A stretch of 64,000 nt of DNA from Candidatus Persebacteraceae bacterium Df01 (GTDB lineage Bacteria > Pseudomonadota > Gammaproteobacteria > Tethybacterales > Persebacteraceae), in contig JANQAO010000001.1 in the NCBI GenBank assembly GCA_030386295.1, forward strand, positions 1 to 64,000, given 5' to 3'. This document shows, one piece after another, positions 1-64,000 of the stretch. A program made the position numbers and the translations under genes. Within the stretch, counting starts at the first letter, position 1. The number at the start of each line of letters is the position of its first letter. Below the pieces are notes generated by a model. That model was not told the origin of the DNA and ran no database searches. It worked only from the letters and a program-made list of their open reading frames with translations.

Positions 1-590
1 ATGGCGTCTACTCCTAAAGCTTTAAAATTTAGCGGGATTTTCCCTAACGCTTGTGCTGCATCCGTGTGCATAACAGCACCCGCAGCTCTCACTTCCGGAG
101 CAATGGTAGCAATATCCTGCAACACGCCAGTTTCATTGTTCGCACGCATGACAGACACCAGCGCCACGCTATCGCCAGCGAGAGTCTGTGTTAAATCATT
201 TTTATCCAACCGCCCTGCACTATCTACTGCCAAAGGGACAAAAGAAAATCCACCACGCTGCGTTCCACGCGCCGCACACAAAACACAAGGATGCTCCGTC
301 GCTGTTGCCGTTACCACATTGCGCATTGACATTAAAGACACGCCCTTAATAATGGTGTTATTACTTTCTGTACCAGATGCAGTAAAAACAACCTCCTCCG
401 GATATGCTCCCACCGCTGTAGCAACTTGCTCACGAGCGGTCTCCACGGCTTGGTGTGCTCGCCGCCCCCAATCATGGCGACTGGAAGCATTACCGTAATT
501 TTCTGTCAAATACGGCATCATCGCTTCTAATACTCGCGGATGTAACGGTGTTGTAGCGTTGTAATCTAAATAAATTTGATTATTGGACAT
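1..590 (-). CDS. Cysteine desulfurase, NifS/IscS family (5' part only)
   Basis: PLP-dependent aminotransferase-fold enzyme that removes sulfur from L-cysteine for Fe-S cluster or thio-cofactor assembly in the cytoplasm. About 196 codons are visible and the gene runs off the left edge. The ATG at 588-590 gives an N-terminus containing [14 protein letters not shown], the family's opening motif, then [12 protein letters not shown] (cofactor phosphate-binding loop), TEHPC (His that stacks on PLP), [11 protein letters not shown] and [10 protein letters not shown] (the Asp that pairs with the pyridine nitrogen, and the glutamine). The PLP lysine and the catalytic-cysteine loop lie beyond the window. 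It is transcribed away from glyQ, with a 108-nt gap. The family is clear, but IscS, NifS and SufS-like roles cannot be told apart from this half. Confidence 0.88.
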
Positions 591-698
591 GATAGTAGAA
601 AAAAACCTAACCCCTTAAAAACCCACCCAACGGGCAGTGCCTCCTTGGCGCAAGGAAAAAGGAAAGATGAATCATTTCCCCATTATAATTGCGGCGGT

Positions 699-1583
699 AT
701 GGTCACCCGCACATTTCAACAAATCATTTTGGCATTACAGAATTTTTGGGGAGAACAAGGGTGCGTACTCATACAGCCTTTTGACGGAGAAGTAGGTGCC
801 GGTACTTTTCACCCAGCCACCTTTTTGCGGGCGATAGGGCCAGAGCCATGGAAAGCCGCCTATGCACAACCTTCACGGCGTCCACAAGACGGTCGCTACG
901 GCGATAATCCAAACCGTCTACAACACTATTATCAATTTCAAACTGTGATGAAACCATCGCCAGACAATTTTCAAGAATTGTATTTACAGTCGCTGGAAGT
1001 TTTAGGGATAGATGCTACCGCTAATGACATTCGTTTTATTGAAGATAATTGGGAATCGCCTACTTTAGGCGCCTGGGGTCTGGGTTGGGAAGTTTGGCTT
1101 AATGGCATGGAAGTTTCGCAATTTACTTATTTTCAAGAAGTCGGCGGTCTGCCTGCCAAGCCAGTCATGGGTGAAATAACCTATGGACTAGAAAGATTGG
1201 CGATGTTTATACAACAATGTAAGAGCGTTTTTGACTTACAGTGGACGGAAGATACAACCTACGCTGATGTGTATTTGCAAAACGAAAAAGAGCATTCTGC
1301 TTACAATTTCGAGCGAGCAAATACGGCTTTATTAGCCCAGCTATTTGATAGCATAGAAGGTGAAGCACAAACACTTTTAGATTCGTCACCACTGCCGTTA
1401 CCAGCTTACGAAATGACGATAAAATGCTCACATTTGTTTAATTTGTTGGATGCACGCGGCGTCATTGCTGTGTCGGAGCGGACGCGCTATATCGCACGGG
1501 TGAGAAAATTAGCACGCCAATGTGCACGAGCATATTTTGAATCACGGGAAAAACTAGGCTTTCCTTTACAAAACAAACAATAA
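699..1583 (+). CDS. glyQ: Glycyl-tRNA synthetase alpha subunit
   Basis: The class II aminoacyl-tRNA synthetase alpha chain forms the catalytic core of the (alpha-beta)2 glycyl-tRNA synthetase and makes Gly-AMP. The product is 294 aa, close to the usual ~300. The start at 699 gives an N-terminus containing [18 protein letters not shown], a hallmark of the family. A longer open frame begins at 576, but its extra 41 residues have no family character. Other recognisable blocks are [40 protein letters not shown] and [14 protein letters not shown]. There is no strong Shine-Dalgarno sequence before 699, and a TATAAT sits at 684-689, so a leaderless or very short leader transcript is possible. The beta-subunit gene is not immediately downstream: pyrE lies between them. 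Confidence 0.97.
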
Positions 1584-1594
1584 AAGGTTGCACA

Positions 1595-2155
1595 ATGAAA
1601 CACAAAAAAATGCGGCAATTTTTGGCAGATCACTGCCTACTAGCCGGCGAAATTCAATTGTCTGGCGGTGGCACCGCCAATTTTTATTTTGATTGCAAGC
1701 GTGCAACATTAAATGGTGAGTTTTTAACACCACTAGCTGACTGGCTACTAGATGAAGTAGCACCTGCCTTGTCGCCATCACCAACACTTATTGGCGGTCC
1801 CACTTTGGGTGCGGATTTTATCGCTGCCGCCGCTATCATGCGCGCCACCCAACGAAATCTACCACTGTGCCGCGCGTCTATCGTGCGAAAAGAAGCCAAA
1901 AAACACGGCACCAAAAGTCTTATAGAAAACGAACAACCCTCAGGTCAGCAAGTGTTGGTGGTGGAAGATGTCATCACTACCGGCGGCTCCATCGCTTATG
2001 CCTGTGATGAACTGTTGGCAGCAGGACACAAAATTGCCGGCATCGCTGCCATCATAGACCGTGAAGCCGGCGGCAAACAGAAACTGGAAACACAATACAA
2101 CGCGCCAGTCATGGCGCTATTTACCAAGTCAGACTTTCCTGAATTGAACGGCTAA
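1595..2155 (+). CDS. pyrE: Orotate phosphoribosyltransferase
   Basis: Type I phosphoribosyltransferase that joins orotate and PRPP to give OMP, the fifth step of de novo pyrimidine synthesis (cytoplasm). The product is 186 aa, somewhat shorter than the ~213-aa enterobacterial enzyme. The PRPP-binding signature VLVVEDVITTGGS is present near residues 125-137, with RKEAKKHGT forming the catalytic flexible loop before it and FYFDCKRATLNGE near the N-terminus. It starts 11 nt after glyQ and ends 15 nt before glyS, so it is probably co-transcribed inside a glyQ-pyrE-glyS unit. Both the length and the location are unusual for a family member, but the motifs leave little doubt about the activity. Confidence 0.94.
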   Translation: MKHKKMRQFLADHCLLAGEIQLSGGGTANFYFDCKRATLNGEFLTPLADWLLDEVAPALSPSPTLIGGPTLGADFIAAAAIMRATQRNLPLCRASIVRKEAKKHGTKSLIENEQPSGQQVLVVEDVITTGGSIAYACDELLAAGHKIAGIAAIIDREAGGKQKLETQYNAPVMALFTKSDFPELNG

Positions 2156-2170
2156 TGTCATTGCAATAAG

Positions 2171-4537
2171 ATGATAGACCAAACATTACTAGTAGAGGTA
2201 CGAACAGAAGAGCTACCACCGGCATTATTGTGGCGGCTGGGGAATGATTTCCCCGATGCCTTACTGGAAAGTTTGCGGCAGACAGGTTTTGCCACCGCAA
2301 AATCAAAACGATTTTGCAAAGACAAAAAAAATCCAACTAACCAAAAAGTCACTACTCAAACAATCACTTTTGCTACGCCACGACGATTGGCGGCACTACT
2401 AGAAAACATTCCCGCCGAATCACCGCCTCGCGATGATTTTCGCCGTGGCCCACAGTTAACTGCCTGCCACGACAAAGATGGTGCGCCAACAAAAGCATTA
2501 ATCGGATTTATGCATTCGGTAGGCGTAACCTGCGAAAAAGACTTAACTCAAACCGAAGATAAAGAACGCGTTTATGTTGCTTGGAAAGGTACACAACCCG
2601 GAAAAAAACTAGCCGATGAATTGCCCATCTTAGTGGAAAAAACATTGCTCCATCTTAGCGCACCTCGCTTGATGCGTTGGGGGGATTATGATTACAAATT
2701 CATCCGTCCGGTACGTGGCGTGGTGCTCATGCATGGCACATCCGTGATTAACGGCTGCGTGTTAGGAAAACAAACTAGCAATTCCACACAAGGACATCGG
2801 GCATTATCTTCGGGAGATATCATTATTTCGTCCGCCGACAAATACGAATTGGTAATGGAAGAAAACGGAAACGTTATTGTTGATTTTGAAAGCCGCAAAA
2901 ATAATATTCGCGAGCAATTATGGGAAAAAGAAAACGAAATCGAAAAATATATTGGCCTTTCTCTTACTCCCCCGAATAAAAAATGGGATTTTCCAGATGA
3001 GATGTCTTCTTTTGGCAACCAAGTTGTAGAAATTAACCTTCAGGGCAAAACAAAAAGAGTCGTCATACCCGGAAAAACAGAAATAGGATACGATACAAAT
3101 TTATTATTGCAAGAAGTTACAGCAATGTGCGAAAAACCCACCGTGTACCAAGGCGTTGTAGAAAAAGATTTTTTATCATTGCCAACTTTTTGTACCGTTG
3201 GCTGTATGACCAAACATCAACGGTATTTTCCGCTATGGGAATCAGAAAAAAGCCTGCATCTTAAAGAAGGCAAATTGTCTCAACATTATTTGTTTGTCGC
3301 CGACAACAAACCTAAAAATGATCGAGGCATGATTGATGGGTTTAACACAGTATTGCGAGCGCGTTTACGGGATGTTGATTTTTATATCCGCGAAGATAAA
3401 AAATTGTCTTTAGATAGTGCTCTAGAAAAATTAAAAGATATTGTTTATCATCAAAAATTAGGTAGTCAATATCAGCGCGTAGAACGATTGCAAAACATTA
3501 CCGCCAACATTGCTGAGTTAATGAACCTTGATGAGCAACAACAACACACGCTTGTCAATGCTACTAAAATATGTAAAGCCGATTTGTCAACTTTGATGAT
3601 TGGTGAATATCCGGAATTTGAAGGCATGATGGCAGCCGAATATTGTTGTCAAAAAACCGATTCAATTACAGGCCAACCTTCTGATGTGTACGAGCTCGTA
3701 CGCTGGCATAACAATTATGAAAACTCTCCTCTTCCTCTGCTCCCGTCAGAGAATAAATTTCTAAAAATGGGAAGTGTACTAATCCTTGCCTGCCAATTAG
3801 AAAAATTAGTTGGGCTATTTGGGATTGGTGAGAAACCTGCCGGGAACAAAGACCCGCACGGGCTTCGAGGAGCGGCAGCCATGATAGTAAACATTTTAAC
3901 CCTTACTAGATATGCATTGCCTACCGACAAACTGATCAATATTGCCAGAAACACTTTTGATAAATTACCCCAATTTAATATCTCCGAAATACAAAACTTT
4001 ATTGATGGGCGGCTCCGTGCTATTCTATTAGCAGAAAAGCCTTTGCTAACAACCAAAGAAGAAAGCCAGAAAAAAATAACAAAAAAAAACATGCTCAATG
4101 CGATTTTTTCAACACCACAACCGATGTTAAGAGATGTCGCACCCAAAATTGATGCCCTCTACAATTTCATACAGAGAGAAGAAGCCAACTCGCTCATTGA
4201 AGCGAACAAGCGCGTCAATAATATTTTTCGCAAATCAGATGTACGTGCTAATAATCTGCAATCTCCAGATGAGTCTTTATTCTGCGAAAAAGAAGAACGC
4301 GAATTGTGGGCAGCTATTACCAAATTTAAAAACAACAATCGCACTGATATTAAAGAACAAGAATTTAGTTCCCTCTTACAAGAGTTACTCAAAATTGCAC
4401 AACCCGTATCCGCTTTTTTTGAACATGTAATGGTTAATACCGATGACGAACGCATTCGTACTAACCGCTTCGCCTTACTAGCCGAGCTGCGTAAGCAGCT
4501 CAATCAAGTGGCAGATATTTCGAAACTGTCAGGATAA
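2171..4537 (+). CDS. glyS: Glycyl-tRNA synthetase beta subunit
   Basis: Beta chain of the heterotetrameric glycyl-tRNA synthetase, which binds and positions tRNA-Gly. The N-terminus contains LLVEVRTEELPP. Further family blocks are TPRRLAALL, RGPQ, KHQRYFPL, FNTVLRARLRDVDFYIREDK, CKADLSTLMIGEYPEFEG, KDPHGLRGAAAMI and the C-terminal FFEHVMVNTDDERIRTNR. At 788 aa it is about 100 residues longer than the usual ~690. Extra, poorly conserved segments appear near residues 245-310 and 620-690, rich in Lys, Asn and Glu. The gene is richer in A+T than pyrE upstream and dxs downstream. The reading frame is intact throughout, so it looks like a functional but insertion-bearing beta subunit. Confidence 0.93.
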   Translation: MIDQTLLVEVRTEELPPALLWRLGNDFPDALLESLRQTGFATAKSKRFCKDKKNPTNQKVTTQTITFATPRRLAALLENIPAESPPRDDFRRGPQLTACHDKDGAPTKALIGFMHSVGVTCEKDLTQTEDKERVYVAWKGTQPGKKLADELPILVEKTLLHLSAPRLMRWGDYDYKFIRPVRGVVLMHGTSVINGCVLGKQTSNSTQGHRALSSGDIIISSADKYELVMEENGNVIVDFESRKNNIREQLWEKENEIEKYIGLSLTPPNKKWDFPDEMSSFGNQVVEINLQGKTKRVVIPGKTEIGYDTNLLLQEVTAMCEKPTVYQGVVEKDFLSLPTFCTVGCMTKHQRYFPLWESEKSLHLKEGKLSQHYLFVADNKPKNDRGMIDGFNTVLRARLRDVDFYIREDKKLSLDSALEKLKDIVYHQKLGSQYQRVERLQNITANIAELMNLDEQQQHTLVNATKICKADLSTLMIGEYPEFEGMMAAEYCCQKTDSITGQPSDVYELVRWHNNYENSPLPLLPSENKFLKMGSVLILACQLEKLVGLFGIGEKPAGNKDPHGLRGAAAMIVNILTLTRYALPTDKLINIARNTFDKLPQFNISEIQNFIDGRLRAILLAEKPLLTTKEESQKKITKKNMLNAIFSTPQPMLRDVAPKIDALYNFIQREEANSLIEANKRVNNIFRKSDVRANNLQSPDESLFCEKEERELWAAITKFKNNNRTDIKEQEFSSLLQELLKIAQPVSAFFEHVMVNTDDERIRTNRFALLAELRKQLNQVADISKLSG

Positions 4538-4543
4538 AATAGC

Positions 4544-5380
4544 ATGCTCACACTGTGGCTGAAAATATTATTTGGCTGTGTTTTGTTGTACGCTGCTATT
4601 CTCATTTATTTATGGTTAATGCAGGAAAAAATGATATTTTTTCCCAAACCCTCACCGCCCGACAATATTCGTTCTCTGGCTACCATGACGGTAGAATTTA
4701 CCGCCTCCGACGGTACCGTGTTGCGCGGTTGGCTCCATCCGGGAGTGGATAATGACAACACAGATAACTGCAAATTATTAATTTATTTTGGCGGCAACAA
4801 TGAAGAGTTATCGCACAACGTGATTAACAACGCAAAAAACTTTAATATCCCGCAGTTGTATGTCAATTATCGTGGTTATGGTCAGAGTAGCGGCACCTCA
4901 TCTGCCGCTACCATTCGCGCTGATGCATTATTAATTTTTGACGAAATAATTGAACGATTAAATTTATCACCAGAAAATATTTGTCTGATGGGGCGCAGTA
5001 TGGGCGGCTATCCCGCAACGTATGTCGCCTCGCGCCGTGATGTTAACCGATTAGCGCTCATCACACCTTTTGATAGCATCAGCAACGTGGCACAAGGACG
5101 CTTTCCGCTGTTTCCAGTTAAATCCTTGTTGCGTCATGATATGAATACGCTGGCAGAAGCACCTATGGTACAAGCACCAACGCTGTTTGTTTTATCAGAA
5201 AAAGATTATATGGTGCCACACAAACACAGCTACAATTTAATTGAACACTGGACAACGCCGCACACAATGGTGACACTACCTGACACTACACATGGCGATA
5301 TTGAAACAGAGTCATACTGGTTGGCATTGCAGGATTTTTTCTCTCCTGCAAATGATATTCATAATAACGACGATGTCTAA
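4544..5380 (+). CDS. Membrane-anchored alpha/beta hydrolase (serine hydrolase)
   Basis: 278 aa. One hydrophobic segment at residues 6-26 probably anchors it to the inner membrane or acts as an uncleaved signal. An alpha/beta-hydrolase domain follows. The nucleophile elbow is GRSMGG (Ser152), the acid is probably Asp221 in LSEKDYMVP, and the base His250 in [16 protein letters not shown] forms the strand-4/oxyanion region. This arrangement matches the BEM46/YfhR-type (DUF1749-like) hydrolases, whose natural substrates are mostly unknown. It starts 6 nt after glyS and its stop codon lies inside the start of dxs, so it belongs to the same transcript. No substrate can be assigned. Confidence 0.82.
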
Positions 5381-7232
5381 ATTACTAGATTCCATTCAGT
5401 CTCCCGCCGATGTGCGAGCACTGACACCCACCCAACTGCCACAGTTAGCCGACGAATTGCGCGCTTTCTTGTTGGATGTGGTGAGTCGCGTCGGCGGACA
5501 TTTATCTTCTAATTTGGGCGTGGTAGAACTGACCATCGCCTTGCATTACGTCTACAATACGCCGCACGACTTGTTGGTGTGGGACGTGGGACATCAAACA
5601 TACGGTCACAAAACGCTCACTGGACGAGCAAAGCAGCTGCACACCATTCGCCAGTTAGGTGGGCTGTCTGGTTTCCCACGCCGTGAAGAAAGCGAATACG
5701 ATACTTTTGGCACCGCACATTCAAGCACCTCCATATCCGCGGCACTAGGCATGGCGGTGGCAGCTAGACAACTAAAAGAAAAACGGCGAGTAACAGCAAT
5801 TATCGGCGATGGTGCGCTGTCTGGCGGCATGGCGTTTGAGGCACTCAATAACGCTGGCGACTTAAAAAACACCGATTTATTGGTCGTGCTCAATGATAAT
5901 GAAATGTCTATTTCACCAGCGGTAGGAGCAATTAATAACTATTTGGGGCGTGTCTTGGCAAGTCGCTTTTATGGACGCATGCAACGTGGTGGTCAGCGTA
6001 TGTTGTCGGGACTCCCGGTAATGCAGCGTTTTGCCCGCCGCGCTCACGAACACCTTAAGGGAATGGTGCTGCCGGGCACTCTATTTGAAGAGTTTGGTTT
6101 TAATTACGTAGGACCCATTGATGGTCACGATTTGCCGCTGCTGGTTTCTACCTTGTCAGGACTGCGCGACTCGGCTGGCCCTCAATTTTTACACGTAGTA
6201 ACGGTTAAAGGACGCGGATTTAAAAAAGCCGAAGCCGACCCTGTTCTGTATCACGGCGTTAGTCGTTTTGAGCCAGAAAACGGTATTGCACCGATGAAAG
6301 TGGAAAACCCCGGTGAAAAAAAATCACCCACCTATACTCAAATATTTGGTGACTGGGTATGTGACGCCGCTGCTCGTGAGCCAAAATTAGTGGTCATTAC
6401 GCCAGCGATGCGGGATGGCTCAGGGTTGGTGGAATTTTCACAACGGTACCCCTCACAATATTTTGACGTAGGCATTGCCGAGCAGCATGCGCTAACTTTT
6501 GCCGCTGGTCTCTCCTGCGGCGGCATGAAGCCTGTAGTAGCGATTTATTCTACCTTTTTGCAACGGGCGTATGATCAATTGATACACGATATCGCCATCC
6601 AAAACCTGCCAGTAGTATTCGCCATTGATCGTGCCGGATTGGTAGGAGCCGATGGCGCCACACATCACGGTGCTTTTGATTTATCTTATTTACGCTGCGT
6701 ACCTAACCTCACCATCATGGCACCTGCCGACGAAAACGAAGCTTGGCACATGCTTAACACTGCGCTAATCACACCCGGGCCGACAGCAGTACGTTATCCA
6801 CGCGGTACGGGGCCGGGAATTGAGGTCGTGCGAGACAACCAAACGCTACCGCTAGGTAAAGGTCAAATCATGCGGCAAGGAAAAAAAATAGCGGTACTTG
6901 CATTCGGTGCGATGGCTTATCCGGCAACGACGGCAGCGGAAACGTTATCCGCAACAGTGGCGAATATGCGTTTTGTCAAACCGCTAGATGAAGCATTGAT
7001 CTTGCAATTATCTGAAACACACGACTATCTGGTAACAGTAGAAGAAAATGTTATTGCCGGCGGCGCCGGCGATGCGATATCCGAATGCCTACACCGCCAC
7101 GGAGTAACCAAGCCTATACTACAGCTAGGGTTACCTGACGAATTCATTCATCACGGAGCACCAGCAAAGCTACTAGCAGCAACCGGATTGACCGCCGACG
7201 GCATTCAAAAAAGTATACAAAGTTGGCTGTAA
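5373..7232 (+). CDS. dxs: 1-deoxy-D-xylulose-5-phosphate synthase
   Basis: Thiamine-diphosphate enzyme that condenses pyruvate with glyceraldehyde 3-phosphate to make DXP, the entry to the MEP isoprenoid pathway. The product is 619 aa, the normal length. The ATG at 5373 overlaps the hydrolase stop, and an upstream in-frame start at 5292 would add unrelated residues. Motifs: [26 protein letters not shown] (catalytic His), [17 protein letters not shown], the ThDP/Mg site [20 protein letters not shown], and the C-terminal half with [16 protein letters not shown] (catalytic Glu) and [17 protein letters not shown]. It is the last gene of the glyQ run; the next intact same-strand gene is kilobases away. 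An ispA or xseB partner is not next to it. Confidence 0.97.
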
Positions 7233-7275
7233 AATGACAAATTAATTGCAAAGTGATACATTTTGGGTGTCTAGA

Positions 7276-7455
7276 TTAAGGTCGGGGGGGGGATGCAGTT
7301 ATTTCAGCCGTTGTTTGTAGCGCAATCGCTACTGCCAAGTCGTTTGAATGAAAGGGTGAACACAACAATCTAATTACCGATGAAATCGGTATCTCGATAG
7401 GACGAGTATTATCGTCAATGATAATAGTCTCAATCCCGTGCTTTTGTCGTGCCAT
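7276..7455 (-). CDS. Small open frame, unrecognised (59 codons)
   Basis: This short leftward frame lies in the gap after dxs. It begins at an ATG (7453-7455), reads through HGIETIIIDDNTRPIEIPIS and ends at TAA 7276-7278 after a proline-rich tail encoded by a run of G on the plus strand. The central part has the mix of charged and hydrophobic residues expected of a real protein. There is no obvious ribosome-binding site and I do not recognise the family. It is most likely a remnant of the decayed patch that follows, or chance. Nothing else is visible in the 280 nt between dxs and the palindrome at 7513. Confidence 0.25.
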   Translation of the reverse strand: MARQKHGIETIIIDDNTRPIEIPISSVIRLLCSPFHSNDLAVAIALQTTAEITASPPRP

Positions 7456-7512
7456 TTTTTAATTTTCATGGTACGGTGTGGCACCTGTATGCCTACATTG
7501 TTGGTTAGTCCC

Positions 7513-7572
7513 CTCATCCTAACCTTCTCCCTGTCAGGGGGGTGAAGGTCTTAACGAAAGCGGGGAGATGAG
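7513..7572. repeat. 60-bp imperfect palindrome (REP/MITE-like or terminator)
   Basis: The ends are CTCATC (7513-7518) and GATGAG (7567-7572). Inside, ACCTTC-T-CCCT (7522-7532) pairs with AGGG-GG-T-GAAGGT (7536-7549) around a short loop. The transcript could fold into a strong hairpin. The leftward methyltransferase frame reads straight into the element and stops inside it (TGA at 7514-7516), so the element supplies that protein's last residues. Similar GC-rich palindromes are common dispersed intergenic repeats in proteobacteria. I saw no second copy in this window. Confidence 0.55.
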
Positions 7573-8188
7573 CGCGTAATAAATAAAAACTTGTATTGGT
7601 CTGGGGTACAGTTATCGTATTAGCTAAGCACCATTGCGGGTAGTATTGCTTTATCCAATCCGTAAATTTTCTGTGCAAGATGTGTTTAGTTGTTGGAATC
7701 AGATCTTTGTCCTCCCCATAAATAACAACTAACTGCTGTGCTGCCCCAAACAATAAATGTAAGTGCTGTTCATAGATACTCTCCTCTACCAAGTGGTAGA
7801 TAACATCAAGAGACAGGGCTGCCTCTGCTGTTTCGCTCCGATAATCACTCAATAACATCCAACGGGGGTTCGCTATGTTTTTACACCACTGCTGGCAAAG
7901 TTTAATTGCCTCCGCACTGACATCTATGCCGAGATAACTATCTATGCCGCGCAACATAGATATTTGATTACCATCACCACAACCAAAATCTATAATATCT
8001 GTAATGTTGTACTGCGCTAGCAATGTGTTCAACACCTCTGCTTTCTTGTTGCCGCGCTCACCATAAGAACCCGAACCCGATGTGCGACCGCGAGCATACC
8101 GCCGCTACCAATACCATCCCGAGCTAAATAACTTATGTTTTATCCATTTCAGCACGCTATTATTATAGCCACGATTAACCAGCACCAT
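7514..8188 (-). pseudogene. Class I SAM-dependent methyltransferase with in-frame amber stop
   Basis: The region downstream of 8105 encodes a Rossmann-type methyltransferase: IIDFGCGDGNQISML (motif I, SAM binding), YLGIDVSAEAI (motif II acidic residue) and LSLDVIYHLVEE (motif IV-like). Upstream, the same frame stays open to an ATG at 8186-8188 and encodes LVNRGYNNSVLKWIKHKLF and then YW-stop-RRYARGRTSGSGSYG. The TAG is at 8105-8107, inside a stretch that a second copy (about 51.2-51.4 kb) reads as YWRRRY. The amber therefore looks like a nonsense mutation in a once-continuous ~224-codon gene. A GTG at 8033-8035 could start a 173-aa product that keeps the SAM motif but loses the N-terminal region. 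The 3' end runs into a palindromic repeat. Substrate unknown. Confidence 0.72.
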
Positions 8189-8366
8189 AAATTTTGACAA
8201 AATCGAACGCATTGGTGGCTCTTACAGAAAAAATGACAAAATTGGCGTCAGTAGAATATTGGATACGGATATATTGTGTTTCGTCTCCGAGACCACTAGT
8301 TCCGTCACTAACGCCGAACTGGATAAACAAGTTAGGCGTTGTCCATATTGTGTTTCCATACCCTAA
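8169..8366 (+). other. Unexplained open frame without a start codon
   Basis: After TAG 8166-8168 the plus strand stays open to TAA 8364-8366. The translation is protein-like (NFDKIERIGGSYRKNDKIG, then TNAELDKQVRRCPYC) but has no ATG or GTG near its beginning. It may be the body of a gene whose 5' end has been lost. The CPYC pair is reminiscent of a metal- or redox-type motif, but I do not recognise a family. It ends about 13 nt before the S24-peptidase remnant. Confidence 0.2.
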
Positions 8367-8378
8367 AACAAATCTGAC

Positions 8379-8775
8379 AGCTGTTCCTGTTTTGGGGGAT
8401 GGTAGCGGCTGGTCAACCGATTCTTGCCCTTGAAAACCAGATTGGTCAGGTCATGGTGCCGGATAATATTCTGCGCTGGAAATGCTTTGCGCTTAAAGTG
8501 CAAGGCGACAGCATGATGCTGATATTTTCGAAGGAGATTATGTGGTCGTGCGCTAACAGCCGATTGCTGAAAACAGCGATATTGTTGTAGCCATGGTCGG
8601 CGAAGAAGCCACTGTAAAGCGGCTGAGCATTGAAGGGGAGCATATTGAATTGCGCCTTGAAAATCAGAAACTTAAACCCATCATCATAGGACAACAGGAT
8701 GAACTTAAAATAATTGGGAAGGTCTTACACGTCTGCTCGGGTTTTGATACCGAGGCCCTCCTAGACGAACCCTAA
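8379..8775 (+). pseudogene. LexA/S24-type self-cleaving repressor remnant
   Basis: Reading across frames recovers the C-terminal autoprotease domain of LexA/UmuD-like proteins: TAVPVLG, then MVAAGQPILALEN (cleavage/substrate loop region), CFALKVQGDSM (catalytic serine in GDSM), IFEGDYVVVR, QPIAENSDIVVAMVGEEATVKR (catalytic lysine in TVKR), IEGEHIELRLEN and IIGKVL. Three lesions break it: a shift in the G run near 8397-8401, a one-base shift just after GDSM (about 8515-8520), and a TAA replacing a sense codon between VVVR and QPIAEN. There is no recognisable N-terminal winged-helix DNA-binding domain. The final in-frame segment ends at TAA 8773-8775, immediately before a strong ribosome-binding site. 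It cannot encode a working repressor and is probably a relic of a prophage-like or plasmid-like element, or of lexA itself. Confidence 0.78.
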
Positions 8776-8788
8776 GGAGGATAACCAA

Positions 8789-9064
8789 ATGAGCACCTAT
8801 AATTTACGACGTTTTTCCCAACCTGATGTTTTGAAAAACATTCAACAAGATAACCTGATCACATTTCTCAAACGATACGAAGGCTACCTGACTGTACGCA
8901 ATTTTAGCTTCGAGTTGGATTTTGAGACACTCTACCAAGTTTTGATGAATCCATCTGAGGATATGGATATCGAATTCGTTGAAGCTTTGCTCTTCATTCA
9001 GGAAATATCTGACAATGAGCATTTTGAAGAGCTAAGCGAACAGGCCGAAGCACAACAATATTGA
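8789..9064 (+). CDS. Short conserved-looking hypothetical, probably 3'-truncated
   Basis: 91 aa, preceded by a near-perfect Shine-Dalgarno AAGGAGG at 8774-8780 with 8-nt spacing. This is the strongest ribosome-binding site in the region. The protein is acidic and mostly helical (NLRRFSQPDVLKNIQQ, FLKRYEGYL, FVEALLFIQEISDNEHF) and has no signal or membrane segment. A one-base shift near its end would continue into NIDVHEDSTAAGLASAPKQ and stop at 9165-9167, so the gene was probably longer and is frameshifted. The opening resembles a type of hypothetical protein I associate with accessory DNA, but I cannot name a function. It may have been the second gene of an operon with the broken S24 repressor. 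Confidence 0.5.
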   Translation: MSTYNLRRFSQPDVLKNIQQDNLITFLKRYEGYLTVRNFSFELDFETLYQVLMNPSEDMDIEFVEALLFIQEISDNEHFEELSEQAEAQQY

Positions 9065-9153
9065 TGTGCATGAGGATTCGACGGCAGCCGGTTTGGCATC
9101 GGCACCAAAACAAACGAGGAAACACCCTCATCACGTGCATTTCAGCGAAACTC

Positions 9154-10734
9154 TCATTTTCTACTAGCGCACAACGATTTTTTATCACACTCCGCCGCCA
9201 GTTGTTGAATGGCAAGATAGTCTGGTTTACCGGTAGGTTGCAGGGGAATATTTTCTACAACAAACACCCGACGCGGCTGCCACAGCGATGGGAGACCGGC
9301 ATCTTGGATAACGGCAGCAATATTTTGACGGTTTGCTTCCGGCATGGTGGTCAATAACACCGGTTCTTCGCCACGCCGCGTATCTTGCAGGCTGGTGACC
9401 GAAAAATCAAAATCCAACCAGTGTGCCTTCAATGTTTCTCCGATGACATCCAGCGGCACCATTTCACCAGCAATTTTAATGAACCGCCGCATTCTCCCCT
9501 TAATATAAAGATAACCATCATCGTCCAATTCGACAATGTCACCGGTATCGTGCCAGCCATCAGGCGGCGGCTGTAGTACACCCGGTTTGTCAGCGTGAAA
9601 GTATCCCAACATAACATTGGGTCCTTTAATGTGTAACCGCCCGCCTTTAGCAACACCCGCCACCTGCTCCAAGCGAACGACAATACCGTCTAGCGGCTTT
9701 CCCACCGAGCCAGGGCGGTTAGTCTCTGGCGCATTGACGGCGATAACCGGCGCCGTTTCGGTTACTCCATAGCCTTCTAAAATACTGATGTTAAACTTTT
9801 CAGCCCACAATGTGCGAGTGGCGTCTTGCAATTTTTCAGCACCCGCAAAGACATAGCGCAACGATTGCAAATCCGCTGACCCCACTTCGTCTGCGTAACG
9901 CAATAAAAAAGTATTAGCACTGAAAAAAATTTCCGCGCGGTGTTTTTTGACAATTTTCGGTATTTGCCGGTAATGCAAAGGAGTGGGATACTGACGAGCA
10001 AACATCCCACCCGCCGCCGGCAACACCACGCCGGCTAGCAGACCAAATGAATGAAATACTGGCATGCAATTGAGCATGCGCAGTCCAGCCGCTCCCGGCA
10101 GACGACAAAGCACTTGCGCAACATTGGCAAGCAAATTGCCATGGCTTAGCGATACACCCTTAGGCGCGCCTTCGGAGCCAGAAGTAAATAATATAGCCGC
10201 GGCTTCATTTTCCGAACTAACCGCACCCGGCAAACGAGTCACCGATAAAGCGGGAAACAATGACGCCAAGACAGCGCCAATTTTAATTTTTGTATTAATT
10301 TGCGGGCGCAAGTCTTCTAAACATACCACAGTAGCTCCAGCATCTTGAGCCGCTTGCGTGAGTGCTTCTGCTGTGAGTAAATTATCCAGAAATTTTTTTG
10401 ACGTGTAAACAGTGCTTATTACCGCCGTGCGACAAGCGGATTGAAAATTTCGAGACCCAACAACCGGGTTCAACATCACGGGCGTAAGGCGGTAAAAAAG
10501 CGCAGCATAAAAAACAATGGTCGCACCGACAGATGAGGGCAACAGTACGCCGATTCGCTCACCATGCGAGTGGCGGGCAGCGATAATTTTCCCAAGCGCC
10601 CAAGCAGCGCGATAACAGCTACGGTACGACAGCTCTTTTTCGGTGTCAGAAAACAACGGCGAATTCCAACCGTGCTGCTTCCCCCAGCGAACATAAGCGC
10701 GGACAATATTGGTGTTTTCAATAAATAACGGCAT
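9154..10734 (-). CDS. Acyl-CoA/acyl-ACP synthetase, Aas-ligase type
   Basis: 526-aa member of the ANL (AMP-forming ligase) superfamily that activates a carboxylic acid as acyl-AMP and transfers it to a thiol. The P-loop-like signature FTSGSEGAPKGVSLSHGNLL is near residues 187-206, ILEGYGVTETAPVI is the A5 motif, DGWHDTGDIVELDDDGYLYI the A7/A8 region and PTGKPDYLAI carries the A10 lysine. The SGSEGxPKGV variant is the form seen in the ligase half of Aas (2-acylglycero-phosphoethanolamine acyltransferase/acyl-ACP synthetase), but no acyltransferase domain is present. A role in recycling exogenous or membrane-derived fatty acids is the best inference. It is transcribed leftward, and its 3' end slightly overlaps the shifted tail of the hypothetical gene at 8.8-9.17 kb. 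Confidence 0.82.
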   Translation of the reverse strand: MPLFIENTNIVRAYVRWGKQHGWNSPLFSDTEKELSYRSCYRAAWALGKIIAARHSHGERIGVLLPSSVGATIVFYAALFYRLTPVMLNPVVGSRNFQSACRTAVISTVYTSKKFLDNLLTAEALTQAAQDAGATVVCLEDLRPQINTKIKIGAVLASLFPALSVTRLPGAVSSENEAAAILFTSGSEGAPKGVSLSHGNLLANVAQVLCRLPGAAGLRMLNCMPVFHSFGLLAGVVLPAAGGMFARQYPTPLHYRQIPKIVKKHRAEIFFSANTFLLRYADEVGSADLQSLRYVFAGAEKLQDATRTLWAEKFNISILEGYGVTETAPVIAVNAPETNRPGSVGKPLDGIVVRLEQVAGVAKGGRLHIKGPNVMLGYFHADKPGVLQPPPDGWHDTGDIVELDDDGYLYIKGRMRRFIKIAGEMVPLDVIGETLKAHWLDFDFSVTSLQDTRRGEEPVLLTTMPEANRQNIAAVIQDAGLPSLWQPRRVFVVENIPLQPTGKPDYLAIQQLAAECDKKSLCASRK

Positions 10735-10807
10735 TATGTAGATAGTATTGTTGCTTGACGTACATTAATTTTTCACTTTATCAATATGGCGCTATATTTA
10801 CCAAGCA

Positions 10808-12961
10808 TCAATGTTCTATGCGGGCATTTTTTTCCAACTCTGGTAAGCGGCGTTTTGCTTCTATCACGTCGGGCAACTGGCGCAACGTCTGTAGTAGCGT
10901 TTCCAGCACGCTCAAACTGTGAACTTCAACCATAGTTTCCATTTGAATACTGTCACATTCGAGTGCTCCGGAATTGAAGTTAAAAGTTACAATGTTCACA
11001 TCCATACCGCTGATAGCCGAAGATACCGATGTCGCTAATCCCGAGCGGTTGCGACACTCCAATGCGATAGTGCTGCGATACAGACTATTTGTTGCTTTGT
11101 CGCTCCACGCCACATCAATCCATTTTTCGGAGCGGCGGTTGGGCATTATTTGCACCATCGGACAATGATTGGCGTGCACTATCAGCCCTCGATTTTTTTG
11201 CAACAACCCAATAATAGACTCTGTTGGCAATGGATGGCAACATGAAGACAACGTAATAGCAGCGCTTCCTGCCCCAGCGATGGAAACCGGCTGCAAGCGA
11301 CCACTTTTGTTTTGCCGTACCTGTCGTCGTAACAACCCTCGCGCCACAATATCGGGAATTACTTTACCCAACCCCAGTTCCAAATATAGCTCATCGGCTG
11401 TTTGCATGTTTTGTGAATTCAAAAACGCACGCCAATGATCATCGCTAATGTCATCAGAACGAGCTTCTATTTTTTGCAAAGCATTGTGTAGTAATTTTCT
11501 CCCTAAAGCGATGGATTCTTCACGACTGGCAGCGTTTAACCGCTGACGGATATGTGAACGGGCGCGCGCTGTTTTGGCAAGATTAATCCAATGTGGTAGC
11601 GGCACAATATTGGGATTGGTTTTAATGGAAATTTGGTCGCCGTTTTTGAGACGTGATGAGATGGGAACGATTTGACCATTTACCACAGCGCTTTCAGCAT
11701 GGTCGCCCACATCTGTGTGGATGGAATAAGCGAAATCCAGTGCGGTAGCGCCGGGTGGCAGATTAACTACTTTTCCGTCTGGAGTAAGCACGTACATTTC
11801 TCCCGGCGACAAATCCACCCGCACATATTCCATAAACTCAGTAGGCGCGTCGTTTTCAGCGTGTAACCGCACCAGCGATGACAAGCGGTTCAGCGCTTCT
11901 GTTTGCGCATTATCCAGAGCCCCCTCTTGTTGCTTGTAGTGCCAGTGGGCTGCCAGTCCGTGTTCGGCAACTTCGTGCATGGCACGAGTACGAATTTGAA
12001 TCTCTACTTTGACACTTTCTTTAGTACTAAGTGCCGTGTGCAACGACTGGTAGCCGTTTGATTTCGGCACGGCAATGTAATCTTTAAATCGTGCCGGCAC
12101 AGGCACAAAAAATTCGTGTAGCGCACCGAGTGCAAGATAACAATCCATACGACCATCCACAATCAACCGAAAACCTATAATATCTTCTACTTGTGCGAAG
12201 GACAGGCGTTGACTGGCCATTTTGCGGTAAATACTGTAAAGATTTTTGCGCCGCTTTTTGAGTTCGCCGGTAAGACGGTATTTTTGTAGTGCCTCTCGCG
12301 TCATCTGTTCCACACGATCAATAATGTGGCGACTGTTGGCTTTGGAATTGTTGAGCGCTTTGGACAATACCCGATAGCGGTGCGGGCGCAAATAGCGTAG
12401 TGCAAGATTTTGTAATTCATCACGTACCGGAGAAAATCCCATACGCTCGGCAATGGGAGCATAAATAGTAAGCGTTTCCAGCGCGATTCGCTTGCGGCGA
12501 GCAGAGCCGTTGATGGCCGATAACGTACGCATATTGTGCAAGCGGTCAGCAAGCTTAATGAACAGCACCCGCCAATCATCAGCAGCGGCAAGTAATATTT
12601 TGCGAAAAGTTTCGGCTTCCTGAACGCGCCGATCTATGCCTTCAATACGTTCTATTTTGGACAACCCATCCACCAAATGGGCAACGGTCCCGCCAAAAGC
12701 CTCACGTACTTGCTTCAAACTCACGGCAGTGTCTTCTACTACATCATGCAACAAGGCGGCAATAATAGATTGAGCGTCAAAACGCCAGTCGGCTAGAATG
12801 TCGGCTACAGTGAGTGGGTGTTGAATATAAGGTCTGCCACTGGCACGCAACTGACCAAAGTGCGCTTTTTCACTGTATCGATAAGCAGCATCAATATCTT
12901 TCAGGCTTTCTTCTGGCAGGTAAACGGCAAGCTTGCGCGTTAACCCGGCGATACCAGCCAT
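10808..12961 (-). CDS. spoT: Bifunctional (p)ppGpp synthetase/hydrolase, Rel/SpoT family
   Basis: Makes and degrades the alarmone (p)ppGpp in the stringent response. 717 aa, typical for SpoT. Domain order: an HD hydrolase domain (residues ~25-200) with HPLTVADIL and the metal-binding LLHDVVEDT; a synthetase domain (~240-350) with LYSIYRKM, EDIIGFRLIVDG, RFKDYIAVPKSNGYQSLHT and EIQIRTRAMHEVAEHGLAAHW; a TGS domain (~390-450, VLTPDGKVVNLPPGATALDFAY); and a C-terminal ACT domain. The conserved metal-binding HD pair suggests hydrolase activity is retained. It lies 8 nt downstream of rpoZ, giving the usual gmk-rpoZ-spoT order. Both catalytic modules look intact, so it is probably the cell's main or only long RSH enzyme. 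Confidence 0.96.
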   Translation of the reverse strand: MAGIAGLTRKLAVYLPEESLKDIDAAYRYSEKAHFGQLRASGRPYIQHPLTVADILADWRFDAQSIIAALLHDVVEDTAVSLKQVREAFGGTVAHLVDGLSKIERIEGIDRRVQEAETFRKILLAAADDWRVLFIKLADRLHNMRTLSAINGSARRKRIALETLTIYAPIAERMGFSPVRDELQNLALRYLRPHRYRVLSKALNNSKANSRHIIDRVEQMTREALQKYRLTGELKKRRKNLYSIYRKMASQRLSFAQVEDIIGFRLIVDGRMDCYLALGALHEFFVPVPARFKDYIAVPKSNGYQSLHTALSTKESVKVEIQIRTRAMHEVAEHGLAAHWHYKQQEGALDNAQTEALNRLSSLVRLHAENDAPTEFMEYVRVDLSPGEMYVLTPDGKVVNLPPGATALDFAYSIHTDVGDHAESAVVNGQIVPISSRLKNGDQISIKTNPNIVPLPHWINLAKTARARSHIRQRLNAASREESIALGRKLLHNALQKIEARSDDISDDHWRAFLNSQNMQTADELYLELGLGKVIPDIVARGLLRRQVRQNKSGRLQPVSIAGAGSAAITLSSCCHPLPTESIIGLLQKNRGLIVHANHCPMVQIMPNRRSEKWIDVAWSDKATNSLYRSTIALECRNRSGLATSVSSAISGMDVNIVTFNFNSGALECDSIQMETMVEVHSLSVLETLLQTLRQLPDVIEAKRRLPELEKNARIEH

Positions 12962-12969
12962 AACAGAGG

Positions 12970-13185
12970 TTAGGTATCGCTCTCCGCTTCAATAAGCAGA
13001 GGTGATATGGGATACAGCCCTTTTGCGATCTCGCGCAAGGCGATAACGATGGCTTTGTCATCGTTATCGGGCACTTGAGCATCACCCCGACGCAAGATAT
13101 TATTTGCCCGAGAAGCAGCGTGATAAGCAAGATTAAAATGGTTTGGGCATTTTTCCAAGCAATCGGCAATAGTAGTACGTGACAT
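12970..13185 (-). CDS. rpoZ: RNA polymerase omega subunit
   Basis: 71-aa small subunit that helps fold and assemble the beta' subunit and, in many proteobacteria, forms part of a ppGpp-binding site. The family fingerprint is visible: an N-terminal TIADCLEKCPNHFNLAYHAA, then ANNILRRGDAQVP (the usual R-A-R-Q-L segment is ANNILRRG here) and DDKAIVIALREIAKG. It is shorter than the 91-aa E. coli subunit but within family range. It has an AGGAT-type ribosome-binding site upstream and sits 8 nt before spoT, which fits its regulatory partnership. Confidence 0.9.
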   Translation of the reverse strand: MSRTTIADCLEKCPNHFNLAYHAASRANNILRRGDAQVPDNDDKAIVIALREIAKGLYPISPLLIEAESDT

Positions 13186-13247
13186 AGTTGCTATCCTTTT
13201 TTGTAAATAATTCTTAAGGTACGACTGTGTGCCGGGGGTAATTGCCG

Positions 13248-13826
13248 CTATTTTCCAGCAATTACAGCCGTTATCTCGGCTACCGCCCGCTCAAGGTCAT
13301 CGTTAATAATAACATAATCATATTGTGACGCTTGCAGCAATTCGTCTCGCGCCGCCGCCAATCGTAGCGTAATAGATTTTTCTTTATCCTGTCCGCGAGC
13401 ACGCAAGCGCTTTTCCAGCACATTTAGAGACGGCGGCCGAACAAAAATCAATTCCGCCTCAGGCATGTGTTTTTTAACCTGCAACGCCCCCTGCACGTCA
13501 ATTTCCAGTAATACATCGGTACCGCCGGCAAGCTGCGTTTCTACCCAACTGCGAGCAGTACCATACAAATTGCCAAACACTTCCGCCCATTCCAAAAAAT
13601 CGCCAGAATCACGCATACACAAAAATTCATCGCGATTAACAAAAAAATATTGACAGCCGTTTTTTTCACCTTCACGCGGCAAGCGAGTAGTGTGTGACAC
13701 CGACACTCGCACCACCCCAAAATTCCGTAACTGGTTCGTAATCGTGGTTTTACCCGCACCCGAAGGTGCTGACAAAATAAACAGTCGGCCGATTTGGGAA
13801 TGTACGATATGATGGGACACACTCAT
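13248..13826 (-). CDS. gmk: Guanylate kinase
   Basis: Phosphorylates GMP (and dGMP) to GDP with ATP. It contains the P-loop ILSAPSGAGKTTI and the GMP-binding elements SVSHTTRLPREGEKNGCQYFF and EWAEVFGNLYGTA, followed by DVLLEIDVQGALQV (catalytic/Mg Asp), IFVRPPSLNVLEKRLRARGQD (lid) and the C-terminal YDYVIINDDLE. The chosen ATG (13824-13826) gives 192 aa with about 12 residues before the first strand, as in the family. An in-frame ATG at 13865 would add 13 residues and nearly abut the divergent hisS start. It is the first gene of the gmk-rpoZ-spoT unit and is divergent from hisS. Confidence 0.94.
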   Translation of the reverse strand: MSVSHHIVHSQIGRLFILSAPSGAGKTTITNQLRNFGVVRVSVSHTTRLPREGEKNGCQYFFVNRDEFLCMRDSGDFLEWAEVFGNLYGTARSWVETQLAGGTDVLLEIDVQGALQVKKHMPEAELIFVRPPSLNVLEKRLRARGQDKEKSITLRLAAARDELLQASQYDYVIINDDLERAVAEITAVIAGK

Positions 13827-13873
13827 GTGTATTGCCAATTTCCTTTTTTTTGCGGGATAATTCAACCTTAATT

Positions 13874-15133
13874 ATGCCTGTTATTCTTTCTGTACGTGGC
13901 ATGCGCGACTTGTTGCCGGAAGATACCGCTCACTGGCAAGCGGTAGAAACCACCGCTGCCGCTTGTTTTGCGCGCTACGGCTACGCCGAAATTCGGACTC
14001 CGATGGTGGAGCGTACAGCGCTGTTTTGTCGACAATTAGGCGAACACACCGATGTGGTACAAAAAGAAATGTATTCCTTTATCGATGCCGGTGGCGAAGA
14101 ATTATCGCTACGCCCCGAGGCCACTGTACCCACGGTGCGGGCATTGGTAGAAAATGGCTTACGCCGTGGTGGATTGGAACGGGTGTGGTATGGCGGTCCC
14201 ATGTTCCGCCGTGAGCGCCCACAAAAAGGACGCTATCGACAGTTTTGGCAGTTGGGCGCCGAAGCCGTCGGCGTGGCAGACCCAGTTATTGATGCCGAAC
14301 AAATTATTATGCTGGCGCAGTTATGGAATGATATGGGTGTGCAAGATAAACTTTGTCTTGTTGTTAACAATTTAGGTACAGCGGATGAACGTGCCCACCA
14401 TCGCGAAAAGCTGCGAACGCATTTTCGCCATCACGAATCGCAACTGGATGATGCCGCACGCGCACGCATAGACGGCAATCCCTTGCGTATTTTGGATAGC
14501 AAAAACAAATCCGTGCAGGAAGTAGTCAACACCGCACCGCTACTGGCTAATGAATTAGGCACAGCATCACAACAGCATGTGGCATCGGTTAAAAATATGA
14601 TTACTGGCGCGGGAATAGATTTTGTTGAGGATACAACGTTAGTACGGGGATTGGACTATTACAACCTTACCGTATTTGAGTGGGTACTCAAAGATGACTC
14701 GCGACGGCAAAGCACATTGTGCGGCGGTGGTCGCTACGATGGTCTCAGCGAACAAATTGGTGGTCCAGCGTTGCCCGGCTGCGGATTTGCTCTGGGGCTG
14801 GATCGACTAGCGGCACTGGTAGATAAAGCCTCTCATCCCGCACCAACTTGCTATTTAGTTACCACTGGCGGCAGTGACTCATATTGCACCACCGTCGCCG
14901 AACAGCTAAGAAAAAACGGCTTGTCAGTATGGCGACACGTCGGCGGCGGCAATTTAGCTCGCCAACTCAAAAAAGCAGATGCCATGAATACGGCACTAGC
15001 AGTTATTGTCGGCACCGATGAAGAATCTGCCGGCGAAGTGACTCTAAAGCGACTATGCGACGGCGAACAACAACAAGTTCTGACGTCTCGGGTGGCGGAA
15101 ACGGCAGCAATGATGATGATACAAACAGGATAA
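13874..15133 (+). CDS. hisS: Histidyl-tRNA synthetase
   Basis: Class IIa synthetase that charges tRNA-His. 419 aa, near the usual 424. The start at 13874 gives VRGMRDLLPEDTAHWQ, the family opening (an upstream in-frame ATG at 13832 adds only unrelated residues). Motif 1 region: YGYAEIRTPMVERTALF. Motif 2: LRPEATVPTVRALVENG, then YGGPMFRRERPQKGRYRQF. The histidine-specific motif is TLVRGLDYYNLTVFEW. Motif 3: GGRYDGLSEQIGGPALPGCGFALGLDR, quoted here only by its positions around residues 280-315. The C-terminal anticodon-binding domain ends at the stop. Four nt separate it from the yfgM-like gene, giving the conserved hisS-yfgM-bamB-der order. Confidence 0.96.
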   Translation: MPVILSVRGMRDLLPEDTAHWQAVETTAAACFARYGYAEIRTPMVERTALFCRQLGEHTDVVQKEMYSFIDAGGEELSLRPEATVPTVRALVENGLRRGGLERVWYGGPMFRRERPQKGRYRQFWQLGAEAVGVADPVIDAEQIIMLAQLWNDMGVQDKLCLVVNNLGTADERAHHREKLRTHFRHHESQLDDAARARIDGNPLRILDSKNKSVQEVVNTAPLLANELGTASQQHVASVKNMITGAGIDFVEDTTLVRGLDYYNLTVFEWVLKDDSRRQSTLCGGGRYDGLSEQIGGPALPGCGFALGLDRLAALVDKASHPAPTCYLVTTGGSDSYCTTVAEQLRKNGLSVWRHVGGGNLARQLKKADAMNTALAVIVGTDEESAGEVTLKRLCDGEQQQVLTSRVAETAAMMMIQTG

Positions 15134-15137
15134 CAAC

Positions 15138-15953
15138 ATGGCAGATTACGACCAAGAAGAAGCACTGACGCGATTACTCGATTTCTGGGGACGCTACAAA
15201 TTTCACCTTATCACCGGACTATTGATGATATTGTCGGCAGTTTCTGGACTCTCTTACCAAACCACGCACAATGATGCTTTGCAACGTGAAGCTGGCAACG
15301 CGCTGTATCAAGTTATGCGGGCGGCCGATGCCGGTGAGGCGGAAGCGGCGGCACAGGCGTATCAACAAATCAATAAAAGCGATGATTTTGCCGGTCTACG
15401 CCACTTAGCGGCATTCGCGTTAGCATCAGTGCAAGTACAAAATGATAATGCCGAAGAAGCACGCAGCAACTTGCAAGCTGTTGTGGATAATGAGAAAGAT
15501 GATGGACTGCGCGCCTTGGCAGCACTGCGACTGTCAGAATTGCTGATTAACGCCGGAGAAACGGATGAAGCGGTAACCTTGTTGGAAGAGAATGCACCGC
15601 TAGGTAGTCAGATGCAGTTACTATTTGCCGAACGACGTGGTGATGCACATTTTACCGCCCGTCATTATTTGCAGGCGCGCGGGGCCTATGAAGAAGCATT
15701 TCTGTTAGCTGCCGAAAACAATCATCAAAGCTACCTTCCAGTAATTAATATTAAAATCGGGGCGTTACTATCACACCGTTCTATTCTGCCATTAGCCAGC
15801 GGGGTAGCGAAAGACAATGACACAGAAGATTCTCTTGTGCCCACTAGCGGTGAGGAAAATCAACTACCTTCCGATACTGATATCGATACGCCGGCCGAAG
15901 CATTCGACAATGCTGTCAGCAAAACGGAAATAAACGTTAAAAAATCTCAATGA
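15138..15953 (+). CDS. YfgM-like tetratricopeptide membrane protein
   Basis: 271 aa. A short cytoplasmic N-terminus (EEALTRLLDFWGRYKFHLI, a strong match to YfgM/DUF2133 proteins) is followed by one membrane segment at residues ~24-42 and a periplasmic domain rich in alanine and helical repeats (residues ~55-205, TPR-like). In E. coli, YfgM associates with SecYEG and PpiD and helps hand secreted proteins to periplasmic chaperones. The C-terminal ~65 residues are an acidic, low-complexity tail (DNDTEDSLVPTSGEE and so on) not typical of E. coli YfgM. It overlaps the bamB start by 4 nt, in the canonical hisS-yfgM-bamB-der locus. Confidence 0.82.
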   Translation: MADYDQEEALTRLLDFWGRYKFHLITGLLMILSAVSGLSYQTTHNDALQREAGNALYQVMRAADAGEAEAAAQAYQQINKSDDFAGLRHLAAFALASVQVQNDNAEEARSNLQAVVDNEKDDGLRALAALRLSELLINAGETDEAVTLLEENAPLGSQMQLLFAERRGDAHFTARHYLQARGAYEEAFLLAAENNHQSYLPVINIKIGALLSHRSILPLASGVAKDNDTEDSLVPTSGEENQLPSDTDIDTPAEAFDNAVSKTEINVKKSQ

Positions 15954-17077
15954 ATCACACCTTTTTCGCCCTTGTCGCCGTTTTATTGCTCTCTTCTTGC
16001 GCGGGCAGTAACACCGCCAAATCACCCGTAACTTCACTACCGACGACATCGGGACACGGAGAAATAAAATTAATATGGAATCGCAACGTCGGCACCTACA
16101 CTGGATTTTTACACCCCGCTCGTGATGGCAGTACGATTTGTGCTGTCAATCGTAGCGGCACTTTTTTTCTGTTGCGAGAAGATGACGGTGGTGATGCCTT
16201 GTCGTCTTTTCGTATGGAAACAGCCGATACGATAACCGCCGCCACTAGTTGTGGCGACGGTGTAGTGACGGCAGCCACTGACGACGGGACTTTACTAGTA
16301 TATGATTATGACGGCTCTGAATTATGGCGCAAGGAATTAAATACTCGCCTGATTGCCTCTCCTTTGGTGAGCGACGGTAGCGTATTTATGCTCGGGCAGG
16401 ACGGGCGTATCAGCGCCTATTCTGCTCGGCACGGCGATTTGTTATGGCGCTATGTGTTGCCGTTGCGGACGTTGGTGCGCACGCCAGTTGATTCGACACC
16501 AACGGCAGCGAATGGACTCATTTATGCAGGCATGGGCAACGGCAATATTGTCGCGTTACAACAAAACAATGGCAGAGTTGAATGGCAGACTAAATTGTCC
16601 TTTGCCCGTAAATCCGGCACACTGTCCGATATTTTGGATACAACCACACCGATAGTGCGAGAAGATAGATTGTGTGCGGTGGCCTATCAAGGTCACATTG
16701 GTTGTTTGCACACTTCAAGCGGCCAAATATTGTGGCGGCAACCACTGTCAGCGGCTAAACGGGTAGCAGTAGACGAATACGCCACCAGGGTATTTGCTGT
16801 AGACGTAAACGGCAATTTAGCAGCTTATGATGCCAAAAACGGCGAGGTGCTTTGGAGTCAAGAATTAGCCACTGCCAAAACAGTGGCTTTTGTGCGCGGC
16901 GCCGTCGTTGTCGGTTTTTCCGACGGCACGTTGGCTGCGCTAACGGCAGATGATGGAAGTTTTATCGGCAGTGTGGATTTGAGTGGTGAAGTCGCATTTT
17001 TACAGCCTTTGAATGCGGAAGAAGTACTGGGAGCCACGCTGAGTGGCGACATCTTTCGAGCGGTAGTTGTATTTTGA
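15950..17077 (+). CDS. bamB: Outer-membrane assembly lipoprotein BamB
   Basis: Component of the BAM complex that inserts beta-barrel proteins in the outer membrane. 375 aa with a lipoprotein signal peptide ending in LLLSSC (residues ~12-17, lipobox Cys17). An eight-bladed PQQ-type beta-propeller follows, visible as repeated G-x-L-x-A/W segments such as GRISAYSARHGDLLWRY, GNIVALQQNNGRVEWQ, GHIGCLHTSSGQILWRQ and GNLAAYDAKNGEVLWSQ. The neighbours (yfgM upstream, der downstream) are the family's usual ones. The stop codon overlaps the der TTG start as TTGA, implying translational coupling. Confidence 0.92.
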   Translation: MNHTFFALVAVLLLSSCAGSNTAKSPVTSLPTTSGHGEIKLIWNRNVGTYTGFLHPARDGSTICAVNRSGTFFLLREDDGGDALSSFRMETADTITAATSCGDGVVTAATDDGTLLVYDYDGSELWRKELNTRLIASPLVSDGSVFMLGQDGRISAYSARHGDLLWRYVLPLRTLVRTPVDSTPTAANGLIYAGMGNGNIVALQQNNGRVEWQTKLSFARKSGTLSDILDTTTPIVREDRLCAVAYQGHIGCLHTSSGQILWRQPLSAAKRVAVDEYATRVFAVDVNGNLAAYDAKNGEVLWSQELATAKTVAFVRGAVVVGFSDGTLAALTADDGSFIGSVDLSGEVAFLQPLNAEEVLGATLSGDIFRAVVVF

Positions 17078-18393
17078 AAGAACTTCCAACGGTTGTCATC
17101 ATTGGTCGCCCTAATGTTGGCAAATCACGTTTTTTCAATCGTTTAACAAAGCACCCTGCGGCTATTGTAGATGCCGCCCCGGGGATGACTTTGGATTATC
17201 TGACTGAAACTATTCCGATTGCCCCTAATCATCACGTACGTCTGATTGACACCGGTGGCGTACAAGGCGAAGAAGACGATTGGACTGCTGCTGCAGTACG
17301 CCAAACCGAAGCGGCCGTTGGCAAGGCAGACGCGCTACTGGTTATGGTAGATGCCCGCAGTGGCTTGCAATACGGCGACAAAGCTTTATTAAATTGGCTA
17401 CGCCGGCAATGGCCACGACTGCCGCGGTTATTGCTCGTGAACAAAGCCGAGGGGCTGCTGGAAGCGGAAGCTTGTGCCGATTTTTATTCTTTACAAGAAG
17501 ACATACTTCCCGTATCTGCACTGCGTGGTAGCGGTGTGTCAGCACTTAAGAAAAAATTGGAGGTCATGCTACCTGCCACCAATATTGAAAACGAAGATTC
17601 TCTAACGCTGGCTATTGTAGGGCGTCCCAACGCCGGTAAATCTACGTTACTCAATCGTTTACTCAAAGAGGAGCGGGCAGTAGTATCGTCAGTCCCCGGT
17701 ACCACGCGCGACAGTATTATGGCGTCTTTTCGCTCCCGTCACGGCTTGTTTTCGCTGATTGACACCGCCGGCATGAGACGACAGCGAGCACGAACCGTCC
17801 GCGAACGACTTAGCGTGGCAGCAGCTCGATACGCTCTGCAACAAGCAAAAGTAGCATTGTTAGTGGCAGATATGGCCGCCGGCGCCTCTTATCAAGATAA
17901 ACGCATCGCTTCATTAATTGCCGAATCGGGATGTGCTACCGTGGTAATTGGCAACAAAAGCGATTTGCTTCCGCGCTCAGAACGACCAGCAGCTTTGCGG
18001 CGTCTATCCGCCGCTTTGCCACTAGGTTTTTCAGCACCCGCATTTGCGATATCAGCGCTCAACGGACGGTTGCCGGTGGAAGCCATGCTTGCCGCGGCCT
18101 CCACCGCTATCGCTTGCAGTAGCAAACAGTTTTCCACAGCGTTGCTAACCCGCACACTGATAGAAATAGTTAAACACAATCCACCGCCAATAAGCGGCGG
18201 ATTCCGCCCCAAACTACGTTATGCACATCAAGGCGGAAAAGATCCACTACAAATCGTGATTCACGGTGGTGGCGTTAAGCGCGTTGCCGATGATTACCGC
18301 CGTTATCTGGCATCAGCTTTTGCCAGTCGGTTGGAAATAATTGGCACACCGTTGCGTATTGAATTGCGCTCCGAAGACAATCCCTATGCATAA
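17074..18393 (+). CDS. der: Ribosome-assembly GTPase Der (EngA), TTG start
   Basis: Two tandem G domains and a C-terminal KH-like domain act in late 50S subunit assembly. 439 aa. Domain 1: GRPNVGKSR at 11-19, DTGG at 59-62 and NKAE at 123-126. Domain 2: GRPNAGKST at 183-191, DTAGM at 230-234, then GNKSD. The KH-like domain spans roughly 350-435. The second domain is canonical. The first departs at two points: the residue after GKS is Arg instead of the usual Thr/Ser, and the guanine-specificity motif is NKAE instead of NKxD. A TTG start at 17074 overlaps the bamB stop, so translation is probably coupled. hflX overlaps its 3' end. Confidence 0.95.
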   Translation: MKELPTVVIIGRPNVGKSRFFNRLTKHPAAIVDAAPGMTLDYLTETIPIAPNHHVRLIDTGGVQGEEDDWTAAAVRQTEAAVGKADALLVMVDARSGLQYGDKALLNWLRRQWPRLPRLLLVNKAEGLLEAEACADFYSLQEDILPVSALRGSGVSALKKKLEVMLPATNIENEDSLTLAIVGRPNAGKSTLLNRLLKEERAVVSSVPGTTRDSIMASFRSRHGLFSLIDTAGMRRQRARTVRERLSVAAARYALQQAKVALLVADMAAGASYQDKRIASLIAESGCATVVIGNKSDLLPRSERPAALRRLSAALPLGFSAPAFAISALNGRLPVEAMLAAASTAIACSSKQFSTALLTRTLIEIVKHNPPPISGGFRPKLRYAHQGGKDPLQIVIHGGGVKRVADDYRRYLASAFASRLEIIGTPLRIELRSEDNPYA

Positions 18394-19504
18394 CATTGAC
18401 CGCCGCCGCGCGTTACTAGTGGCGGTATTGCAGTATCCCGGAGATGATGCCAGAGAAGAAAGCGAAGAATTAACTGAACTCGCGGCTGCGGCAGGCTATT
18501 TTGGCATTGCCGTTCATGTAGTGCGACTGCGACAGGTGCGAGCAGCGACACTGCTCGGCGAAGGTGCAATTAAGCACTGCTTGCAATTAGCTGAAAAATT
18601 TACCGCTGAGTTAATCATCGTAGGTGCCGAATTGTCTTCCATGCAGGCGCGAAATTTAAAAATCAAATGGGAACGGTCAGTAATAGACCGTAGCGATTTA
18701 ATTCTTAATATTTTTGGCGACCGCGCCCAAACACACAATAGCAAATTACAAGTAGAGCTTGCCCGCTGCCGCCGCGATATGAGCCGCTTAGCTGGTCGGT
18801 GGACACATTTGGAGCGGCAACGCGGCGGCATCGGTCTACGTGGCGGTCCGGGAGAGAAACAAATCGAAATAGACCGTCGCTTGCTAGCACATAAAGCCAA
18901 GCGTATTGAACGACAAATTAAAAAAATGAGCGCTTCCAATTCTCTAGCACGTACCCGGCGCGAGCGATTTGGCGTCCCCACTGCCGCTTTGGTAGGCTAC
19001 ACCAACGTTGGCAAATCTACGTTGTTCAATCTGCTAACTAGTGCCAACGCACCGACTAACAACCGCTTGTTTGACACACTAGAATCTACTGCACGGCGAC
19101 TGTACGTAGACGGCGAGCAACTGGTGGTTACCGATACTGTGGGATTTATTCGCCGCCTACCTCACGAATTGCTAACGGGCTTCCACGCCACTTTACAAGA
19201 AGCGGCGACCAGCAACGTTATTATCATCGTTGCCGACGCGGCACACTCCGATTGTGAAGCACAATTGGCAGTGGTTCGTAATACACTGGACTCTATCGGC
19301 GCACCGCATGATAACCGGCTGACAGTGATGAATAAAATAGATAAGGCAGAATTGCAGTCACGGACAGAGCGGGCACCCTGTGGTAAAATAGAAAAAGTTT
19401 GGCTCTCCAGCCACCTTGGAACTGGCGTTTCCGCTTTGCGTGAGGCGCTGGGACAAGCGTCAAAATATTGCCGTGCGGAACGACAATCTTCCTCGCAGCA
19501 TTGA
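18386..19504 (+). CDS. hflX: Ribosome-associated GTPase HflX
   Basis: Splits stalled 70S ribosomes, for example under heat stress. 372 aa from the ATG at 18386, which overlaps the der stop; a longer frame from 18341 lies wholly inside der. N-terminal HflX domain: LLVAVLQYPGDD, then VRLRQVRAATLLGEGAI and the family's DRSDLILNIFGDRAQT near residue 110. The glycine-rich RGGIGLRGGPGEKQIEIDRR linker precedes the G domain with GYTNVGKSTLFNLL (Walker A), DTVGFIRRLP and MNKID. It is normally found as hfq-hflX-hflK-hflC, but here der replaces hfq. It is the first of three hfl genes, with 34 nt before hflK. Confidence 0.95.
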   Translation: MHNIDRRRALLVAVLQYPGDDAREESEELTELAAAAGYFGIAVHVVRLRQVRAATLLGEGAIKHCLQLAEKFTAELIIVGAELSSMQARNLKIKWERSVIDRSDLILNIFGDRAQTHNSKLQVELARCRRDMSRLAGRWTHLERQRGGIGLRGGPGEKQIEIDRRLLAHKAKRIERQIKKMSASNSLARTRRERFGVPTAALVGYTNVGKSTLFNLLTSANAPTNNRLFDTLESTARRLYVDGEQLVVTDTVGFIRRLPHELLTGFHATLQEAATSNVIIIVADAAHSDCEAQLAVVRNTLDSIGAPHDNRLTVMNKIDKAELQSRTERAPCGKIEKVWLSSHLGTGVSALREALGQASKYCRAERQSSSQH

Positions 19505-19538
19505 TAATATACTGCTATCTGATTTGCTATACTATTAA

Positions 19539-20753
19539 ATGAATTTTTTTTCACAAAATCAATTGCCTGACATTGATGAATTGTTACGGCGCCTAGTAAA
19601 ACGTTTGGGCGGCGAAAAAAAGAACTCGCAAATGTTTTCCCGTAACGCTGGCGATTTTAACGAGGACAACGACGATCCCTCCGATGGCATCGTATTGCCG
19701 CCGTTACGCTATCTGTCAGCGTTGCTGTGTATCGGCCTGGTACTAATGTGGGTATTGGCCGGATTTTTCACCGTAGACGCCGCCGAACGGGCGGTTATGT
19801 TCAGACTTGGCAACCCCAGCGGCATCAAGACCCCAGGCCTTGCTTGGCACATGCCACTGATTGAAAATTATCGTATTGTTAACCTTACTGAAGTGCAGCG
19901 GGTAGAAATCGGCTTTCGCAATGACACCAAGCGCAAAAATCCGCGTGAATCACTCATGCTTACCGGCGATTTAAACATTATAGACACGCAATTTGTAGTG
20001 CAATATGCGTTTAACGATCCTAGACAATTTTTATTTGAAAATCGGTTTTCTAGTGCCCGCGCGCAAGATGTGGTGAAGCAGGTAGCAGAAACCGCAATGC
20101 GTGAAGTAGTCGGTAAAAGCGAAATTGACTTTGTATTGTACGAAGGAAGAGAAGCCGTTGCCAGCGAAACCAAACAAACTATGCAACACATCCTTGATCG
20201 CTATAAAACTGGCATTCAAGTACGCGAGGTAGCAGTACAAAACGCACAGCCACCCGATCAAGTTCAAGACGCCTTTGAAGACGCCATTCGCGCTCGCAAA
20301 GACAAAGATCGCAAAATTAACGAAGGCAAGGCTTACGCCAATGATATTTTGCCGCGCGCCAAAGGGCAAGGGGCACGTATTTTAGAAGACGCTGAAGCCT
20401 ATCGCCGCAATGCCATTGAGCGCGCTCTGGGGGATACCGAGCGTTTTTTGTTGGTGGCCAACGAGTTTTCTAAAGCGCCGAAAATCACGCGGCGGCGGCT
20501 ATATTTAGAAACGATGGAAGAAGTCATGGGGCGCGCCAACAAAGTTATCGTAGACCAAAAAGATTCGGGGAATCTATTGTATCTGCCGCTTGACAAACTT
20601 ATGCAGGCTGGCGGTGCAGCGGCGGCGGCTTCGCAATCATCGATAACTGATAAAGAAACCACACCCAGCGGGTTGCGTACGCTAGACGAACTCAAAAAAC
20701 GCCTGCGTGAAGGTTCACAAAGCGGATTAGACGCACTGGAAAACCGTCGATGA
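19539..20753 (+). CDS. hflK: FtsH regulator HflK (SPFH/prohibitin family)
   Basis: 404 aa. It has a short, charged, cytoplasmic N-terminus, one membrane helix at residues ~64-82 (ALLCIGLVLMWVLAGFF), then a periplasmic SPFH/band-7 domain (AERAVMFRLGNPSGIKTPGLAWHMPLIE, given here by its ends) and a long coiled coil (FEDAIRARKDKDRKINEGKA). HflK assembles with HflC into a cage around the membrane protease FtsH and controls its access to substrates. The Gly-Pro-rich N-terminal region seen in many HflK proteins is reduced. The stop overlaps the hflC start (ATGA), giving the standard hflK-hflC pair. Confidence 0.94.
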   Translation: MNFFSQNQLPDIDELLRRLVKRLGGEKKNSQMFSRNAGDFNEDNDDPSDGIVLPPLRYLSALLCIGLVLMWVLAGFFTVDAAERAVMFRLGNPSGIKTPGLAWHMPLIENYRIVNLTEVQRVEIGFRNDTKRKNPRESLMLTGDLNIIDTQFVVQYAFNDPRQFLFENRFSSARAQDVVKQVAETAMREVVGKSEIDFVLYEGREAVASETKQTMQHILDRYKTGIQVREVAVQNAQPPDQVQDAFEDAIRARKDKDRKINEGKAYANDILPRAKGQGARILEDAEAYRRNAIERALGDTERFLLVANEFSKAPKITRRRLYLETMEEVMGRANKVIVDQKDSGNLLYLPLDKLMQAGGAAAAASQSSITDKETTPSGLRTLDELKKRLREGSQSGLDALENRR

Positions 20754-21643
20754 AACAGTTGCATTACCTAGCCGTTGTCGCTGCCTCATTATTATTGCTC
20801 GTTATTTTGCTCAGCGCATCGCTGTTTATTGTGTATCCATGGCAAAGCGCCATGATATTGCAATTTGGCGAAATTGTATCAGTCAAAAAAGAACCGGGAC
20901 TGTACGCCAAAGCACCGTGGCACAGTTTGTTAATGTTTGATTCTAGAGTTCTCACCATTGATACTGATGAACCTGATCGTTTTATCACCGCCGAAAAAGA
21001 AAATGTGCTAGTGGATTCGTACATCAAATGGCGTATTGTTGAGCCGGCGAAATTTTATGAGCGATTAGCCGGCAACGAATCACAAGCTGAAGGGCGCCTT
21101 TTAGATGTAGTTAATCGTGGTTTGCGAGATGAAATCGGCAAGCGCACGGTTAAGAATGTGGTAACCGGCGAACGTGAAGAAATTATGCGTATCATGCGTA
21201 GTCGCGCCACCGAGGCCGCCACTGACTTTGGTGTGGAAGTACTTGATGTGCGGTTAAAACGCGTAGACTTGCCCACCGGCGTCTCCGAAGAAGTATTTAA
21301 AAATATGATTGAAGAACGTCGCCGCATCGCCAATGAAAGACGTGCCGAAGGTGAAGCAGAAAAGGAAAAAATTCGTGCTGAAGCTGACCGCGACCGTGTC
21401 ATCCTACTGTCGGAAGCAGCGCGCAAAGCCGAAGAATTACGCGGCCGCGGTGATGCCGAAGCCGCTGCCACTTACTCTGCGGCATTTTCACAACATCCCA
21501 ATTTTTACGATTTTTATCGCAGTATGGCAGCCTACCGCAGAACCTTAGGCACCAGCGGCGACTTTTTTTTATTATCACCAGAATCAGACTTTTTCCGGTT
21601 TCTCAAAGAAGAAGATGGCAATGTTGAAGACAGCTTACAATAA
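20750..21643 (+). CDS. hflC: FtsH regulator HflC (SPFH/prohibitin family)
   Basis: 297 aa partner of HflK. One N-terminal membrane segment (residues ~5-27, AVVAASLLLLVILLSASLF) is followed by the SPFH domain with QSAMILQFGEIVSVKKEPGLY, the family block VLDVRLKRVDLPTGVSEEVF and a Lys/Glu/Arg coiled coil (ERRRIANERRAEGEAEKEKI). It ends with the C-terminal YRRTLGTSGDFFLLSPESDF, typical of HflC. Translation is probably coupled to hflK through the 4-nt overlap. After its stop, 109 nt of AT-rich sequence precede the M23 peptidase gene. Confidence 0.95.
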   Translation: MKQLHYLAVVAASLLLLVILLSASLFIVYPWQSAMILQFGEIVSVKKEPGLYAKAPWHSLLMFDSRVLTIDTDEPDRFITAEKENVLVDSYIKWRIVEPAKFYERLAGNESQAEGRLLDVVNRGLRDEIGKRTVKNVVTGEREEIMRIMRSRATEAATDFGVEVLDVRLKRVDLPTGVSEEVFKNMIEERRRIANERRAEGEAEKEKIRAEADRDRVILLSEAARKAEELRGRGDAEAAATYSAAFSQHPNFYDFYRSMAAYRRTLGTSGDFFLLSPESDFFRFLKEEDGNVEDSLQ

Positions 21644-21752
21644 TTTTGGACAAGCCTGCAAACGCCAATTTAAATATTTAAATTTATAATTTAATATTTT
21701 CTCTTATTTGTTGAGAACATTTTATATTTTCAACTTTTGTCTTCGGAACGTC

Positions 21753-22727
21753 ATGAATATTATTTTTTCCTCTTCTTATTCTACTAATTCGCCGCCGCTG
21801 GTGTTGGAAGTTACTCGTCGGCGTTTTTTTATCGTGCTTGTCATTGCCGCTTTAACCTTGAGTGCCGTCGTATATATGGCAGCCCAGCAACTCGCTGCTC
21901 ACTGGCTACAAACACGTTCCCCTATTGCTCTGGCTATCGCCAAGGAGCAAGAGCGAGAGGCAGACATCGCTCGCCAGCGTATGTGGGAGGAAAACATTGA
22001 CGTGTTACAAGAACAAATCGCTGACGTGCAAGCAGGTATCATCGCTGTGCAAAATCGTGGCAAAATTATCGCCTCAAGAATCGGCTTGCCTGAGGAGAAA
22101 TTTTTTTCCGGTACTTCACTGGATAATAGCTGCGAAACTCTTCCTTCCGTTACTCAAGTGCCGGAAAGTATTGATGAAACTGCCGCTTTGGGCGCCGACA
22201 AAATGAGCGCACTCCAAAGGTCATTACAAGGTATCACTCGCCGCTACGACATATTAGCTGTGCGCGGCACGCAACAACGGGTAGCATTTGATACCGTCCC
22301 CATGCAACAACCACTAGAAAAGAAACACCGCCAGACTTCGGGTTTTGGATACAGAAAAGATCCTTTCACCGGTCGCCGCGCCTTTCATTCCGGCTACGAT
22401 TATTCGGCGCGGCGCGGTACGCCGGTGCTGGCTGCGGCCACCGGCTTCGTCACCTACAGCGGTCGGTTAGGTAATTATGGTAAAGCTATTCGTATTTTCC
22501 ACGGCGACAATATCTCCACGTTGTACGGGCATTTACATGCTACGGGTGTGGAGATTGGGCAATATGTGCTCCGCGGCGAACCCATCGGCGAAGTGGGTAG
22601 CACTGGACGCTCCACCGGCTCGCACTTGCATTATGAATTACGTATTAATAACAAACCACGCCCTATCGCCCGCGTAATTAAAGAATTACTCGCTGCTCGC
22701 AACATTCATGATGATTGGGACGCTTAA
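21753..22727 (+). CDS. Membrane-anchored M23 (LytM-type) peptidase
   Basis: 324 aa from the ATG at 21753; the longer frame from 21708 only adds AT-rich leader. It has a cytoplasmic N-terminus, one membrane helix at residues ~25-45, a coiled coil at ~60-105 and a C-terminal lysostaphin-like domain. The zinc ligands look complete: the HxxxD motif in RAFHSGYDYS and HxH in GSHLHYELR, plus the YGHLHAT turn. GYRKDPFTGRRAFHSG and VLAAATGFVTYSGRLGNYG are typical of murein endopeptidases such as MepM/NlpD relatives. An M23 gene directly before secA is common in proteobacteria. Cleavage of stem-peptide cross-bridges in the periplasm, or activation of amidases, is the likely role. Confidence 0.88.
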   Translation: MNIIFSSSYSTNSPPLVLEVTRRRFFIVLVIAALTLSAVVYMAAQQLAAHWLQTRSPIALAIAKEQEREADIARQRMWEENIDVLQEQIADVQAGIIAVQNRGKIIASRIGLPEEKFFSGTSLDNSCETLPSVTQVPESIDETAALGADKMSALQRSLQGITRRYDILAVRGTQQRVAFDTVPMQQPLEKKHRQTSGFGYRKDPFTGRRAFHSGYDYSARRGTPVLAAATGFVTYSGRLGNYGKAIRIFHGDNISTLYGHLHATGVEIGQYVLRGEPIGEVGSTGRSTGSHLHYELRINNKPRPIARVIKELLAARNIHDDWDA

Positions 22728-22736
22728 CATTTTTAT

Positions 22737-25481
22737 ATGAAAAATATTCTCTCCCGCGTATTTGGCTCCCGTAAAAATCGGCAATTGGCGACCTATCGCT
22801 CACGACTCGCGGCGGTAAACACCAAAACCGCCAGCCTTTCTTCTTTGGATGATGCACAATTACGCGCTGCCTATCAAAATATGCGACAACGTGGCGACAA
22901 CGGCGAAACGTTGTCATCATTATTACCCGAAGTGTTTGCCGTAGTACGCGAAGCGGCATCACGGTCGGTCGGCATGCGCCACTTTGACGCTCAGCTCATC
23001 GGCGGCATGGCACTGTTTGAAGGCAACATCGCCGAAATGAAAACTGGTGAGGGAAAAACGTTAGCGGCAACATTACCGGTGTGTCTCGAAGCCATTGCTG
23101 GTAAGGGCGTACATGTGGTGACGGTTAACAATTATCTCGCCCGCCGCGATGCCGAGTGGATGGGTGCGCTGTATCGTTTTTTGGGCTTGTCGGTAGGCAT
23201 TAACGTCCCCGAAGCATCTATGGAAGAAAAAGCTGCCGCTTATCGTTGCGATATCGTGTACGGCACTAATAATGAGTTCGGCTTTGACTATCTGCGCGAC
23301 AACATGCGCTACGACCCAAATACAAGGCTGCAACAGGCTTTGCATTATGCAATTGTGGATGAGGTGGACTCCATTCTCATTGACGAAGCGCGCACTCCAC
23401 TAATTATTTCTGGCGAAGCCGGCGATAACATCACCGTGTACAAAAGCGCCAATCACGTAGCGGCACAGTTTATCCGCTGTGAAAATTCGGATGCTCCTGG
23501 TGATTTTATAGTAGACGAAAAAGCTCGTGATATTCACCTGACCGAAGATGGTTTCACTCGTGCCGAAAGTCTTTTTGGCGAAACTGATTTGCTCAAAAGT
23601 GGTTCACTTTACGACCCGAGCAATCTGTCACTGATGCACCATCTTAACGCCGCTCTCAAAGCACGACATTTGTATGTACGCGACCGCGATTATGTAGTGC
23701 AAGAAGGACAAGTGATTATTGTGGATGAATTCACTGGACGACTAATGCCTGGACGGCGTTGGGGCGATAACCAGCACCAGGCAATAGAAGCCAAAGAAGG
23801 ACTTGCTATACAAAAAGAAAACCAAACGTTAGCGTCTATTTCTTTTCAAAATTACTTTCGTTTATACAAAAAATTAGCCGGTATGACTGGTACGGCATTA
23901 ACTGAAGCGGAAGAATTTCGCTTTATTTATGGTTTGGAAGTAGTGGAAATCCCCACCCACAAAAAAATGATTCGCCACGATGAGCTAGACCGTGTTTATC
24001 GCACTACAGCAGGCAAATATCGCTCTGTCCTAACTGATATTCGCGCTTGTGCCGAACGCGGACAGCCGGTGTTGGTAGGCACCACCGCTATTGAAGATTC
24101 GGAAAAACTGTCGCAGCTATTGCATCAAGAAAAACTCCCACACGAAGTGCTCAACGCCAAACAGCATGAGCGGGAAGCACATATTGTGGCACAAGCTGGG
24201 CGAGCCGGCGCCATTACCATTGCCACTAACATGGCTGGCCGTGGTACTGATATTGTGCTCGGTGGCAATATTGAAGAAGAACGGCTGGCACTGGAACACG
24301 ACGAGTCGCTATCGGATGATGAACGAAAAGAAAAAACTGTCAAGCTACAAACGGCATGGAAGGAACAGCACGAGCAGGTGTTGAAAGCCGGTGGGCTTAA
24401 AATTATCGGAACCGAGCGCCACGAATCACGACGCATTGACAACCAGTTACGTGGGCGCGCTGGACGACAGGGAGACCCCGGCGCTAGCACATTTTATTTG
24501 TCATTTGAAGATTCGCTACTGCGCATATTTGCTACCAAACGTGTCTCTTCCCTCATGGAAAAACTTAATTTGGATGAAGACGAGGCGATCGAAGCACGTA
24601 TGGTTAGTCGCACCATTGAAAATGCTCAGCACAAAGTAGAGTCTCATAATTTTGACATTCGTAAACAGTTGCTGGAATATGATGATATTGCCAACGAGCA
24701 ACGGCGGATGATATACGAACAACGTGAACACATACTCACCGCCACCGATATGGTACCCATTGCCGCCGATTTGCGTACCGAGAACTTACGACAAGTGATT
24801 GACGTTCACCTGCCGCCAGAAACGCCGGAAGAGGAATGGCGTGCTACGGATTTAGAAAAACTGCTGGCAGGCGATTATCGTTTACAGTTGCCGATAGCAA
24901 AATGGCTGAGCAATGATGAAGACAAACCTCGCGAACATTTTGTTGAGCTCATCATAAATGAAGCCGAAGCTTTGTATGCACAAAAAATTGCGCACACCGA
25001 TGTTGATTCATTCAACGGCTTTTTACGCTCTTTGACACTAAATATTATTGATGAACACTGGCGGGCGCACTTGTCGGCGCTAGACGGGTTGCGGCTGTCC
25101 ATCGGCCTGCGCGGCATGGCACAAAAAAATCCCAAACAGGAATACAAACGTGAGGCCTTTGAGATGTTTGAACATCTGCTAACTGGCGTGCAAAGCATGG
25201 CGGCACGGGTAATGTACGCGCTAACAGTGCGTGATAAGCCATTTGAAAGCACTGATGACACGCCACCGCCGGCAACGCCACGCAATTTACAATATCGCCA
25301 CGATGACACACCCGCCGTGACAACAGAAACATCTCCGCCACCGCCCGCAATACCGGAAACAGAAGAAGAAACAAAAGCACAAATAACCACCTTTCGCCGC
25401 ATGGAACCCAAAGCACGTCGCAACGACCCTTGCACATGTGGTTCGGGGAAAAAATACAAGCAATGTTGCGGGAAACTGTAA
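22737..25481 (+). CDS. secA: Preprotein translocase ATPase SecA
   Basis: The motor that drives Sec-dependent secretion through SecYEG. 914 aa (E. coli 901). Motifs: DAQLIGGMALFEGNIAEMKT and TGEGKT (Walker A), VDEVDSILIDEARTPLIISG (DEAD/Walker B region), a preprotein-binding domain, GMTGTA, TNMAGRGTDI and RRIDNQLRGRAGRQGDPG (NBD2, arginine finger), and helical scaffold NIIDEHWRAHLSALDGLR. The C-terminus ends in a proline-rich linker and a CxCx8CC zinc-binding tail (DPCTCGSGKKYKQCCGK) that binds SecB and lipids. It follows the M23 gene by 9 nt and converges with serC 87 nt further on. No secM-type leader peptide is evident upstream. Confidence 0.97.
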   Translation: MKNILSRVFGSRKNRQLATYRSRLAAVNTKTASLSSLDDAQLRAAYQNMRQRGDNGETLSSLLPEVFAVVREAASRSVGMRHFDAQLIGGMALFEGNIAEMKTGEGKTLAATLPVCLEAIAGKGVHVVTVNNYLARRDAEWMGALYRFLGLSVGINVPEASMEEKAAAYRCDIVYGTNNEFGFDYLRDNMRYDPNTRLQQALHYAIVDEVDSILIDEARTPLIISGEAGDNITVYKSANHVAAQFIRCENSDAPGDFIVDEKARDIHLTEDGFTRAESLFGETDLLKSGSLYDPSNLSLMHHLNAALKARHLYVRDRDYVVQEGQVIIVDEFTGRLMPGRRWGDNQHQAIEAKEGLAIQKENQTLASISFQNYFRLYKKLAGMTGTALTEAEEFRFIYGLEVVEIPTHKKMIRHDELDRVYRTTAGKYRSVLTDIRACAERGQPVLVGTTAIEDSEKLSQLLHQEKLPHEVLNAKQHEREAHIVAQAGRAGAITIATNMAGRGTDIVLGGNIEEERLALEHDESLSDDERKEKTVKLQTAWKEQHEQVLKAGGLKIIGTERHESRRIDNQLRGRAGRQGDPGASTFYLSFEDSLLRIFATKRVSSLMEKLNLDEDEAIEARMVSRTIENAQHKVESHNFDIRKQLLEYDDIANEQRRMIYEQREHILTATDMVPIAADLRTENLRQVIDVHLPPETPEEEWRATDLEKLLAGDYRLQLPIAKWLSNDEDKPREHFVELIINEAEALYAQKIAHTDVDSFNGFLRSLTLNIIDEHWRAHLSALDGLRLSIGLRGMAQKNPKQEYKREAFEMFEHLLTGVQSMAARVMYALTVRDKPFESTDDTPPPATPRNLQYRHDDTPAVTTETSPPPPAIPETEEETKAQITTFRRMEPKARRNDPCTCGSGKKYKQCCGKL

Positions 25482-25568
25482 GCATACCAAAGCTTCTTCC
25501 CTAACTACCTGTTAATAATTGATTAATCCGTTATTAGCAGACAATAAATTTTATCAATTGCGCAAATT

Positions 25569-26642
25569 TTAACCGTGCTTGCGCTCAAATTCTCGCATGT
25601 ACTCAACCAATTGTTGCGCGCCAGCGACTGACATAGAGTTGTACATACAGGCTCGGCAACCTCCTAACAAAGCATGACCTTTGAGACCAATCATGCCTTC
25701 TTTTTCGGCACCAGCGACAAAATCACCTGTCAGCACATCATCTGCCAGAAAAAACGGAATGCTAGTACGTGAACGGTTACCTATCTGCGCTGGTGCAGTA
25801 TAAAAATTTCCAGCGTCAATACACGAATACAATAGTTTCGCTTTTTCCACACAACGTTTTTCCATTTCATCAATGCCACCTTCGTTTTTAACCCATTCCA
25901 ATACTAAACTCACCATATAAATTTGAAATGTCGGCGGTGTGTTGAGCATGGATTCAGCAGGAATTTGATTTTTATAATCCCATATCATCGGCACGTCTGA
26001 CCGTGCGCGAATCAATTCTTTGCGTACAATAACTACGGTAACGCCAGTAGGCCCCAGATTTTTTTGTGCGCCGGCATAAATCAGACCGTAGTCGCTCACG
26101 TTAATACGGCGCGAAGCAATATTGGAAGACATATCTGCCACCAACGGCACAAACGAATCCGGCCGTGTAGAAAATTCTACGCCGTGTACAGTTTCGTTGT
26201 CTGCATAATGCAAATACGCGGCGTTTTCGGGGACGTCCCACTCAGACGGCAAAATGGTGTGACCATTACCGGTATTGTCAGCAGCAATATGGGTGTGACA
26301 GTATTTTTTTCCTTCAACAGCACTACGCTGTGACCAGTGACCACTGATAATATAGGCGGTGGTATCATCTGAGCTAGCGGTAAGATTAAGCGGGATAGCT
26401 GCAGATTGACCGGTAGCGCCACCAGAGAGAAATAGCACAGCATAATCGTCGCTAATGTCCATAATTTCGCGTAGCAGCCTCACCGCGTTGTTATATACTT
26501 TCAAAAAATCTTTGCCACGATGGGATATCTCCATCACCGAAGTTTGAGTCTCGGCAAATTCTAAAAATTCCGCCTGCGCTCTTTGCATAACACTATCGGG
26601 AAGGCCGCAAGGACCTGGACTAAAATTATAAGCTCTGGTCAT
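25569..26642 (-). CDS. serC: Phosphoserine aminotransferase
   Basis: PLP enzyme that converts 3-phosphohydroxypyruvate and glutamate to phosphoserine (serine synthesis) and also works in the pyridoxal-phosphate pathway. 357 aa. Family blocks: YNFSPGPCGLP at the N-terminus, VMEISHRGKDF, LSGGATGQSAAIPLNL (cofactor phosphate site), ADMSSNIASR, the lysine-containing YAGAQKNLGPTGVTVVIV (PLP lysine in AQKN) and MYNSMSVAGAQQLVEYM at the C-terminus. An AAGGAG ribosome-binding site precedes the ATG. The family splits by sequence into two types, and the TPPTFQIYMVSLVLEWV segment fits the bacterial type. Its promoter must lie in the 300-nt divergent gap before potD. Confidence 0.95.
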   Translation of the reverse strand: MTRAYNFSPGPCGLPDSVMQRAQAEFLEFAETQTSVMEISHRGKDFLKVYNNAVRLLREIMDISDDYAVLFLSGGATGQSAAIPLNLTASSDDTTAYIISGHWSQRSAVEGKKYCHTHIAADNTGNGHTILPSEWDVPENAAYLHYADNETVHGVEFSTRPDSFVPLVADMSSNIASRRINVSDYGLIYAGAQKNLGPTGVTVVIVRKELIRARSDVPMIWDYKNQIPAESMLNTPPTFQIYMVSLVLEWVKNEGGIDEMEKRCVEKAKLLYSCIDAGNFYTAPAQIGNRSRTSIPFFLADDVLTGDFVAGAEKEGMIGLKGHALLGGCRACMYNSMSVAGAQQLVEYMREFERKHG

Positions 26643-26942
26643 TTATTTCTCCTTAATTGTGCAGTGCAAAACACTTGCGTTACTTAAAAATGAATTGGCC
26701 ACGACAATATATTTTTTATTATATTCCAATGTAAAGCGTTATTTGATAAATTTATTTTTGCTTTGCACAAAAACAGACCTCAACCACCTGACAACAGTAG
26801 AGGAACAAGAACCTCATAGAAAACGCCCTGAAAAAAATTATCTCTTTTCTCTTCACAGAAAATTTGAAAATATTCCTTGCAAAAGTGTCTTATAATTGTT
26901 ATCACACGCCGTTTGCTAAGCGTGGCCGAAAGGAAAATTTTC
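26643..26942. promoter_or_regulatory. Divergent serC/potD intergenic region with -10 candidate
   Basis: 300 nt between two outward-facing genes. On the potD side a perfect TATAAT lies at 26891-26896, about 47 nt before the potD ATG. TTGCAA at 26877-26882 is too close to be a partner -35, and TTGAAA at 26864-26869 is rather far (21 nt), so this would be a weak or activator-dependent promoter. The serC side is AT-rich with no clear consensus boxes. No RNA gene or riboswitch pattern was recognised. Confidence 0.3.
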
Positions 26943-28013
26943 ATGACTAAGTACAATCGTTTTTCACGCCGCTCTTTTTTGGCAGGGTTGGGTACTATTG
27001 CTGGTTTTAGTCTATCCGGCGGGCGTGTCAACGCTGCCGAAGAAAAACAGCTCAACTTTTACAATTGGGATACTTATATCGGAGAAACCACGCTGGCTGA
27101 TTTTAAAAGCGGTAGCGGTGTAGAAGTTAAAATGGATTTGTTTGGCGACAATGCTGAGTTATTTGCCAAGTTACGTGAGGGCAATCCCGGCTATGATGTC
27201 ATTGTGCCCACCAACGACTTTGTAAATCGTATGTGGAAAGCCAACATGTTAGAACCACTAGACCATACCGCCATCCCTAATTTTAAAAACATAGCACCGT
27301 CTTTTCAAGACGCCGCCTTTGATCCCGGTCGCCAATATTCAATGCCCTACATGTGGGGCACCATGGGCATCGGCTACCGCGAGTCTAAAGTGCCATCTAT
27401 TGACTCGTGGTCAGCAGTGTGGGGCGAACAATCTGATCAGTATGCCGGACGTATTGCTTGGATTAGTGAACCAGATTCCATGGTTGGCATGGCGCTAGTA
27501 TCCTTAGGATATTCTTTTAATTCCGAAAATCCGGATGAAATACAAGCCGCCGTGGCACAACTGACCCGATACAAAAAGAACGTCAAAACCATCGCCGAAG
27601 ACAACGGTCAAGATTTACTTGCCTCCGGTGAAGTAGATATCGCTGTGGAATGGAACGGCGACATCGCCCAGTTACGCAGTGAAGACCCTGATATTAAATA
27701 TGTCATTCCACGCGAGGGTTCGTACTATTGGCAGGACTGCTTGTGCATCCCCAAAGACGCACCGCATCCGCAAAACGCCCACGCCTTCATCAATTTTCTT
27801 TTGGATGCCGAAGTCGGGCGCGATTTAGCCGAATACATTGAATATGCCACTCCCAACGAGGCAGCGCGCCTATTAACAAATGAATCTTATCGCAACAATC
27901 CTGCTATTTTTCCGCCCAACGACATCATTGGCAAGTTGGAACCGTCTTTGTACTTGAGTGAAGAACGTTCTGCGCTGATTGAACGGCTGTGGACGCAAAT
28001 TTTGTCATCTTGA
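26943..28013 (+). CDS. potD: Spermidine/putrescine ABC transporter, periplasmic binding protein
   Basis: 356-aa extracytoplasmic solute receptor for polyamines. The N-terminus carries a twin-arginine-type signal (SRRSFLAG, residues ~8-15) and a hydrophobic stretch ending near VNA-AEE. The mature protein starts with NFYNWDTYIG, the family's first strand and ligand-binding aromatic region, followed by VIVPTNDFVNRM, YSMPYMWGTMGIGYRESKV and AVEWNGDIAQLRSEDP. These match the PotD/PotF class. An in-frame start at 26877 would add residues upstream of the signal and is unlikely. It is the first gene of potDBCA. Polyamine specificity is inferred from family likeness; putrescine and spermidine preference cannot be separated. 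Confidence 0.9.
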   Translation: MTKYNRFSRRSFLAGLGTIAGFSLSGGRVNAAEEKQLNFYNWDTYIGETTLADFKSGSGVEVKMDLFGDNAELFAKLREGNPGYDVIVPTNDFVNRMWKANMLEPLDHTAIPNFKNIAPSFQDAAFDPGRQYSMPYMWGTMGIGYRESKVPSIDSWSAVWGEQSDQYAGRIAWISEPDSMVGMALVSLGYSFNSENPDEIQAAVAQLTRYKKNVKTIAEDNGQDLLASGEVDIAVEWNGDIAQLRSEDPDIKYVIPREGSYYWQDCLCIPKDAPHPQNAHAFINFLLDAEVGRDLAEYIEYATPNEAARLLTNESYRNNPAIFPPNDIIGKLEPSLYLSEERSALIERLWTQILSS

Positions 28014-28044
28014 CAGCACAGGCGGCCTAAGCGGCAACAAGACT

Positions 28045-28968
28045 ATGCGCGACAGCTCCCGTCAGTCGCGCTATGTGGGCATGGTACTCGGCTTGCCCGC
28101 TTTTTTGTGGCTGGGAGCGTTTTTTGTATTTCCCTTGGCTTTTATTTTTGGTCTCAGTTTTTCCGAAAAAAACGGGCTCATTAATCACACTCTAACTTGG
28201 ACCAGCGACAATTACCTGGTGGCGGTAGAACCTATCTACCTTACTATTTTTGCCAAATCACTGCTGATTGCCGCCGCTGCCACAGCAATTTGCCTACTCA
28301 TCAGCTACCCAGTAGCTCTTGCCATTGCTTTTTCGCCTGCACGCTTCAGAATGCCGCTTTTGCTTGCCATCTCGCTACCATTTTGGATTAATACTTTAAT
28401 TCGTACCTATGCCCTTATCGCAGTTTTTCGCACTCGCGGTTTTTTAAATTTCACCCTAGAATCGTTTTGGCAATTCGCAGATAGCTCCCTAGAGTGGCTC
28501 GGTGTCAGTGGTGGACTTGGTGATGCTTACACACCACTGGAGTTACTCTATACCAATGCCGCCGTTGTCGCCGGCATCGCTTATGTGTTTGTTCCTTTTA
28601 TGATTCTACCGCTATATGCGGTGATGGAACGCTTTGATCGCTCATACTTGGAAGCCAGTCTTGATTTGGGGGCAGGACACTGGCGAACTTTTTGGTGGGT
28701 ACTGTTGCCACTTACCATGCCCGGTATTATCAGCGGCGTTATCATCGTTTTTGTGCCAGCACTGGGAGCTTTTTTTATCGCCGACATGCTCGGCGGAACT
28801 GACAGTCAAATTATCGGCAACGTCATTGAACGGCAATTTTTGAGCGCTAACAATTGGCCATTTGGCGCAGCGCTATCCTTTTTGTTGATGTATATTACTT
28901 TTGCTGCTATTGCATTACGCGCTGTCTCCAGCCGCCGCGCGATTCGGCGCGGAGCTGTGATCGTATGA
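28045..28968 (+). CDS. potB: Polyamine ABC transporter permease PotB/PotH type
   Basis: 307-aa inner-membrane permease. The start is the ATG at 28045, 31 nt after potD; the frame is open earlier but inside potD. About six membrane helices, beginning GMVLGLPAFLWLGAFFVFPL, and the EAA loop that contacts the ATPase: YLEASLDLGAGHWRTFWWVLLPL (quoted by its key residues E-A-x3-L-G-A-x3). The N-terminal GLSFSEKNG segment and the position between binding protein and second permease fit PotB/PotH. The stop overlaps the potC start as ATGA, giving coupled translation. Confidence 0.92.
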   Translation: MRDSSRQSRYVGMVLGLPAFLWLGAFFVFPLAFIFGLSFSEKNGLINHTLTWTSDNYLVAVEPIYLTIFAKSLLIAAAATAICLLISYPVALAIAFSPARFRMPLLLAISLPFWINTLIRTYALIAVFRTRGFLNFTLESFWQFADSSLEWLGVSGGLGDAYTPLELLYTNAAVVAGIAYVFVPFMILPLYAVMERFDRSYLEASLDLGAGHWRTFWWVLLPLTMPGIISGVIIVFVPALGAFFIADMLGGTDSQIIGNVIERQFLSANNWPFGAALSFLLMYITFAAIALRAVSSRRAIRRGAVIV

Positions 28969-29780
28969 AAAAACGCCCAACATTGTTGAATTATTCTGAA
29001 CGCCCTTGGATGCGGGTGTTCTTAGTGGTGTTTTTTCTTGTGCTTTATGCGCCCATCATCACGCTTATCATATTCAGCTTTAACGATTCCAAGCGCAATA
29101 TCGTTTGGCGCGGTTTTACTTTTAAATATTATGAAAAAGCGTGGAACAATGAATCACTAGTAGAAGCGTTTGCTAATTCGCTAACAATTGCTGCAGCAAA
29201 CATGTTGCTGGGGACCATATTAGGCGTAGCGGCAGCAATTGTTTTATGGCGATTTCGTTTTCCTGGTCAACCGGTTGCTGAAGGAGTGTTAGCGCTACCC
29301 ATCGTCATTCCTGAAATTTGTATGGGTGTTGCCATGCTGGTGTTTTTTAATTTATGGTGGCCACACCATCTACCCTGGCCGTTCAATTTAGGCAACATCA
29401 TCATCGCCCACGTGACGTTTACTTTTCCTTTTGTTGCGGTAATCGTGCGCGGTCGGTTGGCATCGGTCAACCGAGAGTTAGAACAGGCAGCTATGGATTT
29501 AGGGGCAAGCGAATGGCAGGCAATGCGCGATATTTTGCTACCGCAAATTCGTACGTCCATTATCGCTGGCGCACTCATCGCTTTTACGCTGTCACTAGAT
29601 GACTTTGTTATTACTTATTTTACCGCTGGTCCTGACAGCATCACTTTGCCTGTCAAAATTAACTCTATGGTGCGTTTTTCGGTAACACCAGAGGTCAATG
29701 CTGCATCTACCGTCTTAATCGTTATTACCATTATCGCCACCATCTTAGCGATGCGCCTGCAAAACGGTAAGAAGCCGTGA
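28965..29780 (+). CDS. potC: Polyamine ABC transporter permease PotC/PotI type
   Basis: 271-aa inner-membrane permease, the second half of the heterodimeric channel. Key blocks: LVLYAPIITLIIFSFNDSKR at the first helix (the PotC/PotI signature), YYEKAWNN, ANSLTIAAANMLLGTILGV, VIPEICMGVAML and the EAA loop ELEQAAMDLGASEWQAMRDI. It ends with DDFVITYFTAGP, TLPVKI and a final helix. The gene lies between potB (ATGA overlap) and potA (GTGA overlap). Start codon ATG 28965; an earlier frame opening at 28854 is entirely within potB. Confidence 0.92.
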   Translation: MKKRPTLLNYSERPWMRVFLVVFFLVLYAPIITLIIFSFNDSKRNIVWRGFTFKYYEKAWNNESLVEAFANSLTIAAANMLLGTILGVAAAIVLWRFRFPGQPVAEGVLALPIVIPEICMGVAMLVFFNLWWPHHLPWPFNLGNIIIAHVTFTFPFVAVIVRGRLASVNRELEQAAMDLGASEWQAMRDILLPQIRTSIIAGALIAFTLSLDDFVITYFTAGPDSITLPVKINSMVRFSVTPEVNAASTVLIVITIIATILAMRLQNGKKP

Positions 29781-30835
29781 GCAATACCGCACTCATAAGC
29801 ATTCGCAACTTGATCAAGTGTTTTGGCCAAGATACTGCGGTAAATAACGTGTCGCTGGACATTGGTGATAAAGAATTTCTCGCTTTACTGGGGCCTTCCG
29901 GTTGTGGCAAGACAACTTTGTTACGGATGCTTGGCGGTTTTGAAAATCCTACTGCAGGAAGCATTTGCATAGATGGTGAAGACGTAACTGCACTGCCACC
30001 AAACAAACGACCAGTCAACATGGTGTTTCAATCGTACGCTGTCTTTCCACACATGACAGTGGCGGACAATATCGCTTACGGTTTACGAATGGAAGGCATA
30101 GCAGCGGCGGAAACAACAACACGGGTACGAGAAATGCTAGCGCAGGTTCGCATGGAAGAATATGCCAAGCGATACCCTGCACAATTATCAGGCGGACAAC
30201 GACAACGTGTCGCCTTAGCGCGGGCATTGATTAAACGCCCACGGGTGTTGCTACTGGACGAACCGTTGTCAGCACTAGATGCCAAATTGCGAGAAGTCAT
30301 GCAAACTGAGCTAGTAAAACTACAACACACGGTAGGCATTACCTTTGTCATGGTCACACATGACCAAGACGAAGCGTTGTCTATGGCTGAACGGGTAGCC
30401 GTAATGGAATCAGGAAGCATTCGTCAGTCGGATTCACCACGCAATTTATACGAATCACCTAACAATCGGTTTGTCGCCGATTTTGTTGGACGTATGAATA
30501 TATTACCCGCGCACCACATATCCGACAATTTATTTATGGTAGAAGGATTGGGCAAGGTGCGCGCACAAAACGGTGGATCAGCCACCAGTTATGTCGCTAT
30601 TCGTCCAGAAAAGTTATCATTGTCCGCCACAGCGTCAGCAAATGAAAGCACTATTTCTGTAGTGGAATTAGTATCTTATTATGGCGGTCTTACAGTACTA
30701 ACTGTACGCACCAAAACGGGGGCACAACTTACCGTTGTATTGCCCAACAATCATCGCGACAGCCGTCCCCCCGATGCTAACGAGCAAATAACAATCAGTT
30801 GGTCAGCAGATGACATGATTGCGCTATCGGAATAA
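29777..30835 (+). CDS. potA: Polyamine ABC transporter ATPase, GTG start
   Basis: 352-aa ATP-binding subunit. Walker A GPSGCGKTTLL (residues ~37-47), Q-loop VFQSYAVFPHMTV, signature LSGGQRQRVALARAL, Walker B VLLLDEPLSALDAKLR and switch MVTHDQDEALSMAERV, followed by a C-terminal TOBE regulatory domain (IRPEKLSLS onward). The GTG at 29777 overlaps the potC stop. Gene order potD-potB-potC-potA differs from the E. coli potABCD order but the same four parts are present. It is the last gene of the operon; the next gene (nagZ) faces it after 131 nt. Confidence 0.94.
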   Translation: MSNTALISIRNLIKCFGQDTAVNNVSLDIGDKEFLALLGPSGCGKTTLLRMLGGFENPTAGSICIDGEDVTALPPNKRPVNMVFQSYAVFPHMTVADNIAYGLRMEGIAAAETTTRVREMLAQVRMEEYAKRYPAQLSGGQRQRVALARALIKRPRVLLLDEPLSALDAKLREVMQTELVKLQHTVGITFVMVTHDQDEALSMAERVAVMESGSIRQSDSPRNLYESPNNRFVADFVGRMNILPAHHISDNLFMVEGLGKVRAQNGGSATSYVAIRPEKLSLSATASANESTISVVELVSYYGGLTVLTVRTKTGAQLTVVLPNNHRDSRPPDANEQITISWSADDMIALSE

Positions 30836-30966
30836 GTATTACTCTAACAATCAAAAAAAACGCCGACAATCAGTACCCAATCGTCTCTGTGCAACTAAAT
30901 AAGACACTTCATTAAATTAACTGTGCCGCAAACGGCGCGAATAAGTCTCCCCATTAACAGAGAATG

Positions 30967-31968
30967 TTAATTAATCACACTGAGCACGTGCTTACGCGCT
31001 TTCCAATAAGCTACGCTGCCCACATCGACGCGCCCGTCAAAACGTGGTGCCAACGCCAACCATGGATTGTCGGTATTTTCTTTTGCCGGCAAGCCCGTGG
31101 ACAGTGCTTCTTCTACCGCTGGTGGCTGACACACCAACAGCACATCAACGCCGACGTCAAGTGCAGCCTTCATGCGTGAAGTCATATCGCCGATTGCGGC
31201 GCCCGCCATGGTAAGGTCATCACTGACAATCAACCCTTTGTATGCTAATTGCCCACGTAAAATTTCTTTAACCCAAAATGTTGAAAATGTCGCTGCCGCC
31301 GAGTCGCATTGCGGATAGGCAATATGTGCGGTCATCATCGCCGGCATACCAGCCTGCGCACAGCGAGCGAATACCTGCAAATCAGCAGCAGCGATTTCAG
31401 CAAAAGTGCGCTCGTCCACCGCAAACGCACTGTGTGAATCGGCTTCTGCATAACCATGACCGGGAAAATGTTTTCCACAAGAAGCCATACCTGCCGCAGC
31501 CATACCATCACTAAATGATAATGCAAATTTTGCCGCACTTTCACTGTCAGCAGAAAAAGCACGATTACCAATGACCTGTGAGCGTCCATATGCCAAATCC
31601 AGCACCGGCGCAAAACTTAAATCTACCCCAGCGGCAAGTACCTCCGCTGCCATAACCATGCCCGCATCGTGTAGCACCGCCGGATTTTCGACCAAAATAC
31701 CCATCGCCGGCAACGCCAAAAAATCGTCACCGCAAAACCGTCTCACTCGCCCACCTTCTTGATCAACAGCAATCAATATCGGTTTCCCTGCAGCACGACG
31801 AACAGATGCCGTAAGTTGCCGTAATTGTTCACTATCGGCAAAATTACGCGTAAATAAAATCACTCCACCGACAGCTGGATGTCGTAACCATTGCCTATCT
31901 TGCTCCGTCAGCACTAAATCACCAACTAGCGCAATCATTAATCGCTGGGAAATATCAGGTATCATCAT
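30967..31968 (-). CDS. nagZ: Beta-N-acetylhexosaminidase (peptidoglycan recycling)
   Basis: Glycoside hydrolase family 3 enzyme that removes GlcNAc from anhydromuropeptides in the cytoplasm. 333 aa. Motifs: AVDQEGGRVRRF near residue 67-78, FAPVLDLAYGRSQVIGNRAF, the catalytic loop KHFPGHGYAEADSH (general acid/base His in DSH) and the nucleophile aspartate in LIVSDDLTMAGA. Its ATG lies in the acpS stop (4-nt overlap), so it is the last gene of the lepA-to-nagZ run. In bacteria with an ampG/ampD system this enzyme makes the signals that induce beta-lactamase; no such gene is in the window. Confidence 0.95.
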   Translation of the reverse strand: MMIPDISQRLMIALVGDLVLTEQDRQWLRHPAVGGVILFTRNFADSEQLRQLTASVRRAAGKPILIAVDQEGGRVRRFCGDDFLALPAMGILVENPAVLHDAGMVMAAEVLAAGVDLSFAPVLDLAYGRSQVIGNRAFSADSESAAKFALSFSDGMAAAGMASCGKHFPGHGYAEADSHSAFAVDERTFAEIAAADLQVFARCAQAGMPAMMTAHIAYPQCDSAAATFSTFWVKEILRGQLAYKGLIVSDDLTMAGAAIGDMTSRMKAALDVGVDVLLVCQPPAVEEALSTGLPAKENTDNPWLALAPRFDGRVDVGSVAYWKARKHVLSVIN

Positions 31969-32360
31969 GCTGGAATAACAATTTTATCAGCGATGACAAC
32001 CGCCATTGCAAAACCACCATCATGAGTGATAGATAAGTGACATTTATTGATTTCTCTAGCAGCTAGATAATCAGCCAGCAATGGCTCAAAATGAAATTCT
32101 GGACTCCCCACCTCATTTCCCAAAATCGCTATTTGTCGCCAATTAACGGGCGTCCGCAATCCCGTTCCCAACGCTTTACTCAACGCTTCTTTAGCCGCGA
32201 CCCGACCAGCCAAATACGTCAAACTAAGCTGACGAACAGCAAACTCTTCTCGCTCCGCCACCGTTAATATTTTCTGCGGCAATCGCCGCGGATAGCGTGC
32301 CAACAAACGTTGTAAACGAGTCATGTCTACCAAATCGTTGCCGACGCCGGCAATCATCAC
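31965..32360 (-). CDS. acpS: Holo-[acyl-carrier-protein] synthase
   Basis: Transfers phosphopantetheine from CoA to the ACP serine. 131 aa. The AcpS signature is complete: [18 protein letters not shown] (Mg-binding Asp), LTVAEREEF and the second metal-binding block [19 protein letters not shown] (Glu in KEA). [16 protein letters not shown] forms the C-terminal strand. Overlaps pdxJ upstream and nagZ downstream by 4 nt each, so the three are translationally coupled, the usual pdxJ-acpS pair. Confidence 0.95.
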
Positions 32361-33052
32361 ACAACAGCGATGGCTGTCACCATCTCCCGCACCGCCGCTT
32401 CTAATCCCACAAACAATGCCCGTGCAATCAGCGCATGACCAATATTGAGCTCCACCACTTCTGGCAAACAGGCAACAGCAGCAATGTTGTCCACATGCAA
32501 CCCGTGACCAGCGTGAACGGCCAAGCCAGCGGCGGCAGCGGCACGGGCGGCAACCACCAGCGGACGACTGTCACCACTTTTAGCGTAAGCTCCGGTATGC
32601 AATTCCACCGCCGCTGCGCCAGCAACGGCAGCCGCTTCTATCTGTTCGGCGCTAGGTTCTACAAATAACGATACGGATATCTTTGCCGCCTGCAAGGGCG
32701 CACAAAAATTACGAATACGCGATAATTGCCCAGATACATCCAGCCCTCCTTCTGTAGTAAGCTCCTGCCGTCGTTCCGGCACCAAGCACACTTTTTTTGG
32801 TGCAACTGCAAGTGCAATATCTAGCATTTCATCCGTCGCCGCTATTTCCAAGTTGAGATGGGTACGCACGGCTTGCTGCAAAATAGGAATGTCTGCATCC
32901 ACAATATGACGGCGGTCTTCGCGCAAATGCACAGTAATAAAATCGGCACCACCACTTTCGGCTAGCCTCGCCGCCTCAACGATATCGGGATACAGCGTTC
33001 CCCGTGCTTGCCGAATGGTTGCCACATGGTCAATGTTCACACCTAATTTCAT
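32357..33052 (-). CDS. pdxJ: Pyridoxine 5'-phosphate synthase
   Basis: Final condensation of DXP with aminoacetone phosphate in PLP biosynthesis; dxs and serC, which feed this pathway, are in the same window. 231 aa from the ATG at 33050-33052, giving [17 protein letters not shown], the family opening. Others: [42 protein letters not shown] and ELHTGAYA; the C-terminal lid carries [11 protein letters not shown]. An open frame extends 19 codons upstream but lies inside era. The ATG overlaps the era stop (ATGA) on one side and the stop overlaps acpS on the other. The recO gene, often between era and pdxJ, is missing. Confidence 0.95.
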
Positions 33053-33939
33053 ATGAGCTCCGGCACACCGATACGCATTTTCCGCAATAATTGCTGGTCG
33101 GTTTGCCATGCAGGCGCAACTTTTACCCGCACAGTTAAATATACCTTGGCATTTAACACCCGCTCCATATCTTGACGAGCAGCAGCAGCAAGCTGTTTGA
33201 GCGTAACGCCGCCAGCGCCAATTACGATAGCTTTTTGCGAATCACGTTCCACAAAAATTTCTGCCATCACCACTTCCGCCCTGCCGCGTTTTCCTGTGCG
33301 ATGAGCGATAACGCCAATGCAATACGGCAATTCATCACCCAGTGCGCGAAATACTTTTTCACGCAACAACTCCGCCAAAAAAAACGCTTCGTCTTCCACA
33401 TCATTACGGTCAAATAACGCTGGCGACTCCGACAACAATAATGATACTTCTGTCACTAAAGCATCCATACCACGTCTGCGGCGCGCACACAACGGCACAA
33501 TAGCGGCAAAATCACGGCGTTCTCTCAAAGCGTCCACGTACGGTAACAATAAGCCTTTATCAGTAGCCAAATCTACTTTATTGACCGCCGCCACTACTTT
33601 TGCTTCCGCCGGTAGTCGTTGCAAAAAAGCAGTATCCTCATCCGTCCAAATAGGTGCAGCACTCATAAAAATAACTACATCCGCCACACCCGCTGCCCAT
33701 TCAGCACCGGCATTAAGACGCTTGTTTAACGTGCCGCCATGACGTGTTTGCCACCCAGGAGAGTCCAACACCGCCCACTGAGCATCATCGCGCCGACAAA
33801 TTACCCGAACCACGCCGCGCGTCGTTTGCCGACGATGAGAAACTATGCTGGCTTTATCACCCGCCAACGCATTAACCAAAGTTGATTTACCCACATTGGG
33901 ACGGCCAACTACGGCAACAAATCCCCTGTGCGAATTCAT
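33049..33939 (-). CDS. era: GTPase Era
   Basis: Binds 16S rRNA and helps 30S assembly and maturation. 296 aa. G-domain motifs: [17 protein letters not shown], the switch/G2 region [18 protein letters not shown] in place of the usual DTPG (G3; Thr to Ser) and AVNKVDL (G4). C-terminal KH domain: [22 protein letters not shown] with the GxxG-like IGAGG. The start overlaps the end of rnc by 4 nt, as rnc-era usually do. Confidence 0.95.
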
Positions 33940-34625
33940 ACCGTTAACGCTGCCAATAAACAGCCGGCCGCAGTTTTTTCTGCCTCGCGGCGATTACTAG
34001 CAACTGTTGTTACTGTTTTGCCATTCGGCAACCGGCATTTCACTACAAAAAAAGGATTGTGTGCCTTGCCGCCACGCGCCACCGTTTCATATTTCGGCAC
34101 CGCTTGCTTGCGGTTTTGCAAATATTCCTGCAACCGCGTCTTAGCGTCTTTAAGTAAATTTGCATTTTTCGCCCGCATGTCACCCACCCGCGCTAACGGC
34201 TCGGCAAATAATTCTGCCGTTACCGCCATAGCCGTTTCGTAACCACCATCCAAATATACCGCTGCCATATAAGCTTCTAACACGCCAGCGAGGATAGAAT
34301 ATTGCCGCCGCCCATCAACTTTAGCCGGCGCGCCTAATATCAACCGTGCAGGCAACCCGATTTGCTGAGCCAATACCGCTAGTGCATCGCCATTCACCAA
34401 TTGCGATCGCGCTTGCGACAACACACCTTCGCTCCAATCTGGATATCGCTCAAACAACAGCCTCCCAACTAACAAATCCAACAACGCATCTCCCAGCCAC
34501 TCCAAACGCTCATTGTGGGCACCGCCAACACTAATATGCGTAAACGCTTGTTTTTCTAAAGCAGTATCGGCAAAACAGTGCGGTAAAACCCTGCTTGGAA
34601 GCTTATTCGCCACGGCCGCTCTCAT
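33936..34625 (-). CDS. rnc: Ribonuclease III
   Basis: Double-strand-specific RNase that processes rRNA precursors and mRNAs. 229 aa (E. coli 226). The signature NERLEWLGDALLDLLVGRLL carries the catalytic Glu/Asp, the second half being EAYMAAVYLDGG; a C-terminal double-stranded-RNA-binding domain runs from LQEYLQNRKQAVPKYE to the end with NRREAEKTAAGCLLAAL. The start chosen (34623-34625) overlaps lepB by 23 nt and gives 15-odd residues before AFTHIS; the frame is open for another 77 codons inside lepB but that part has no RNase III character. Overlaps era. Confidence 0.93.
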   Translation of the reverse strand: MRAAVANKLPSRVLPHCFADTALEKQAFTHISVGGAHNERLEWLGDALLDLLVGRLLFERYPDWSEGVLSQARSQLVNGDALAVLAQQIGLPARLILGAPAKVDGRRQYSILAGVLEAYMAAVYLDGGYETAMAVTAELFAEPLARVGDMRAKNANLLKDAKTRLQEYLQNRKQAVPKYETVARGGKAHNPFFVVKCRLPNGKTVTTVASNRREAEKTAAGCLLAALTV

Positions 34626-35487
34626 CGCCACCTTCCTCTCTTTCTTCCTCTTCAGGAAACGGCGTAGCACGCAATAATAACGATTGTCCAACACGGCCAC
34701 TATCTCTGAAGTTAAAAATAATCCGCACTGCCGGTCCAACAATATTATCTTCGGGCACAAACCCCCAATAACGACTGTCATTGCTGTGATCACGATTGTC
34801 GCCCAGCACAAAATATTCGCCTTCTGGTAAGTCACAACGAAGCAACCGCCCACCACTTCTCAATTCACAGTGTTCGCTATCAGGCGGATACGTCCCTACA
34901 ACGTTGCGCACGCCGCCATCATTAAGCGCATCATGCCAGCCGGCATCAGGCATTTTTTCTACCAACCTCGCTGCATGACGTCGAAAACCAGCGCTGGTAC
35001 CCGTGCTTTCGCCACTGTAAAAATAAGCTGCCGGCTCCGCTGGCTTTGACTCCAGCAACACACCGTTAATTTCTACTCCGTCATTGTGAATTTCTATACG
35101 ATCACCTGGTACCGCGATAATACGTTTAATAAAATGCACATCGCTATCGGGATGACGAAAAACAATCACGTCACCACGCTGCGGCGGCGAACCCGCAGAC
35201 AAACGAGTATTCAGCACTGGTAACCGAAAACCATATTGATTTCGGTCCACCAGCACATAATCACCAATAATAAGCGTTGGCTGCATAGAATTTGAGGGGA
35301 TGGAAAACCAATTAAAAATTAGCCCACGAAATAAAAACACCGCGCCGAAAATAAAAAAAATATCACGCCAAAAAGCAATCGGCTTACGAAAATCTGGTGG
35401 GTCATCGCGGCGCGTTATAGCGTAATACGCATACAACAATCCCGACCCAGCACTCAAAATCATAAAAAAGAAATCCGTTGAGTACAT
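34603..35487 (-). CDS. lepB: Signal peptidase I
   Basis: Inner-membrane serine protease that removes Sec/Tat signal peptides. 294 aa. Two N-terminal membrane segments (residues ~5-25 and ~43-60) with a short cytoplasmic loop. The catalytic Ser is in SIPSNSMQPTL and the Lys in HFIKRIIAVPGDRIEI; the third box is GEYFVLGDNRDHSNDSRYWGFV, given by its GDNRD core. The C-terminus is a charged tail (EEEEREEGGDESGRGE), partly because its end overlaps the rnc start. It sits 11 nt after lepA, the standard lepA-lepB-rnc-era order. Confidence 0.95.
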   Translation of the reverse strand: MYSTDFFFMILSAGSGLLYAYYAITRRDDPPDFRKPIAFWRDIFFIFGAVFLFRGLIFNWFSIPSNSMQPTLIIGDYVLVDRNQYGFRLPVLNTRLSAGSPPQRGDVIVFRHPDSDVHFIKRIIAVPGDRIEIHNDGVEINGVLLESKPAEPAAYFYSGESTGTSAGFRRHAARLVEKMPDAGWHDALNDGGVRNVVGTYPPDSEHCELRSGGRLLRCDLPEGEYFVLGDNRDHSNDSRYWGFVPEDNIVGPAVRIIFNFRDSGRVGQSLLLRATPFPEEEEREEGGDESGRGE

Positions 35488-35498
35488 GCTTCTTTCCC

Positions 35499-37292
35499 TT
35501 AATTTTCGTCGCTACGCAACGCAGCCATCAATGCATCCTGAGAAATTTCTACTCGCCCAAACTGTTTCATTCGCTTTTTCCCACTTTTTTGTTTTTCCAA
35601 TAATTTGCGCTTGCGAGTCACATCGCCACCATAGCATTTTGCCGTCACATTTTTACGCATGGCTTTAACCGTTTCGCGAGCGATAATTTTTCCACCAATA
35701 GCCGCCTGCACTGCTACGTCAAACATCTGGCGAGAAATAGAGTTTGTGATTTTAAGCGCCAATGCTCGCCCTCGCGATTGCGCTTCTTCGGCAATGGCCA
35801 TAGAAGACAATGCGTCCATGCGCTCGCCGTTAATGAGAATGTCCAGTCGCACAACTTTAGCTGGTCGAAAAACTTTGAATTCATAATCCATGGACGCATA
35901 GCCCTGAGTTGCTGACTTCAACCGATCAAAAAAGCCGCCTAAAATTTCAGCCAACGGCATTTCGTAAATCATTACCACTTGCAAACTAGCGTAATCCACC
36001 CGCCGCTGCACACCGCGGCACTTGGACGCTAGTGTCATCACTGCTCCCACATGCATACTTGTTGTCACAATAGTCATGTCGGCAATGGGTTCGCGTATTT
36101 CACGGATGCTTCCTGATTCAGGCAGCCGCCCAGGATGGTCCACCAGAATTTCTTCGCCCGCCACGGTCAATACTTGATACACAACTGTCGGCGATGCCAA
36201 TACCAATTCCAAACCATATTCGCGCTCTAGTCGCTCCTGCGTTATTTCCATGTGCAGCATACCCAAAAAACCGCAACGCAAACCAAAACCAAAAGCTGGC
36301 GATTTTTCGGTTTCAAAAACCAATGCTGCATCATTGAGACGCAGTTTTTCCGCTGCTTCACGTAATAACGGATAGTCATTAGGTTGGGCTGGATACAAGC
36401 TAGAAAATACATGAGGCTTGCTTTCTTTAAAACCCTGTAACGGTTTGGCACAAGGACGCCGCACCGCTGTCAGCGTATCGCCAACGCGGGCGGCAGCAAT
36501 ATCCTTGAGACCGGTAATAACGCAACCCACCTCACCAACACTAAGTGATTCGCGCATTTCTAATTTTGGTGTGAATACTCCCAACGAATCGCAGTCACGT
36601 TCTTCACCCGTCACCATGAATCGCACTCGCTGGCGGCGACGCAAACAACCATGCTTGACTCGTACCAATATTACTACACCCAAATATTTGTCAAACCACG
36701 AATCAATGATCAACGCTTGTAATGGCGCCTTCGCATCACCAATAGGCGGCGGCACTCGTGACACAACGGCGGCCAGTAATTCATCCACACCAACGCCAGT
36801 TTTTGCACTCACTGCAATAGCTGCAGAGGCATCTACTCCCGCCATTTCTTCAATTTCACGACACACCCTATCAACGTCAGCTGCGGGTAAGTCAATTTTG
36901 TTAATAACCGGCACAATCTCTATCCCCAATGCCACGGCGATACTACTATTGGCGATAGTTTGCGCCTGCACTCCCTTAGCCGCATCCACCACCAGCAAAG
37001 CGCCCTCACAAGCAGACAAAGAACGCGACACTTCGTACGAAAAATCCACATGCCCCGGTGTATCAATCAGATTAAGCGTATATGCTGATTGCTCGGACTT
37101 GTAATTTAAAGTCGCTGTTTGCGATTTAATGGTAATGCCACGTTCGCGCTCCAACTCCATAGAGTCCAACACCTGTGACTTCATTTCGCGCTCACTAAGA
37201 CCTCCACACCGCTGAATAAGGGCATCTGCCAACGTAGATTTACCGTGGTCAATGTGCGCGATAATGGAAAAATTGCGAATCGTAGTCAGCAT
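35499..37292 (-). CDS. lepA: Elongation factor 4 (LepA)
   Basis: Ribosome-dependent translational GTPase that back-translocates or helps initiation and 30S assembly. 597 aa, normal length. G1 [15 protein letters not shown] (residues ~13-27), G2 [11 protein letters not shown]3 [17 protein letters not shown]4 NKIDLPAAD. Domains II, III and V resemble EF-G. LepA-specific C-terminal features include [20 protein letters not shown] and [14 protein letters not shown]. It starts the leftward lepA-lepB-rnc-era-pdxJ-acpS-nagZ run, 95 nt downstream of sspB. Confidence 0.97.
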
Positions 37293-37387
37293 TTAAATGA
37301 GATTTTACCCCGTGTTCATGGCAACGGTATCGGCTAAGCAACATATTCTCCGATTTTGATAATGACTAAAAACAGTCTTAAATTTAA

Positions 37388-37768
37388 TCAAACAATTTTC
37401 AGTTTAGGTTTTTCGCCTTCATGTGCGCTTTGTTTTTTTTGCGACTGCCCACCTACGGGAGAAAAGGAAAGACCTGAACCGGTTTCTTTTGCAAAAATGC
37501 CAACGATTGCGCCCATCGGCACGTGAACATGAAAAGTAGCACCTTGAAAACGTGCGGTAAAAGAAACCACGTCATCCGCCATAACCATATCACGCACAGC
37601 TTCACCATCAATATTGAGTACCGTGTTTTTTTCCCCCACCGAACTTTTTGGTAAGGAAACGTCGTCACGACCATTCTCAACAATTAAATAAGGCGTGTGT
37701 TTTGTGTCTACGCACCATTCATAAACAGCACGCAAAAGATAAGGACGTATTGTCAAATCTTCGTGCAT
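37388..37768 (-). CDS. sspB: ClpXP adaptor SspB
   Basis: 126-aa adaptor that binds ssrA-tagged proteins and tethers them to ClpXP. Blocks: TIRPYLLRAVYEWCVDTKHT (the family start), LPKSSVGEKNTVLNID, ATFHVHVPMGAIVGIFAKE, then a flexible linker and the ClpX-docking tail KPKLKIV (XB motif). The chosen ATG at 37766-37768 lies 4 nt after sspA; a frame opening at 37795 overlaps sspA and adds no conserved residues. Pairing sspA-sspB directly after petABC is the common arrangement in beta- and gammaproteobacteria. Confidence 0.93.
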   Translation of the reverse strand: MHEDLTIRPYLLRAVYEWCVDTKHTPYLIVENGRDDVSLPKSSVGEKNTVLNIDGEAVRDMVMADDVVSFTARFQGATFHVHVPMGAIVGIFAKETGSGLSFSPVGGQSQKKQSAHEGEKPKLKIV

Positions 37769-37772
37769 TAGC

Positions 37773-38384
37773 TTACTTGCGCATCGCTTTTTCAATGGTA
37801 GTCAACGAATCGTTAAAAGAAGGTCTAGCAAACACCCTCTCAGCATATTTGCTCAACGCCACCGCCTTAGGTGGTAGCGTAATACGATAATGCTCCAGCC
37901 GCCACAACAGTGGCGCCAACGCAGCGTCTAAAATAGTAAACTCTTTATCCACCAAATAATGGTTACCTTTTGAAAGATGATTAACCAATCCTAAAAGCCC
38001 TTCGCGGATTCGCTGTCTCGCAATATCCTGCTTTTGTTTTTTGGCTGTTTTGTTTTCTAACGTGTCAACATGACTAAAAATCTCACGGTCTATCAGATAA
38101 GACATCAATCGTACCTTGGCGCGCAATGTAATATCAACTGGCATCAATTGCGGATGAGGAAAACGATCGTCTAAATATTCGTTGATAATACCCGACTCGT
38201 GTAATTTCACGTCACGGTCAACCAAAACCGGAATTCGATTATATGGATTGTACAAAGCCAATTCTTCAGGCTTGTTGTTCAAATCTACCTCTCGCACATC
38301 AACTTCCATTTGTTTTTCACCCAAAACGATGCGACAACGATGAGAGTATGGGCAATAGCTCCCTGAATAAAAAATAATAGGCAT
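37773..38384 (-). CDS. sspA: Stringent starvation protein A
   Basis: 203-aa glutathione-S-transferase-fold protein that binds RNA polymerase and supports stress and stationary-phase gene expression. The N-terminal thioredoxin-like domain has YSGSYCPYSHRCRIVLGEK (a cysteine pair in the position of the GST active site) and NPYNRIPVLVDRDVKLHESGII; the C-terminal helical domain is from residue ~85. It begins 1 nt after petC and ends 4 nt before sspB. The CPYSHR motif is typical of SspA. No sign of defects. Confidence 0.93.
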   Translation of the reverse strand: MPIIFYSGSYCPYSHRCRIVLGEKQMEVDVREVDLNNKPEELALYNPYNRIPVLVDRDVKLHESGIINEYLDDRFPHPQLMPVDITLRAKVRLMSYLIDREIFSHVDTLENKTAKKQKQDIARQRIREGLLGLVNHLSKGNHYLVDKEFTILDAALAPLLWRLEHYRITLPPKAVALSKYAERVFARPSFNDSLTTIEKAMRK

Positions 38385-38385
38385 A

Positions 38386-39096
38386 TTAGTGGATATCCTT
38401 CCAGTACTCTCGATACAAAAAATAAACTATCAACAAAAACAGCAACAAAAATGCCATCACAAGGTAACCGGTTTTTATTCTTTGTGCGCGCGTCGGCTCA
38501 CCTGCATACGCCAAAAAGCCGACCACGTCAGCAATCATGGCGTCATAGGCTACGACAGACATTTTTCCGGGGCGAATCTGCTTGACTGTGCCGTCAGAAG
38601 TGCGTTCGTAAATGCCTTGCAAGTGAGAAAGCACATGTGGCATGGCAGCATTCTCAAACACAGCGTTATTCCAACCGCTGGGACGGGAATAATCACGGTA
38701 AAAACCCCTTAAGTAAGCATAAAGCCAATCAACACCACGTAAACGAGCAACAAGACTCAAATCCGGAGGACTGGCCTGCCAAAACCATTCTTTACCTTCC
38801 TCTTTTGTCATTGCGCTTACCATCTCGTCAGCTAAGCCTGCTTCATTGTGAATAAGAAAATCTTCAATTTGCCCACCGCTAATTTTTAAATCTTCTGCCA
38901 AGCGACCGTAACGCATATATTTCACACTATGACAACCTTGACAATAATTGGCAAATGCGGCGGCACCGCGTTGCACGGATTCGATATCGTTATAATCAAT
39001 AGGTGCTTGCGACAGAACAGTTTTGCCACCTGCTCCCCACGCTGGCAGCAACGGAAACAACAACAAAAAACAAATCAGAAAACGCGCAAATACCAT
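38386..39096 (-). CDS. petC: Cytochrome c1 of the bc1 complex
   Basis: Membrane-bound c-type cytochrome subunit of complex III, which passes electrons from the Rieske protein to cytochrome c. 236 aa. A signal peptide (residues 1-21) precedes the heme-binding CQGCH (CxxCH) in FANYCQGCHSVKYMRYGRL. The axial Met is probably in AAMPHVLSHLQG. DYSRPSGWNNAVFENAAMPH contains family-conserved residues, and a C-terminal anchor helix (YLVMAFLLLFLLIVYFLYRE) follows. Third gene of petABC, 10 nt after petB and 1 nt before sspA. Confidence 0.94.
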   Translation of the reverse strand: MVFARFLICFLLLFPLLPAWGAGGKTVLSQAPIDYNDIESVQRGAAAFANYCQGCHSVKYMRYGRLAEDLKISGGQIEDFLIHNEAGLADEMVSAMTKEEGKEWFWQASPPDLSLVARLRGVDWLYAYLRGFYRDYSRPSGWNNAVFENAAMPHVLSHLQGIYERTSDGTVKQIRPGKMSVVAYDAMIADVVGFLAYAGEPTRAQRIKTGYLVMAFLLLFLLIVYFLYREYWKDIH

Positions 39097-39106
39097 ACTT
39101 GTATTT

Positions 39107-40339
39107 TTATCGCACTCTAGTCGGAGGTGTTTGCACTTTATCCATTTTTGTGTAAAACGGCATCAAGATAATAAAGCCAAAATACATAACGGAAAATATT
39201 TGTGCGGAAAGTTGCCGTCCCGCACTCGGAGGCAATGCACCTAAAACTCCTAATCCAACGAAGCTCACCACAAAAACCAACAAAGCTGATTTATAAAGCC
39301 AGCCCCGATAACGAATGGAACGTACCAAACCGCCATCAAGCCATGGCAGGAAAAAAAACAAAACAATTGACAAACCCATCGCCAAAACTCCCCAAACTTG
39401 AGTACCTAAAAAAGGTGGCACTGCGCGCAAAATCGCATAGTAAGGCGTGAAATACCAAACTGGCGCAATATGCTCGGGCGTTTTCAAAGGATTTGCTGGC
39501 TCAAAATTAGGATATTCCAAGAAAAACCCTCCCATTTCTGGCGCAAAAAACACAACCGCCGCAAAGAGACAAAGAAAAACCACAGCACAAAAAGTATCCT
39601 TAACGGTGTAATAAGGGTGAAACGGTATTCCATCAAGTGGAAGTCCACTGTTGGAATCTTTTTGCTCTTTTATCTCCACACCATCGGGATTATTAGAGCC
39701 AACCTGATGAAGCGCAATAATGTGCAAAAAAACTAGAACAATGATAAAAAGCGGAATCGCCGCAACGTGGAGTGCAAAAAATCGATTTAACGTAACATCC
39801 GAAATAGCGTAATCACCGCGAATAGTCACGGAAAGCCACTCTCCTATTCCCGGAATCGTAGAAAAAAGGTTAACGATAACCTGCGCCCCCCAGAAGGAGG
39901 TCTGTCCCCAAGGCAACAAATACCCCATAAAAGCTTCGGCCATCAAAGCCAGAAAAATCAACATCCCTAAAATCCATATTAATTCTCGTGGCGCACGATA
40001 TGAACCATATATGAGAGCACGAAACATGTGTAAATATACAACAATAAAGAAAAATGAGGCCCCAGTTGAATGAATGTATCGTATTAGCCATCCCCACTGA
40101 ACATCCCGCATGATATATTCAACAGAGGCAAACGCCCGTTCAGCATCAGGCTTATAGTTCATGGTTAGAAATATGCCGCTAACAATTTGCACTACCAGCA
40201 TCAAAATTGATAAGGCGCCAAATACGTACCATATATTAAAATTTTTGGGGGCATAATACTCGGTAAGGTGTTTCCGAACCGTCTCACGCCATGGAATACG
40301 CTTATCCAGCCAATCACCAATAGCAGTGGTGTTTTTCAC
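39107..40339 (-). CDS. petB: Cytochrome b of the bc1 complex
   Basis: 410-aa integral membrane quinol oxidase subunit. Eight or so transmembrane helices. The two heme ligand pairs are 14-15 residues apart: HSTGASFFFIVVYLH (helix B) and the second pair FFALHVAAIPLFIIVLVFLH (helix D). The Qo-site PEWY loop appears as AP-V-WYF near residue 285 (EHIAPVWYFTPYYAILRAVP, where the usual E is A-P-V). Family blocks GYLLPWGQTSFWGAQVI and FFLPWLDGGLVRSIRYRG are also present. It follows petA by 9 nt and precedes petC by 10 nt. Function in aerobic respiration or other proton-pumping electron transport. Confidence 0.94.
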   Translation of the reverse strand: MKNTTAIGDWLDKRIPWRETVRKHLTEYYAPKNFNIWYVFGALSILMLVVQIVSGIFLTMNYKPDAERAFASVEYIMRDVQWGWLIRYIHSTGASFFFIVVYLHMFRALIYGSYRAPRELIWILGMLIFLALMAEAFMGYLLPWGQTSFWGAQVIVNLFSTIPGIGEWLSVTIRGDYAISDVTLNRFFALHVAAIPLFIIVLVFLHIIALHQVGSNNPDGVEIKEQKDSNSGLPLDGIPFHPYYTVKDTFCAVVFLCLFAAVVFFAPEMGGFFLEYPNFEPANPLKTPEHIAPVWYFTPYYAILRAVPPFLGTQVWGVLAMGLSIVLFFFLPWLDGGLVRSIRYRGWLYKSALLVFVVSFVGLGVLGALPPSAGRQLSAQIFSVMYFGFIILMPFYTKMDKVQTPPTRVR

Positions 40340-40348
40340 GTTGACAAA

Positions 40349-40939
40349 TTAAGCGATTGAAGCGTCCATGCCAATAACAATGTTACCGTCATTGTCATAA
40401 TGGTGAGGTGGGATAAAAAGATTCTTGGGTGCCGGACTGCCCTTCACCACCCTTCCAGCAAAATCAAAAAAAGAACCATGGCAAGCGCATAAAAATCCCT
40501 TTTTCGCCTCTCCAGGTGAACATCCCAAATGAGTACATAAGCCAACTGCGACGAAATATTCGGGGTTAATTGAGCGAGTTTTGTTTTTACAATATTCTGG
40601 CTGTTGAGCATTTTCCGACGAAGGATCTAAAAGATTTTCTTCGTTTTTATTTTCTAAGCTTTCTATCATAAATTCATTACGCCGCAGTATCCATATTGGC
40701 TTTTGCCTCCATAGAACAACCTTCATAGTGCCTTCGTCAATATCCTTCAGCGACACAGTAACAGGAGCCCCAGCAGCCTGCGTCCGCCTACTAGGGCGAA
40801 GGCTCGAAAAAAAAGGAGCCAAAATTGACAGTCCTCCAACTCCTCCCACAACGGAGGATACATTTAGAAGAACACGACGTCCAGTATTAACTGTACTTTT
40901 TTTGCCGCCATCTAAATCTGGCGCACTCTTCTCTTTCAT
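40349..40939 (-). CDS. petA: Rieske iron-sulfur subunit of the bc1 complex
   Basis: 196 aa. An N-terminal twin-arginine-like segment (TGRRVLLNVSSVVGG, residues ~20-34) and one membrane anchor are followed by the [2Fe-2S] domain with CTHLGCSP and CACHGSFFDFAG (Cys and His ligands complete; CACHGS is a slight variant of CPCHGS). It is the first pet gene, but there is only an 18-nt gap to the end of the pilus-like gene upstream, so no separate promoter space exists between them. The middle region is longer and more acidic than usual (MIESLENKNEENLLDPSSE). Confidence 0.95.
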   Translation of the reverse strand: MKEKSAPDLDGGKKSTVNTGRRVLLNVSSVVGGVGGLSILAPFFSSLRPSRRTQAAGAPVTVSLKDIDEGTMKVVLWRQKPIWILRRNEFMIESLENKNEENLLDPSSENAQQPEYCKNKTRSINPEYFVAVGLCTHLGCSPGEAKKGFLCACHGSFFDFAGRVVKGSPAPKNLFIPPHHYDNDGNIVIGMDASIA

Positions 40940-40957
40940 TAAGTCTTCTGAAGTTTT

Positions 40958-41530
40958 TTACTTTTTCTTAACAAGAATGACTGGGTAAGTCTCATCTACC
41001 CCACCATCACTGGAAAGCTTTTGTCCTACCTTAACAACAAACTTTGAATTATTGGCATGATCAATTCCCACAATCTCTCCAGTCCCAGATTTTAAAACAG
41101 AAACCTCAGAAATATTTTCTCTGCTAAAAAAATCATTCTGCTCTTGAGAAGTATAAGACTCTCCGTTTAACCACAATACTGCTTGTTTTTTATTATTATT
41201 GTAAATAAAAGCATTAACGCGTATATCTTCAGTTCGTCCTTGTTCGGGCGCTTCATTTACAGTTGAAAAAATTTCCTCCACTAATATCAGTGGGATAAAT
41301 TCATCTAACTGCAGTGATTCTTCAGCAACCGCACCTTGACGAATAGCTTCCAATATGCGTCTTTGTTCAGCAGTAAAAAAAAGCGCTGGCATATTAGGAG
41401 CGCTGTCTATCTTAATTCCGGCGTTCACCCCTTGTTTCTCGTCAGAAACATTTTGAGCAAAACAGGAATAGTTAACAATTGCACAACCGAAAAAGATTAT
41501 AAATCTAAAACTACTAGCGATATTGTTCAT
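40958..41530 (-). CDS. Secreted MshK-like / GspC-like accessory protein
   Basis: 190 aa. The preferred start is the ATG at 41528-41530 because GGGAG sits 7 nt before it; an ATG at 41560 would overlap the previous stop as ATGA but adds 10 residues ahead of the signal. A Sec signal peptide (residues ~1-26, FIIFFGCAIVNYSCFAQ) is followed by a low-complexity part, TAEQRRILEAIRQGA, and a C-terminal beta domain with FIYNNNKKQAVLWLNGE. The last segment resembles the small periplasmic proteins MshK and PilP, which bind nearby inner-membrane parts of a pilus machine. I base this on pattern and context only. Seventh and last gene of the pilus-like set, just before petA. Confidence 0.55.
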   Translation of the reverse strand: MNNIASSFRFIIFFGCAIVNYSCFAQNVSDEKQGVNAGIKIDSAPNMPALFFTAEQRRILEAIRQGAVAEESLQLDEFIPLILVEEIFSTVNEAPEQGRTEDIRVNAFIYNNNKKQAVLWLNGESYTSQEQNDFFSRENISEVSVLKSGTGEIVGIDHANNSKFVVKVGQKLSSDGGVDETYPVILVKKK

Positions 41531-41556
41531 ATTAATACTCCCATGTGTACGTGTTT

Positions 41557-42222
41557 TCATTGGGAAAGCGCAGCAGATTGGGAATCACTAGCACCACCCA
41601 CGCTTATTTCTCTGTCCGGATCATTCACCCAATACCAAGCAACGGTACAATTAGCTTTCATATTTTCTCTTTCTTCCAACAAAAAATCGTTCTTTATCCT
41701 CTGCAGTGTACATTCAACAGGATATGATACATGCCCAATTTCCTCGGAAAGAGATTGTATAAACATAAATACGTCCAAATCATGCAACATTCCCATTTCT
41801 ATAGTCATGGGCAAAACACTAACACCAATAGAACTATCTTTAGTATATATAGAATATTTTGATTCAAACTCCTGTTGATCCAAAAAAGCGTAGTTGACAG
41901 GAAAAAGTTTCCTCTCATCATTGATAGTTTTCATTTCTTTTACTAAATCAACTAAATTTATCTCTCCAATCACGTCACGATCTACTAAATTCCTGTATTG
42001 CTCAGCGAAGAGTCGCAAAATTTTTCTTTCTCCCTCAATACCCGACAAACGATCCTCATAAGATTTTACGCTTTTTACAAGTGTTGCTTCTTTCTTAGCT
42101 TGATCGTACATGTAATTGAGAGAATATCCACTCAAAATATTAGGCAAAATAACGGCAACAAAAGCCACTAAGCAAACTTTTATGAGAATTTTTTGTTCTC
42201 TCTCTTGAATTTTAATATCCAT
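41557..42222 (-). CDS. PilO/MshJ-like inner-membrane assembly protein
   Basis: 221 aa with a short basic cytoplasmic N-terminus, one membrane helix at residues ~14-33, a coiled coil at ~40-85 and a periplasmic domain. This is the plan of PilO/GspM/MshJ proteins, which form the alignment complex of type IV pilus and type II secretion machines. No strong sequence motif confirms this; the call rests on architecture and place between a PilM/PilN-like gene and the secreted accessory gene. A GGAG ribosome-binding site precedes the ATG. Rich in A+T. Confidence 0.55.
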   Translation of the reverse strand: MDIKIQEREQKILIKVCLVAFVAVILPNILSGYSLNYMYDQAKKEATLVKSVKSYEDRLSGIEGERKILRLFAEQYRNLVDRDVIGEINLVDLVKEMKTINDERKLFPVNYAFLDQQEFESKYSIYTKDSSIGVSVLPMTIEMGMLHDLDVFMFIQSLSEEIGHVSYPVECTLQRIKNDFLLEERENMKANCTVAWYWVNDPDREISVGGASDSQSAALSQ

Positions 42223-42240
42223 TATTTACACTCCAACGTA

Positions 42241-43866
42241 TTATGTTTCTGAAACAAAATTCTCAAAAATACTTTTTTCATACTCTTTCCAAATAACTCT
42301 CAGAACAAACTTACGACTCCGAGGAGCGTCAACAATAGAATTATCATCCAAAGAGCCTTTTATATTTTTCGTGGACATTTCTCTACTGGGAATTTCTAAA
42401 ACCTCAATAAGAATATCCTCTCTCTCTTCAAAAGACTTTACGAATTTTTCAGCACGGTCAGCAACGTCAATGTAATTTTCATTAGGCAAAGGAAGGAACG
42501 TTCCGCTTACTTCTATAATTTGGTACAAATCCTCACCACTAAACACAGCCAAACTGGAAGATTTTTTTTCTCCTCGCACGTTATTGGAAAGATACCAGTC
42601 AAATTTTTCAATGCGAACGTCATTATTTTTAGCCAATCCTTGAGAAAAAAAGTACATCATTTGGGTTGGCGAAATGTTAATATTGTCTAATGCTTTATAT
42701 AAATTAGAAACCGCTCTCATGTTTGTAGGCGAAGAAAGAGGTTCCCCACCCACTCCGCTTACTTCAGCTTGATAATTTTGGCGTAACCTTGCTTCTTGAC
42801 TTTGCAAACTAATTACTGCTCGTGAATGGTCAATATATCCTTTTTTCAGGTAAGAAAGAGGAAAGCTATAAGCATATATTCCATAAACTGCAAAAACAGC
42901 GATAATAACTTTAGCGGCAAATTGAGCTCTATAATATGTTACATAGTTAATTTTAGCGAGTTGCTCTATGTGCAATTCAGAAAACATGGCATGTAATGCC
43001 AAAGAACTGTCTTTCCCCAAATCGCCCACTGGATTTTTCAACCCTATATTTTGAGCTACTGTTGCCACATCGTGAAAATCAAACTTTATTTTTTCCCCAC
43101 CAGAAACTATTTCACGCAACTGTCCTACCATATTACTAGGGGAAATTACTCGCACTGTAATGCCGCCTGCAATTGACATTTTAAGAGAATTCAAATATTG
43201 AAGAGTTCGATCTACTTCTTTCTTAATGAAAGTGCTAATCGAATCAGCACTTTCATCATTAACTTTTGAAACTCTGCTAAATCGCAAATGCCCGTTTGAA
43301 TAATAAGTTTGGCGCAACAATCCTCTTTCATGTATTGTCATTACCAAATTATTTCCCTTCCCGACACCGCCCATAGTTTTAAGCAAGGAACCGGTCAAAT
43401 GGGACACCATATGAACTCCAGCCAAGAAACGTCCACCGCGCGATACGGCTGCCATCCATGGAGAAACTTTATTTTCAGTCAATATGCCAGAAAAAAGAAC
43501 CCAGTCTTCACGCCGCCCTCTTTCTTCACGCCCCTGAACTTGAGACATACTCAACTTACTACCACGAAACAAGTGCTGCATCCGACGAGAATGAAAGTCT
43601 GTCTTATATTTTCCGATCAAGTGGGCCGTTTTTTCAAATCTATAATCTTCGCCAATAATATTAACAAGCAAGTGAAAAGCTTTGCCGTTAAAAACCTTAC
43701 CTTCTTTCTCAATAAAAGCATGGAATCGTGCAATTCCTGATTCATCGTTACTAAATAATGCCAGCCGCTTAATATCGCCTTTTTGCCATGACACTAAGGT
43801 CACATCATTATCGGTAATAAGCAACCCATATCTTTTTTGAAAATTAATAAAATTTGGGAGATTCAT
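42241..43866 (-). CDS. PilM/PilN-like (MshI-like) inner-membrane protein
   Basis: 541 aa. The N-terminal ~310 residues look cytoplasmic and actin-fold-like (FQKRYGLLITDNDVTLVSW opens with the expected strand pattern of MshI/PilM). One membrane helix lies at ~318-336 (KVIIAVFAVYGIYAYSF). It is followed by a coiled coil and a periplasmic ferredoxin-like domain like that of PilN. If right, one polypeptide combines the roles of PilM and PilN. The segment with the GRREDWVLFSGIL block is one I have the impression of seeing in hypothetical proteins beside GspE/GspF genes. The AT-rich gene has an AGGTG ribosome-binding site. Confidence 0.6.
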   Translation of the reverse strand: MNLPNFINFQKRYGLLITDNDVTLVSWQKGDIKRLALFSNDESGIARFHAFIEKEGKVFNGKAFHLLVNIIGEDYRFEKTAHLIGKYKTDFHSRRMQHLFRGSKLSMSQVQGREERGRREDWVLFSGILTENKVSPWMAAVSRGGRFLAGVHMVSHLTGSLLKTMGGVGKGNNLVMTIHERGLLRQTYYSNGHLRFSRVSKVNDESADSISTFIKKEVDRTLQYLNSLKMSIAGGITVRVISPSNMVGQLREIVSGGEKIKFDFHDVATVAQNIGLKNPVGDLGKDSSLALHAMFSELHIEQLAKINYVTYYRAQFAAKVIIAVFAVYGIYAYSFPLSYLKKGYIDHSRAVISLQSQEARLRQNYQAEVSGVGGEPLSSPTNMRAVSNLYKALDNINISPTQMMYFFSQGLAKNNDVRIEKFDWYLSNNVRGEKKSSSLAVFSGEDLYQIIEVSGTFLPLPNENYIDVADRAEKFVKSFEEREDILIEVLEIPSREMSTKNIKGSLDDNSIVDAPRSRKFVLRVIWKEYEKSIFENFVSET

Positions 43867-43887
43867 TTTATAACACCTTATTGTTCA

Positions 43888-45108
43888 TTATCCACCAATA
43901 CTACCGCTACCAACTAAATCATACAAAGGCCCATAAACCGCTATAATAACCCACGCCAAAAGACCGGCCAAAAGAAGCAACATCACAGGCTGAATCATCC
44001 CTTGGGCGGACTCAATAGCTTCGTTAGCATCTCGATCATAATAACTTTTAACTTGATACATAGCAGCGTCTACACCACCTGTTGTTTCACCCAGCTTAAT
44101 CATTCTTATGACCAAAGGGGGGAAAAGACCAGATTCTCTAAAAGCCTGCGATATGGACTGACCGTTTGTTATACTTTCAATAATTTGATCAAGCCCTCTT
44201 GCTACAAATCTATTCCCCAATGCACCGCGAGAAATTTTTAAAGCATCTATAACACTTACTCCGGCACCGTACAATAAACCAAAAACATTTGAAAACCGAG
44301 ACAATAATAATTTCTCAACCACAGGTCCCATACCCGGCACTCTAATCTTAACTTTATCCCAAAAATAATCAGTTCCTGGAATAGTTTTAACTAGGATTTT
44401 CAATGTCACATAAATTCCTATCGCTGTTAATATCAAAAACTTCCATTGATTTTGCAAAAAATCAGACGTGCTTATAAGGGCAATTGTGTAAACAGGCAGG
44501 TCTTGACCCAGAGATTTTAGAAGCCTAGTTAATTGTGGTACCACAAGAACCATTAACGCCCAAGTTGCAAGCAACAGCACAACAAACGCGAACAACGGAT
44601 AACGAACAGCTTTTTTTGTTTTTTTGATTATTTCGTCTTGCCATTTAATATTATCACCAATATTTCTAAGCACTAAATCTAATTCGCCAGAAAATTCTCC
44701 TGCCTCAACCAAACTGACAAACACATCATCAAAAACTTTAGGATGCTGACGCATTGCCTGAGACAACGTCGCACCCTGCTCAACATCTTGGATAATAATA
44801 CCAATGGTATTTCTCAATGAGGGATTAGAAACCGAATCTCGGACATCGGATAGCCCTTCAAGCAAAGGAACCCCACCAGCAACTAGCCGTTCAACATAAA
44901 AACAAAATTGCGACAATTCATCTTTGGTAACTCTTCTTTGAAAAAGCCCTCCACCAACAGATAAACTACCCCCTATTTCATCACTACTGATTAAAGAAAG
45001 GCCAAGTCGATTTACCCTTTTTTCTAAATCAGATAAATTCCTAGCCTCTAGCCTGCCTCTTACAACTTGGCCGGTCTGATTAACCGCGCTATATCGATAA
45101 TTTACCAT
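43888..45108 (-). CDS. Type II secretion/type IV pilus platform protein (GspF/MshG family)
   Basis: 406 aa inner-membrane platform protein that couples the hexameric ATPase to pilus subunit assembly. Two repeated GspF domains: the first with FCFYVERLVAGGVPLLEGL and VEQGATLSQAMRQHPKVFD, the second with LLSRFSNVFGLLYGAGVSVI and ITNGQSISQAFRESGLFPP, followed by IKLGETTGGVDAAMYQV. Three transmembrane helices at ~165-190, ~217-236 and ~370-395. The start is ATG 45106-45108, touching the ATPase stop as TGATG; a TTG one codon upstream is less likely. Best match by pattern is MshG rather than PilC or GspF, given the company it keeps. Confidence 0.88.
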   Translation of the reverse strand: MVNYRYSAVNQTGQVVRGRLEARNLSDLEKRVNRLGLSLISSDEIGGSLSVGGGLFQRRVTKDELSQFCFYVERLVAGGVPLLEGLSDVRDSVSNPSLRNTIGIIIQDVEQGATLSQAMRQHPKVFDDVFVSLVEAGEFSGELDLVLRNIGDNIKWQDEIIKKTKKAVRYPLFAFVVLLLATWALMVLVVPQLTRLLKSLGQDLPVYTIALISTSDFLQNQWKFLILTAIGIYVTLKILVKTIPGTDYFWDKVKIRVPGMGPVVEKLLLSRFSNVFGLLYGAGVSVIDALKISRGALGNRFVARGLDQIIESITNGQSISQAFRESGLFPPLVIRMIKLGETTGGVDAAMYQVKSYYDRDANEAIESAQGMIQPVMLLLLAGLLAWVIIAVYGPLYDLVGSGSIGG

Positions 45109-46886
45109 CAATCACTGCTTTCATTTTGCAGCATACCGTGCAAAAACGAAGTTAAATCAATCACTCGCCCAATTTCTTCCAAAGTGGTCAGCCCCTCAAA
45201 TATTTTCCCCACACCACTTTCTGCCATAGAAACAAAAGCTTTTGTTTCTATTGCTACTTCCTTTATTTCCTTGGCTGTTTTTCTTTGCGTTACTGCTGCA
45301 TCTAATGCTTCATTGAACTTAAGTATTTCCATAATTGCAATGCGTCCACGATACCCTTGGTATTCACAATTCGGGCAACCAACAGGTGAATATACTTTAT
45401 ATTGAGAAATATCATCAGTAAAATTATCTAATATTATTTTTTCTTTCTCTTCATAAGATTCTTTGATTTTTTTACAATGAGGACACAAACGACGAATTAA
45501 CCTTTGCGCAATAACACCGCTGATATTAGTAGCCATAATGTCAGGCAGCACACCTAGATCTTGCAATCTCGGAATAACTGTTATCGCGTCATTAGTATGC
45601 AACGTGGTTAAAACCAAGTGCCCTGTCATAGCTGCTCTAAAAACTTGCTCTGCCGTTTCTTGCTCGCGCACCTCACCCACTAAAATAATGTCCGGATCTT
45701 GCCGTAATATAGAATTAATACCTACTCCCCAGTCCATTTTTCCACTTTCTCCAATGGGAGTCTGACGTATCATTGGAAGAGGATATTCTACAGGGTCTTC
45801 TAACGTCATGATATTGACCCTTTCTGTATTCAAATGCTGAATAATGGAATACAAAGTGGTTGTCTTTCCACTACCCGTAGGCCCGGTCACCATAATGACT
45901 CCATTAGGACGGGAAATAATTAATTCAAGTAATTTTTTTGCTTTATTAGGGAGCCCTAAATTATCAAGCTTCGTTACATTTCTCTGCTGATCAAGAATCC
46001 GCAAGACAAAATTTTCGCCGTGCGTAGTTGGTTGGCAAGCCACACGAAAATCAATAATACGCCCATACAAAGTAAAACTAATACGCCCATCTTGAGGAAG
46101 ACGAGATTCCGCTATATTCATCTCAGAAATTACTTTTAATCGTACAGCCATACTATCCCAGTAACTTCTATGCAAACTTCTTATTTGCCGCAAAACACCA
46201 TCTATCCTATATCTTACTCGAAGAAAGCTCTCTTCTGGCTCAAAATGAATATCTGAGGCTCCACGCTTTACCGCATCATTCAAAAAAGCGTTAACTAGCC
46301 GAACAATAGGATTTGATGACCCATCACCTTGATAATCACTTACCCCACTTCCATCGCTAAAATCACCTATTTCAATTTCTCTAAGTATCCCCTCAATGGT
46401 CAATTCTAATCCGTAATATTCATCAACCGCACGAGATATTTCTGACTCTTCGGCAACCATGAATTCAATTTCATAATCCCCCCCTAGAAAAGCACGTATT
46501 TGATCCGCTAAAACAAAGTCATTGGGATTTGCGACAGCCAAAACAATGGCGCTGTCTTCGGGGCGAAAAGCTATCGGAAAAACGTTATATTGCTTGGCAA
46601 CATCCAACGGCAGTCTTGCCAACACTTCAGGATCAACTGTGATTTTTCTTAAATCAACAACACTAACACCACCACTCTCAGAAAGTATATCCCGAATAGT
46701 CGCTTCTGTTACAAAGCCTAATCGAACTAAAACCCTTCCAAGAGGCTCCTGAGATGATTGTTGTTCATAAAGAGCAATTCGCAACTGATCATCTGAAAGA
46801 GCCCTCTTTTCAAGAAGCCGTTCACCAAGAGGAACTGTGGCTTCTTCTTGATCGCCATCATTTAAATCATCTAAAAAATCAGCCAT
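45108..46886 (-). CDS. GspE/MshE-type assembly ATPase with MshEN domain
   Basis: 592-aa hexameric ATPase that powers pilus or pseudopilus polymerisation. N-terminal MshEN domain (residues ~20-150): PLGERLLEKRALSDDQL followed by a second copy PLGRVLVRLGFVTEATI, which in MshE bind cyclic di-GMP; the first copy has Pro where the consensus has Arg. Then the ATPase core: Walker A MVTGPTGSGKTTTLYS, Asp box, Walker B PDIILVGEVRE, His box, and the tetracysteine zinc motif (RLCPHCKK and VGCPNCEYQGYRG). The AAGGAA ribosome-binding site is good. It stands third in the operon, between the TPR gene and the platform gene. Confidence 0.9.
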   Translation of the reverse strand: MADFLDDLNDGDQEEATVPLGERLLEKRALSDDQLRIALYEQQSSQEPLGRVLVRLGFVTEATIRDILSESGGVSVVDLRKITVDPEVLARLPLDVAKQYNVFPIAFRPEDSAIVLAVANPNDFVLADQIRAFLGGDYEIEFMVAEESEISRAVDEYYGLELTIEGILREIEIGDFSDGSGVSDYQGDGSSNPIVRLVNAFLNDAVKRGASDIHFEPEESFLRVRYRIDGVLRQIRSLHRSYWDSMAVRLKVISEMNIAESRLPQDGRISFTLYGRIIDFRVACQPTTHGENFVLRILDQQRNVTKLDNLGLPNKAKKLLELIISRPNGVIMVTGPTGSGKTTTLYSIIQHLNTERVNIMTLEDPVEYPLPMIRQTPIGESGKMDWGVGINSILRQDPDIILVGEVREQETAEQVFRAAMTGHLVLTTLHTNDAITVIPRLQDLGVLPDIMATNISGVIAQRLIRRLCPHCKKIKESYEEKEKIILDNFTDDISQYKVYSPVGCPNCEYQGYRGRIAIMEILKFNEALDAAVTQRKTAKEIKEVAIETKAFVSMAESGVGKIFEGLTTLEEIGRVIDLTSFLHGMLQNESSD

Positions 46887-46898
46887 TGAATTTCCTTT

Positions 46899-48425
46899 TT
46901 ATTTTCTTAGCTTATTAATTCTTGCTTTGACCTGATTTGCATCAAAGCCAATAACCGAATTTTTTGACAATTTCAAAGATAACTCATAGTAATTAATAGC
47001 CAATTCAGACTTGGCTAAATAGTCTAAGACAACAGCAAGATTGTAAGAATAATCCGGATTACGCAACTCTCTAGAATGAGCCTCAAAGTAAGCTTCTTGA
47101 GCATCCAACCAACGATCATTAGACGCATACAAATTACCCAAAGAAAAATATAAACGACTATCCCAAACAGCATTATCGCCTATGGCTTTTTTCAGAGCAG
47201 CTTCTAATTCATACATGTTTTGATTGGAAATATTATGCAAATTAGCCAAATCAGCAATTGCCACTGAATCAGACGGATAATAATCAAGTATTTGCAAATA
47301 CGTCGCAACCGCCAATTTATACCTTCCACTAGCCACTGCCACAAGAGCAAGCCCGTGAAGCGCATCAATATTTGTTGGGTTTCTTACCAATACCTGCCGA
47401 TACAAAGATTCCGCTTCGGCATAAGAACTCGCTTTATAAAAAGACTGCGCCTGCAATAACAATTTATTTCTTTCCACCCCATCCATAGAAGGCGCTATAT
47501 TAACTTTCTTGTCAGAATTTGATTTTTTATCATCCTCTAATAAGTTCGTTTGCGCAAGTTTTTGACCTTCCACCACCACATCAGCTTCTGCCACCATACT
47601 ATCTTGCCCACTATCAGAAGAATGAATTCTCAAATTGTTTTTCAAGACACTTTCATACGAAGTCAACGCATCTAATTTTTTCTTACGAGCGCGACTTGAT
47701 TCCGCATTAACTATTGCACTTACTTCTTCTTTCTTTACATCCTCACCATCTAATGGCGAAGAAATGCCTTCCTCGATATTTAATTTTTTTTCTTTCTGCC
47801 CCTCATCTTTTAATCGAGGGTCATAACCAGTTAAAATAGCAATCTTTTCAACATACTCTCTCTTTTCTTCTACGCTAGACAAATCGTCTGCCCTTGGTAT
47901 TTGTAATGCAGCAAAATCTATCTCCGCTTGCACATCAATTCTCGGTATAGGCAAAGAAAGAACTCCTTCTTGACTAGAAGCAACCTTAAGTTTTGGCGCC
48001 GCTACTGATCGATTCGAACTGGAAGTTATCTGCGGAGACGAATCACCGCCTCGCAACCCAGAGACAGAATCAAAATTTAACCCTGGGACGACATTATTTG
48101 ACAGGGCAAAATAACTACCCAACGCCACCACGCCTATTAGCGAAACAGAAATCAATTTTTTTCTGCTGCCTCCAGTGTTTTCGGCACTTGACCTTTCGCC
48201 CCCCGCCCTAAATACTTTTGCAGCACCAACATAACTTGTTCCTGCATCAACGGACGGAGCTATCGACTTTTGACTTTCTGCACTAACGATTGTATCAAAG
48301 TCTATGCTTTTTTCGGCACCAGAAACAGATTCAGCAGAAGCTGGCTTTTCTTGAAACACTTCCGAAGAACTTTGAACTTTATTTTCTTCATCCGCTTTTT
48401 TTAGCGAGTTTAATAAGAGACTCAT
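46899..48425 (-). CDS. TPR membrane protein, MshN-like
   Basis: 508 aa. The N-terminus MSLLLNSLKKADEENK is a recurring opening in pilus/secretion-associated TPR proteins. It is followed by a long, Ser/Glu-rich cytoplasmic stretch, a single membrane helix near residues 91-108 (SVSLIGVVALGSYFAL) and a C-terminal periplasmic set of at least four TPR units (AQSFYKASSYAEAESLYRQ, ALHGLALVAVASGRYKLAV, SRLYFSLGNLYASNDRWLD, DYSYNLAVVLDYLAKSELA). TPR proteins at this position (MshN, PilF-type) probably help the secretin or the platform assemble. The ribosome-binding site is AGGG. Confidence 0.65.
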   Translation of the reverse strand: MSLLLNSLKKADEENKVQSSSEVFQEKPASAESVSGAEKSIDFDTIVSAESQKSIAPSVDAGTSYVGAAKVFRAGGERSSAENTGGSRKKLISVSLIGVVALGSYFALSNNVVPGLNFDSVSGLRGGDSSPQITSSSNRSVAAPKLKVASSQEGVLSLPIPRIDVQAEIDFAALQIPRADDLSSVEEKREYVEKIAILTGYDPRLKDEGQKEKKLNIEEGISSPLDGEDVKKEEVSAIVNAESSRARKKKLDALTSYESVLKNNLRIHSSDSGQDSMVAEADVVVEGQKLAQTNLLEDDKKSNSDKKVNIAPSMDGVERNKLLLQAQSFYKASSYAEAESLYRQVLVRNPTNIDALHGLALVAVASGRYKLAVATYLQILDYYPSDSVAIADLANLHNISNQNMYELEAALKKAIGDNAVWDSRLYFSLGNLYASNDRWLDAQEAYFEAHSRELRNPDYSYNLAVVLDYLAKSELAINYYELSLKLSKNSVIGFDANQVKARINKLRK

Positions 48426-48440
48426 ATTTTTCCCTGTTTT

Positions 48441-50366
48441 TTAGCGCGCGTCTTCTTGCTTCGGCGGCAAAATATTATTCTCCTGATCTCGAACAATAAA
48501 GTCAGAATCCGGTAACAATCTTCGATAATCGGAGTAATCACCATAAATACTTGGGTCTTTAATAATCTTTGCCCTGATAAAAACAACAAATTCCGTTTTA
48601 TAGGTTTTTTCGCTTTTATTTTGAAACAGATTACCAATACCCGGCAATTTACTAATTCCAGGAACGGATTGATTATTATCGCCTGTACGATCTTCCAGCA
48701 AACCACCCATCACAGCAATCTCACCATCACGCAATGTCATCACTGACTCCAATTCCCGGACACGGGTTATTGGCACGGAGTTGTCGCCACTCACGCCAGA
48801 AACAGAAGGAGATTGACGATAACCTAAAACGCGAGTAACACTTGGCTTCAAATTCAAAAAAACCTCATCCCCACTAGTAATGTGGGGCAATACGTTCATG
48901 GCAAAACCTACATCTACCGTATTTTCTGTCAATACATAAGTTCGATTCTGCACATTTCCTGTATCTTCGTTGACTTCTTCTTCTACATCCACACTGAAAT
49001 ATACTTCTTCATCAACCACCCGCAGAAGCCCTGGCTGATTATTCAGAACACTAATCCGCGGACTAGAAAGCACTTTAGCATCACCAAATTCTTCTAACAA
49101 TTCAACAGCAGCACTAATATCACCAAGACGAAAAGCCCCCGTAAAAGCGGCGCCAGGCACCGCAGAATTCACAGGAGCGAGGCCACCAGAACGGTCATGA
49201 GTAGCCCGCTGATTGGTTCGAGCAACAGTATAATCCCTTTGGACAGTAACGGTACCATCTGCATTCACCGTTTCCGAATAAGTAAAATCCGTGACCACGT
49301 TATTACTATCTTCTACACTTGAGGGGTTAATGAAAGCTTTATATTCATCGCTCCCCGCAGTAAAAGTCCTAGAAGCAGAGAAAGTAAAATCCTCAACAAT
49401 TCTTTGCAAAGCTGCGACAGCCCCACCAACACCGGCTCCCTTATACAGAGCAAGACCTGTTTCTGACAAACTATTGAATATTGACCAATCAATTCCTTGC
49501 TTATACTCATTGTTAAGAACAACCTCAACAATAGTCGCCTCCAACAAAACCTGCCGCTTAATAATACTCATCGACTCATCAATGTATAACTGTATTTCTT
49601 TTTGCAGCCGCTCAGGAGCATAAACCATTAAAATTCCCGTATTCAAATTAAAATCATATGTACTTGATTCCGGATTAAATTTTGCCGCAGAGTCCAGCGC
49701 ATCCGAAAGTTTTTCAGAATTACCCTTAGCTCCAGCAACCGCGGCTTCTCCATCTGCAGCTTCATATTCCACATCAAGAATAGCTTCGATAGAATCCTCA
49801 AAACTTTCCCAAAAATCATTTGACCCTGTGTTAGTAACGCTTGATGACCCCCCATCACCAACGCCAGAGCTACTCGCAGAAGAACTGAATTCCCTACTTA
49901 TAGACAAATAATCAACATGATAACGCTTATAGTAAGGCTCGTCGTTTTTTACAATTATTGCATTGCCTACGCGCACTACACGAATCGGTATTTGCTCAGA
50001 AATCCTATCTATGATTGCATCCAATGTTTGATCAATTGCACTCATAGTTACCAAACCACCAACGCTAGCATCAACATCCATATTGACGCCCGCATCTCTA
50101 GCAAGAGCAAATAAAAGGTCGCGCACCGGAACGGCGGTCACCACGACATCAAAAGTGTCTGAGCCTCTCTCATTACTCAATGTTGGCACAGTAGGAGTGG
50201 CTTTTACTAAAGCCGGAATACCGTCCCTGTCAGTAGGCTGACTGCTCTCAACCTCTTCAAAGGTCATATGCATTTCGCTGGGCGAGTAATTGGGCGAGCC
50301 ACAACCAGCAAGAAATACGGAAAGCGATGAACTTAAAACAAGTCGTTGCGCTTTGGTCAACTTCAT
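48441..50366 (-). CDS. Secretin lipoprotein, MshL/PilQ type
   Basis: 641-aa outer-membrane secretin subunit through which a pilus or exoprotein would pass. A lipoprotein signal ends in VFLAGC (Cys22). An STN/N0-like domain (DVVVTAVPVRDLLFALARDA) and secretin N1-type domain follow (TMSAIDQTLDAIIDRIS, RQVLLEATIVEVVLNNEY). The C-terminal secretin barrel carries AKVLSSPRISVLNNQPGLLR, GFAMNVLPHITSGDEVFLNL, ITRVRELESVMTLRDGEIAV, MGGLLEDRT and PGISKLPGIGNLFQNKSE. A long Ser/Gly-rich insert lies near residues 160-185. First gene of the 12-gene run; AAGGGA ribosome-binding site. MshL is the closest family by pattern. Confidence 0.88.
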   Translation of the reverse strand: MKLTKAQRLVLSSSLSVFLAGCGSPNYSPSEMHMTFEEVESSQPTDRDGIPALVKATPTVPTLSNERGSDTFDVVVTAVPVRDLLFALARDAGVNMDVDASVGGLVTMSAIDQTLDAIIDRISEQIPIRVVRVGNAIIVKNDEPYYKRYHVDYLSISREFSSSASSSGVGDGGSSSVTNTGSNDFWESFEDSIEAILDVEYEAADGEAAVAGAKGNSEKLSDALDSAAKFNPESSTYDFNLNTGILMVYAPERLQKEIQLYIDESMSIIKRQVLLEATIVEVVLNNEYKQGIDWSIFNSLSETGLALYKGAGVGGAVAALQRIVEDFTFSASRTFTAGSDEYKAFINPSSVEDSNNVVTDFTYSETVNADGTVTVQRDYTVARTNQRATHDRSGGLAPVNSAVPGAAFTGAFRLGDISAAVELLEEFGDAKVLSSPRISVLNNQPGLLRVVDEEVYFSVDVEEEVNEDTGNVQNRTYVLTENTVDVGFAMNVLPHITSGDEVFLNLKPSVTRVLGYRQSPSVSGVSGDNSVPITRVRELESVMTLRDGEIAVMGGLLEDRTGDNNQSVPGISKLPGIGNLFQNKSEKTYKTEFVVFIRAKIIKDPSIYGDYSDYRRLLPDSDFIVRDQENNILPPKQEDAR

Positions 50367-50848
50367 TTTTTATCCCTTCTTTTGCTTAATTCTGATGACA
50401 ACTTGTACCATTCTAACATTAACAAGTTAAGCCAAAAGCACACAATCTTTTTTTGATTGCCTACTGATGTAGCAATTAAACCACTCTCCATACAAAAAGT
50501 CAACAAAATACAATTTCATTCCTTAAGCATTTAGCTTGAAAAGTAATTTTTATATCTTACAGAAAGAAGCGTAGAAACCCACTACCCGCCTGACAAATTT
50601 CATGCTATTATTTTGACAATACGAACCGTGACAATAGTGGCAAAATAAACATAATGGCCGCTTGGTCGTCTGTTTATATATTAATTTTTGCTATTACCTG
50701 CCGCATGTTTGCGTTAATCCGCCCCAATTTCCCGCTACAAGACACGCAGTCCTAGTGCTTTTAATATTTATCTATACCTAACGATAACCAATGCTGTGAC
50801 CTGTATACTCCATTCTTTGTTATTAATTCCTGTATTTTTTCTGTTTAC
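50367..50848. promoter_or_regulatory. Divergent gap between secretin operon and clpB remnant; inverted repeat
   Basis: 482 nt, AT-rich. An inverted repeat AACTTGT (50400-50406) and ACAAGTT (50422-50428) with a 15-nt spacer lies 34-62 nt upstream of the secretin ATG, in a position suitable for an operator of the 12-gene run. A 33-codon frame at about 50654-50755 (MAAWSSVYILIFAITC onward) lacks a convincing ribosome-binding site. No tRNA or riboswitch pattern seen. Promoters for both directions should lie here, but I see no clean -35/-10 pair. Confidence 0.3.
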
Positions 50849-51182
50849 GTGCAACTTACAAAATAACAATTTCGCCTAAAATGCAAGACGCTGTCGGGAC
50901 GGCGCAAATAACGGCGCCAGAGTCGAACCACACATTGTTAGAACCGTCCCATCTGTTGCTAACCATGCTTGACGGCAACATCGAACTAGAGGCATTACTG
51001 ACGCACGCCGGCGATAATGTTGTGCGTATCAAGCGCAACTAAAAAATCAAATTCATGAATTGCCTATTGCGCAGGAAATTTCTGGCATGGTTCAGGCGTC
51101 ACAGCAAACCGCACGACTGCTCAATCTCGCTTATTTGAACGTGAAATATCAGATACTGGTGACAACCCCACCGCCGGTGTAA
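50849..51182 (+). pseudogene. clpB: ClpB chaperone remnant, N-terminal domain
   Basis: Reading across two frames restores the start of ClpB: VQLTK-stop-QFRLK near 50849-50880, then MQDAVGTAQITAPESNHTLL, EPSHLLLTMLDGN, EALLTHAGDN, a one-base shift near 51036-51042 (in-frame TAA) and QLKNQIHELPIAQEISGMVQ, ASQQTARLLNLAY. This is the pattern of the ClpB/Hsp100 N-domain (two repeats with E-P-x-H-L-L in the first). In ClpB the full protein would be ~860 aa; here the sequence ends at TAA 51180-51182 after the frame has lost similarity. At least three lesions are visible. Confidence 0.75.
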
Positions 51183-51184
51183 AA

Positions 51185-51436
51185 CAAAAACACAAATGGA
51201 AAATCTGATTACGCTGGCGAAATAATGTGAGCGCTAATCCGCCCATATCAAAGCCCAAGTAGTCAATGTCTGCTAACTTAGCGATTTGATTGCCATCGCC
51301 GCACCCAAAATCTATTATGCTGCTGACTTGATGGCGGCGAATAATGTCATTAAGTAGTTGCGCCTTGCAGGCTCCTGCCTCCCCCATAAGATCCGCTGCC
51401 TGACGTCAACCAGCTCGAATATCGCCGCCGCCAATA
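51185..51436 (-). pseudogene. Second SAM-methyltransferase remnant, frameshifted
   Basis: Minus-strand translation from 51436 reads YWRRRYSSWLTSGSGSYG, then needs a one-base shift to continue as GEAGACKAQLLND, RHQVSSIIDFGCGDGNQIAK and LADIDYLGFDMGGLALTLF, after which similarity fades near 51240-51190. The same order of motifs (YWxRRY, TSGSGSYG, KAxxLN, IIDFGCGDGNQI) appears in the pseudogene at 7.5-8.2 kb, so the two are paralogues. The C-terminal half is missing. It lies inside the deleted clpB locus, antisense to clpB. Confidence 0.7.
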
Positions 51437-51529
51437 TCGGTCGGAATAACAGGATATGATGACCCAACCGTTCTATTAGATACCTCATCACAAGCGCATT
51501 ATAGGTCTATCTCATGCCGTATATGGCAC

Positions 51530-51852
51530 ACTCGTGGGCAGATTGTTCCAAATGCTATTGCCTCCGTTTGGTATACATATCCCACCCGTCCACCTGTCTT
51601 TGTGGCACTCCCACACGATGCAATGCGTCTCACTCGCACTGGGTTGATACAGGAAGACCGACCGCTAGGTTCTTTTTTATTTTTAGGGCTGGCTGGCGTT
51701 GCTAAGACGATTGTACAAAGCGCTGGCTGAGTTTTTGTTTGATTCGGAAAAACACGCCGCTTGCCAAACTGCTACTGGAAGGCACCTCAAAACCGGCAGC
51801 GCAGTTAAATTTAAATGATTCAAGTGAACCGGAAGCGGTAACGTTAAATTAG
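51530..51852 (+). pseudogene. clpB: ClpB remnant, second AAA module and C-terminus
   Basis: One frame reads RTGLIQEDRPLGSFLFLGLAGVAKT, i.e. the ClpB block before and through the second Walker A with GLAGVAKT in place of GPTGVGKT (quoted by key residues). A shifted frame then gives LYKALAEFLFDSEK, the next ClpB block. A further shift gives PLAKLLLEGTSKPAAQLNLN, which resembles the extreme C-terminus of ClpB, ending at TAG 51850-51852. Several hundred codons between these parts are gone. The residues that bind ATP are mutated. Its stop overlaps the stop of the convergent CinA-domain gene. Confidence 0.72.
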
Positions 51853-52604
51853 TTACCGATTTCGGTAACTTCAAAACTCATCTCACACCGCAAGTATTCA
51901 GTCATTTTTGCCGCCGCCGAACGAATCGCTTTTTCGTCAACGCCGCCAAATACCAAATGGCAATAAAGCACGCCATCGTCATCGCGCGGATAGCTACCTA
52001 TTTCCAATGATGGCCACTGTGCCTGGACTGCTTCCAGTTGCTCGGCAAATTCACTTTCCGGCCCCATCACGCGCAGCGACAGCGAACGACGCGGCGGCAA
52101 ATCCGGCAGTTGCAACGCCGCCGCAGTTGCCATCTGTTTAAATATTGCAGGTACTCCGGCGCAAACAAATACATTTTCTATTCGATACCCAGGCGCGCCC
52201 GGAAATTCGCTTTTAAGCGGTGTTGCGCCGCGGGGGGCTTGTGCCATACGACGGCGCATGGTAGTAAATTCTAGCCCGCGCCCATCATAAAACGCCTCCA
52301 GTAATGCTAATGCTTCCAAATTTTCGATTACTTCTGTGTTAAAAGCCAGCGCCACACCATAAGTGGTTACATCATCATGGGTGGGACCAATGCCGCCACT
52401 GGTCAGTACATAATTATGCGTTATCTGCATTTCCTGCAACGCCTTAGCGATAACCGTCGGCACATCACGCACTACCCGCACTTCATCAACCCGCAAACCT
52501 TTAGGCGCAAGCAATGCCGCCAACACTGATAAATTTTTCTCCGTCGTCCGGCCTGACAAAATCTCATTGCCAATAATTAAAAAACCGACTGTCTGCATTT
52601 TCAT
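51849..52604 (-). CDS. MoaB/CinA-type molybdopterin-binding-domain protein
   Basis: 251 aa from ATG 52602-52604. It is a single MoCF-biosynthesis-like domain as in the N-terminal half of CinA: GFLIIGNEILSGRTTEKN opens the domain, then VVRDVPTVIAKALQE and the VLTSGGIGPTHDDVTTYGVA loop (TSGGxGPTxDD signature). Next come APRGATPLKSEFPGAPGYRI and FVCAGVPAIFKQM. No C-terminal nicotinamide-nucleotide amidase (CinA) domain is present. Stand-alone proteins of this group are widespread with poorly known function; ADP-ribose pyrophosphatase activity has been shown for CinA relatives. Upstream in-frame start at 52634 is less likely. Forty-five nt separate it from the glycosyltransferase gene upstream. 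Confidence 0.82.
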   Translation of the reverse strand: MKMQTVGFLIIGNEILSGRTTEKNLSVLAALLAPKGLRVDEVRVVRDVPTVIAKALQEMQITHNYVLTSGGIGPTHDDVTTYGVALAFNTEVIENLEALALLEAFYDGRGLEFTTMRRRMAQAPRGATPLKSEFPGAPGYRIENVFVCAGVPAIFKQMATAAALQLPDLPPRRSLSLRVMGPESEFAEQLEAVQAQWPSLEIGSYPRDDDGVLYCHLVFGGVDEKAIRSAAAKMTEYLRCEMSFEVTEIGN

Positions 52605-52649
52605 TACCAAAATGATTGTACCTTTGAGTAGCAAAAAACGATAACGTTA

Positions 52650-53741
52650 TTACTCTACCAATCGCCGATATACTGCCAGTGTTTCTTCTGCCATTTTACG
52701 GGCGGTAAATACGGAGGTAATACGCGCCCGCGAATCATCGGCAACAGGCAACGGTGCAGATAACGCAGCCGCCAACGCAGCTGGATCATCCGGAGGCACC
52801 AAGCGACCACCTGATTCATTATTGGTAATAATGTCTAATGCGCCACCGTGAGCGGTGGCAATAACCGACTTGTTCATCGCTAACGCTTCAGCCATCGTGC
52901 GACCAAAAGATTCTGGTTTGCGCGCGCAGGAGACCACCACATCAGCCAATGCGTAAACTTCTCGTATATCACGACGCCCACCAACAAAGCGTACTTGGTC
53001 GGCAACTCCCAACCGCCGCGCCAACGCAACAAGCCGGCGGCGGCGTTTAAGTACGCCGCCGCCGGCAAATACCGCCAACCATCCAGCTCGCGCCGGCATC
53101 AAAGCCAAAGCACGCAACAGTACATCGTGCCCTTTTTGCTCTGCTAACCGCCCCACGTGCAAAACCACACGCCGACCAGCAGCCCCCCATTCCTCACGCA
53201 ATTTTTCCACTACCATCGCATTCACCGCCGTCGAGTCAAAATATTCCACATCAACCCCGCGACTGATAACCGTGATTTTTTTCGCTAGCACAAGATAATG
53301 CCGCTGAATGTGTGTAGCAACAGCAGCACTAGGACAGATAATTGCATCAGCCCGCACCATAATGCGGCTGTATGCGCTAACACTGTTGATTCCGTGTACA
53401 GTGGAGACTGTCGGCAACCGCAATTGACGATTAGCAAAATGATGTAACCACGCAGGCAACCGACTTCTCACGTGCACAATATCAGGTGCAATGGATTCCA
53501 GCGTTTTACGCAGGAGCCGTACTCGTCCGGGTACAGTCAACGGATTTTTACTTGCCATCGGTAGCGACAAATGTCTCGCACCAGCAAGCAGCGCATCACT
53601 AACAAGCCGCCCGTTTTCGCTGATAATCACATGCCTTACCGCATCACCGTGTTCACGCGCCAAGTCCACCACACCGCGTTCTGCTCCTCCTTCTTCCATA
53701 CGTGGCAATAATTGAGCGACGAGCAACGGTTTTGTGCTCAT
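52650..53741 (-). CDS. Glycosyltransferase family 4
   Basis: 363 aa GT-B-fold retaining glycosyltransferase. The N-terminal domain starts with LVAQLLPRMEEGGAERGVVD (the usual G-G-A-E motif for acceptor binding). The C-terminal donor domain has VLHVGRLAEQKGHDVLLRAL and FVGGRRDIREVYALADVVV, then the E-x7-E motif PESFGRTMAEALAMNKSVIA and GGRLVPPDDPAAL. It probably transfers a sugar to a lipid-linked or cell-envelope glycan (lipopolysaccharide core or similar), but neither donor nor acceptor can be read from the sequence. Start chosen at the fourth codon of the open frame (ATG 53739-53741). Twenty-one nt before purL ends upstream. Confidence 0.85.
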   Translation of the reverse strand: MSTKPLLVAQLLPRMEEGGAERGVVDLAREHGDAVRHVIISENGRLVSDALLAGARHLSLPMASKNPLTVPGRVRLLRKTLESIAPDIVHVRSRLPAWLHHFANRQLRLPTVSTVHGINSVSAYSRIMVRADAIICPSAAVATHIQRHYLVLAKKITVISRGVDVEYFDSTAVNAMVVEKLREEWGAAGRRVVLHVGRLAEQKGHDVLLRALALMPARAGWLAVFAGGGVLKRRRRLVALARRLGVADQVRFVGGRRDIREVYALADVVVSCARKPESFGRTMAEALAMNKSVIATAHGGALDIITNNESGGRLVPPDDPAALAAALSAPLPVADDSRARITSVFTARKMAEETLAVYRRLVE

Positions 53742-53762
53742 AAAAAACAATGGCCTAAATTA

Positions 53763-56700
53763 TTAATGAACAAAACGGCGCGCATTTAGGAAAATATTGA
53801 GCCACGGGCTAAATTCCCCTTTCCATTCTGGGGGCGACCACGACAGTTGCCCGCAACGAAAAACCCGCTCGGGATGAGGCATCATCACCGTCACTCGCCC
53901 ATCAGGAGAACAAAAACCTGTCATTCCTCCGGCAGAACCATTGGGATTGAGCGGATACGTTTCCGTTGCCTCGCCACGGTTGTCAACAAAGCGTAACGCC
54001 GCACAAGCGTTTTTGATATTTGCCGGCGATGACGCAAAAGCAGCACGCCCTTCCACATGGGATGACACTACCGGCAACATAGCACCTTCCATTCCCGCCA
54101 GCAACGGCGACGGAGACGGCAACACTTCAACCATTACCAACCGCGATTCAAAACGCTTGGAGCGGTTACGCTCAAATTGTGGGAAACGCCAATTACTAGC
54201 ATCTTGCATAAGTGGCTGCAAGCCAGCCAAAACTTGGCAGCCGTTACACACGCCCAAAGTGAACGTATCTGAGCGCGAAAAAAAATCGGAAAACATCTTG
54301 GCTAAAGCCGCGTTGTGCAAAATCCCACCAGACCAGCCACGCCCAGCTCCCAGCACATCACCAAAAGAAAAACCTCCACAAAACGCCAGGCCTTGAAAGG
54401 ATTCGTCTAGTTGCCGCCCTGCGCGCAAATCGCCCATCGGCAGATCCACAGCATCAAAGCCAGCGCGAGTGAACGCCGCCGCCATTTCGCGCTGACCGTT
54501 GGTCCCTTGCTCACGCAAAATTGCCACCCGCGGACGTTTGCCGATAATAGCAGGCGCTTGCACATCGCCATTCCACGTAAACGGCAACCGGCAAAATAAC
54601 CCTGTATCTTCATCAAAATCACGCTGGTGTTCGGTGGTGGCACAATCGGCATCATCGCGCCGACGGGCAATAGCATAACTTGTTTCATCCCACGCTTGGC
54701 GCAAGTCAGACAGTGCTTCGTCCAATAATTTACGTCCGCCGCAATACACTCGCACCCGCTTGTCGGCAACCGTATAACCGACAGTCTGCACTGCATTTGG
54801 CAAGCCGGCATCGGCAAAAGCCTGCAGCACATCAGCAGCACACTCCCGTGGAACTTCCAATAAAACGCCAATTTCTTCGTTAAAAAAAGTTTCCACTTCG
54901 CCACCACCGACAACGGTCACATCGCCACCATCGGTTTGAGAGGCAGGTCCACGCAAACCGTCAGCGATTAGCATTAACCCACGATTAGCAGCAAATGCCA
55001 TTTCACAAGCACAAGCCCATAGCCCGCCATCGGAGCGATCGTGATAAGCCAACAGCAATTCCTTTTGGTGGCACACCGCTACCGCCCGCAAAAATGCCGC
55101 CAAAATAGTCGGTTCCACATCCGGCACCGCATCGGCAAATACCGTTGCCGACGTTTGCTGTAATATTGAACCACCAAGTCGCCGTAACTCACCGGGTGCA
55201 GCCAGCATTAAAAAAGTATCGCTGCGCCCCGACAACTGCGGCGTCAGCACACGGCGAACATTTTCGTGGGAAACAAACGCCGTTGCCACCGCCATCACCG
55301 GTGATTCCACCGTTGTATCACCACTACCCATGCGCATGGAAAGTGAATCTTTACCCACAATCACGCCCACTCCTAAAGATTCACAAAAATCGGCAGCAGC
55401 GCGTACAGTAGTGCGCAATTCGGTGGTGCGCAATTCATCGGCACAATTAGCCATCCAGTTGAGCGACAATTTAACCTGTCGTAAGTCATCAATTCCCACA
55501 CTGGCTAAATTTGTTAACGCTTCGGCAACAGCCATACGAACACCGCTGTCAGGGGCTGACGCGGCGACGTTCGGTCGCTCACCCAGTGCAAACACTGCGC
55601 CGCCGGGATGCTCATAATCGTTAAAAAATGCCGCACAATCAGCCACCGGTATCTGCCACGGCCCCACCATCTGATCACGTGCGGTCATCCCACCAACACT
55701 GCGGTCACCTATATTAATTAAGAACCGCTTGCACGCTACCGTCGGATGTCGCAACACTTGGTAAGCAGCGTCACGCAATGCTATTCCACACACCGGCAAC
55801 ACAGCAAGCGGCCGCGTGTCAGCAACAACAACGCGCTTCGGTGGCGACTCCACACCACCCAACACATCCGCCAACGGCAAATCCACTACCACTTCAACTG
55901 CGCCCATCACCACAATGCGCCGCACTTCAGTCGCTTCACCGATTACGGCAAAAGGACAAGCCTCGCGCCGGCAGATAGCACTAAATTCATCTACCGACTC
56001 GGGCATCACCGCCAATACATAACGTTCCTGCGACTCGTTGCACCAAATTTCTGCCGGTGACAGACTACGGTCTTCAACTAGAATTTCTGACAAGTTAATT
56101 TGTGCCCCGCGTGCCGCATCGTTAACTAATTCAATTACCGCATTAGACAACCCACCGGCACCCACATCATGTAATGACAAAATTAATCCATCATGCGGTG
56201 GGCGACGGCAGGCATCAATAACTTCTTGGGCACGTCTTTGCATATCGGCGTTATCGCGTTGTACTGAATCATAGTCTAGTTCAGAACCGCCGTCAGCACG
56301 ACTGGAAGCCGCGCCGCCACCCATACCGATACGAAACCCCGGCCCGCCCAGCTGAATGATTTTAGCTCCCACTGGAATGGAATGTTTGCCCGCACTCGTC
56401 GACAGCATGTGCCCCAAGCCACCAGCCAGCATAACAGGTTTGTGAAACCCAAATCGCCGCTCATCAATCGCGTTTTCATCACTTTCAAAACTACGAAAAA
56501 ACCCACCCAACGAAGGACGCCCAAATTCATTGCAAAATGTCGCTGCGCCCAAAGGCCCATCAATCATAATTTGCAACGGCGATGCAATGTGCGCTGGCGT
56601 TTCTCGCCGCTGCATGGTACCGCATTGCGACAGCCCCAAATGGGACACTGTAAAACCAGAAAACCCAGCACGTGCTGTAGCACCACGGCCAGCAGCAGCT

Positions 56701-57617
56701 TCATCACGAATTTCACCGCCGCTACCAGTAGCAGCACCGGCAAAAGGTGAAATTGCTGTTGGATGATTATGTGTTTCCGCCTTAGCGACCAGTAATAACC
56801 CTCCACTGCCAGCAGCATAAACGCCGTCAGTGGCAGGTGCGAAGTCTTCTCCGGCGGCAGCTTTGACGACAGCTGCATTGTCGGCAAAAGCGGTAATTAC
56901 ACCCTCCGGACTCGCGGCGTGAGTACGGCGAATAGACTGCATAAGCGACTCACCACCATCTTCCCACGCCGCATTAAATACTTTGTGGCGGCAATGTTCA
57001 GAATTTGCCTGCGCAAACATCAACAGTTCAGCTTCCGTCGCTTCGCGCTTCAACCGCACATACACTGCCCGCAAGTGAGCAACATCCTCTGCGGATAGCG
57101 ACAATCCCAATTCCGCATCCGCCGCCCACAAAGCTGTATCCGTTGTGGCGAAAGTGCGCGATGAGCGAGGAGAGTGCACGGCAAAAAGCCGCCGCCATTC
57201 CCTCAACCGTGGTGTCCGCAAAACGGTTTGCGTCATGCGGTCGGCGATTACATCGGGATTGAATTGCCCACTAATATCACCAATAAATAATCCTCGCTCA
57301 ACGTGCCGCAAGCCGTTCAGATGACAGCGGCGAAGAATATCTCCCGCCTTGGAAGCCCACGGCGACAGCACTCCGGGGTTGGGGATGATAATTGCCGCAT
57401 CAAGCGTTTCGTCACAAAAATTATCTGATGCTTGCAATATTTGGCGCAACAATGCCTCATCGGAGACAGACAACTGCCCTTCCCACGCCGCAAAATATGC
57501 ATAACGAACGATCAGTCCCGGCTGTTGTTGACAAATGGCGAAATCCTCACCATTGATTTTATTTTCAATCTCTCCGTCCGCCGGAAGTCCTAAATACGCA
57601 ACGTGCCGCAAGGTCAT
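53763..57617 (-). CDS. purL: Phosphoribosylformylglycinamidine synthase (large type)
   Basis: Step 4 of purine synthesis: FGAR + glutamine + ATP to FGAM. The single-chain type of proteobacteria. N-terminal domain, FGAM synthetase domains (LMFAQANSEHCRHKVFNA with the His/Arg core, AETHNHPTAISPFAGAATG, VGGMTARDQMVGPWQIPVAD) and C-terminal class I glutamine amidotransferase (FTLGVCNGCQVLAGL with catalytic Cys, PHPERVFR with His/Glu). The open frame reaches 57668 (TTG), giving 1301 aa; I prefer the ATG at 57615-57617 (1284 aa) because family likeness begins there and a TATAAT (57628-57633, minus strand) falls between the two. E. coli PurL is 1295 aa. The gene appears intact. Confidence 0.95.
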   Translation of the reverse strand: MTLRHVAYLGLPADGEIENKINGEDFAICQQQPGLIVRYAYFAAWEGQLSVSDEALLRQILQASDNFCDETLDAAIIIPNPGVLSPWASKAGDILRRCHLNGLRHVERGLFIGDISGQFNPDVIADRMTQTVLRTPRLREWRRLFAVHSPRSSRTFATTDTALWAADAELGLSLSAEDVAHLRAVYVRLKREATEAELLMFAQANSEHCRHKVFNAAWEDGGESLMQSIRRTHAASPEGVITAFADNAAVVKAAAGEDFAPATDGVYAAGSGGLLLVAKAETHNHPTAISPFAGAATGSGGEIRDEAAAGRGATARAGFSGFTVSHLGLSQCGTMQRRETPAHIASPLQIMIDGPLGAATFCNEFGRPSLGGFFRSFESDENAIDERRFGFHKPVMLAGGLGHMLSTSAGKHSIPVGAKIIQLGGPGFRIGMGGGAASSRADGGSELDYDSVQRDNADMQRRAQEVIDACRRPPHDGLILSLHDVGAGGLSNAVIELVNDAARGAQINLSEILVEDRSLSPAEIWCNESQERYVLAVMPESVDEFSAICRREACPFAVIGEATEVRRIVVMGAVEVVVDLPLADVLGGVESPPKRVVVADTRPLAVLPVCGIALRDAAYQVLRHPTVACKRFLINIGDRSVGGMTARDQMVGPWQIPVADCAAFFNDYEHPGGAVFALGERPNVAASAPDSGVRMAVAEALTNLASVGIDDLRQVKLSLNWMANCADELRTTELRTTVRAAADFCESLGVGVIVGKDSLSMRMGSGDTTVESPVMAVATAFVSHENVRRVLTPQLSGRSDTFLMLAAPGELRRLGGSILQQTSATVFADAVPDVEPTILAAFLRAVAVCHQKELLLAYHDRSDGGLWACACEMAFAANRGLMLIADGLRGPASQTDGGDVTVVGGGEVETFFNEEIGVLLEVPRECAADVLQAFADAGLPNAVQTVGYTVADKRVRVYCGGRKLLDEALSDLRQAWDETSYAIARRRDDADCATTEHQRDFDEDTGLFCRLPFTWNGDVQAPAIIGKRPRVAILREQGTNGQREMAAAFTRAGFDAVDLPMGDLRAGRQLDESFQGLAFCGGFSFGDVLGAGRGWSGGILHNAALAKMFSDFFSRSDTFTLGVCNGCQVLAGLQPLMQDASNWRFPQFERNRSKRFESRLVMVEVLPSPSPLLAGMEGAMLPVVSSHVEGRAAFASSPANIKNACAALRFVDNRGEATETYPLNPNGSAGGMTGFCSPDGRVTVMMPHPERVFRCGQLSWSPPEWKGEFSPWLNIFLNARRFVH

Positions 57618-57845
57618 AAACAGGTGAATTATATCGCTCCAATATGTAGCATTAGAAAAATCATCCAATTAATTCTGAAAAGATGTCACCGCAGAGGCAG
57701 CTTTGAACAATGTCATGCAAAAATAGCGTGACCAATATGTGGTAGGCTTCACATTGCTTTTAAATGGATGTTTTTGTCCGACAAGCCCCCGACACAGTCA
57801 ACGATTACCTCATATTCCGATTAATTTTATTTGGAGAAATCATTC

Positions 57846-58940
57846 ATGTCTAAAATAACCATCCAAGCTGCCGTTTGTCGACAATTCGGTTCTCCACTTA
57901 GCATAGAAACATTAACTCTAGCGCCGCCGACGGCGCGTGAAGTGCGCGTCAATTTGGCTGCTTGCGCCATCTGTCATTCTGACATTATTTATGCTGACGG
58001 CGGCTGGGGCGGCACACCACCAATTGTTTTTGGCCACGAAGCTGCCGGCACCGTTGTTGAAGCTGGTGCTGACAGTGGTATCGCCGTCGGCACTCGCGTT
58101 GTCGTAACACTGCTACGCTCGTGTGGCGGCTGTATTCCGTGCCAGCACGGTGCACCAACTTTGTGTGAAGACAATTTTGACCCGCTGACGCGCCTATACG
58201 ATATCAACGGCAAGCCAGTTGCCATCGGTCTAAAAACCGGCGCTTTTGCCGAACAAGTCGTTGTTGACAGCTCACAGGTCGCCACCATACACAATACTTT
58301 ACCGTTCACAGAAGCCTGTTTACTGGCTTGCGGCGTTTTGACCGGCTGGGGGGCAGTGGTAAATACCGCCAATGTTCCGCCAGGTGCCTCTGTCGCTGTT
58401 GTCGGCTGCGGTGGTGTCGGCGTTAATTGCCTGCAAGCAGCATCTATTGCCGGCGCATCGCCGCTAGTCGCGATTGATCTATCAGCAGAAAAATTGAAAT
58501 CCGCCGAACAATTTGGTACAACACACACCATCCTTGCCAACGCTGATGACTACGGCGAACAAGCACAACACATCACCGGCGGACGTGGCTTTGATTATGT
58601 TTTTATGACGGCAGGTAGCGCTAAAGCGGCGGAACAGGCTGCAAGCTTACTTGCCACGATGGGAACGTTGGTGCTAACCGGCATGCCACCAGATGGCGAT
58701 TTGGCGCGCATTAACATCGCCGACGTAGCGCAAGGACAGCGGCGCTTTCTCGGCAGTAAAATGGGTAACTCCCACCTCCGCACTGATATTCCGAAATTTC
58801 TCCGCTTACACAGTGAAGGACGGCTTAAGTTGAAGGAACTTATCGCCTCCTATTATCCGCTGGTGGACATTAACCGCGCTATGGACGCCTCTCGCCGCGG
58901 CGATGCCTTGCGCAACATCATCCTTTTTGACAACTCATGA
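57846..58940 (+). CDS. Zinc-dependent alcohol dehydrogenase (MDR superfamily)
   Basis: 364 aa. Catalytic zinc ligands Cys43 (AICHSD) and His64-Glu65 (FGHEAAG); structural-zinc cysteines 93, 96, 99 and 107 (SCGGCIPCQHGAPTLCED); Rossmann motif VAVVGCGGVGVNCLQAA and Asp (AIDLSAEKL), so NAD(H) is the likely cofactor. It resembles the class III/formaldehyde-dehydrogenase-like and Zn-ADH group used in many catabolic operons; substrate unknown. The start at 57846 follows TTGGAGA at a good distance; an earlier ATG at 57831 would place it too close. Its stop overlaps the next gene's ATG (ATGA), so the two are coupled. Confidence 0.85.
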   Translation: MSKITIQAAVCRQFGSPLSIETLTLAPPTAREVRVNLAACAICHSDIIYADGGWGGTPPIVFGHEAAGTVVEAGADSGIAVGTRVVVTLLRSCGGCIPCQHGAPTLCEDNFDPLTRLYDINGKPVAIGLKTGAFAEQVVVDSSQVATIHNTLPFTEACLLACGVLTGWGAVVNTANVPPGASVAVVGCGGVGVNCLQAASIAGASPLVAIDLSAEKLKSAEQFGTTHTILANADDYGEQAQHITGGRGFDYVFMTAGSAKAAEQAASLLATMGTLVLTGMPPDGDLARINIADVAQGQRRFLGSKMGNSHLRTDIPKFLRLHSEGRLKLKELIASYYPLVDINRAMDASRRGDALRNIILFDNS

Positions 58941-60046
58941 AAATACAAAAAATAGAAACTTTTTGCACTTCCACTGTCGGTATCACACGAGTAACAACCG
59001 ACAGCGGCGCACAAGGATGGGGACAGGTGTCAACCTATCATGCCGACATTTCATCTACAGTATTACATCGGCAAGTGGCACCTTGGGCGCTCGGCATGGA
59101 AGTGGAAGAACCTGCACAATTTGACGATTTGATCGCCCGCATTTTTGAGTGCGAACACAAATTTCCAGGCTCCTACTTGTGTCGTGCTGTCGGTGGATTA
59201 GAAACAGCACTGTGGGATATGCTCGGCAAGCGACACAGCAAAACGGTCTGTGAACTGCTTGGCGGCAAGCCACGCCCACTACGCGTTTATGCCTCCAGTA
59301 TGAAACGAAATATTGCACCGAAAGATGAAGCAGCTCGGTTTTTCCACCTCCGCGAAGAGTGTGGTTATGACGCTTTTAAGTTTCGCGTTGGTGCCGAATG
59401 CGGTCGCAATCAGGATGAATGGCTGGGACGAACGGAGGCTATTATTCCGGCGATACGACAGGCATTGGGTGATAACGCAACCTTGTTGGCGGATGCTAAT
59501 AGCTGTTATGAACCGGCACAAGCAATTGCTGTCGGACGTATGTTGGAAGAGTACGGCGTCGTCCATTATGATGAACCGTGCCCGTACTGGCGACCTGATT
59601 GGACAAAACAAGTACGGAAAGCACTGACATTGGACGTAACCGGCGGCGAACAAGACAATAATCTGACGCTATGGCGTTATCTGATTGATGACCATGTCAT
59701 GGACGTGGCACAGCCAGATATTTGTTATTTGGGTGGCATTGGTCGGACGTTACATGTCGCAACATTGGCGCAAGCCGCCGGCATACCGATAACACCGCAT
59801 TCTGCTAATCTATCTTTGGTAACGATTTTCACACTACATTTAATGGGTGCACTTACCAATGCCGGCCCATATGTTGAATTTTCAATTGAGGGAGAAGATT
59901 ACTATCCGTGGCAATATGGCATTTATGAACCAATGCCAATTGCCAGAGACGGCAAAGTGGAAATTCCAACAGCACCTGGTTGGGGCATCCGCATCAAAGA
60001 CGACTGGCTGCAACAAGCAGCTTATCAATGCAGCGAAAAAAACTAA
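58937..60046 (+). CDS. Enolase-superfamily dehydratase/racemase (mandelate racemase-like)
   Basis: 369 aa. N-terminal capping domain followed by a TIM barrel with metal ligands Asp186 (LLADANSCY), Glu213 (YDEPCP) and Glu238 (GGEQDN). The acid/base side has Lys148/Arg150 (FKFRVG, K-x-R) and an Asp261/His288 pair (QPDICYLGG; TPHSANLS), which is the mandelate-racemase-subgroup arrangement. Members abstract the alpha proton of a carboxylate, typically to dehydrate or racemise sugar acids or to act on similar substrates. The substrate is not predictable. Translation probably coupled to the dehydrogenase; the two may form one catabolic pathway. Confidence 0.83.
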   Translation: MKIQKIETFCTSTVGITRVTTDSGAQGWGQVSTYHADISSTVLHRQVAPWALGMEVEEPAQFDDLIARIFECEHKFPGSYLCRAVGGLETALWDMLGKRHSKTVCELLGGKPRPLRVYASSMKRNIAPKDEAARFFHLREECGYDAFKFRVGAECGRNQDEWLGRTEAIIPAIRQALGDNATLLADANSCYEPAQAIAVGRMLEEYGVVHYDEPCPYWRPDWTKQVRKALTLDVTGGEQDNNLTLWRYLIDDHVMDVAQPDICYLGGIGRTLHVATLAQAAGIPITPHSANLSLVTIFTLHLMGALTNAGPYVEFSIEGEDYYPWQYGIYEPMPIARDGKVEIPTAPGWGIRIKDDWLQQAAYQCSEKN

Positions 60047-60269
60047 TACAGCGCTAAAGCACTTACTACCTTAATTTCTTTCAGACTTAAATACGACCTA
60101 TTGTGGTGATTGTTTAACCTGCTGCTGCGCAACAAAATAGTAATATAACGAATTTCTACATGTCGTGAGCGAGCCTGCAAAATGGTAAAGAGTGTTTTGG
60201 GTCGTTCAAACAACCGGGGCGAAAGCGGATGACGCCTGTTTTATCACCGCACACTGAAAGACAACTACA
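60047..60269 (+). promoter_or_regulatory. Long leader before creatinase gene
   Basis: 223 nt with no gene. The 3' part contains GGTCGTTCAAACAACC (60200-60215) and GGCG-N11-CGCC (60219-60237) hairpin-type segments followed by a U-poor stretch up to the start at 60270. They could be part of a structured 5' leader or an operator, but I recognise no known riboswitch (glycine, guanidine, TPP and SAM patterns were considered and not matched). A TAATATAAC at about 60139-60147 could serve as a -10 region. Confidence 0.25.
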
Positions 60270-61472
60270 ATGAAAGATCTGTTAACAATTGAAAACGGCA
60301 CCCGTGCAATGCACACTTTTTCTGATGCCGAATACGCTCGGCGCCACGCGGCACTGTTTAATTTAATGCAAGAAAGCGACATTAGCGCCGCTTTTTTTAC
60401 TTCTATTCACAACGTTAATTATTATGCCGATTTTTTGTACTGTGCTTTTGGTCGCCCGTACGGCTTAGCAATGTATGATGGTAAAGTTACCACGGTTTCG
60501 GCGAATATTGACGGCGGTCAGCCCGGACGACGGACTGTTGGAGATAATTTGGTATATACCGATTGGCGGCGCGACAATTTCTTCCGCGCGGCACAGCAAC
60601 TATTGCCCACACGTGGAACAATCGGCGTAGAAATGGACCATATCAGTGCTGACAATTTGCAAAAATTACGCGACGCACTACCCGACTGTGAATTTAAAGA
60701 CATTTCCAAACCAGCAATGCGCCTGCGGATGATTAAATCCGACGAAGAAATTGCGCACATCAAACAAGGCACGCAAGTTTGTGACATCGGCGGTGCGGCA
60801 GTAACCGCAGCGGTGCGGGAGGGCGTTTGCGAACATGAAGTTGCACTAGAATCCACGCGCACAATGGTACGTGAAATTTCTCGCCGTTTTCCGCATGCCG
60901 AATTAATGGACACTTGGACTTGGTTTCAATCCGGCATTAACACCGACGGCGCACATAATCCGGTCACCACCCGCGCGGTACGACACGGCGACATTCTCTC
61001 GTTGAATTGCTTTTCTATGATTGCCGGCTATTACACCGCCTTGGAGCGAACGCTATTTTATGGCGATTGTGATGCCGATTCGCTGCGCCTATGGAAAATC
61101 AACGTTGAAGTACACGAAGCGGGATTAAAATTGATTCGTCCCGGCGCACGTTGCTGTGACATTGCCGCCGAATTAAATAAAATTTATAAGTCATACGACT
61201 TACTGGAGCGACGGACGTTTGGTTATGGACATTCTTTTGGTGTTTTGTGCCATTACTACGGACGCGAAGCCGGGTTGGAATTACGGGAAGATATTGAAAC
61301 GATTTTACAGCCGAATATGGTTGTTTCCATGGAACCAATGATCATGATTCCGGAAGGCTCTCCCGGCGCGGGCGGCTATCGTGAACATGACATTTTGGTG
61401 ATAACCGACAATGCCGCAGAAAATATTACCGGCTTTCCTTACGGTCCAGAACACAATATTATCAACGCTTAA
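60270..61472 (+). CDS. Creatinase (creatine amidinohydrolase)
   Basis: 400 aa, 'pita-bread' fold related to M24 aminopeptidases but metal-free: creatine + H2O to sarcosine + urea. The likeness to the Pseudomonas putida enzyme runs along the entire length as I recall it: HNVNYYADFLYCAFGRPYG, SANIDGGQPGRRTVGDN, IVYTDW-like LVYTDWRRDN, ELMDTWTWFQSGINTDGAHN, GYYTALERTLF, FGYGHSFGVLCHYYGREAGL and MVVSMEPMIMIPEG. Active-site residues line up: His229 (P. putida His232), Glu259 (Glu262), Glu355 (Glu358), Arg62 and Arg332 (Arg64, Arg335). Metal ligands of true aminopeptidases are absent, as in creatinase. No sarcosine oxidase or creatininase is in view. The gene is intact and stands alone downstream of the enolase-superfamily gene. 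Confidence 0.92.
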   Translation: MKDLLTIENGTRAMHTFSDAEYARRHAALFNLMQESDISAAFFTSIHNVNYYADFLYCAFGRPYGLAMYDGKVTTVSANIDGGQPGRRTVGDNLVYTDWRRDNFFRAAQQLLPTRGTIGVEMDHISADNLQKLRDALPDCEFKDISKPAMRLRMIKSDEEIAHIKQGTQVCDIGGAAVTAAVREGVCEHEVALESTRTMVREISRRFPHAELMDTWTWFQSGINTDGAHNPVTTRAVRHGDILSLNCFSMIAGYYTALERTLFYGDCDADSLRLWKINVEVHEAGLKLIRPGARCCDIAAELNKIYKSYDLLERRTFGYGHSFGVLCHYYGREAGLELREDIETILQPNMVVSMEPMIMIPEGSPGAGGYREHDILVITDNAAENITGFPYGPEHNIINA

Positions 61473-61517
61473 AGCATCCTTTTAAGCATAAATAATAATG
61501 CGCAACTGGTCAACCTA

Positions 61518-61925
61518 TTAATTCACCATGCTAGGGACAACAAGAGAAAAAATAGGAATGGCAGCATCAAAATGGCTTCCGTCATCCAGTCGCATGGTGT
61601 AAACACCGGTCATGGAGCCAGCGGGGGTCGGCATATCCACATAACTGGTATAGCAAAAAGTTGTATCGGGTGTAATCCTAGGCTGCTTTCCAATAACGCC
61701 ATCGCCGCGCACTTCTCGAATATCACCGTTTCCGTCAGTGATTTTCCAAGCGCGCGAAAGCAATTGGAAGGCGGCGTTCCCCACATTACAAATAGTAATT
61801 TCGTAGGCAAAGATAAATTCGCCGCCATCAACTAGGTTAGCATGAGGCAGATAATTAGCTTTCACCAACACTTCCACTTTGGCACCAACTGCGTCGGTTA
61901 AAGCCGAAACCATACGTGTAGACAT
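61518..61925 (-). CDS. apaG: ApaG domain protein
   Basis: 135 aa from ATG 61923-61925 (an upstream GTG-like opening at 61961 overlaps rpe and is unlikely). Immunoglobulin/fibronectin-III-like fold with FIFAYEITICNVGNAAFQLL, SRAWKITDGNGDIREVRGDG, VIGKQPRITPDTTFCYTSYV and MTGVYTMRLDDGSHFDAAIP. ApaG is linked genetically to Co2+/Mg2+ resistance and ap4A metabolism in enterics, and its biochemical role is unsettled. It is divergent from rpe (27 nt between starts). Confidence 0.9.
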   Translation of the reverse strand: MSTRMVSALTDAVGAKVEVLVKANYLPHANLVDGGEFIFAYEITICNVGNAAFQLLSRAWKITDGNGDIREVRGDGVIGKQPRITPDTTFCYTSYVDMPTPAGSMTGVYTMRLDDGSHFDAAIPIFSLVVPSMVN

Positions 61926-61952
61926 ACGGGGAGTATAATCTGACTTGTAATT

Positions 61953-62615
61953 ATGGTGCAACCGCCGGTTATCGCCGCTAGTTTGTTGTCGGCTGATTTT
62001 TCACGTCTAGGAGAAGAATCTCGCCAAGTGCTTGGCGCGGGCGCCGATTGGCTACACTTTGATGTAATGGATAACCATTACGTACCCAATCTAACTTTTG
62101 GTGCACCTGTTTGTGCAGCATTGCGTCACCACTTACCAACAGCAGTACTGGATACGCACTTAATGACCTCGCCGGTAGATAATTTAATTGAGCCTTTTGC
62201 CGAAGCTGGCGCCAATATTTTAACGTTTCATCCAGAAGCAACGACACACCCGCACCGGACTGCCACCCGCATCACCGCTACTGGCATGCAATGCGGCATA
62301 GCGCTCAATCCGGCAACTCCATTGACTCAGCTAGATTATCTGCTGGATGTCGCAGACCTTGTATTGCTTATGACAGTTAATCCCGGTTTTGGCGGGCAAA
62401 AATTTATCTGCCAGATGCTAAATAAAATTTCCTCCTTGCGCCGGCAACTAGACGACAGTGGACGATCGATTCGCCTGCAAGTAGACGGTGGCGTCAATGC
62501 GGAAACGGCCTCCCAGTGTCTAGCCGCTGGTGCCGACACACTGGTAGCAGGCAATGCCATCTTTAGCACTGACGATTATGCGCTTGCTGTGGCAGGATTA
62601 CGAAAATCGGCATGA
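61953..62615 (+). CDS. rpe: Ribulose-phosphate 3-epimerase
   Basis: Interconverts D-ribulose 5-phosphate and D-xylulose 5-phosphate. 220 aa TIM barrel: IAASLLSADFSRLGEESRQV (metal/catalytic region), WLHFDVMDNHYVPNLTFGAP, VLDTHLMTSPVDNLIEPFAE, LALNP-like IALNPATPLTQLDYLLD, LMTVNPGFGGQKFI and LQVDGGVNAETAS. DNHY carries Asn where the usual form is D-G-x-F/H. The C-terminal phosphate-binding loop (LVAGNAIF) is intact. Its stop overlaps the gph start by 4 nt. Confidence 0.95.
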   Translation: MVQPPVIAASLLSADFSRLGEESRQVLGAGADWLHFDVMDNHYVPNLTFGAPVCAALRHHLPTAVLDTHLMTSPVDNLIEPFAEAGANILTFHPEATTHPHRTATRITATGMQCGIALNPATPLTQLDYLLDVADLVLLMTVNPGFGGQKFICQMLNKISSLRRQLDDSGRSIRLQVDGGVNAETASQCLAAGADTLVAGNAIFSTDDYALAVAGLRKSA

Positions 62616-63307
62616 CAAAAGCGCTTTTGTTTGACTTAGACGGCACTTTGATTGATTCAGCACCAGACATTCACGCCGCTGCTATTGGTACATTAAACGA
62701 CTTACAACTGCCACCAGTGCCTTTGTCGGAAGCCAAACAGTATATCGGCGACGGCATGGAACGGTTTGTAAAGCGTATTCTCACCCGCCAGTGGTGGGGA
62801 GAACCAGCAACTGACCTGTTAACACACGCTAAAGTCCGTATGAATATTCATTACGAACGGGAATGCACAGTACGCCGCTTAATATATGATGGCGTAAAAG
62901 AAACACTAACGACACTGCAAGCGGCGGGAATAGCGCTGGGATGCGTAACGAATAAACCGTTACGTTTTACTCAACCAGTACTAGCTGCGTGTGGGCTGGA
63001 CGTTTTCTTTAGTGCCGTTGTGGCAGGAGACTCGTTACCTGTCAAAAAACCCGCTCCCGAACCGTTACAAGAAGCATGTCACTTACTCAACGTAGATTGC
63101 CACGATACGTGGATGGTAGGCGATTCTGTTGCCGATGCTCGCGCCGCCACCGCCGCCGGCTGCCACTTTGCTGTCGTGTCATACGGCTACCACCGCAACG
63201 GTCATTTACCAGACGCTGACACTGTGATAAAATTTTTTCCTGAAGTAATAAACTTAATTAATTTTCAATATTCTACTGAAAAGAAAACCTCTCATGCTGG
63301 CTGTTGA
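62612..63307 (+). CDS. gph: Phosphoglycolate phosphatase
   Basis: HAD-superfamily phosphatase that clears 2-phosphoglycolate formed by DNA repair and oxygenation. 231 aa. Motif I LLFDLDGTLIDSAPD (nucleophile Asp), motif II GCVTNKP, motif III KKPAPEPL, motif IV MVGDSVADARAATAAG. The rpe-gph pairing is the standard gammaproteobacterial order. ATG at 62612 overlaps the rpe stop. Start of the ABC gene overlaps its own 3' end (63294). Confidence 0.93.
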   Translation: MTKALLFDLDGTLIDSAPDIHAAAIGTLNDLQLPPVPLSEAKQYIGDGMERFVKRILTRQWWGEPATDLLTHAKVRMNIHYERECTVRRLIYDGVKETLTTLQAAGIALGCVTNKPLRFTQPVLAACGLDVFFSAVVAGDSLPVKKPAPEPLQEACHLLNVDCHDTWMVGDSVADARAATAAGCHFAVVSYGYHRNGHLPDADTVIKFFPEVINLINFQYSTEKKTSHAGC

Positions 63308-64000
63308 AGTTCACAATTTAACTAAATCTTACTATGGCACTCCCGTATTGCGGGGCATTAATTTTTCTGTTGAGGCTGGTCAATCTTTTGGCTTTGCTGG
63401 AATTAATGGCGCGGGTAAGAGTACATTTTTGAAATGTCTGCTGGATTTTTGCCATTACGAAAGCGGTGATATTCGTCTGTTCGATGTATCTAGTAAAAAC
63501 CGACATGCTCGAGCGCGTATGGCATTTTTACCGGAGCGCTTTATTCCACCCTATTATTTAACTGGCGAACAGTTTTTGCGCTTTATGATGAAACTACAAG
63601 ATACACCTTTTTCACATAAGCAGGCACTGGAAATGCTAGCCGATTTGGATTTAGATGATTCAGCACTCCGAAAGCCGGTGCGCTCATTTTCCAAGGGAAT
63701 GACCCAAAAATTGGGATTGGCATCTTGTTTTTTAGCCGAGCGTGACATCTATTTTTTAGATGAGCCCATGAGTGGACTAGACCCCAAAGCGCGAGTGCTA
63801 GTTAAACGTCAATTTAGCAAACTCGCAGAACGCGGTGCAACACTTTTTTTTACTTCCCACATGCTAGCCGATATCGAAGAAGTCTGCTCACGCATGGGAG
63901 TGTTGCATGACGGCCGCATTTGCTACCTCGGAACACCGGCAATGATGCGAGAGCAGTTTGGCGGCAATACACTAGAAGAAGCTTACTTAGCAGCGATTAA
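63294..64000 (+). CDS. ABC transporter ATP-binding protein (5' part)
   Basis: About 235 codons, running off the right edge. Walker A GINGAGKSTFLK, the D-loop/Q-loop region ARMAFLPERF, signature SFSKGMTQKLGLAS (an S-x-G-M-x-Q type, seen in export-type ATPases such as the CcmA/NatA group), Walker B IYFLDEPMSGLDPKAR, and the switch FTSHMLADIEEVCSRM. It has the form of a lone ATPase that pairs with a separate permease. The ATG at 63294 overlaps the gph coding end. Likely an exporter or ABC-2-type system; the permease should be just past the window. Confidence 0.82.
   Translation, partial: MLAVEVHNLTKSYYGTPVLRGINFSVEAGQSFGFAGINGAGKSTFLKCLLDFCHYESGDIRLFDVSSKNRHARARMAFLPERFIPPYYLTGEQFLRFMMKLQDTPFSHKQALEMLADLDLDDSALRKPVRSFSKGMTQKLGLASCFLAERDIYFLDEPMSGLDPKARVLVKRQFSKLAERGATLFFTSHMLADIEEVCSRMGVLHDGRICYLGTPAMMREQFGGNTLEEAYLAAI

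Follow-up and report, generated by a model that had tools for sequence, protein, structure and literature searches.

A probable MSHA-type pilus assembly machine encoded next to petABC-sspAB, with its prepilins elsewhere in the genome, in Candidatus Persebacteraceae bacterium Df01

Filament systems of the MSH class are encoded almost exclusively at one locus, loner genes being allowed; MshM is a mandatory component of the MSH model, and the loci are without a prepilin peptidase (PMC6668835). MSH systems always occur beside another filament system (T4aP, T2SS or Tad), which supplies the peptidase (PMC6668835). MshE drives the extension of the MSHA pili of V. cholerae, and PilT their retraction (PMC7096442), and binding of c-di-GMP by MshE requires Arg9 (PMC4624772).

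An MSH-like gene set was analyzed in a window of 64,000 nucleotides of the genome of Candidatus Persebacteraceae bacterium Df01. Twelve genes follow one another on the minus strand, seven for an assembly machine and then petABC-sspAB. From MshL down to sspA, the successive gaps are 15, 12, -4, 21, 18, -4, 18, 9, 10, and 1 nt; sspA and sspB, at the end of the run, overlap, and the widest gap anywhere in it is 21 nt. The gene places, the single strand and the small gaps all agree with the first-pass annotation, coordinates included, as does the absence of a pilin, peptidase or PilT gene from the run; all three are found elsewhere in the genome. The row of co-oriented genes extends beyond twelve: lepA (35499-37292) has the same orientation and lies 95 nt beyond sspB. 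Upstream of MshL, ca. 1.5 kb (50367-51848) is devoid of an intact gene; a short minus-strand ORF in this stretch (51121-51387), with a weak, below cut-off likeness to methyltransferases (E 0.011), is perhaps a decayed gene.

The first gene of the run (48441-50366) encodes an MshL-like secretin of 641 aa with a lipoprotein-type signal (PF00263, E 3e-36). Its best NCBIfam model is TIGR02519 MshL, at 210 bits under the cut-off of 250.2; one member of the outgroup loci described below (L118) passes this model with 260 bits. The next gene (46899-48425) encodes an MshN-like protein of 508 aa that matches TPR families, and a TPR gene occupies the matching position in most of the 78 outgroup loci. The MshE-like extension ATPase (592 aa; 45108-46886) is over the cut-offs of PF00437 (411 bits), PF05157 and, with its N-terminal MshEN domain, NF053729, as expected of an assembly ATPase of the MshE type. 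The MshG-like inner-membrane platform protein (407 aa; 43888-45111) matches PF00482 (E 4e-51), a GspF/PilC-type family that is not specific to MshG, and its gene has the same position as in MSH-like loci.

The 541-aa product of the fifth gene (42241-43866) has no family match in Pfam or NCBIfam, and a PilM-N profile found nothing among PDB sequences. Its AlphaFold model (pLDDT 83.7) combines an actin fold like that of PilM with a long helix (residues 306-371) and a periplasmic alpha/beta domain, and the best PDB match in a fold search was PilM bound to a PilN peptide (5eou, E 3e-12). On the strength of this model, the protein is predicted to be an MshI-like PilM-PilN fusion. The MshJ/PilO-like protein (221 aa; 41557-42222) was assigned with a profile from three genera, which picks out the gene at the matching position in the fetched loci (63 ORFs). 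The MshK-like periplasmic protein (200 aa; 40958-41560) was assigned by its position after PilO and by its 39% identity to the positional counterpart in a related genome, G002 (locus L045); weak profile matches to it were seen in some outgroup loci.

The run continues, 18 nt after mshK, with petA for the Rieske subunit (40349-40939; TIGR01416, 195 bits, over cut-off), petB for cytochrome b (410 aa; 39107-40339) and petC for cytochrome c1 (236 aa; 38386-39096), the latter two being 77-78% and 54-55% identical, respectively, to their counterparts in the relatives G001 and G002. They are followed by sspA (37773-38384; NF007016, 180 bits, top among its matches) and sspB (about 37388-37795; PF04386, E 4e-25). 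The start codon of sspB is uncertain, the listed ORF overlapping sspA by 23 nt.

The residue needed for c-di-GMP binding was followed in an alignment of 81 MshE sequences, in which the Arg9 column was placed without the V. cholerae MshE itself. Arg is found at this Arg9-like column in 55 of the 81 sequences, while Pro is present in the window (Pro19), in both other family loci (L045 and L046) and in Oxalobacteraceae loci. Since all three family members have Pro, c-di-GMP control of the family's MshE is not to be assumed.

The genome (1.53 Mb, five contigs, 98% complete) carries the machine on contig C1. It contains one secretin, the MshL-like protein, and two PF00437 proteins over the cut-off, MshE and PilT, and its pilus parts therefore most likely serve one another. 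A genome search revealed prepilin motifs at C2:44-47 kb and C2:185 kb. The former lie in a prepilin operon (C2:42-55 kb) with, in the order of transcription, a giant 2598-aa protein, four large prepilins of the PCPD type; an nth-like gene comes next. The four prepilins are tandem paralogues (G000:C2:42107-46806, i.e., L125:7108-11807) of 357, 398, 444, and about 351 aa, and share the signature GRPYLPCPD...LPW.TLG...D.WGN; the listed start of the fourth falls inside the hydrophobic helix, which may point to a different start or a break in the frame. All are much larger than usual prepilins. A prepilin model (pLDDT 66) has a long N-terminal helix (residues 9-59), and a fold search with this model gave no significant match, the top one being the pilin 1ay2 (E 0.86).

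The giant protein (G000:C2:46803-54599, i.e., L125:11804-19600, minus strand) has a PCPD motif near residue 102 and belongs to no family in Pfam or NCBIfam. Its N-terminus, RGFLHVLFLIFAILG, is prepilin-like but lacks Glu5, as in GspK and PilX, and by sequence the protein looks like a GspK/PilX-like prepilin. Its length is 3329 aa in G004 and at least 2558 aa in G003, two genomes of the sister family, and roughly 165-1159 aa in positional counterparts from the outgroup; detectable conservation is limited to the ends and a short stretch in the middle. The probable major pilin, of 244 aa, is encoded at 185.4 kb on C2, and its orthologues in G001 and G002 are 60-69% identical. Both it and the PCPD prepilins were assigned by their N-terminal prepilin motif, no MshA-specific model having matched.

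The sole prepilin peptidase found, of the PilD type, is encoded at C3:292 kb. PilT (C3:438.9 kb; TIGR01420, 474 bits, cut-off 319) adjoins YggS/ProC-type genes, and no second member of the TIGR01420 family, which would be PilU, was found in the genome. ComEC is present, and DNA uptake is therefore possible. The machine had initially been described as pilin-less, with the proviso that its pilins might be elsewhere. With a prepilin operon, the 244-aa pilin, one peptidase and one PilT in the same genome, the description fails at genome scale and the proviso holds: the search proposed at the time, for pilin signals, PilD and PilT, found all of them on C2 and C3.

The order machine-petABC-sspAB is present in all three genera sampled from the family, i.e., in the window's genome, in G002 and in G001 (locus L046); the contig of L045 begins inside the TPR gene, so that the secretin side lies off the contig. 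The gap between mshK and petA measures 14 nt in L045; in G001 it is 395 nt long and consists largely of a dispersed repeat (L046:15897-16296), with further copies just before MshL and elsewhere in the sampled G001 contigs, L129:9281-9374 being listed for the same repeat. The coupling of the machine to pet is not strict, because of this 395-nt stretch. The gene upstream of MshL differs between the window and G001. MshM was not found in the window; in G001, it was not found before MshL either. In the sister family, the giant gene of G004 forms a separate operon with three PCPD prepilin genes, a divergent gene (suhB-like by eye) lying upstream, and G003 has fragments of such an operon; neither petB nor MshE was found in these two genomes (85-87% complete). 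Because the pilin operon is separate in G004 too, the separation of the pilins may predate the family.

Eighty loci with MshE were fetched, of which 78 (L047-L124) lie outside the family. All 78 have the order MshL-TPR-MshE-MshG-PilMN-PilO, insofar as the genes lie on the contig and are picked up by the profiles. Fifty-two outgroup loci have 4 kb or more of sequence beyond PilO. In 51 of these, a prepilin of the PCPD type is encoded no more than 6 kb downstream, though the weakest profile matches may rest on the common N-terminal helix alone, and pet follows the machine in none. Of 211 listed alignments (E <1e-8), 147 reach past that helix, and many of the proteins have the LPCPD and D.WGN motifs. 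Homologues of the giant's N-terminus precede the prepilin in several outgroup loci, an order retained in the separate pilin operon. MshM lies directly before MshL in 55 of 58 loci, the exceptions being L046, from the window's family, L070, and L087. The last (L087:15088-21648), an unrelated gammaproteobacterial MSH-like locus, has neither MshM nor a prepilin after MshK, and by its gene content appears to be an independent case of locus splitting. The comparison of gene order suggested in the first-pass annotation did not turn up the outcome named there as refuting, i.e., pilins in the shared arrangement throughout the relatives: the arrangement occurs in every family member sampled, but without pilins in the run, whereas the outgroups have pilins and no pet.

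The bc1 side was inspected at 29 petB loci across the class, excluding the window's own. No machine gene was found upstream of petA at any of the 29 (stretch examined, <1 kb). The idea that rpsI is the usual gene before petA and was displaced by the machine was rejected; rpsI is there at only 3 of the 29 loci, and hence petA has no clear ancestral neighbor.

The seven genes, in our view, likely make up the assembly half of a type IVa pilus of the MSHA type (MSH), the locus of which was broken apart in the ancestor of the family. Judging from the gene orders, the normally one-piece MSHA locus has apparently been split in this family, with MshM lost from the locus and the machine now before bc1. 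The parts, their places and the conservation of their order are observed, as is the absence of a second assembly machine; how the parts would work together is inferred. MshL would form the outer-membrane pore and MshG the platform, with MshE as the motor for extension and PilM-PilN, PilO and MshK as the alignment complex. The filament would be assembled from the prepilins encoded elsewhere, i.e., the 244-aa probable major pilin, the four PCPD prepilins and the GspK/PilX-like giant, the last probably at the tip. All of them would be processed by the single PilD-type peptidase, and the filament retracted by the single PilT, both enzymes being dedicated to one filament, in line with the V. cholerae MSHA scheme. 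Such a pilus might serve in adhesion or DNA uptake. The machine is probably co-transcribed with petABC-sspAB, at least in the window's genus and in G002. It is real and conserved, and mechanistically the pilus would be an ordinary one of unusual organization, with a presumed link to bc1 expression.

In the first-pass annotation, the machine genes were also noted to be richer in A+T, and a transferred machine inserted before bc1 was proposed. The compositional claim is correct: GC3 is 0.31 in the seven machine genes, the lowest in the window, 0.39 in pet/ssp, and 0.45 in the remaining window genes, no machine gene exceeding 0.35 and no other gene outside pet/ssp falling under 0.36. This contrast, which is seen in GC as well as in GC3, and the lack of machine-pet linkage in outgroups, are what a foreign machine recently inserted before an intact bc1 operon would predict. 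Yet the pilin genes on another contig are also low (0.34-0.37 in the C2 prepilin operon and 0.31 for the 244-aa pilin, with neighbors near 0.38-0.45), and low GC3 thus tracks pilus genes and not the position of the run. In the relative with 60% GC, G001, there is no contrast (0.600 in the machine versus 0.591 in pet/ssp). The same block, moreover, occurs in three genera, and the divergence of the machine (72-75% identity between the window and its relatives for MshE and 69% for MshG) is comparable to that of pet/ssp (77-78% for cytochrome b and 59-63% for sspA). A recent transfer is therefore highly improbable, and a recent horizontal insertion at the site of the run was rejected on conservation across genera and GC. 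What remains is a joining of machine and bc1 that is old and conserved, an ancient event in the ancestor of the family.

It is unlikely that the machine is a type II-like protein-secretion device, or one purely for DNA uptake, instead of a surface pilus. The PCPD prepilins do resemble GspG in their N-terminal and D-WGN-Y signatures, Glu5 is missing from the giant as it is from GspK, and ComEC is present. However, TIGR02533 and TIGR02517, the equivalogs of GspE and GspD, are under their cut-offs, the secretin best matches MshL and the ATPase PilB, and the genome encodes a PilT well over its own cut-off. Type II systems normally have no retraction ATPase. The gene content would also allow a surface pilus capable of DNA uptake. 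A further alternative, compatible with a split locus, is that machine and bc1 are mere neighbors, pet having its own promoter and unrelated expression. The repeat-filled gap before petA in G001 is in its favor, as is a possible promoter inside mshK, promoter-like sites being at chance level throughout (36 versus 34.5 expected). It is opposed by the gaps of 18 and 14 nt in two genera, by terminator-like sites that are near chance (16 versus 12.4 expected), and by an order kept over long divergence. We regard this alternative as possible but not probable. More doubtful is the boldest form of the split-locus reading, in which an MSHA-type pilus is the family's only type IV filament, its locus broken, its machine under bc1 control and its assembly following respiratory demand, with a tip pilin of 2.6-3.3 thousand residues that has no described family in the libraries searched.

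Set against the V. cholerae MSHA system and the MSH class, the split MSHA-type locus has in common with them an MshL-like secretin, an MshN-like protein, MshE with MshEN, MshG, and the PilM-PilN/PilO/MshK set, and, here as there, PilT and the peptidase are encoded outside the locus. It differs in being divided into machine and pilin parts, in the absence of MshM from the locus, in that no T4aP, T2SS or Tad machine was found alongside it in the genome, in having Pro at the Arg9-like column of MshE, in a very large tip-like pilin, and in the joining of the machine to petABC. With the MSHA-like gammaproteobacterial loci (L047-L124), it shares the L-N-E-G-I-J(-K) order and prepilins of the PCPD type, whereas these loci have MshM upstream (55/58) and prepilins downstream (51/52). 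From the PilT/PilU family, it has the TIGR01420 protein on C3, and no PilU was found. Specialist attention would be best spent on the pilin operon, with the giant GspK/PilX-like protein that it encodes. An MSH-like machine that is the sole assembly machine found, with its parts scattered and half of them tied, in three genera, to a respiratory operon, departs from the picture of one locus always accompanied by a second filament system (PMC6668835). The family thus provides a natural test of two points: the ability of an MSH pilus to stand alone, and the importance of the linkage with the bc1 operon for the control of the pilus.
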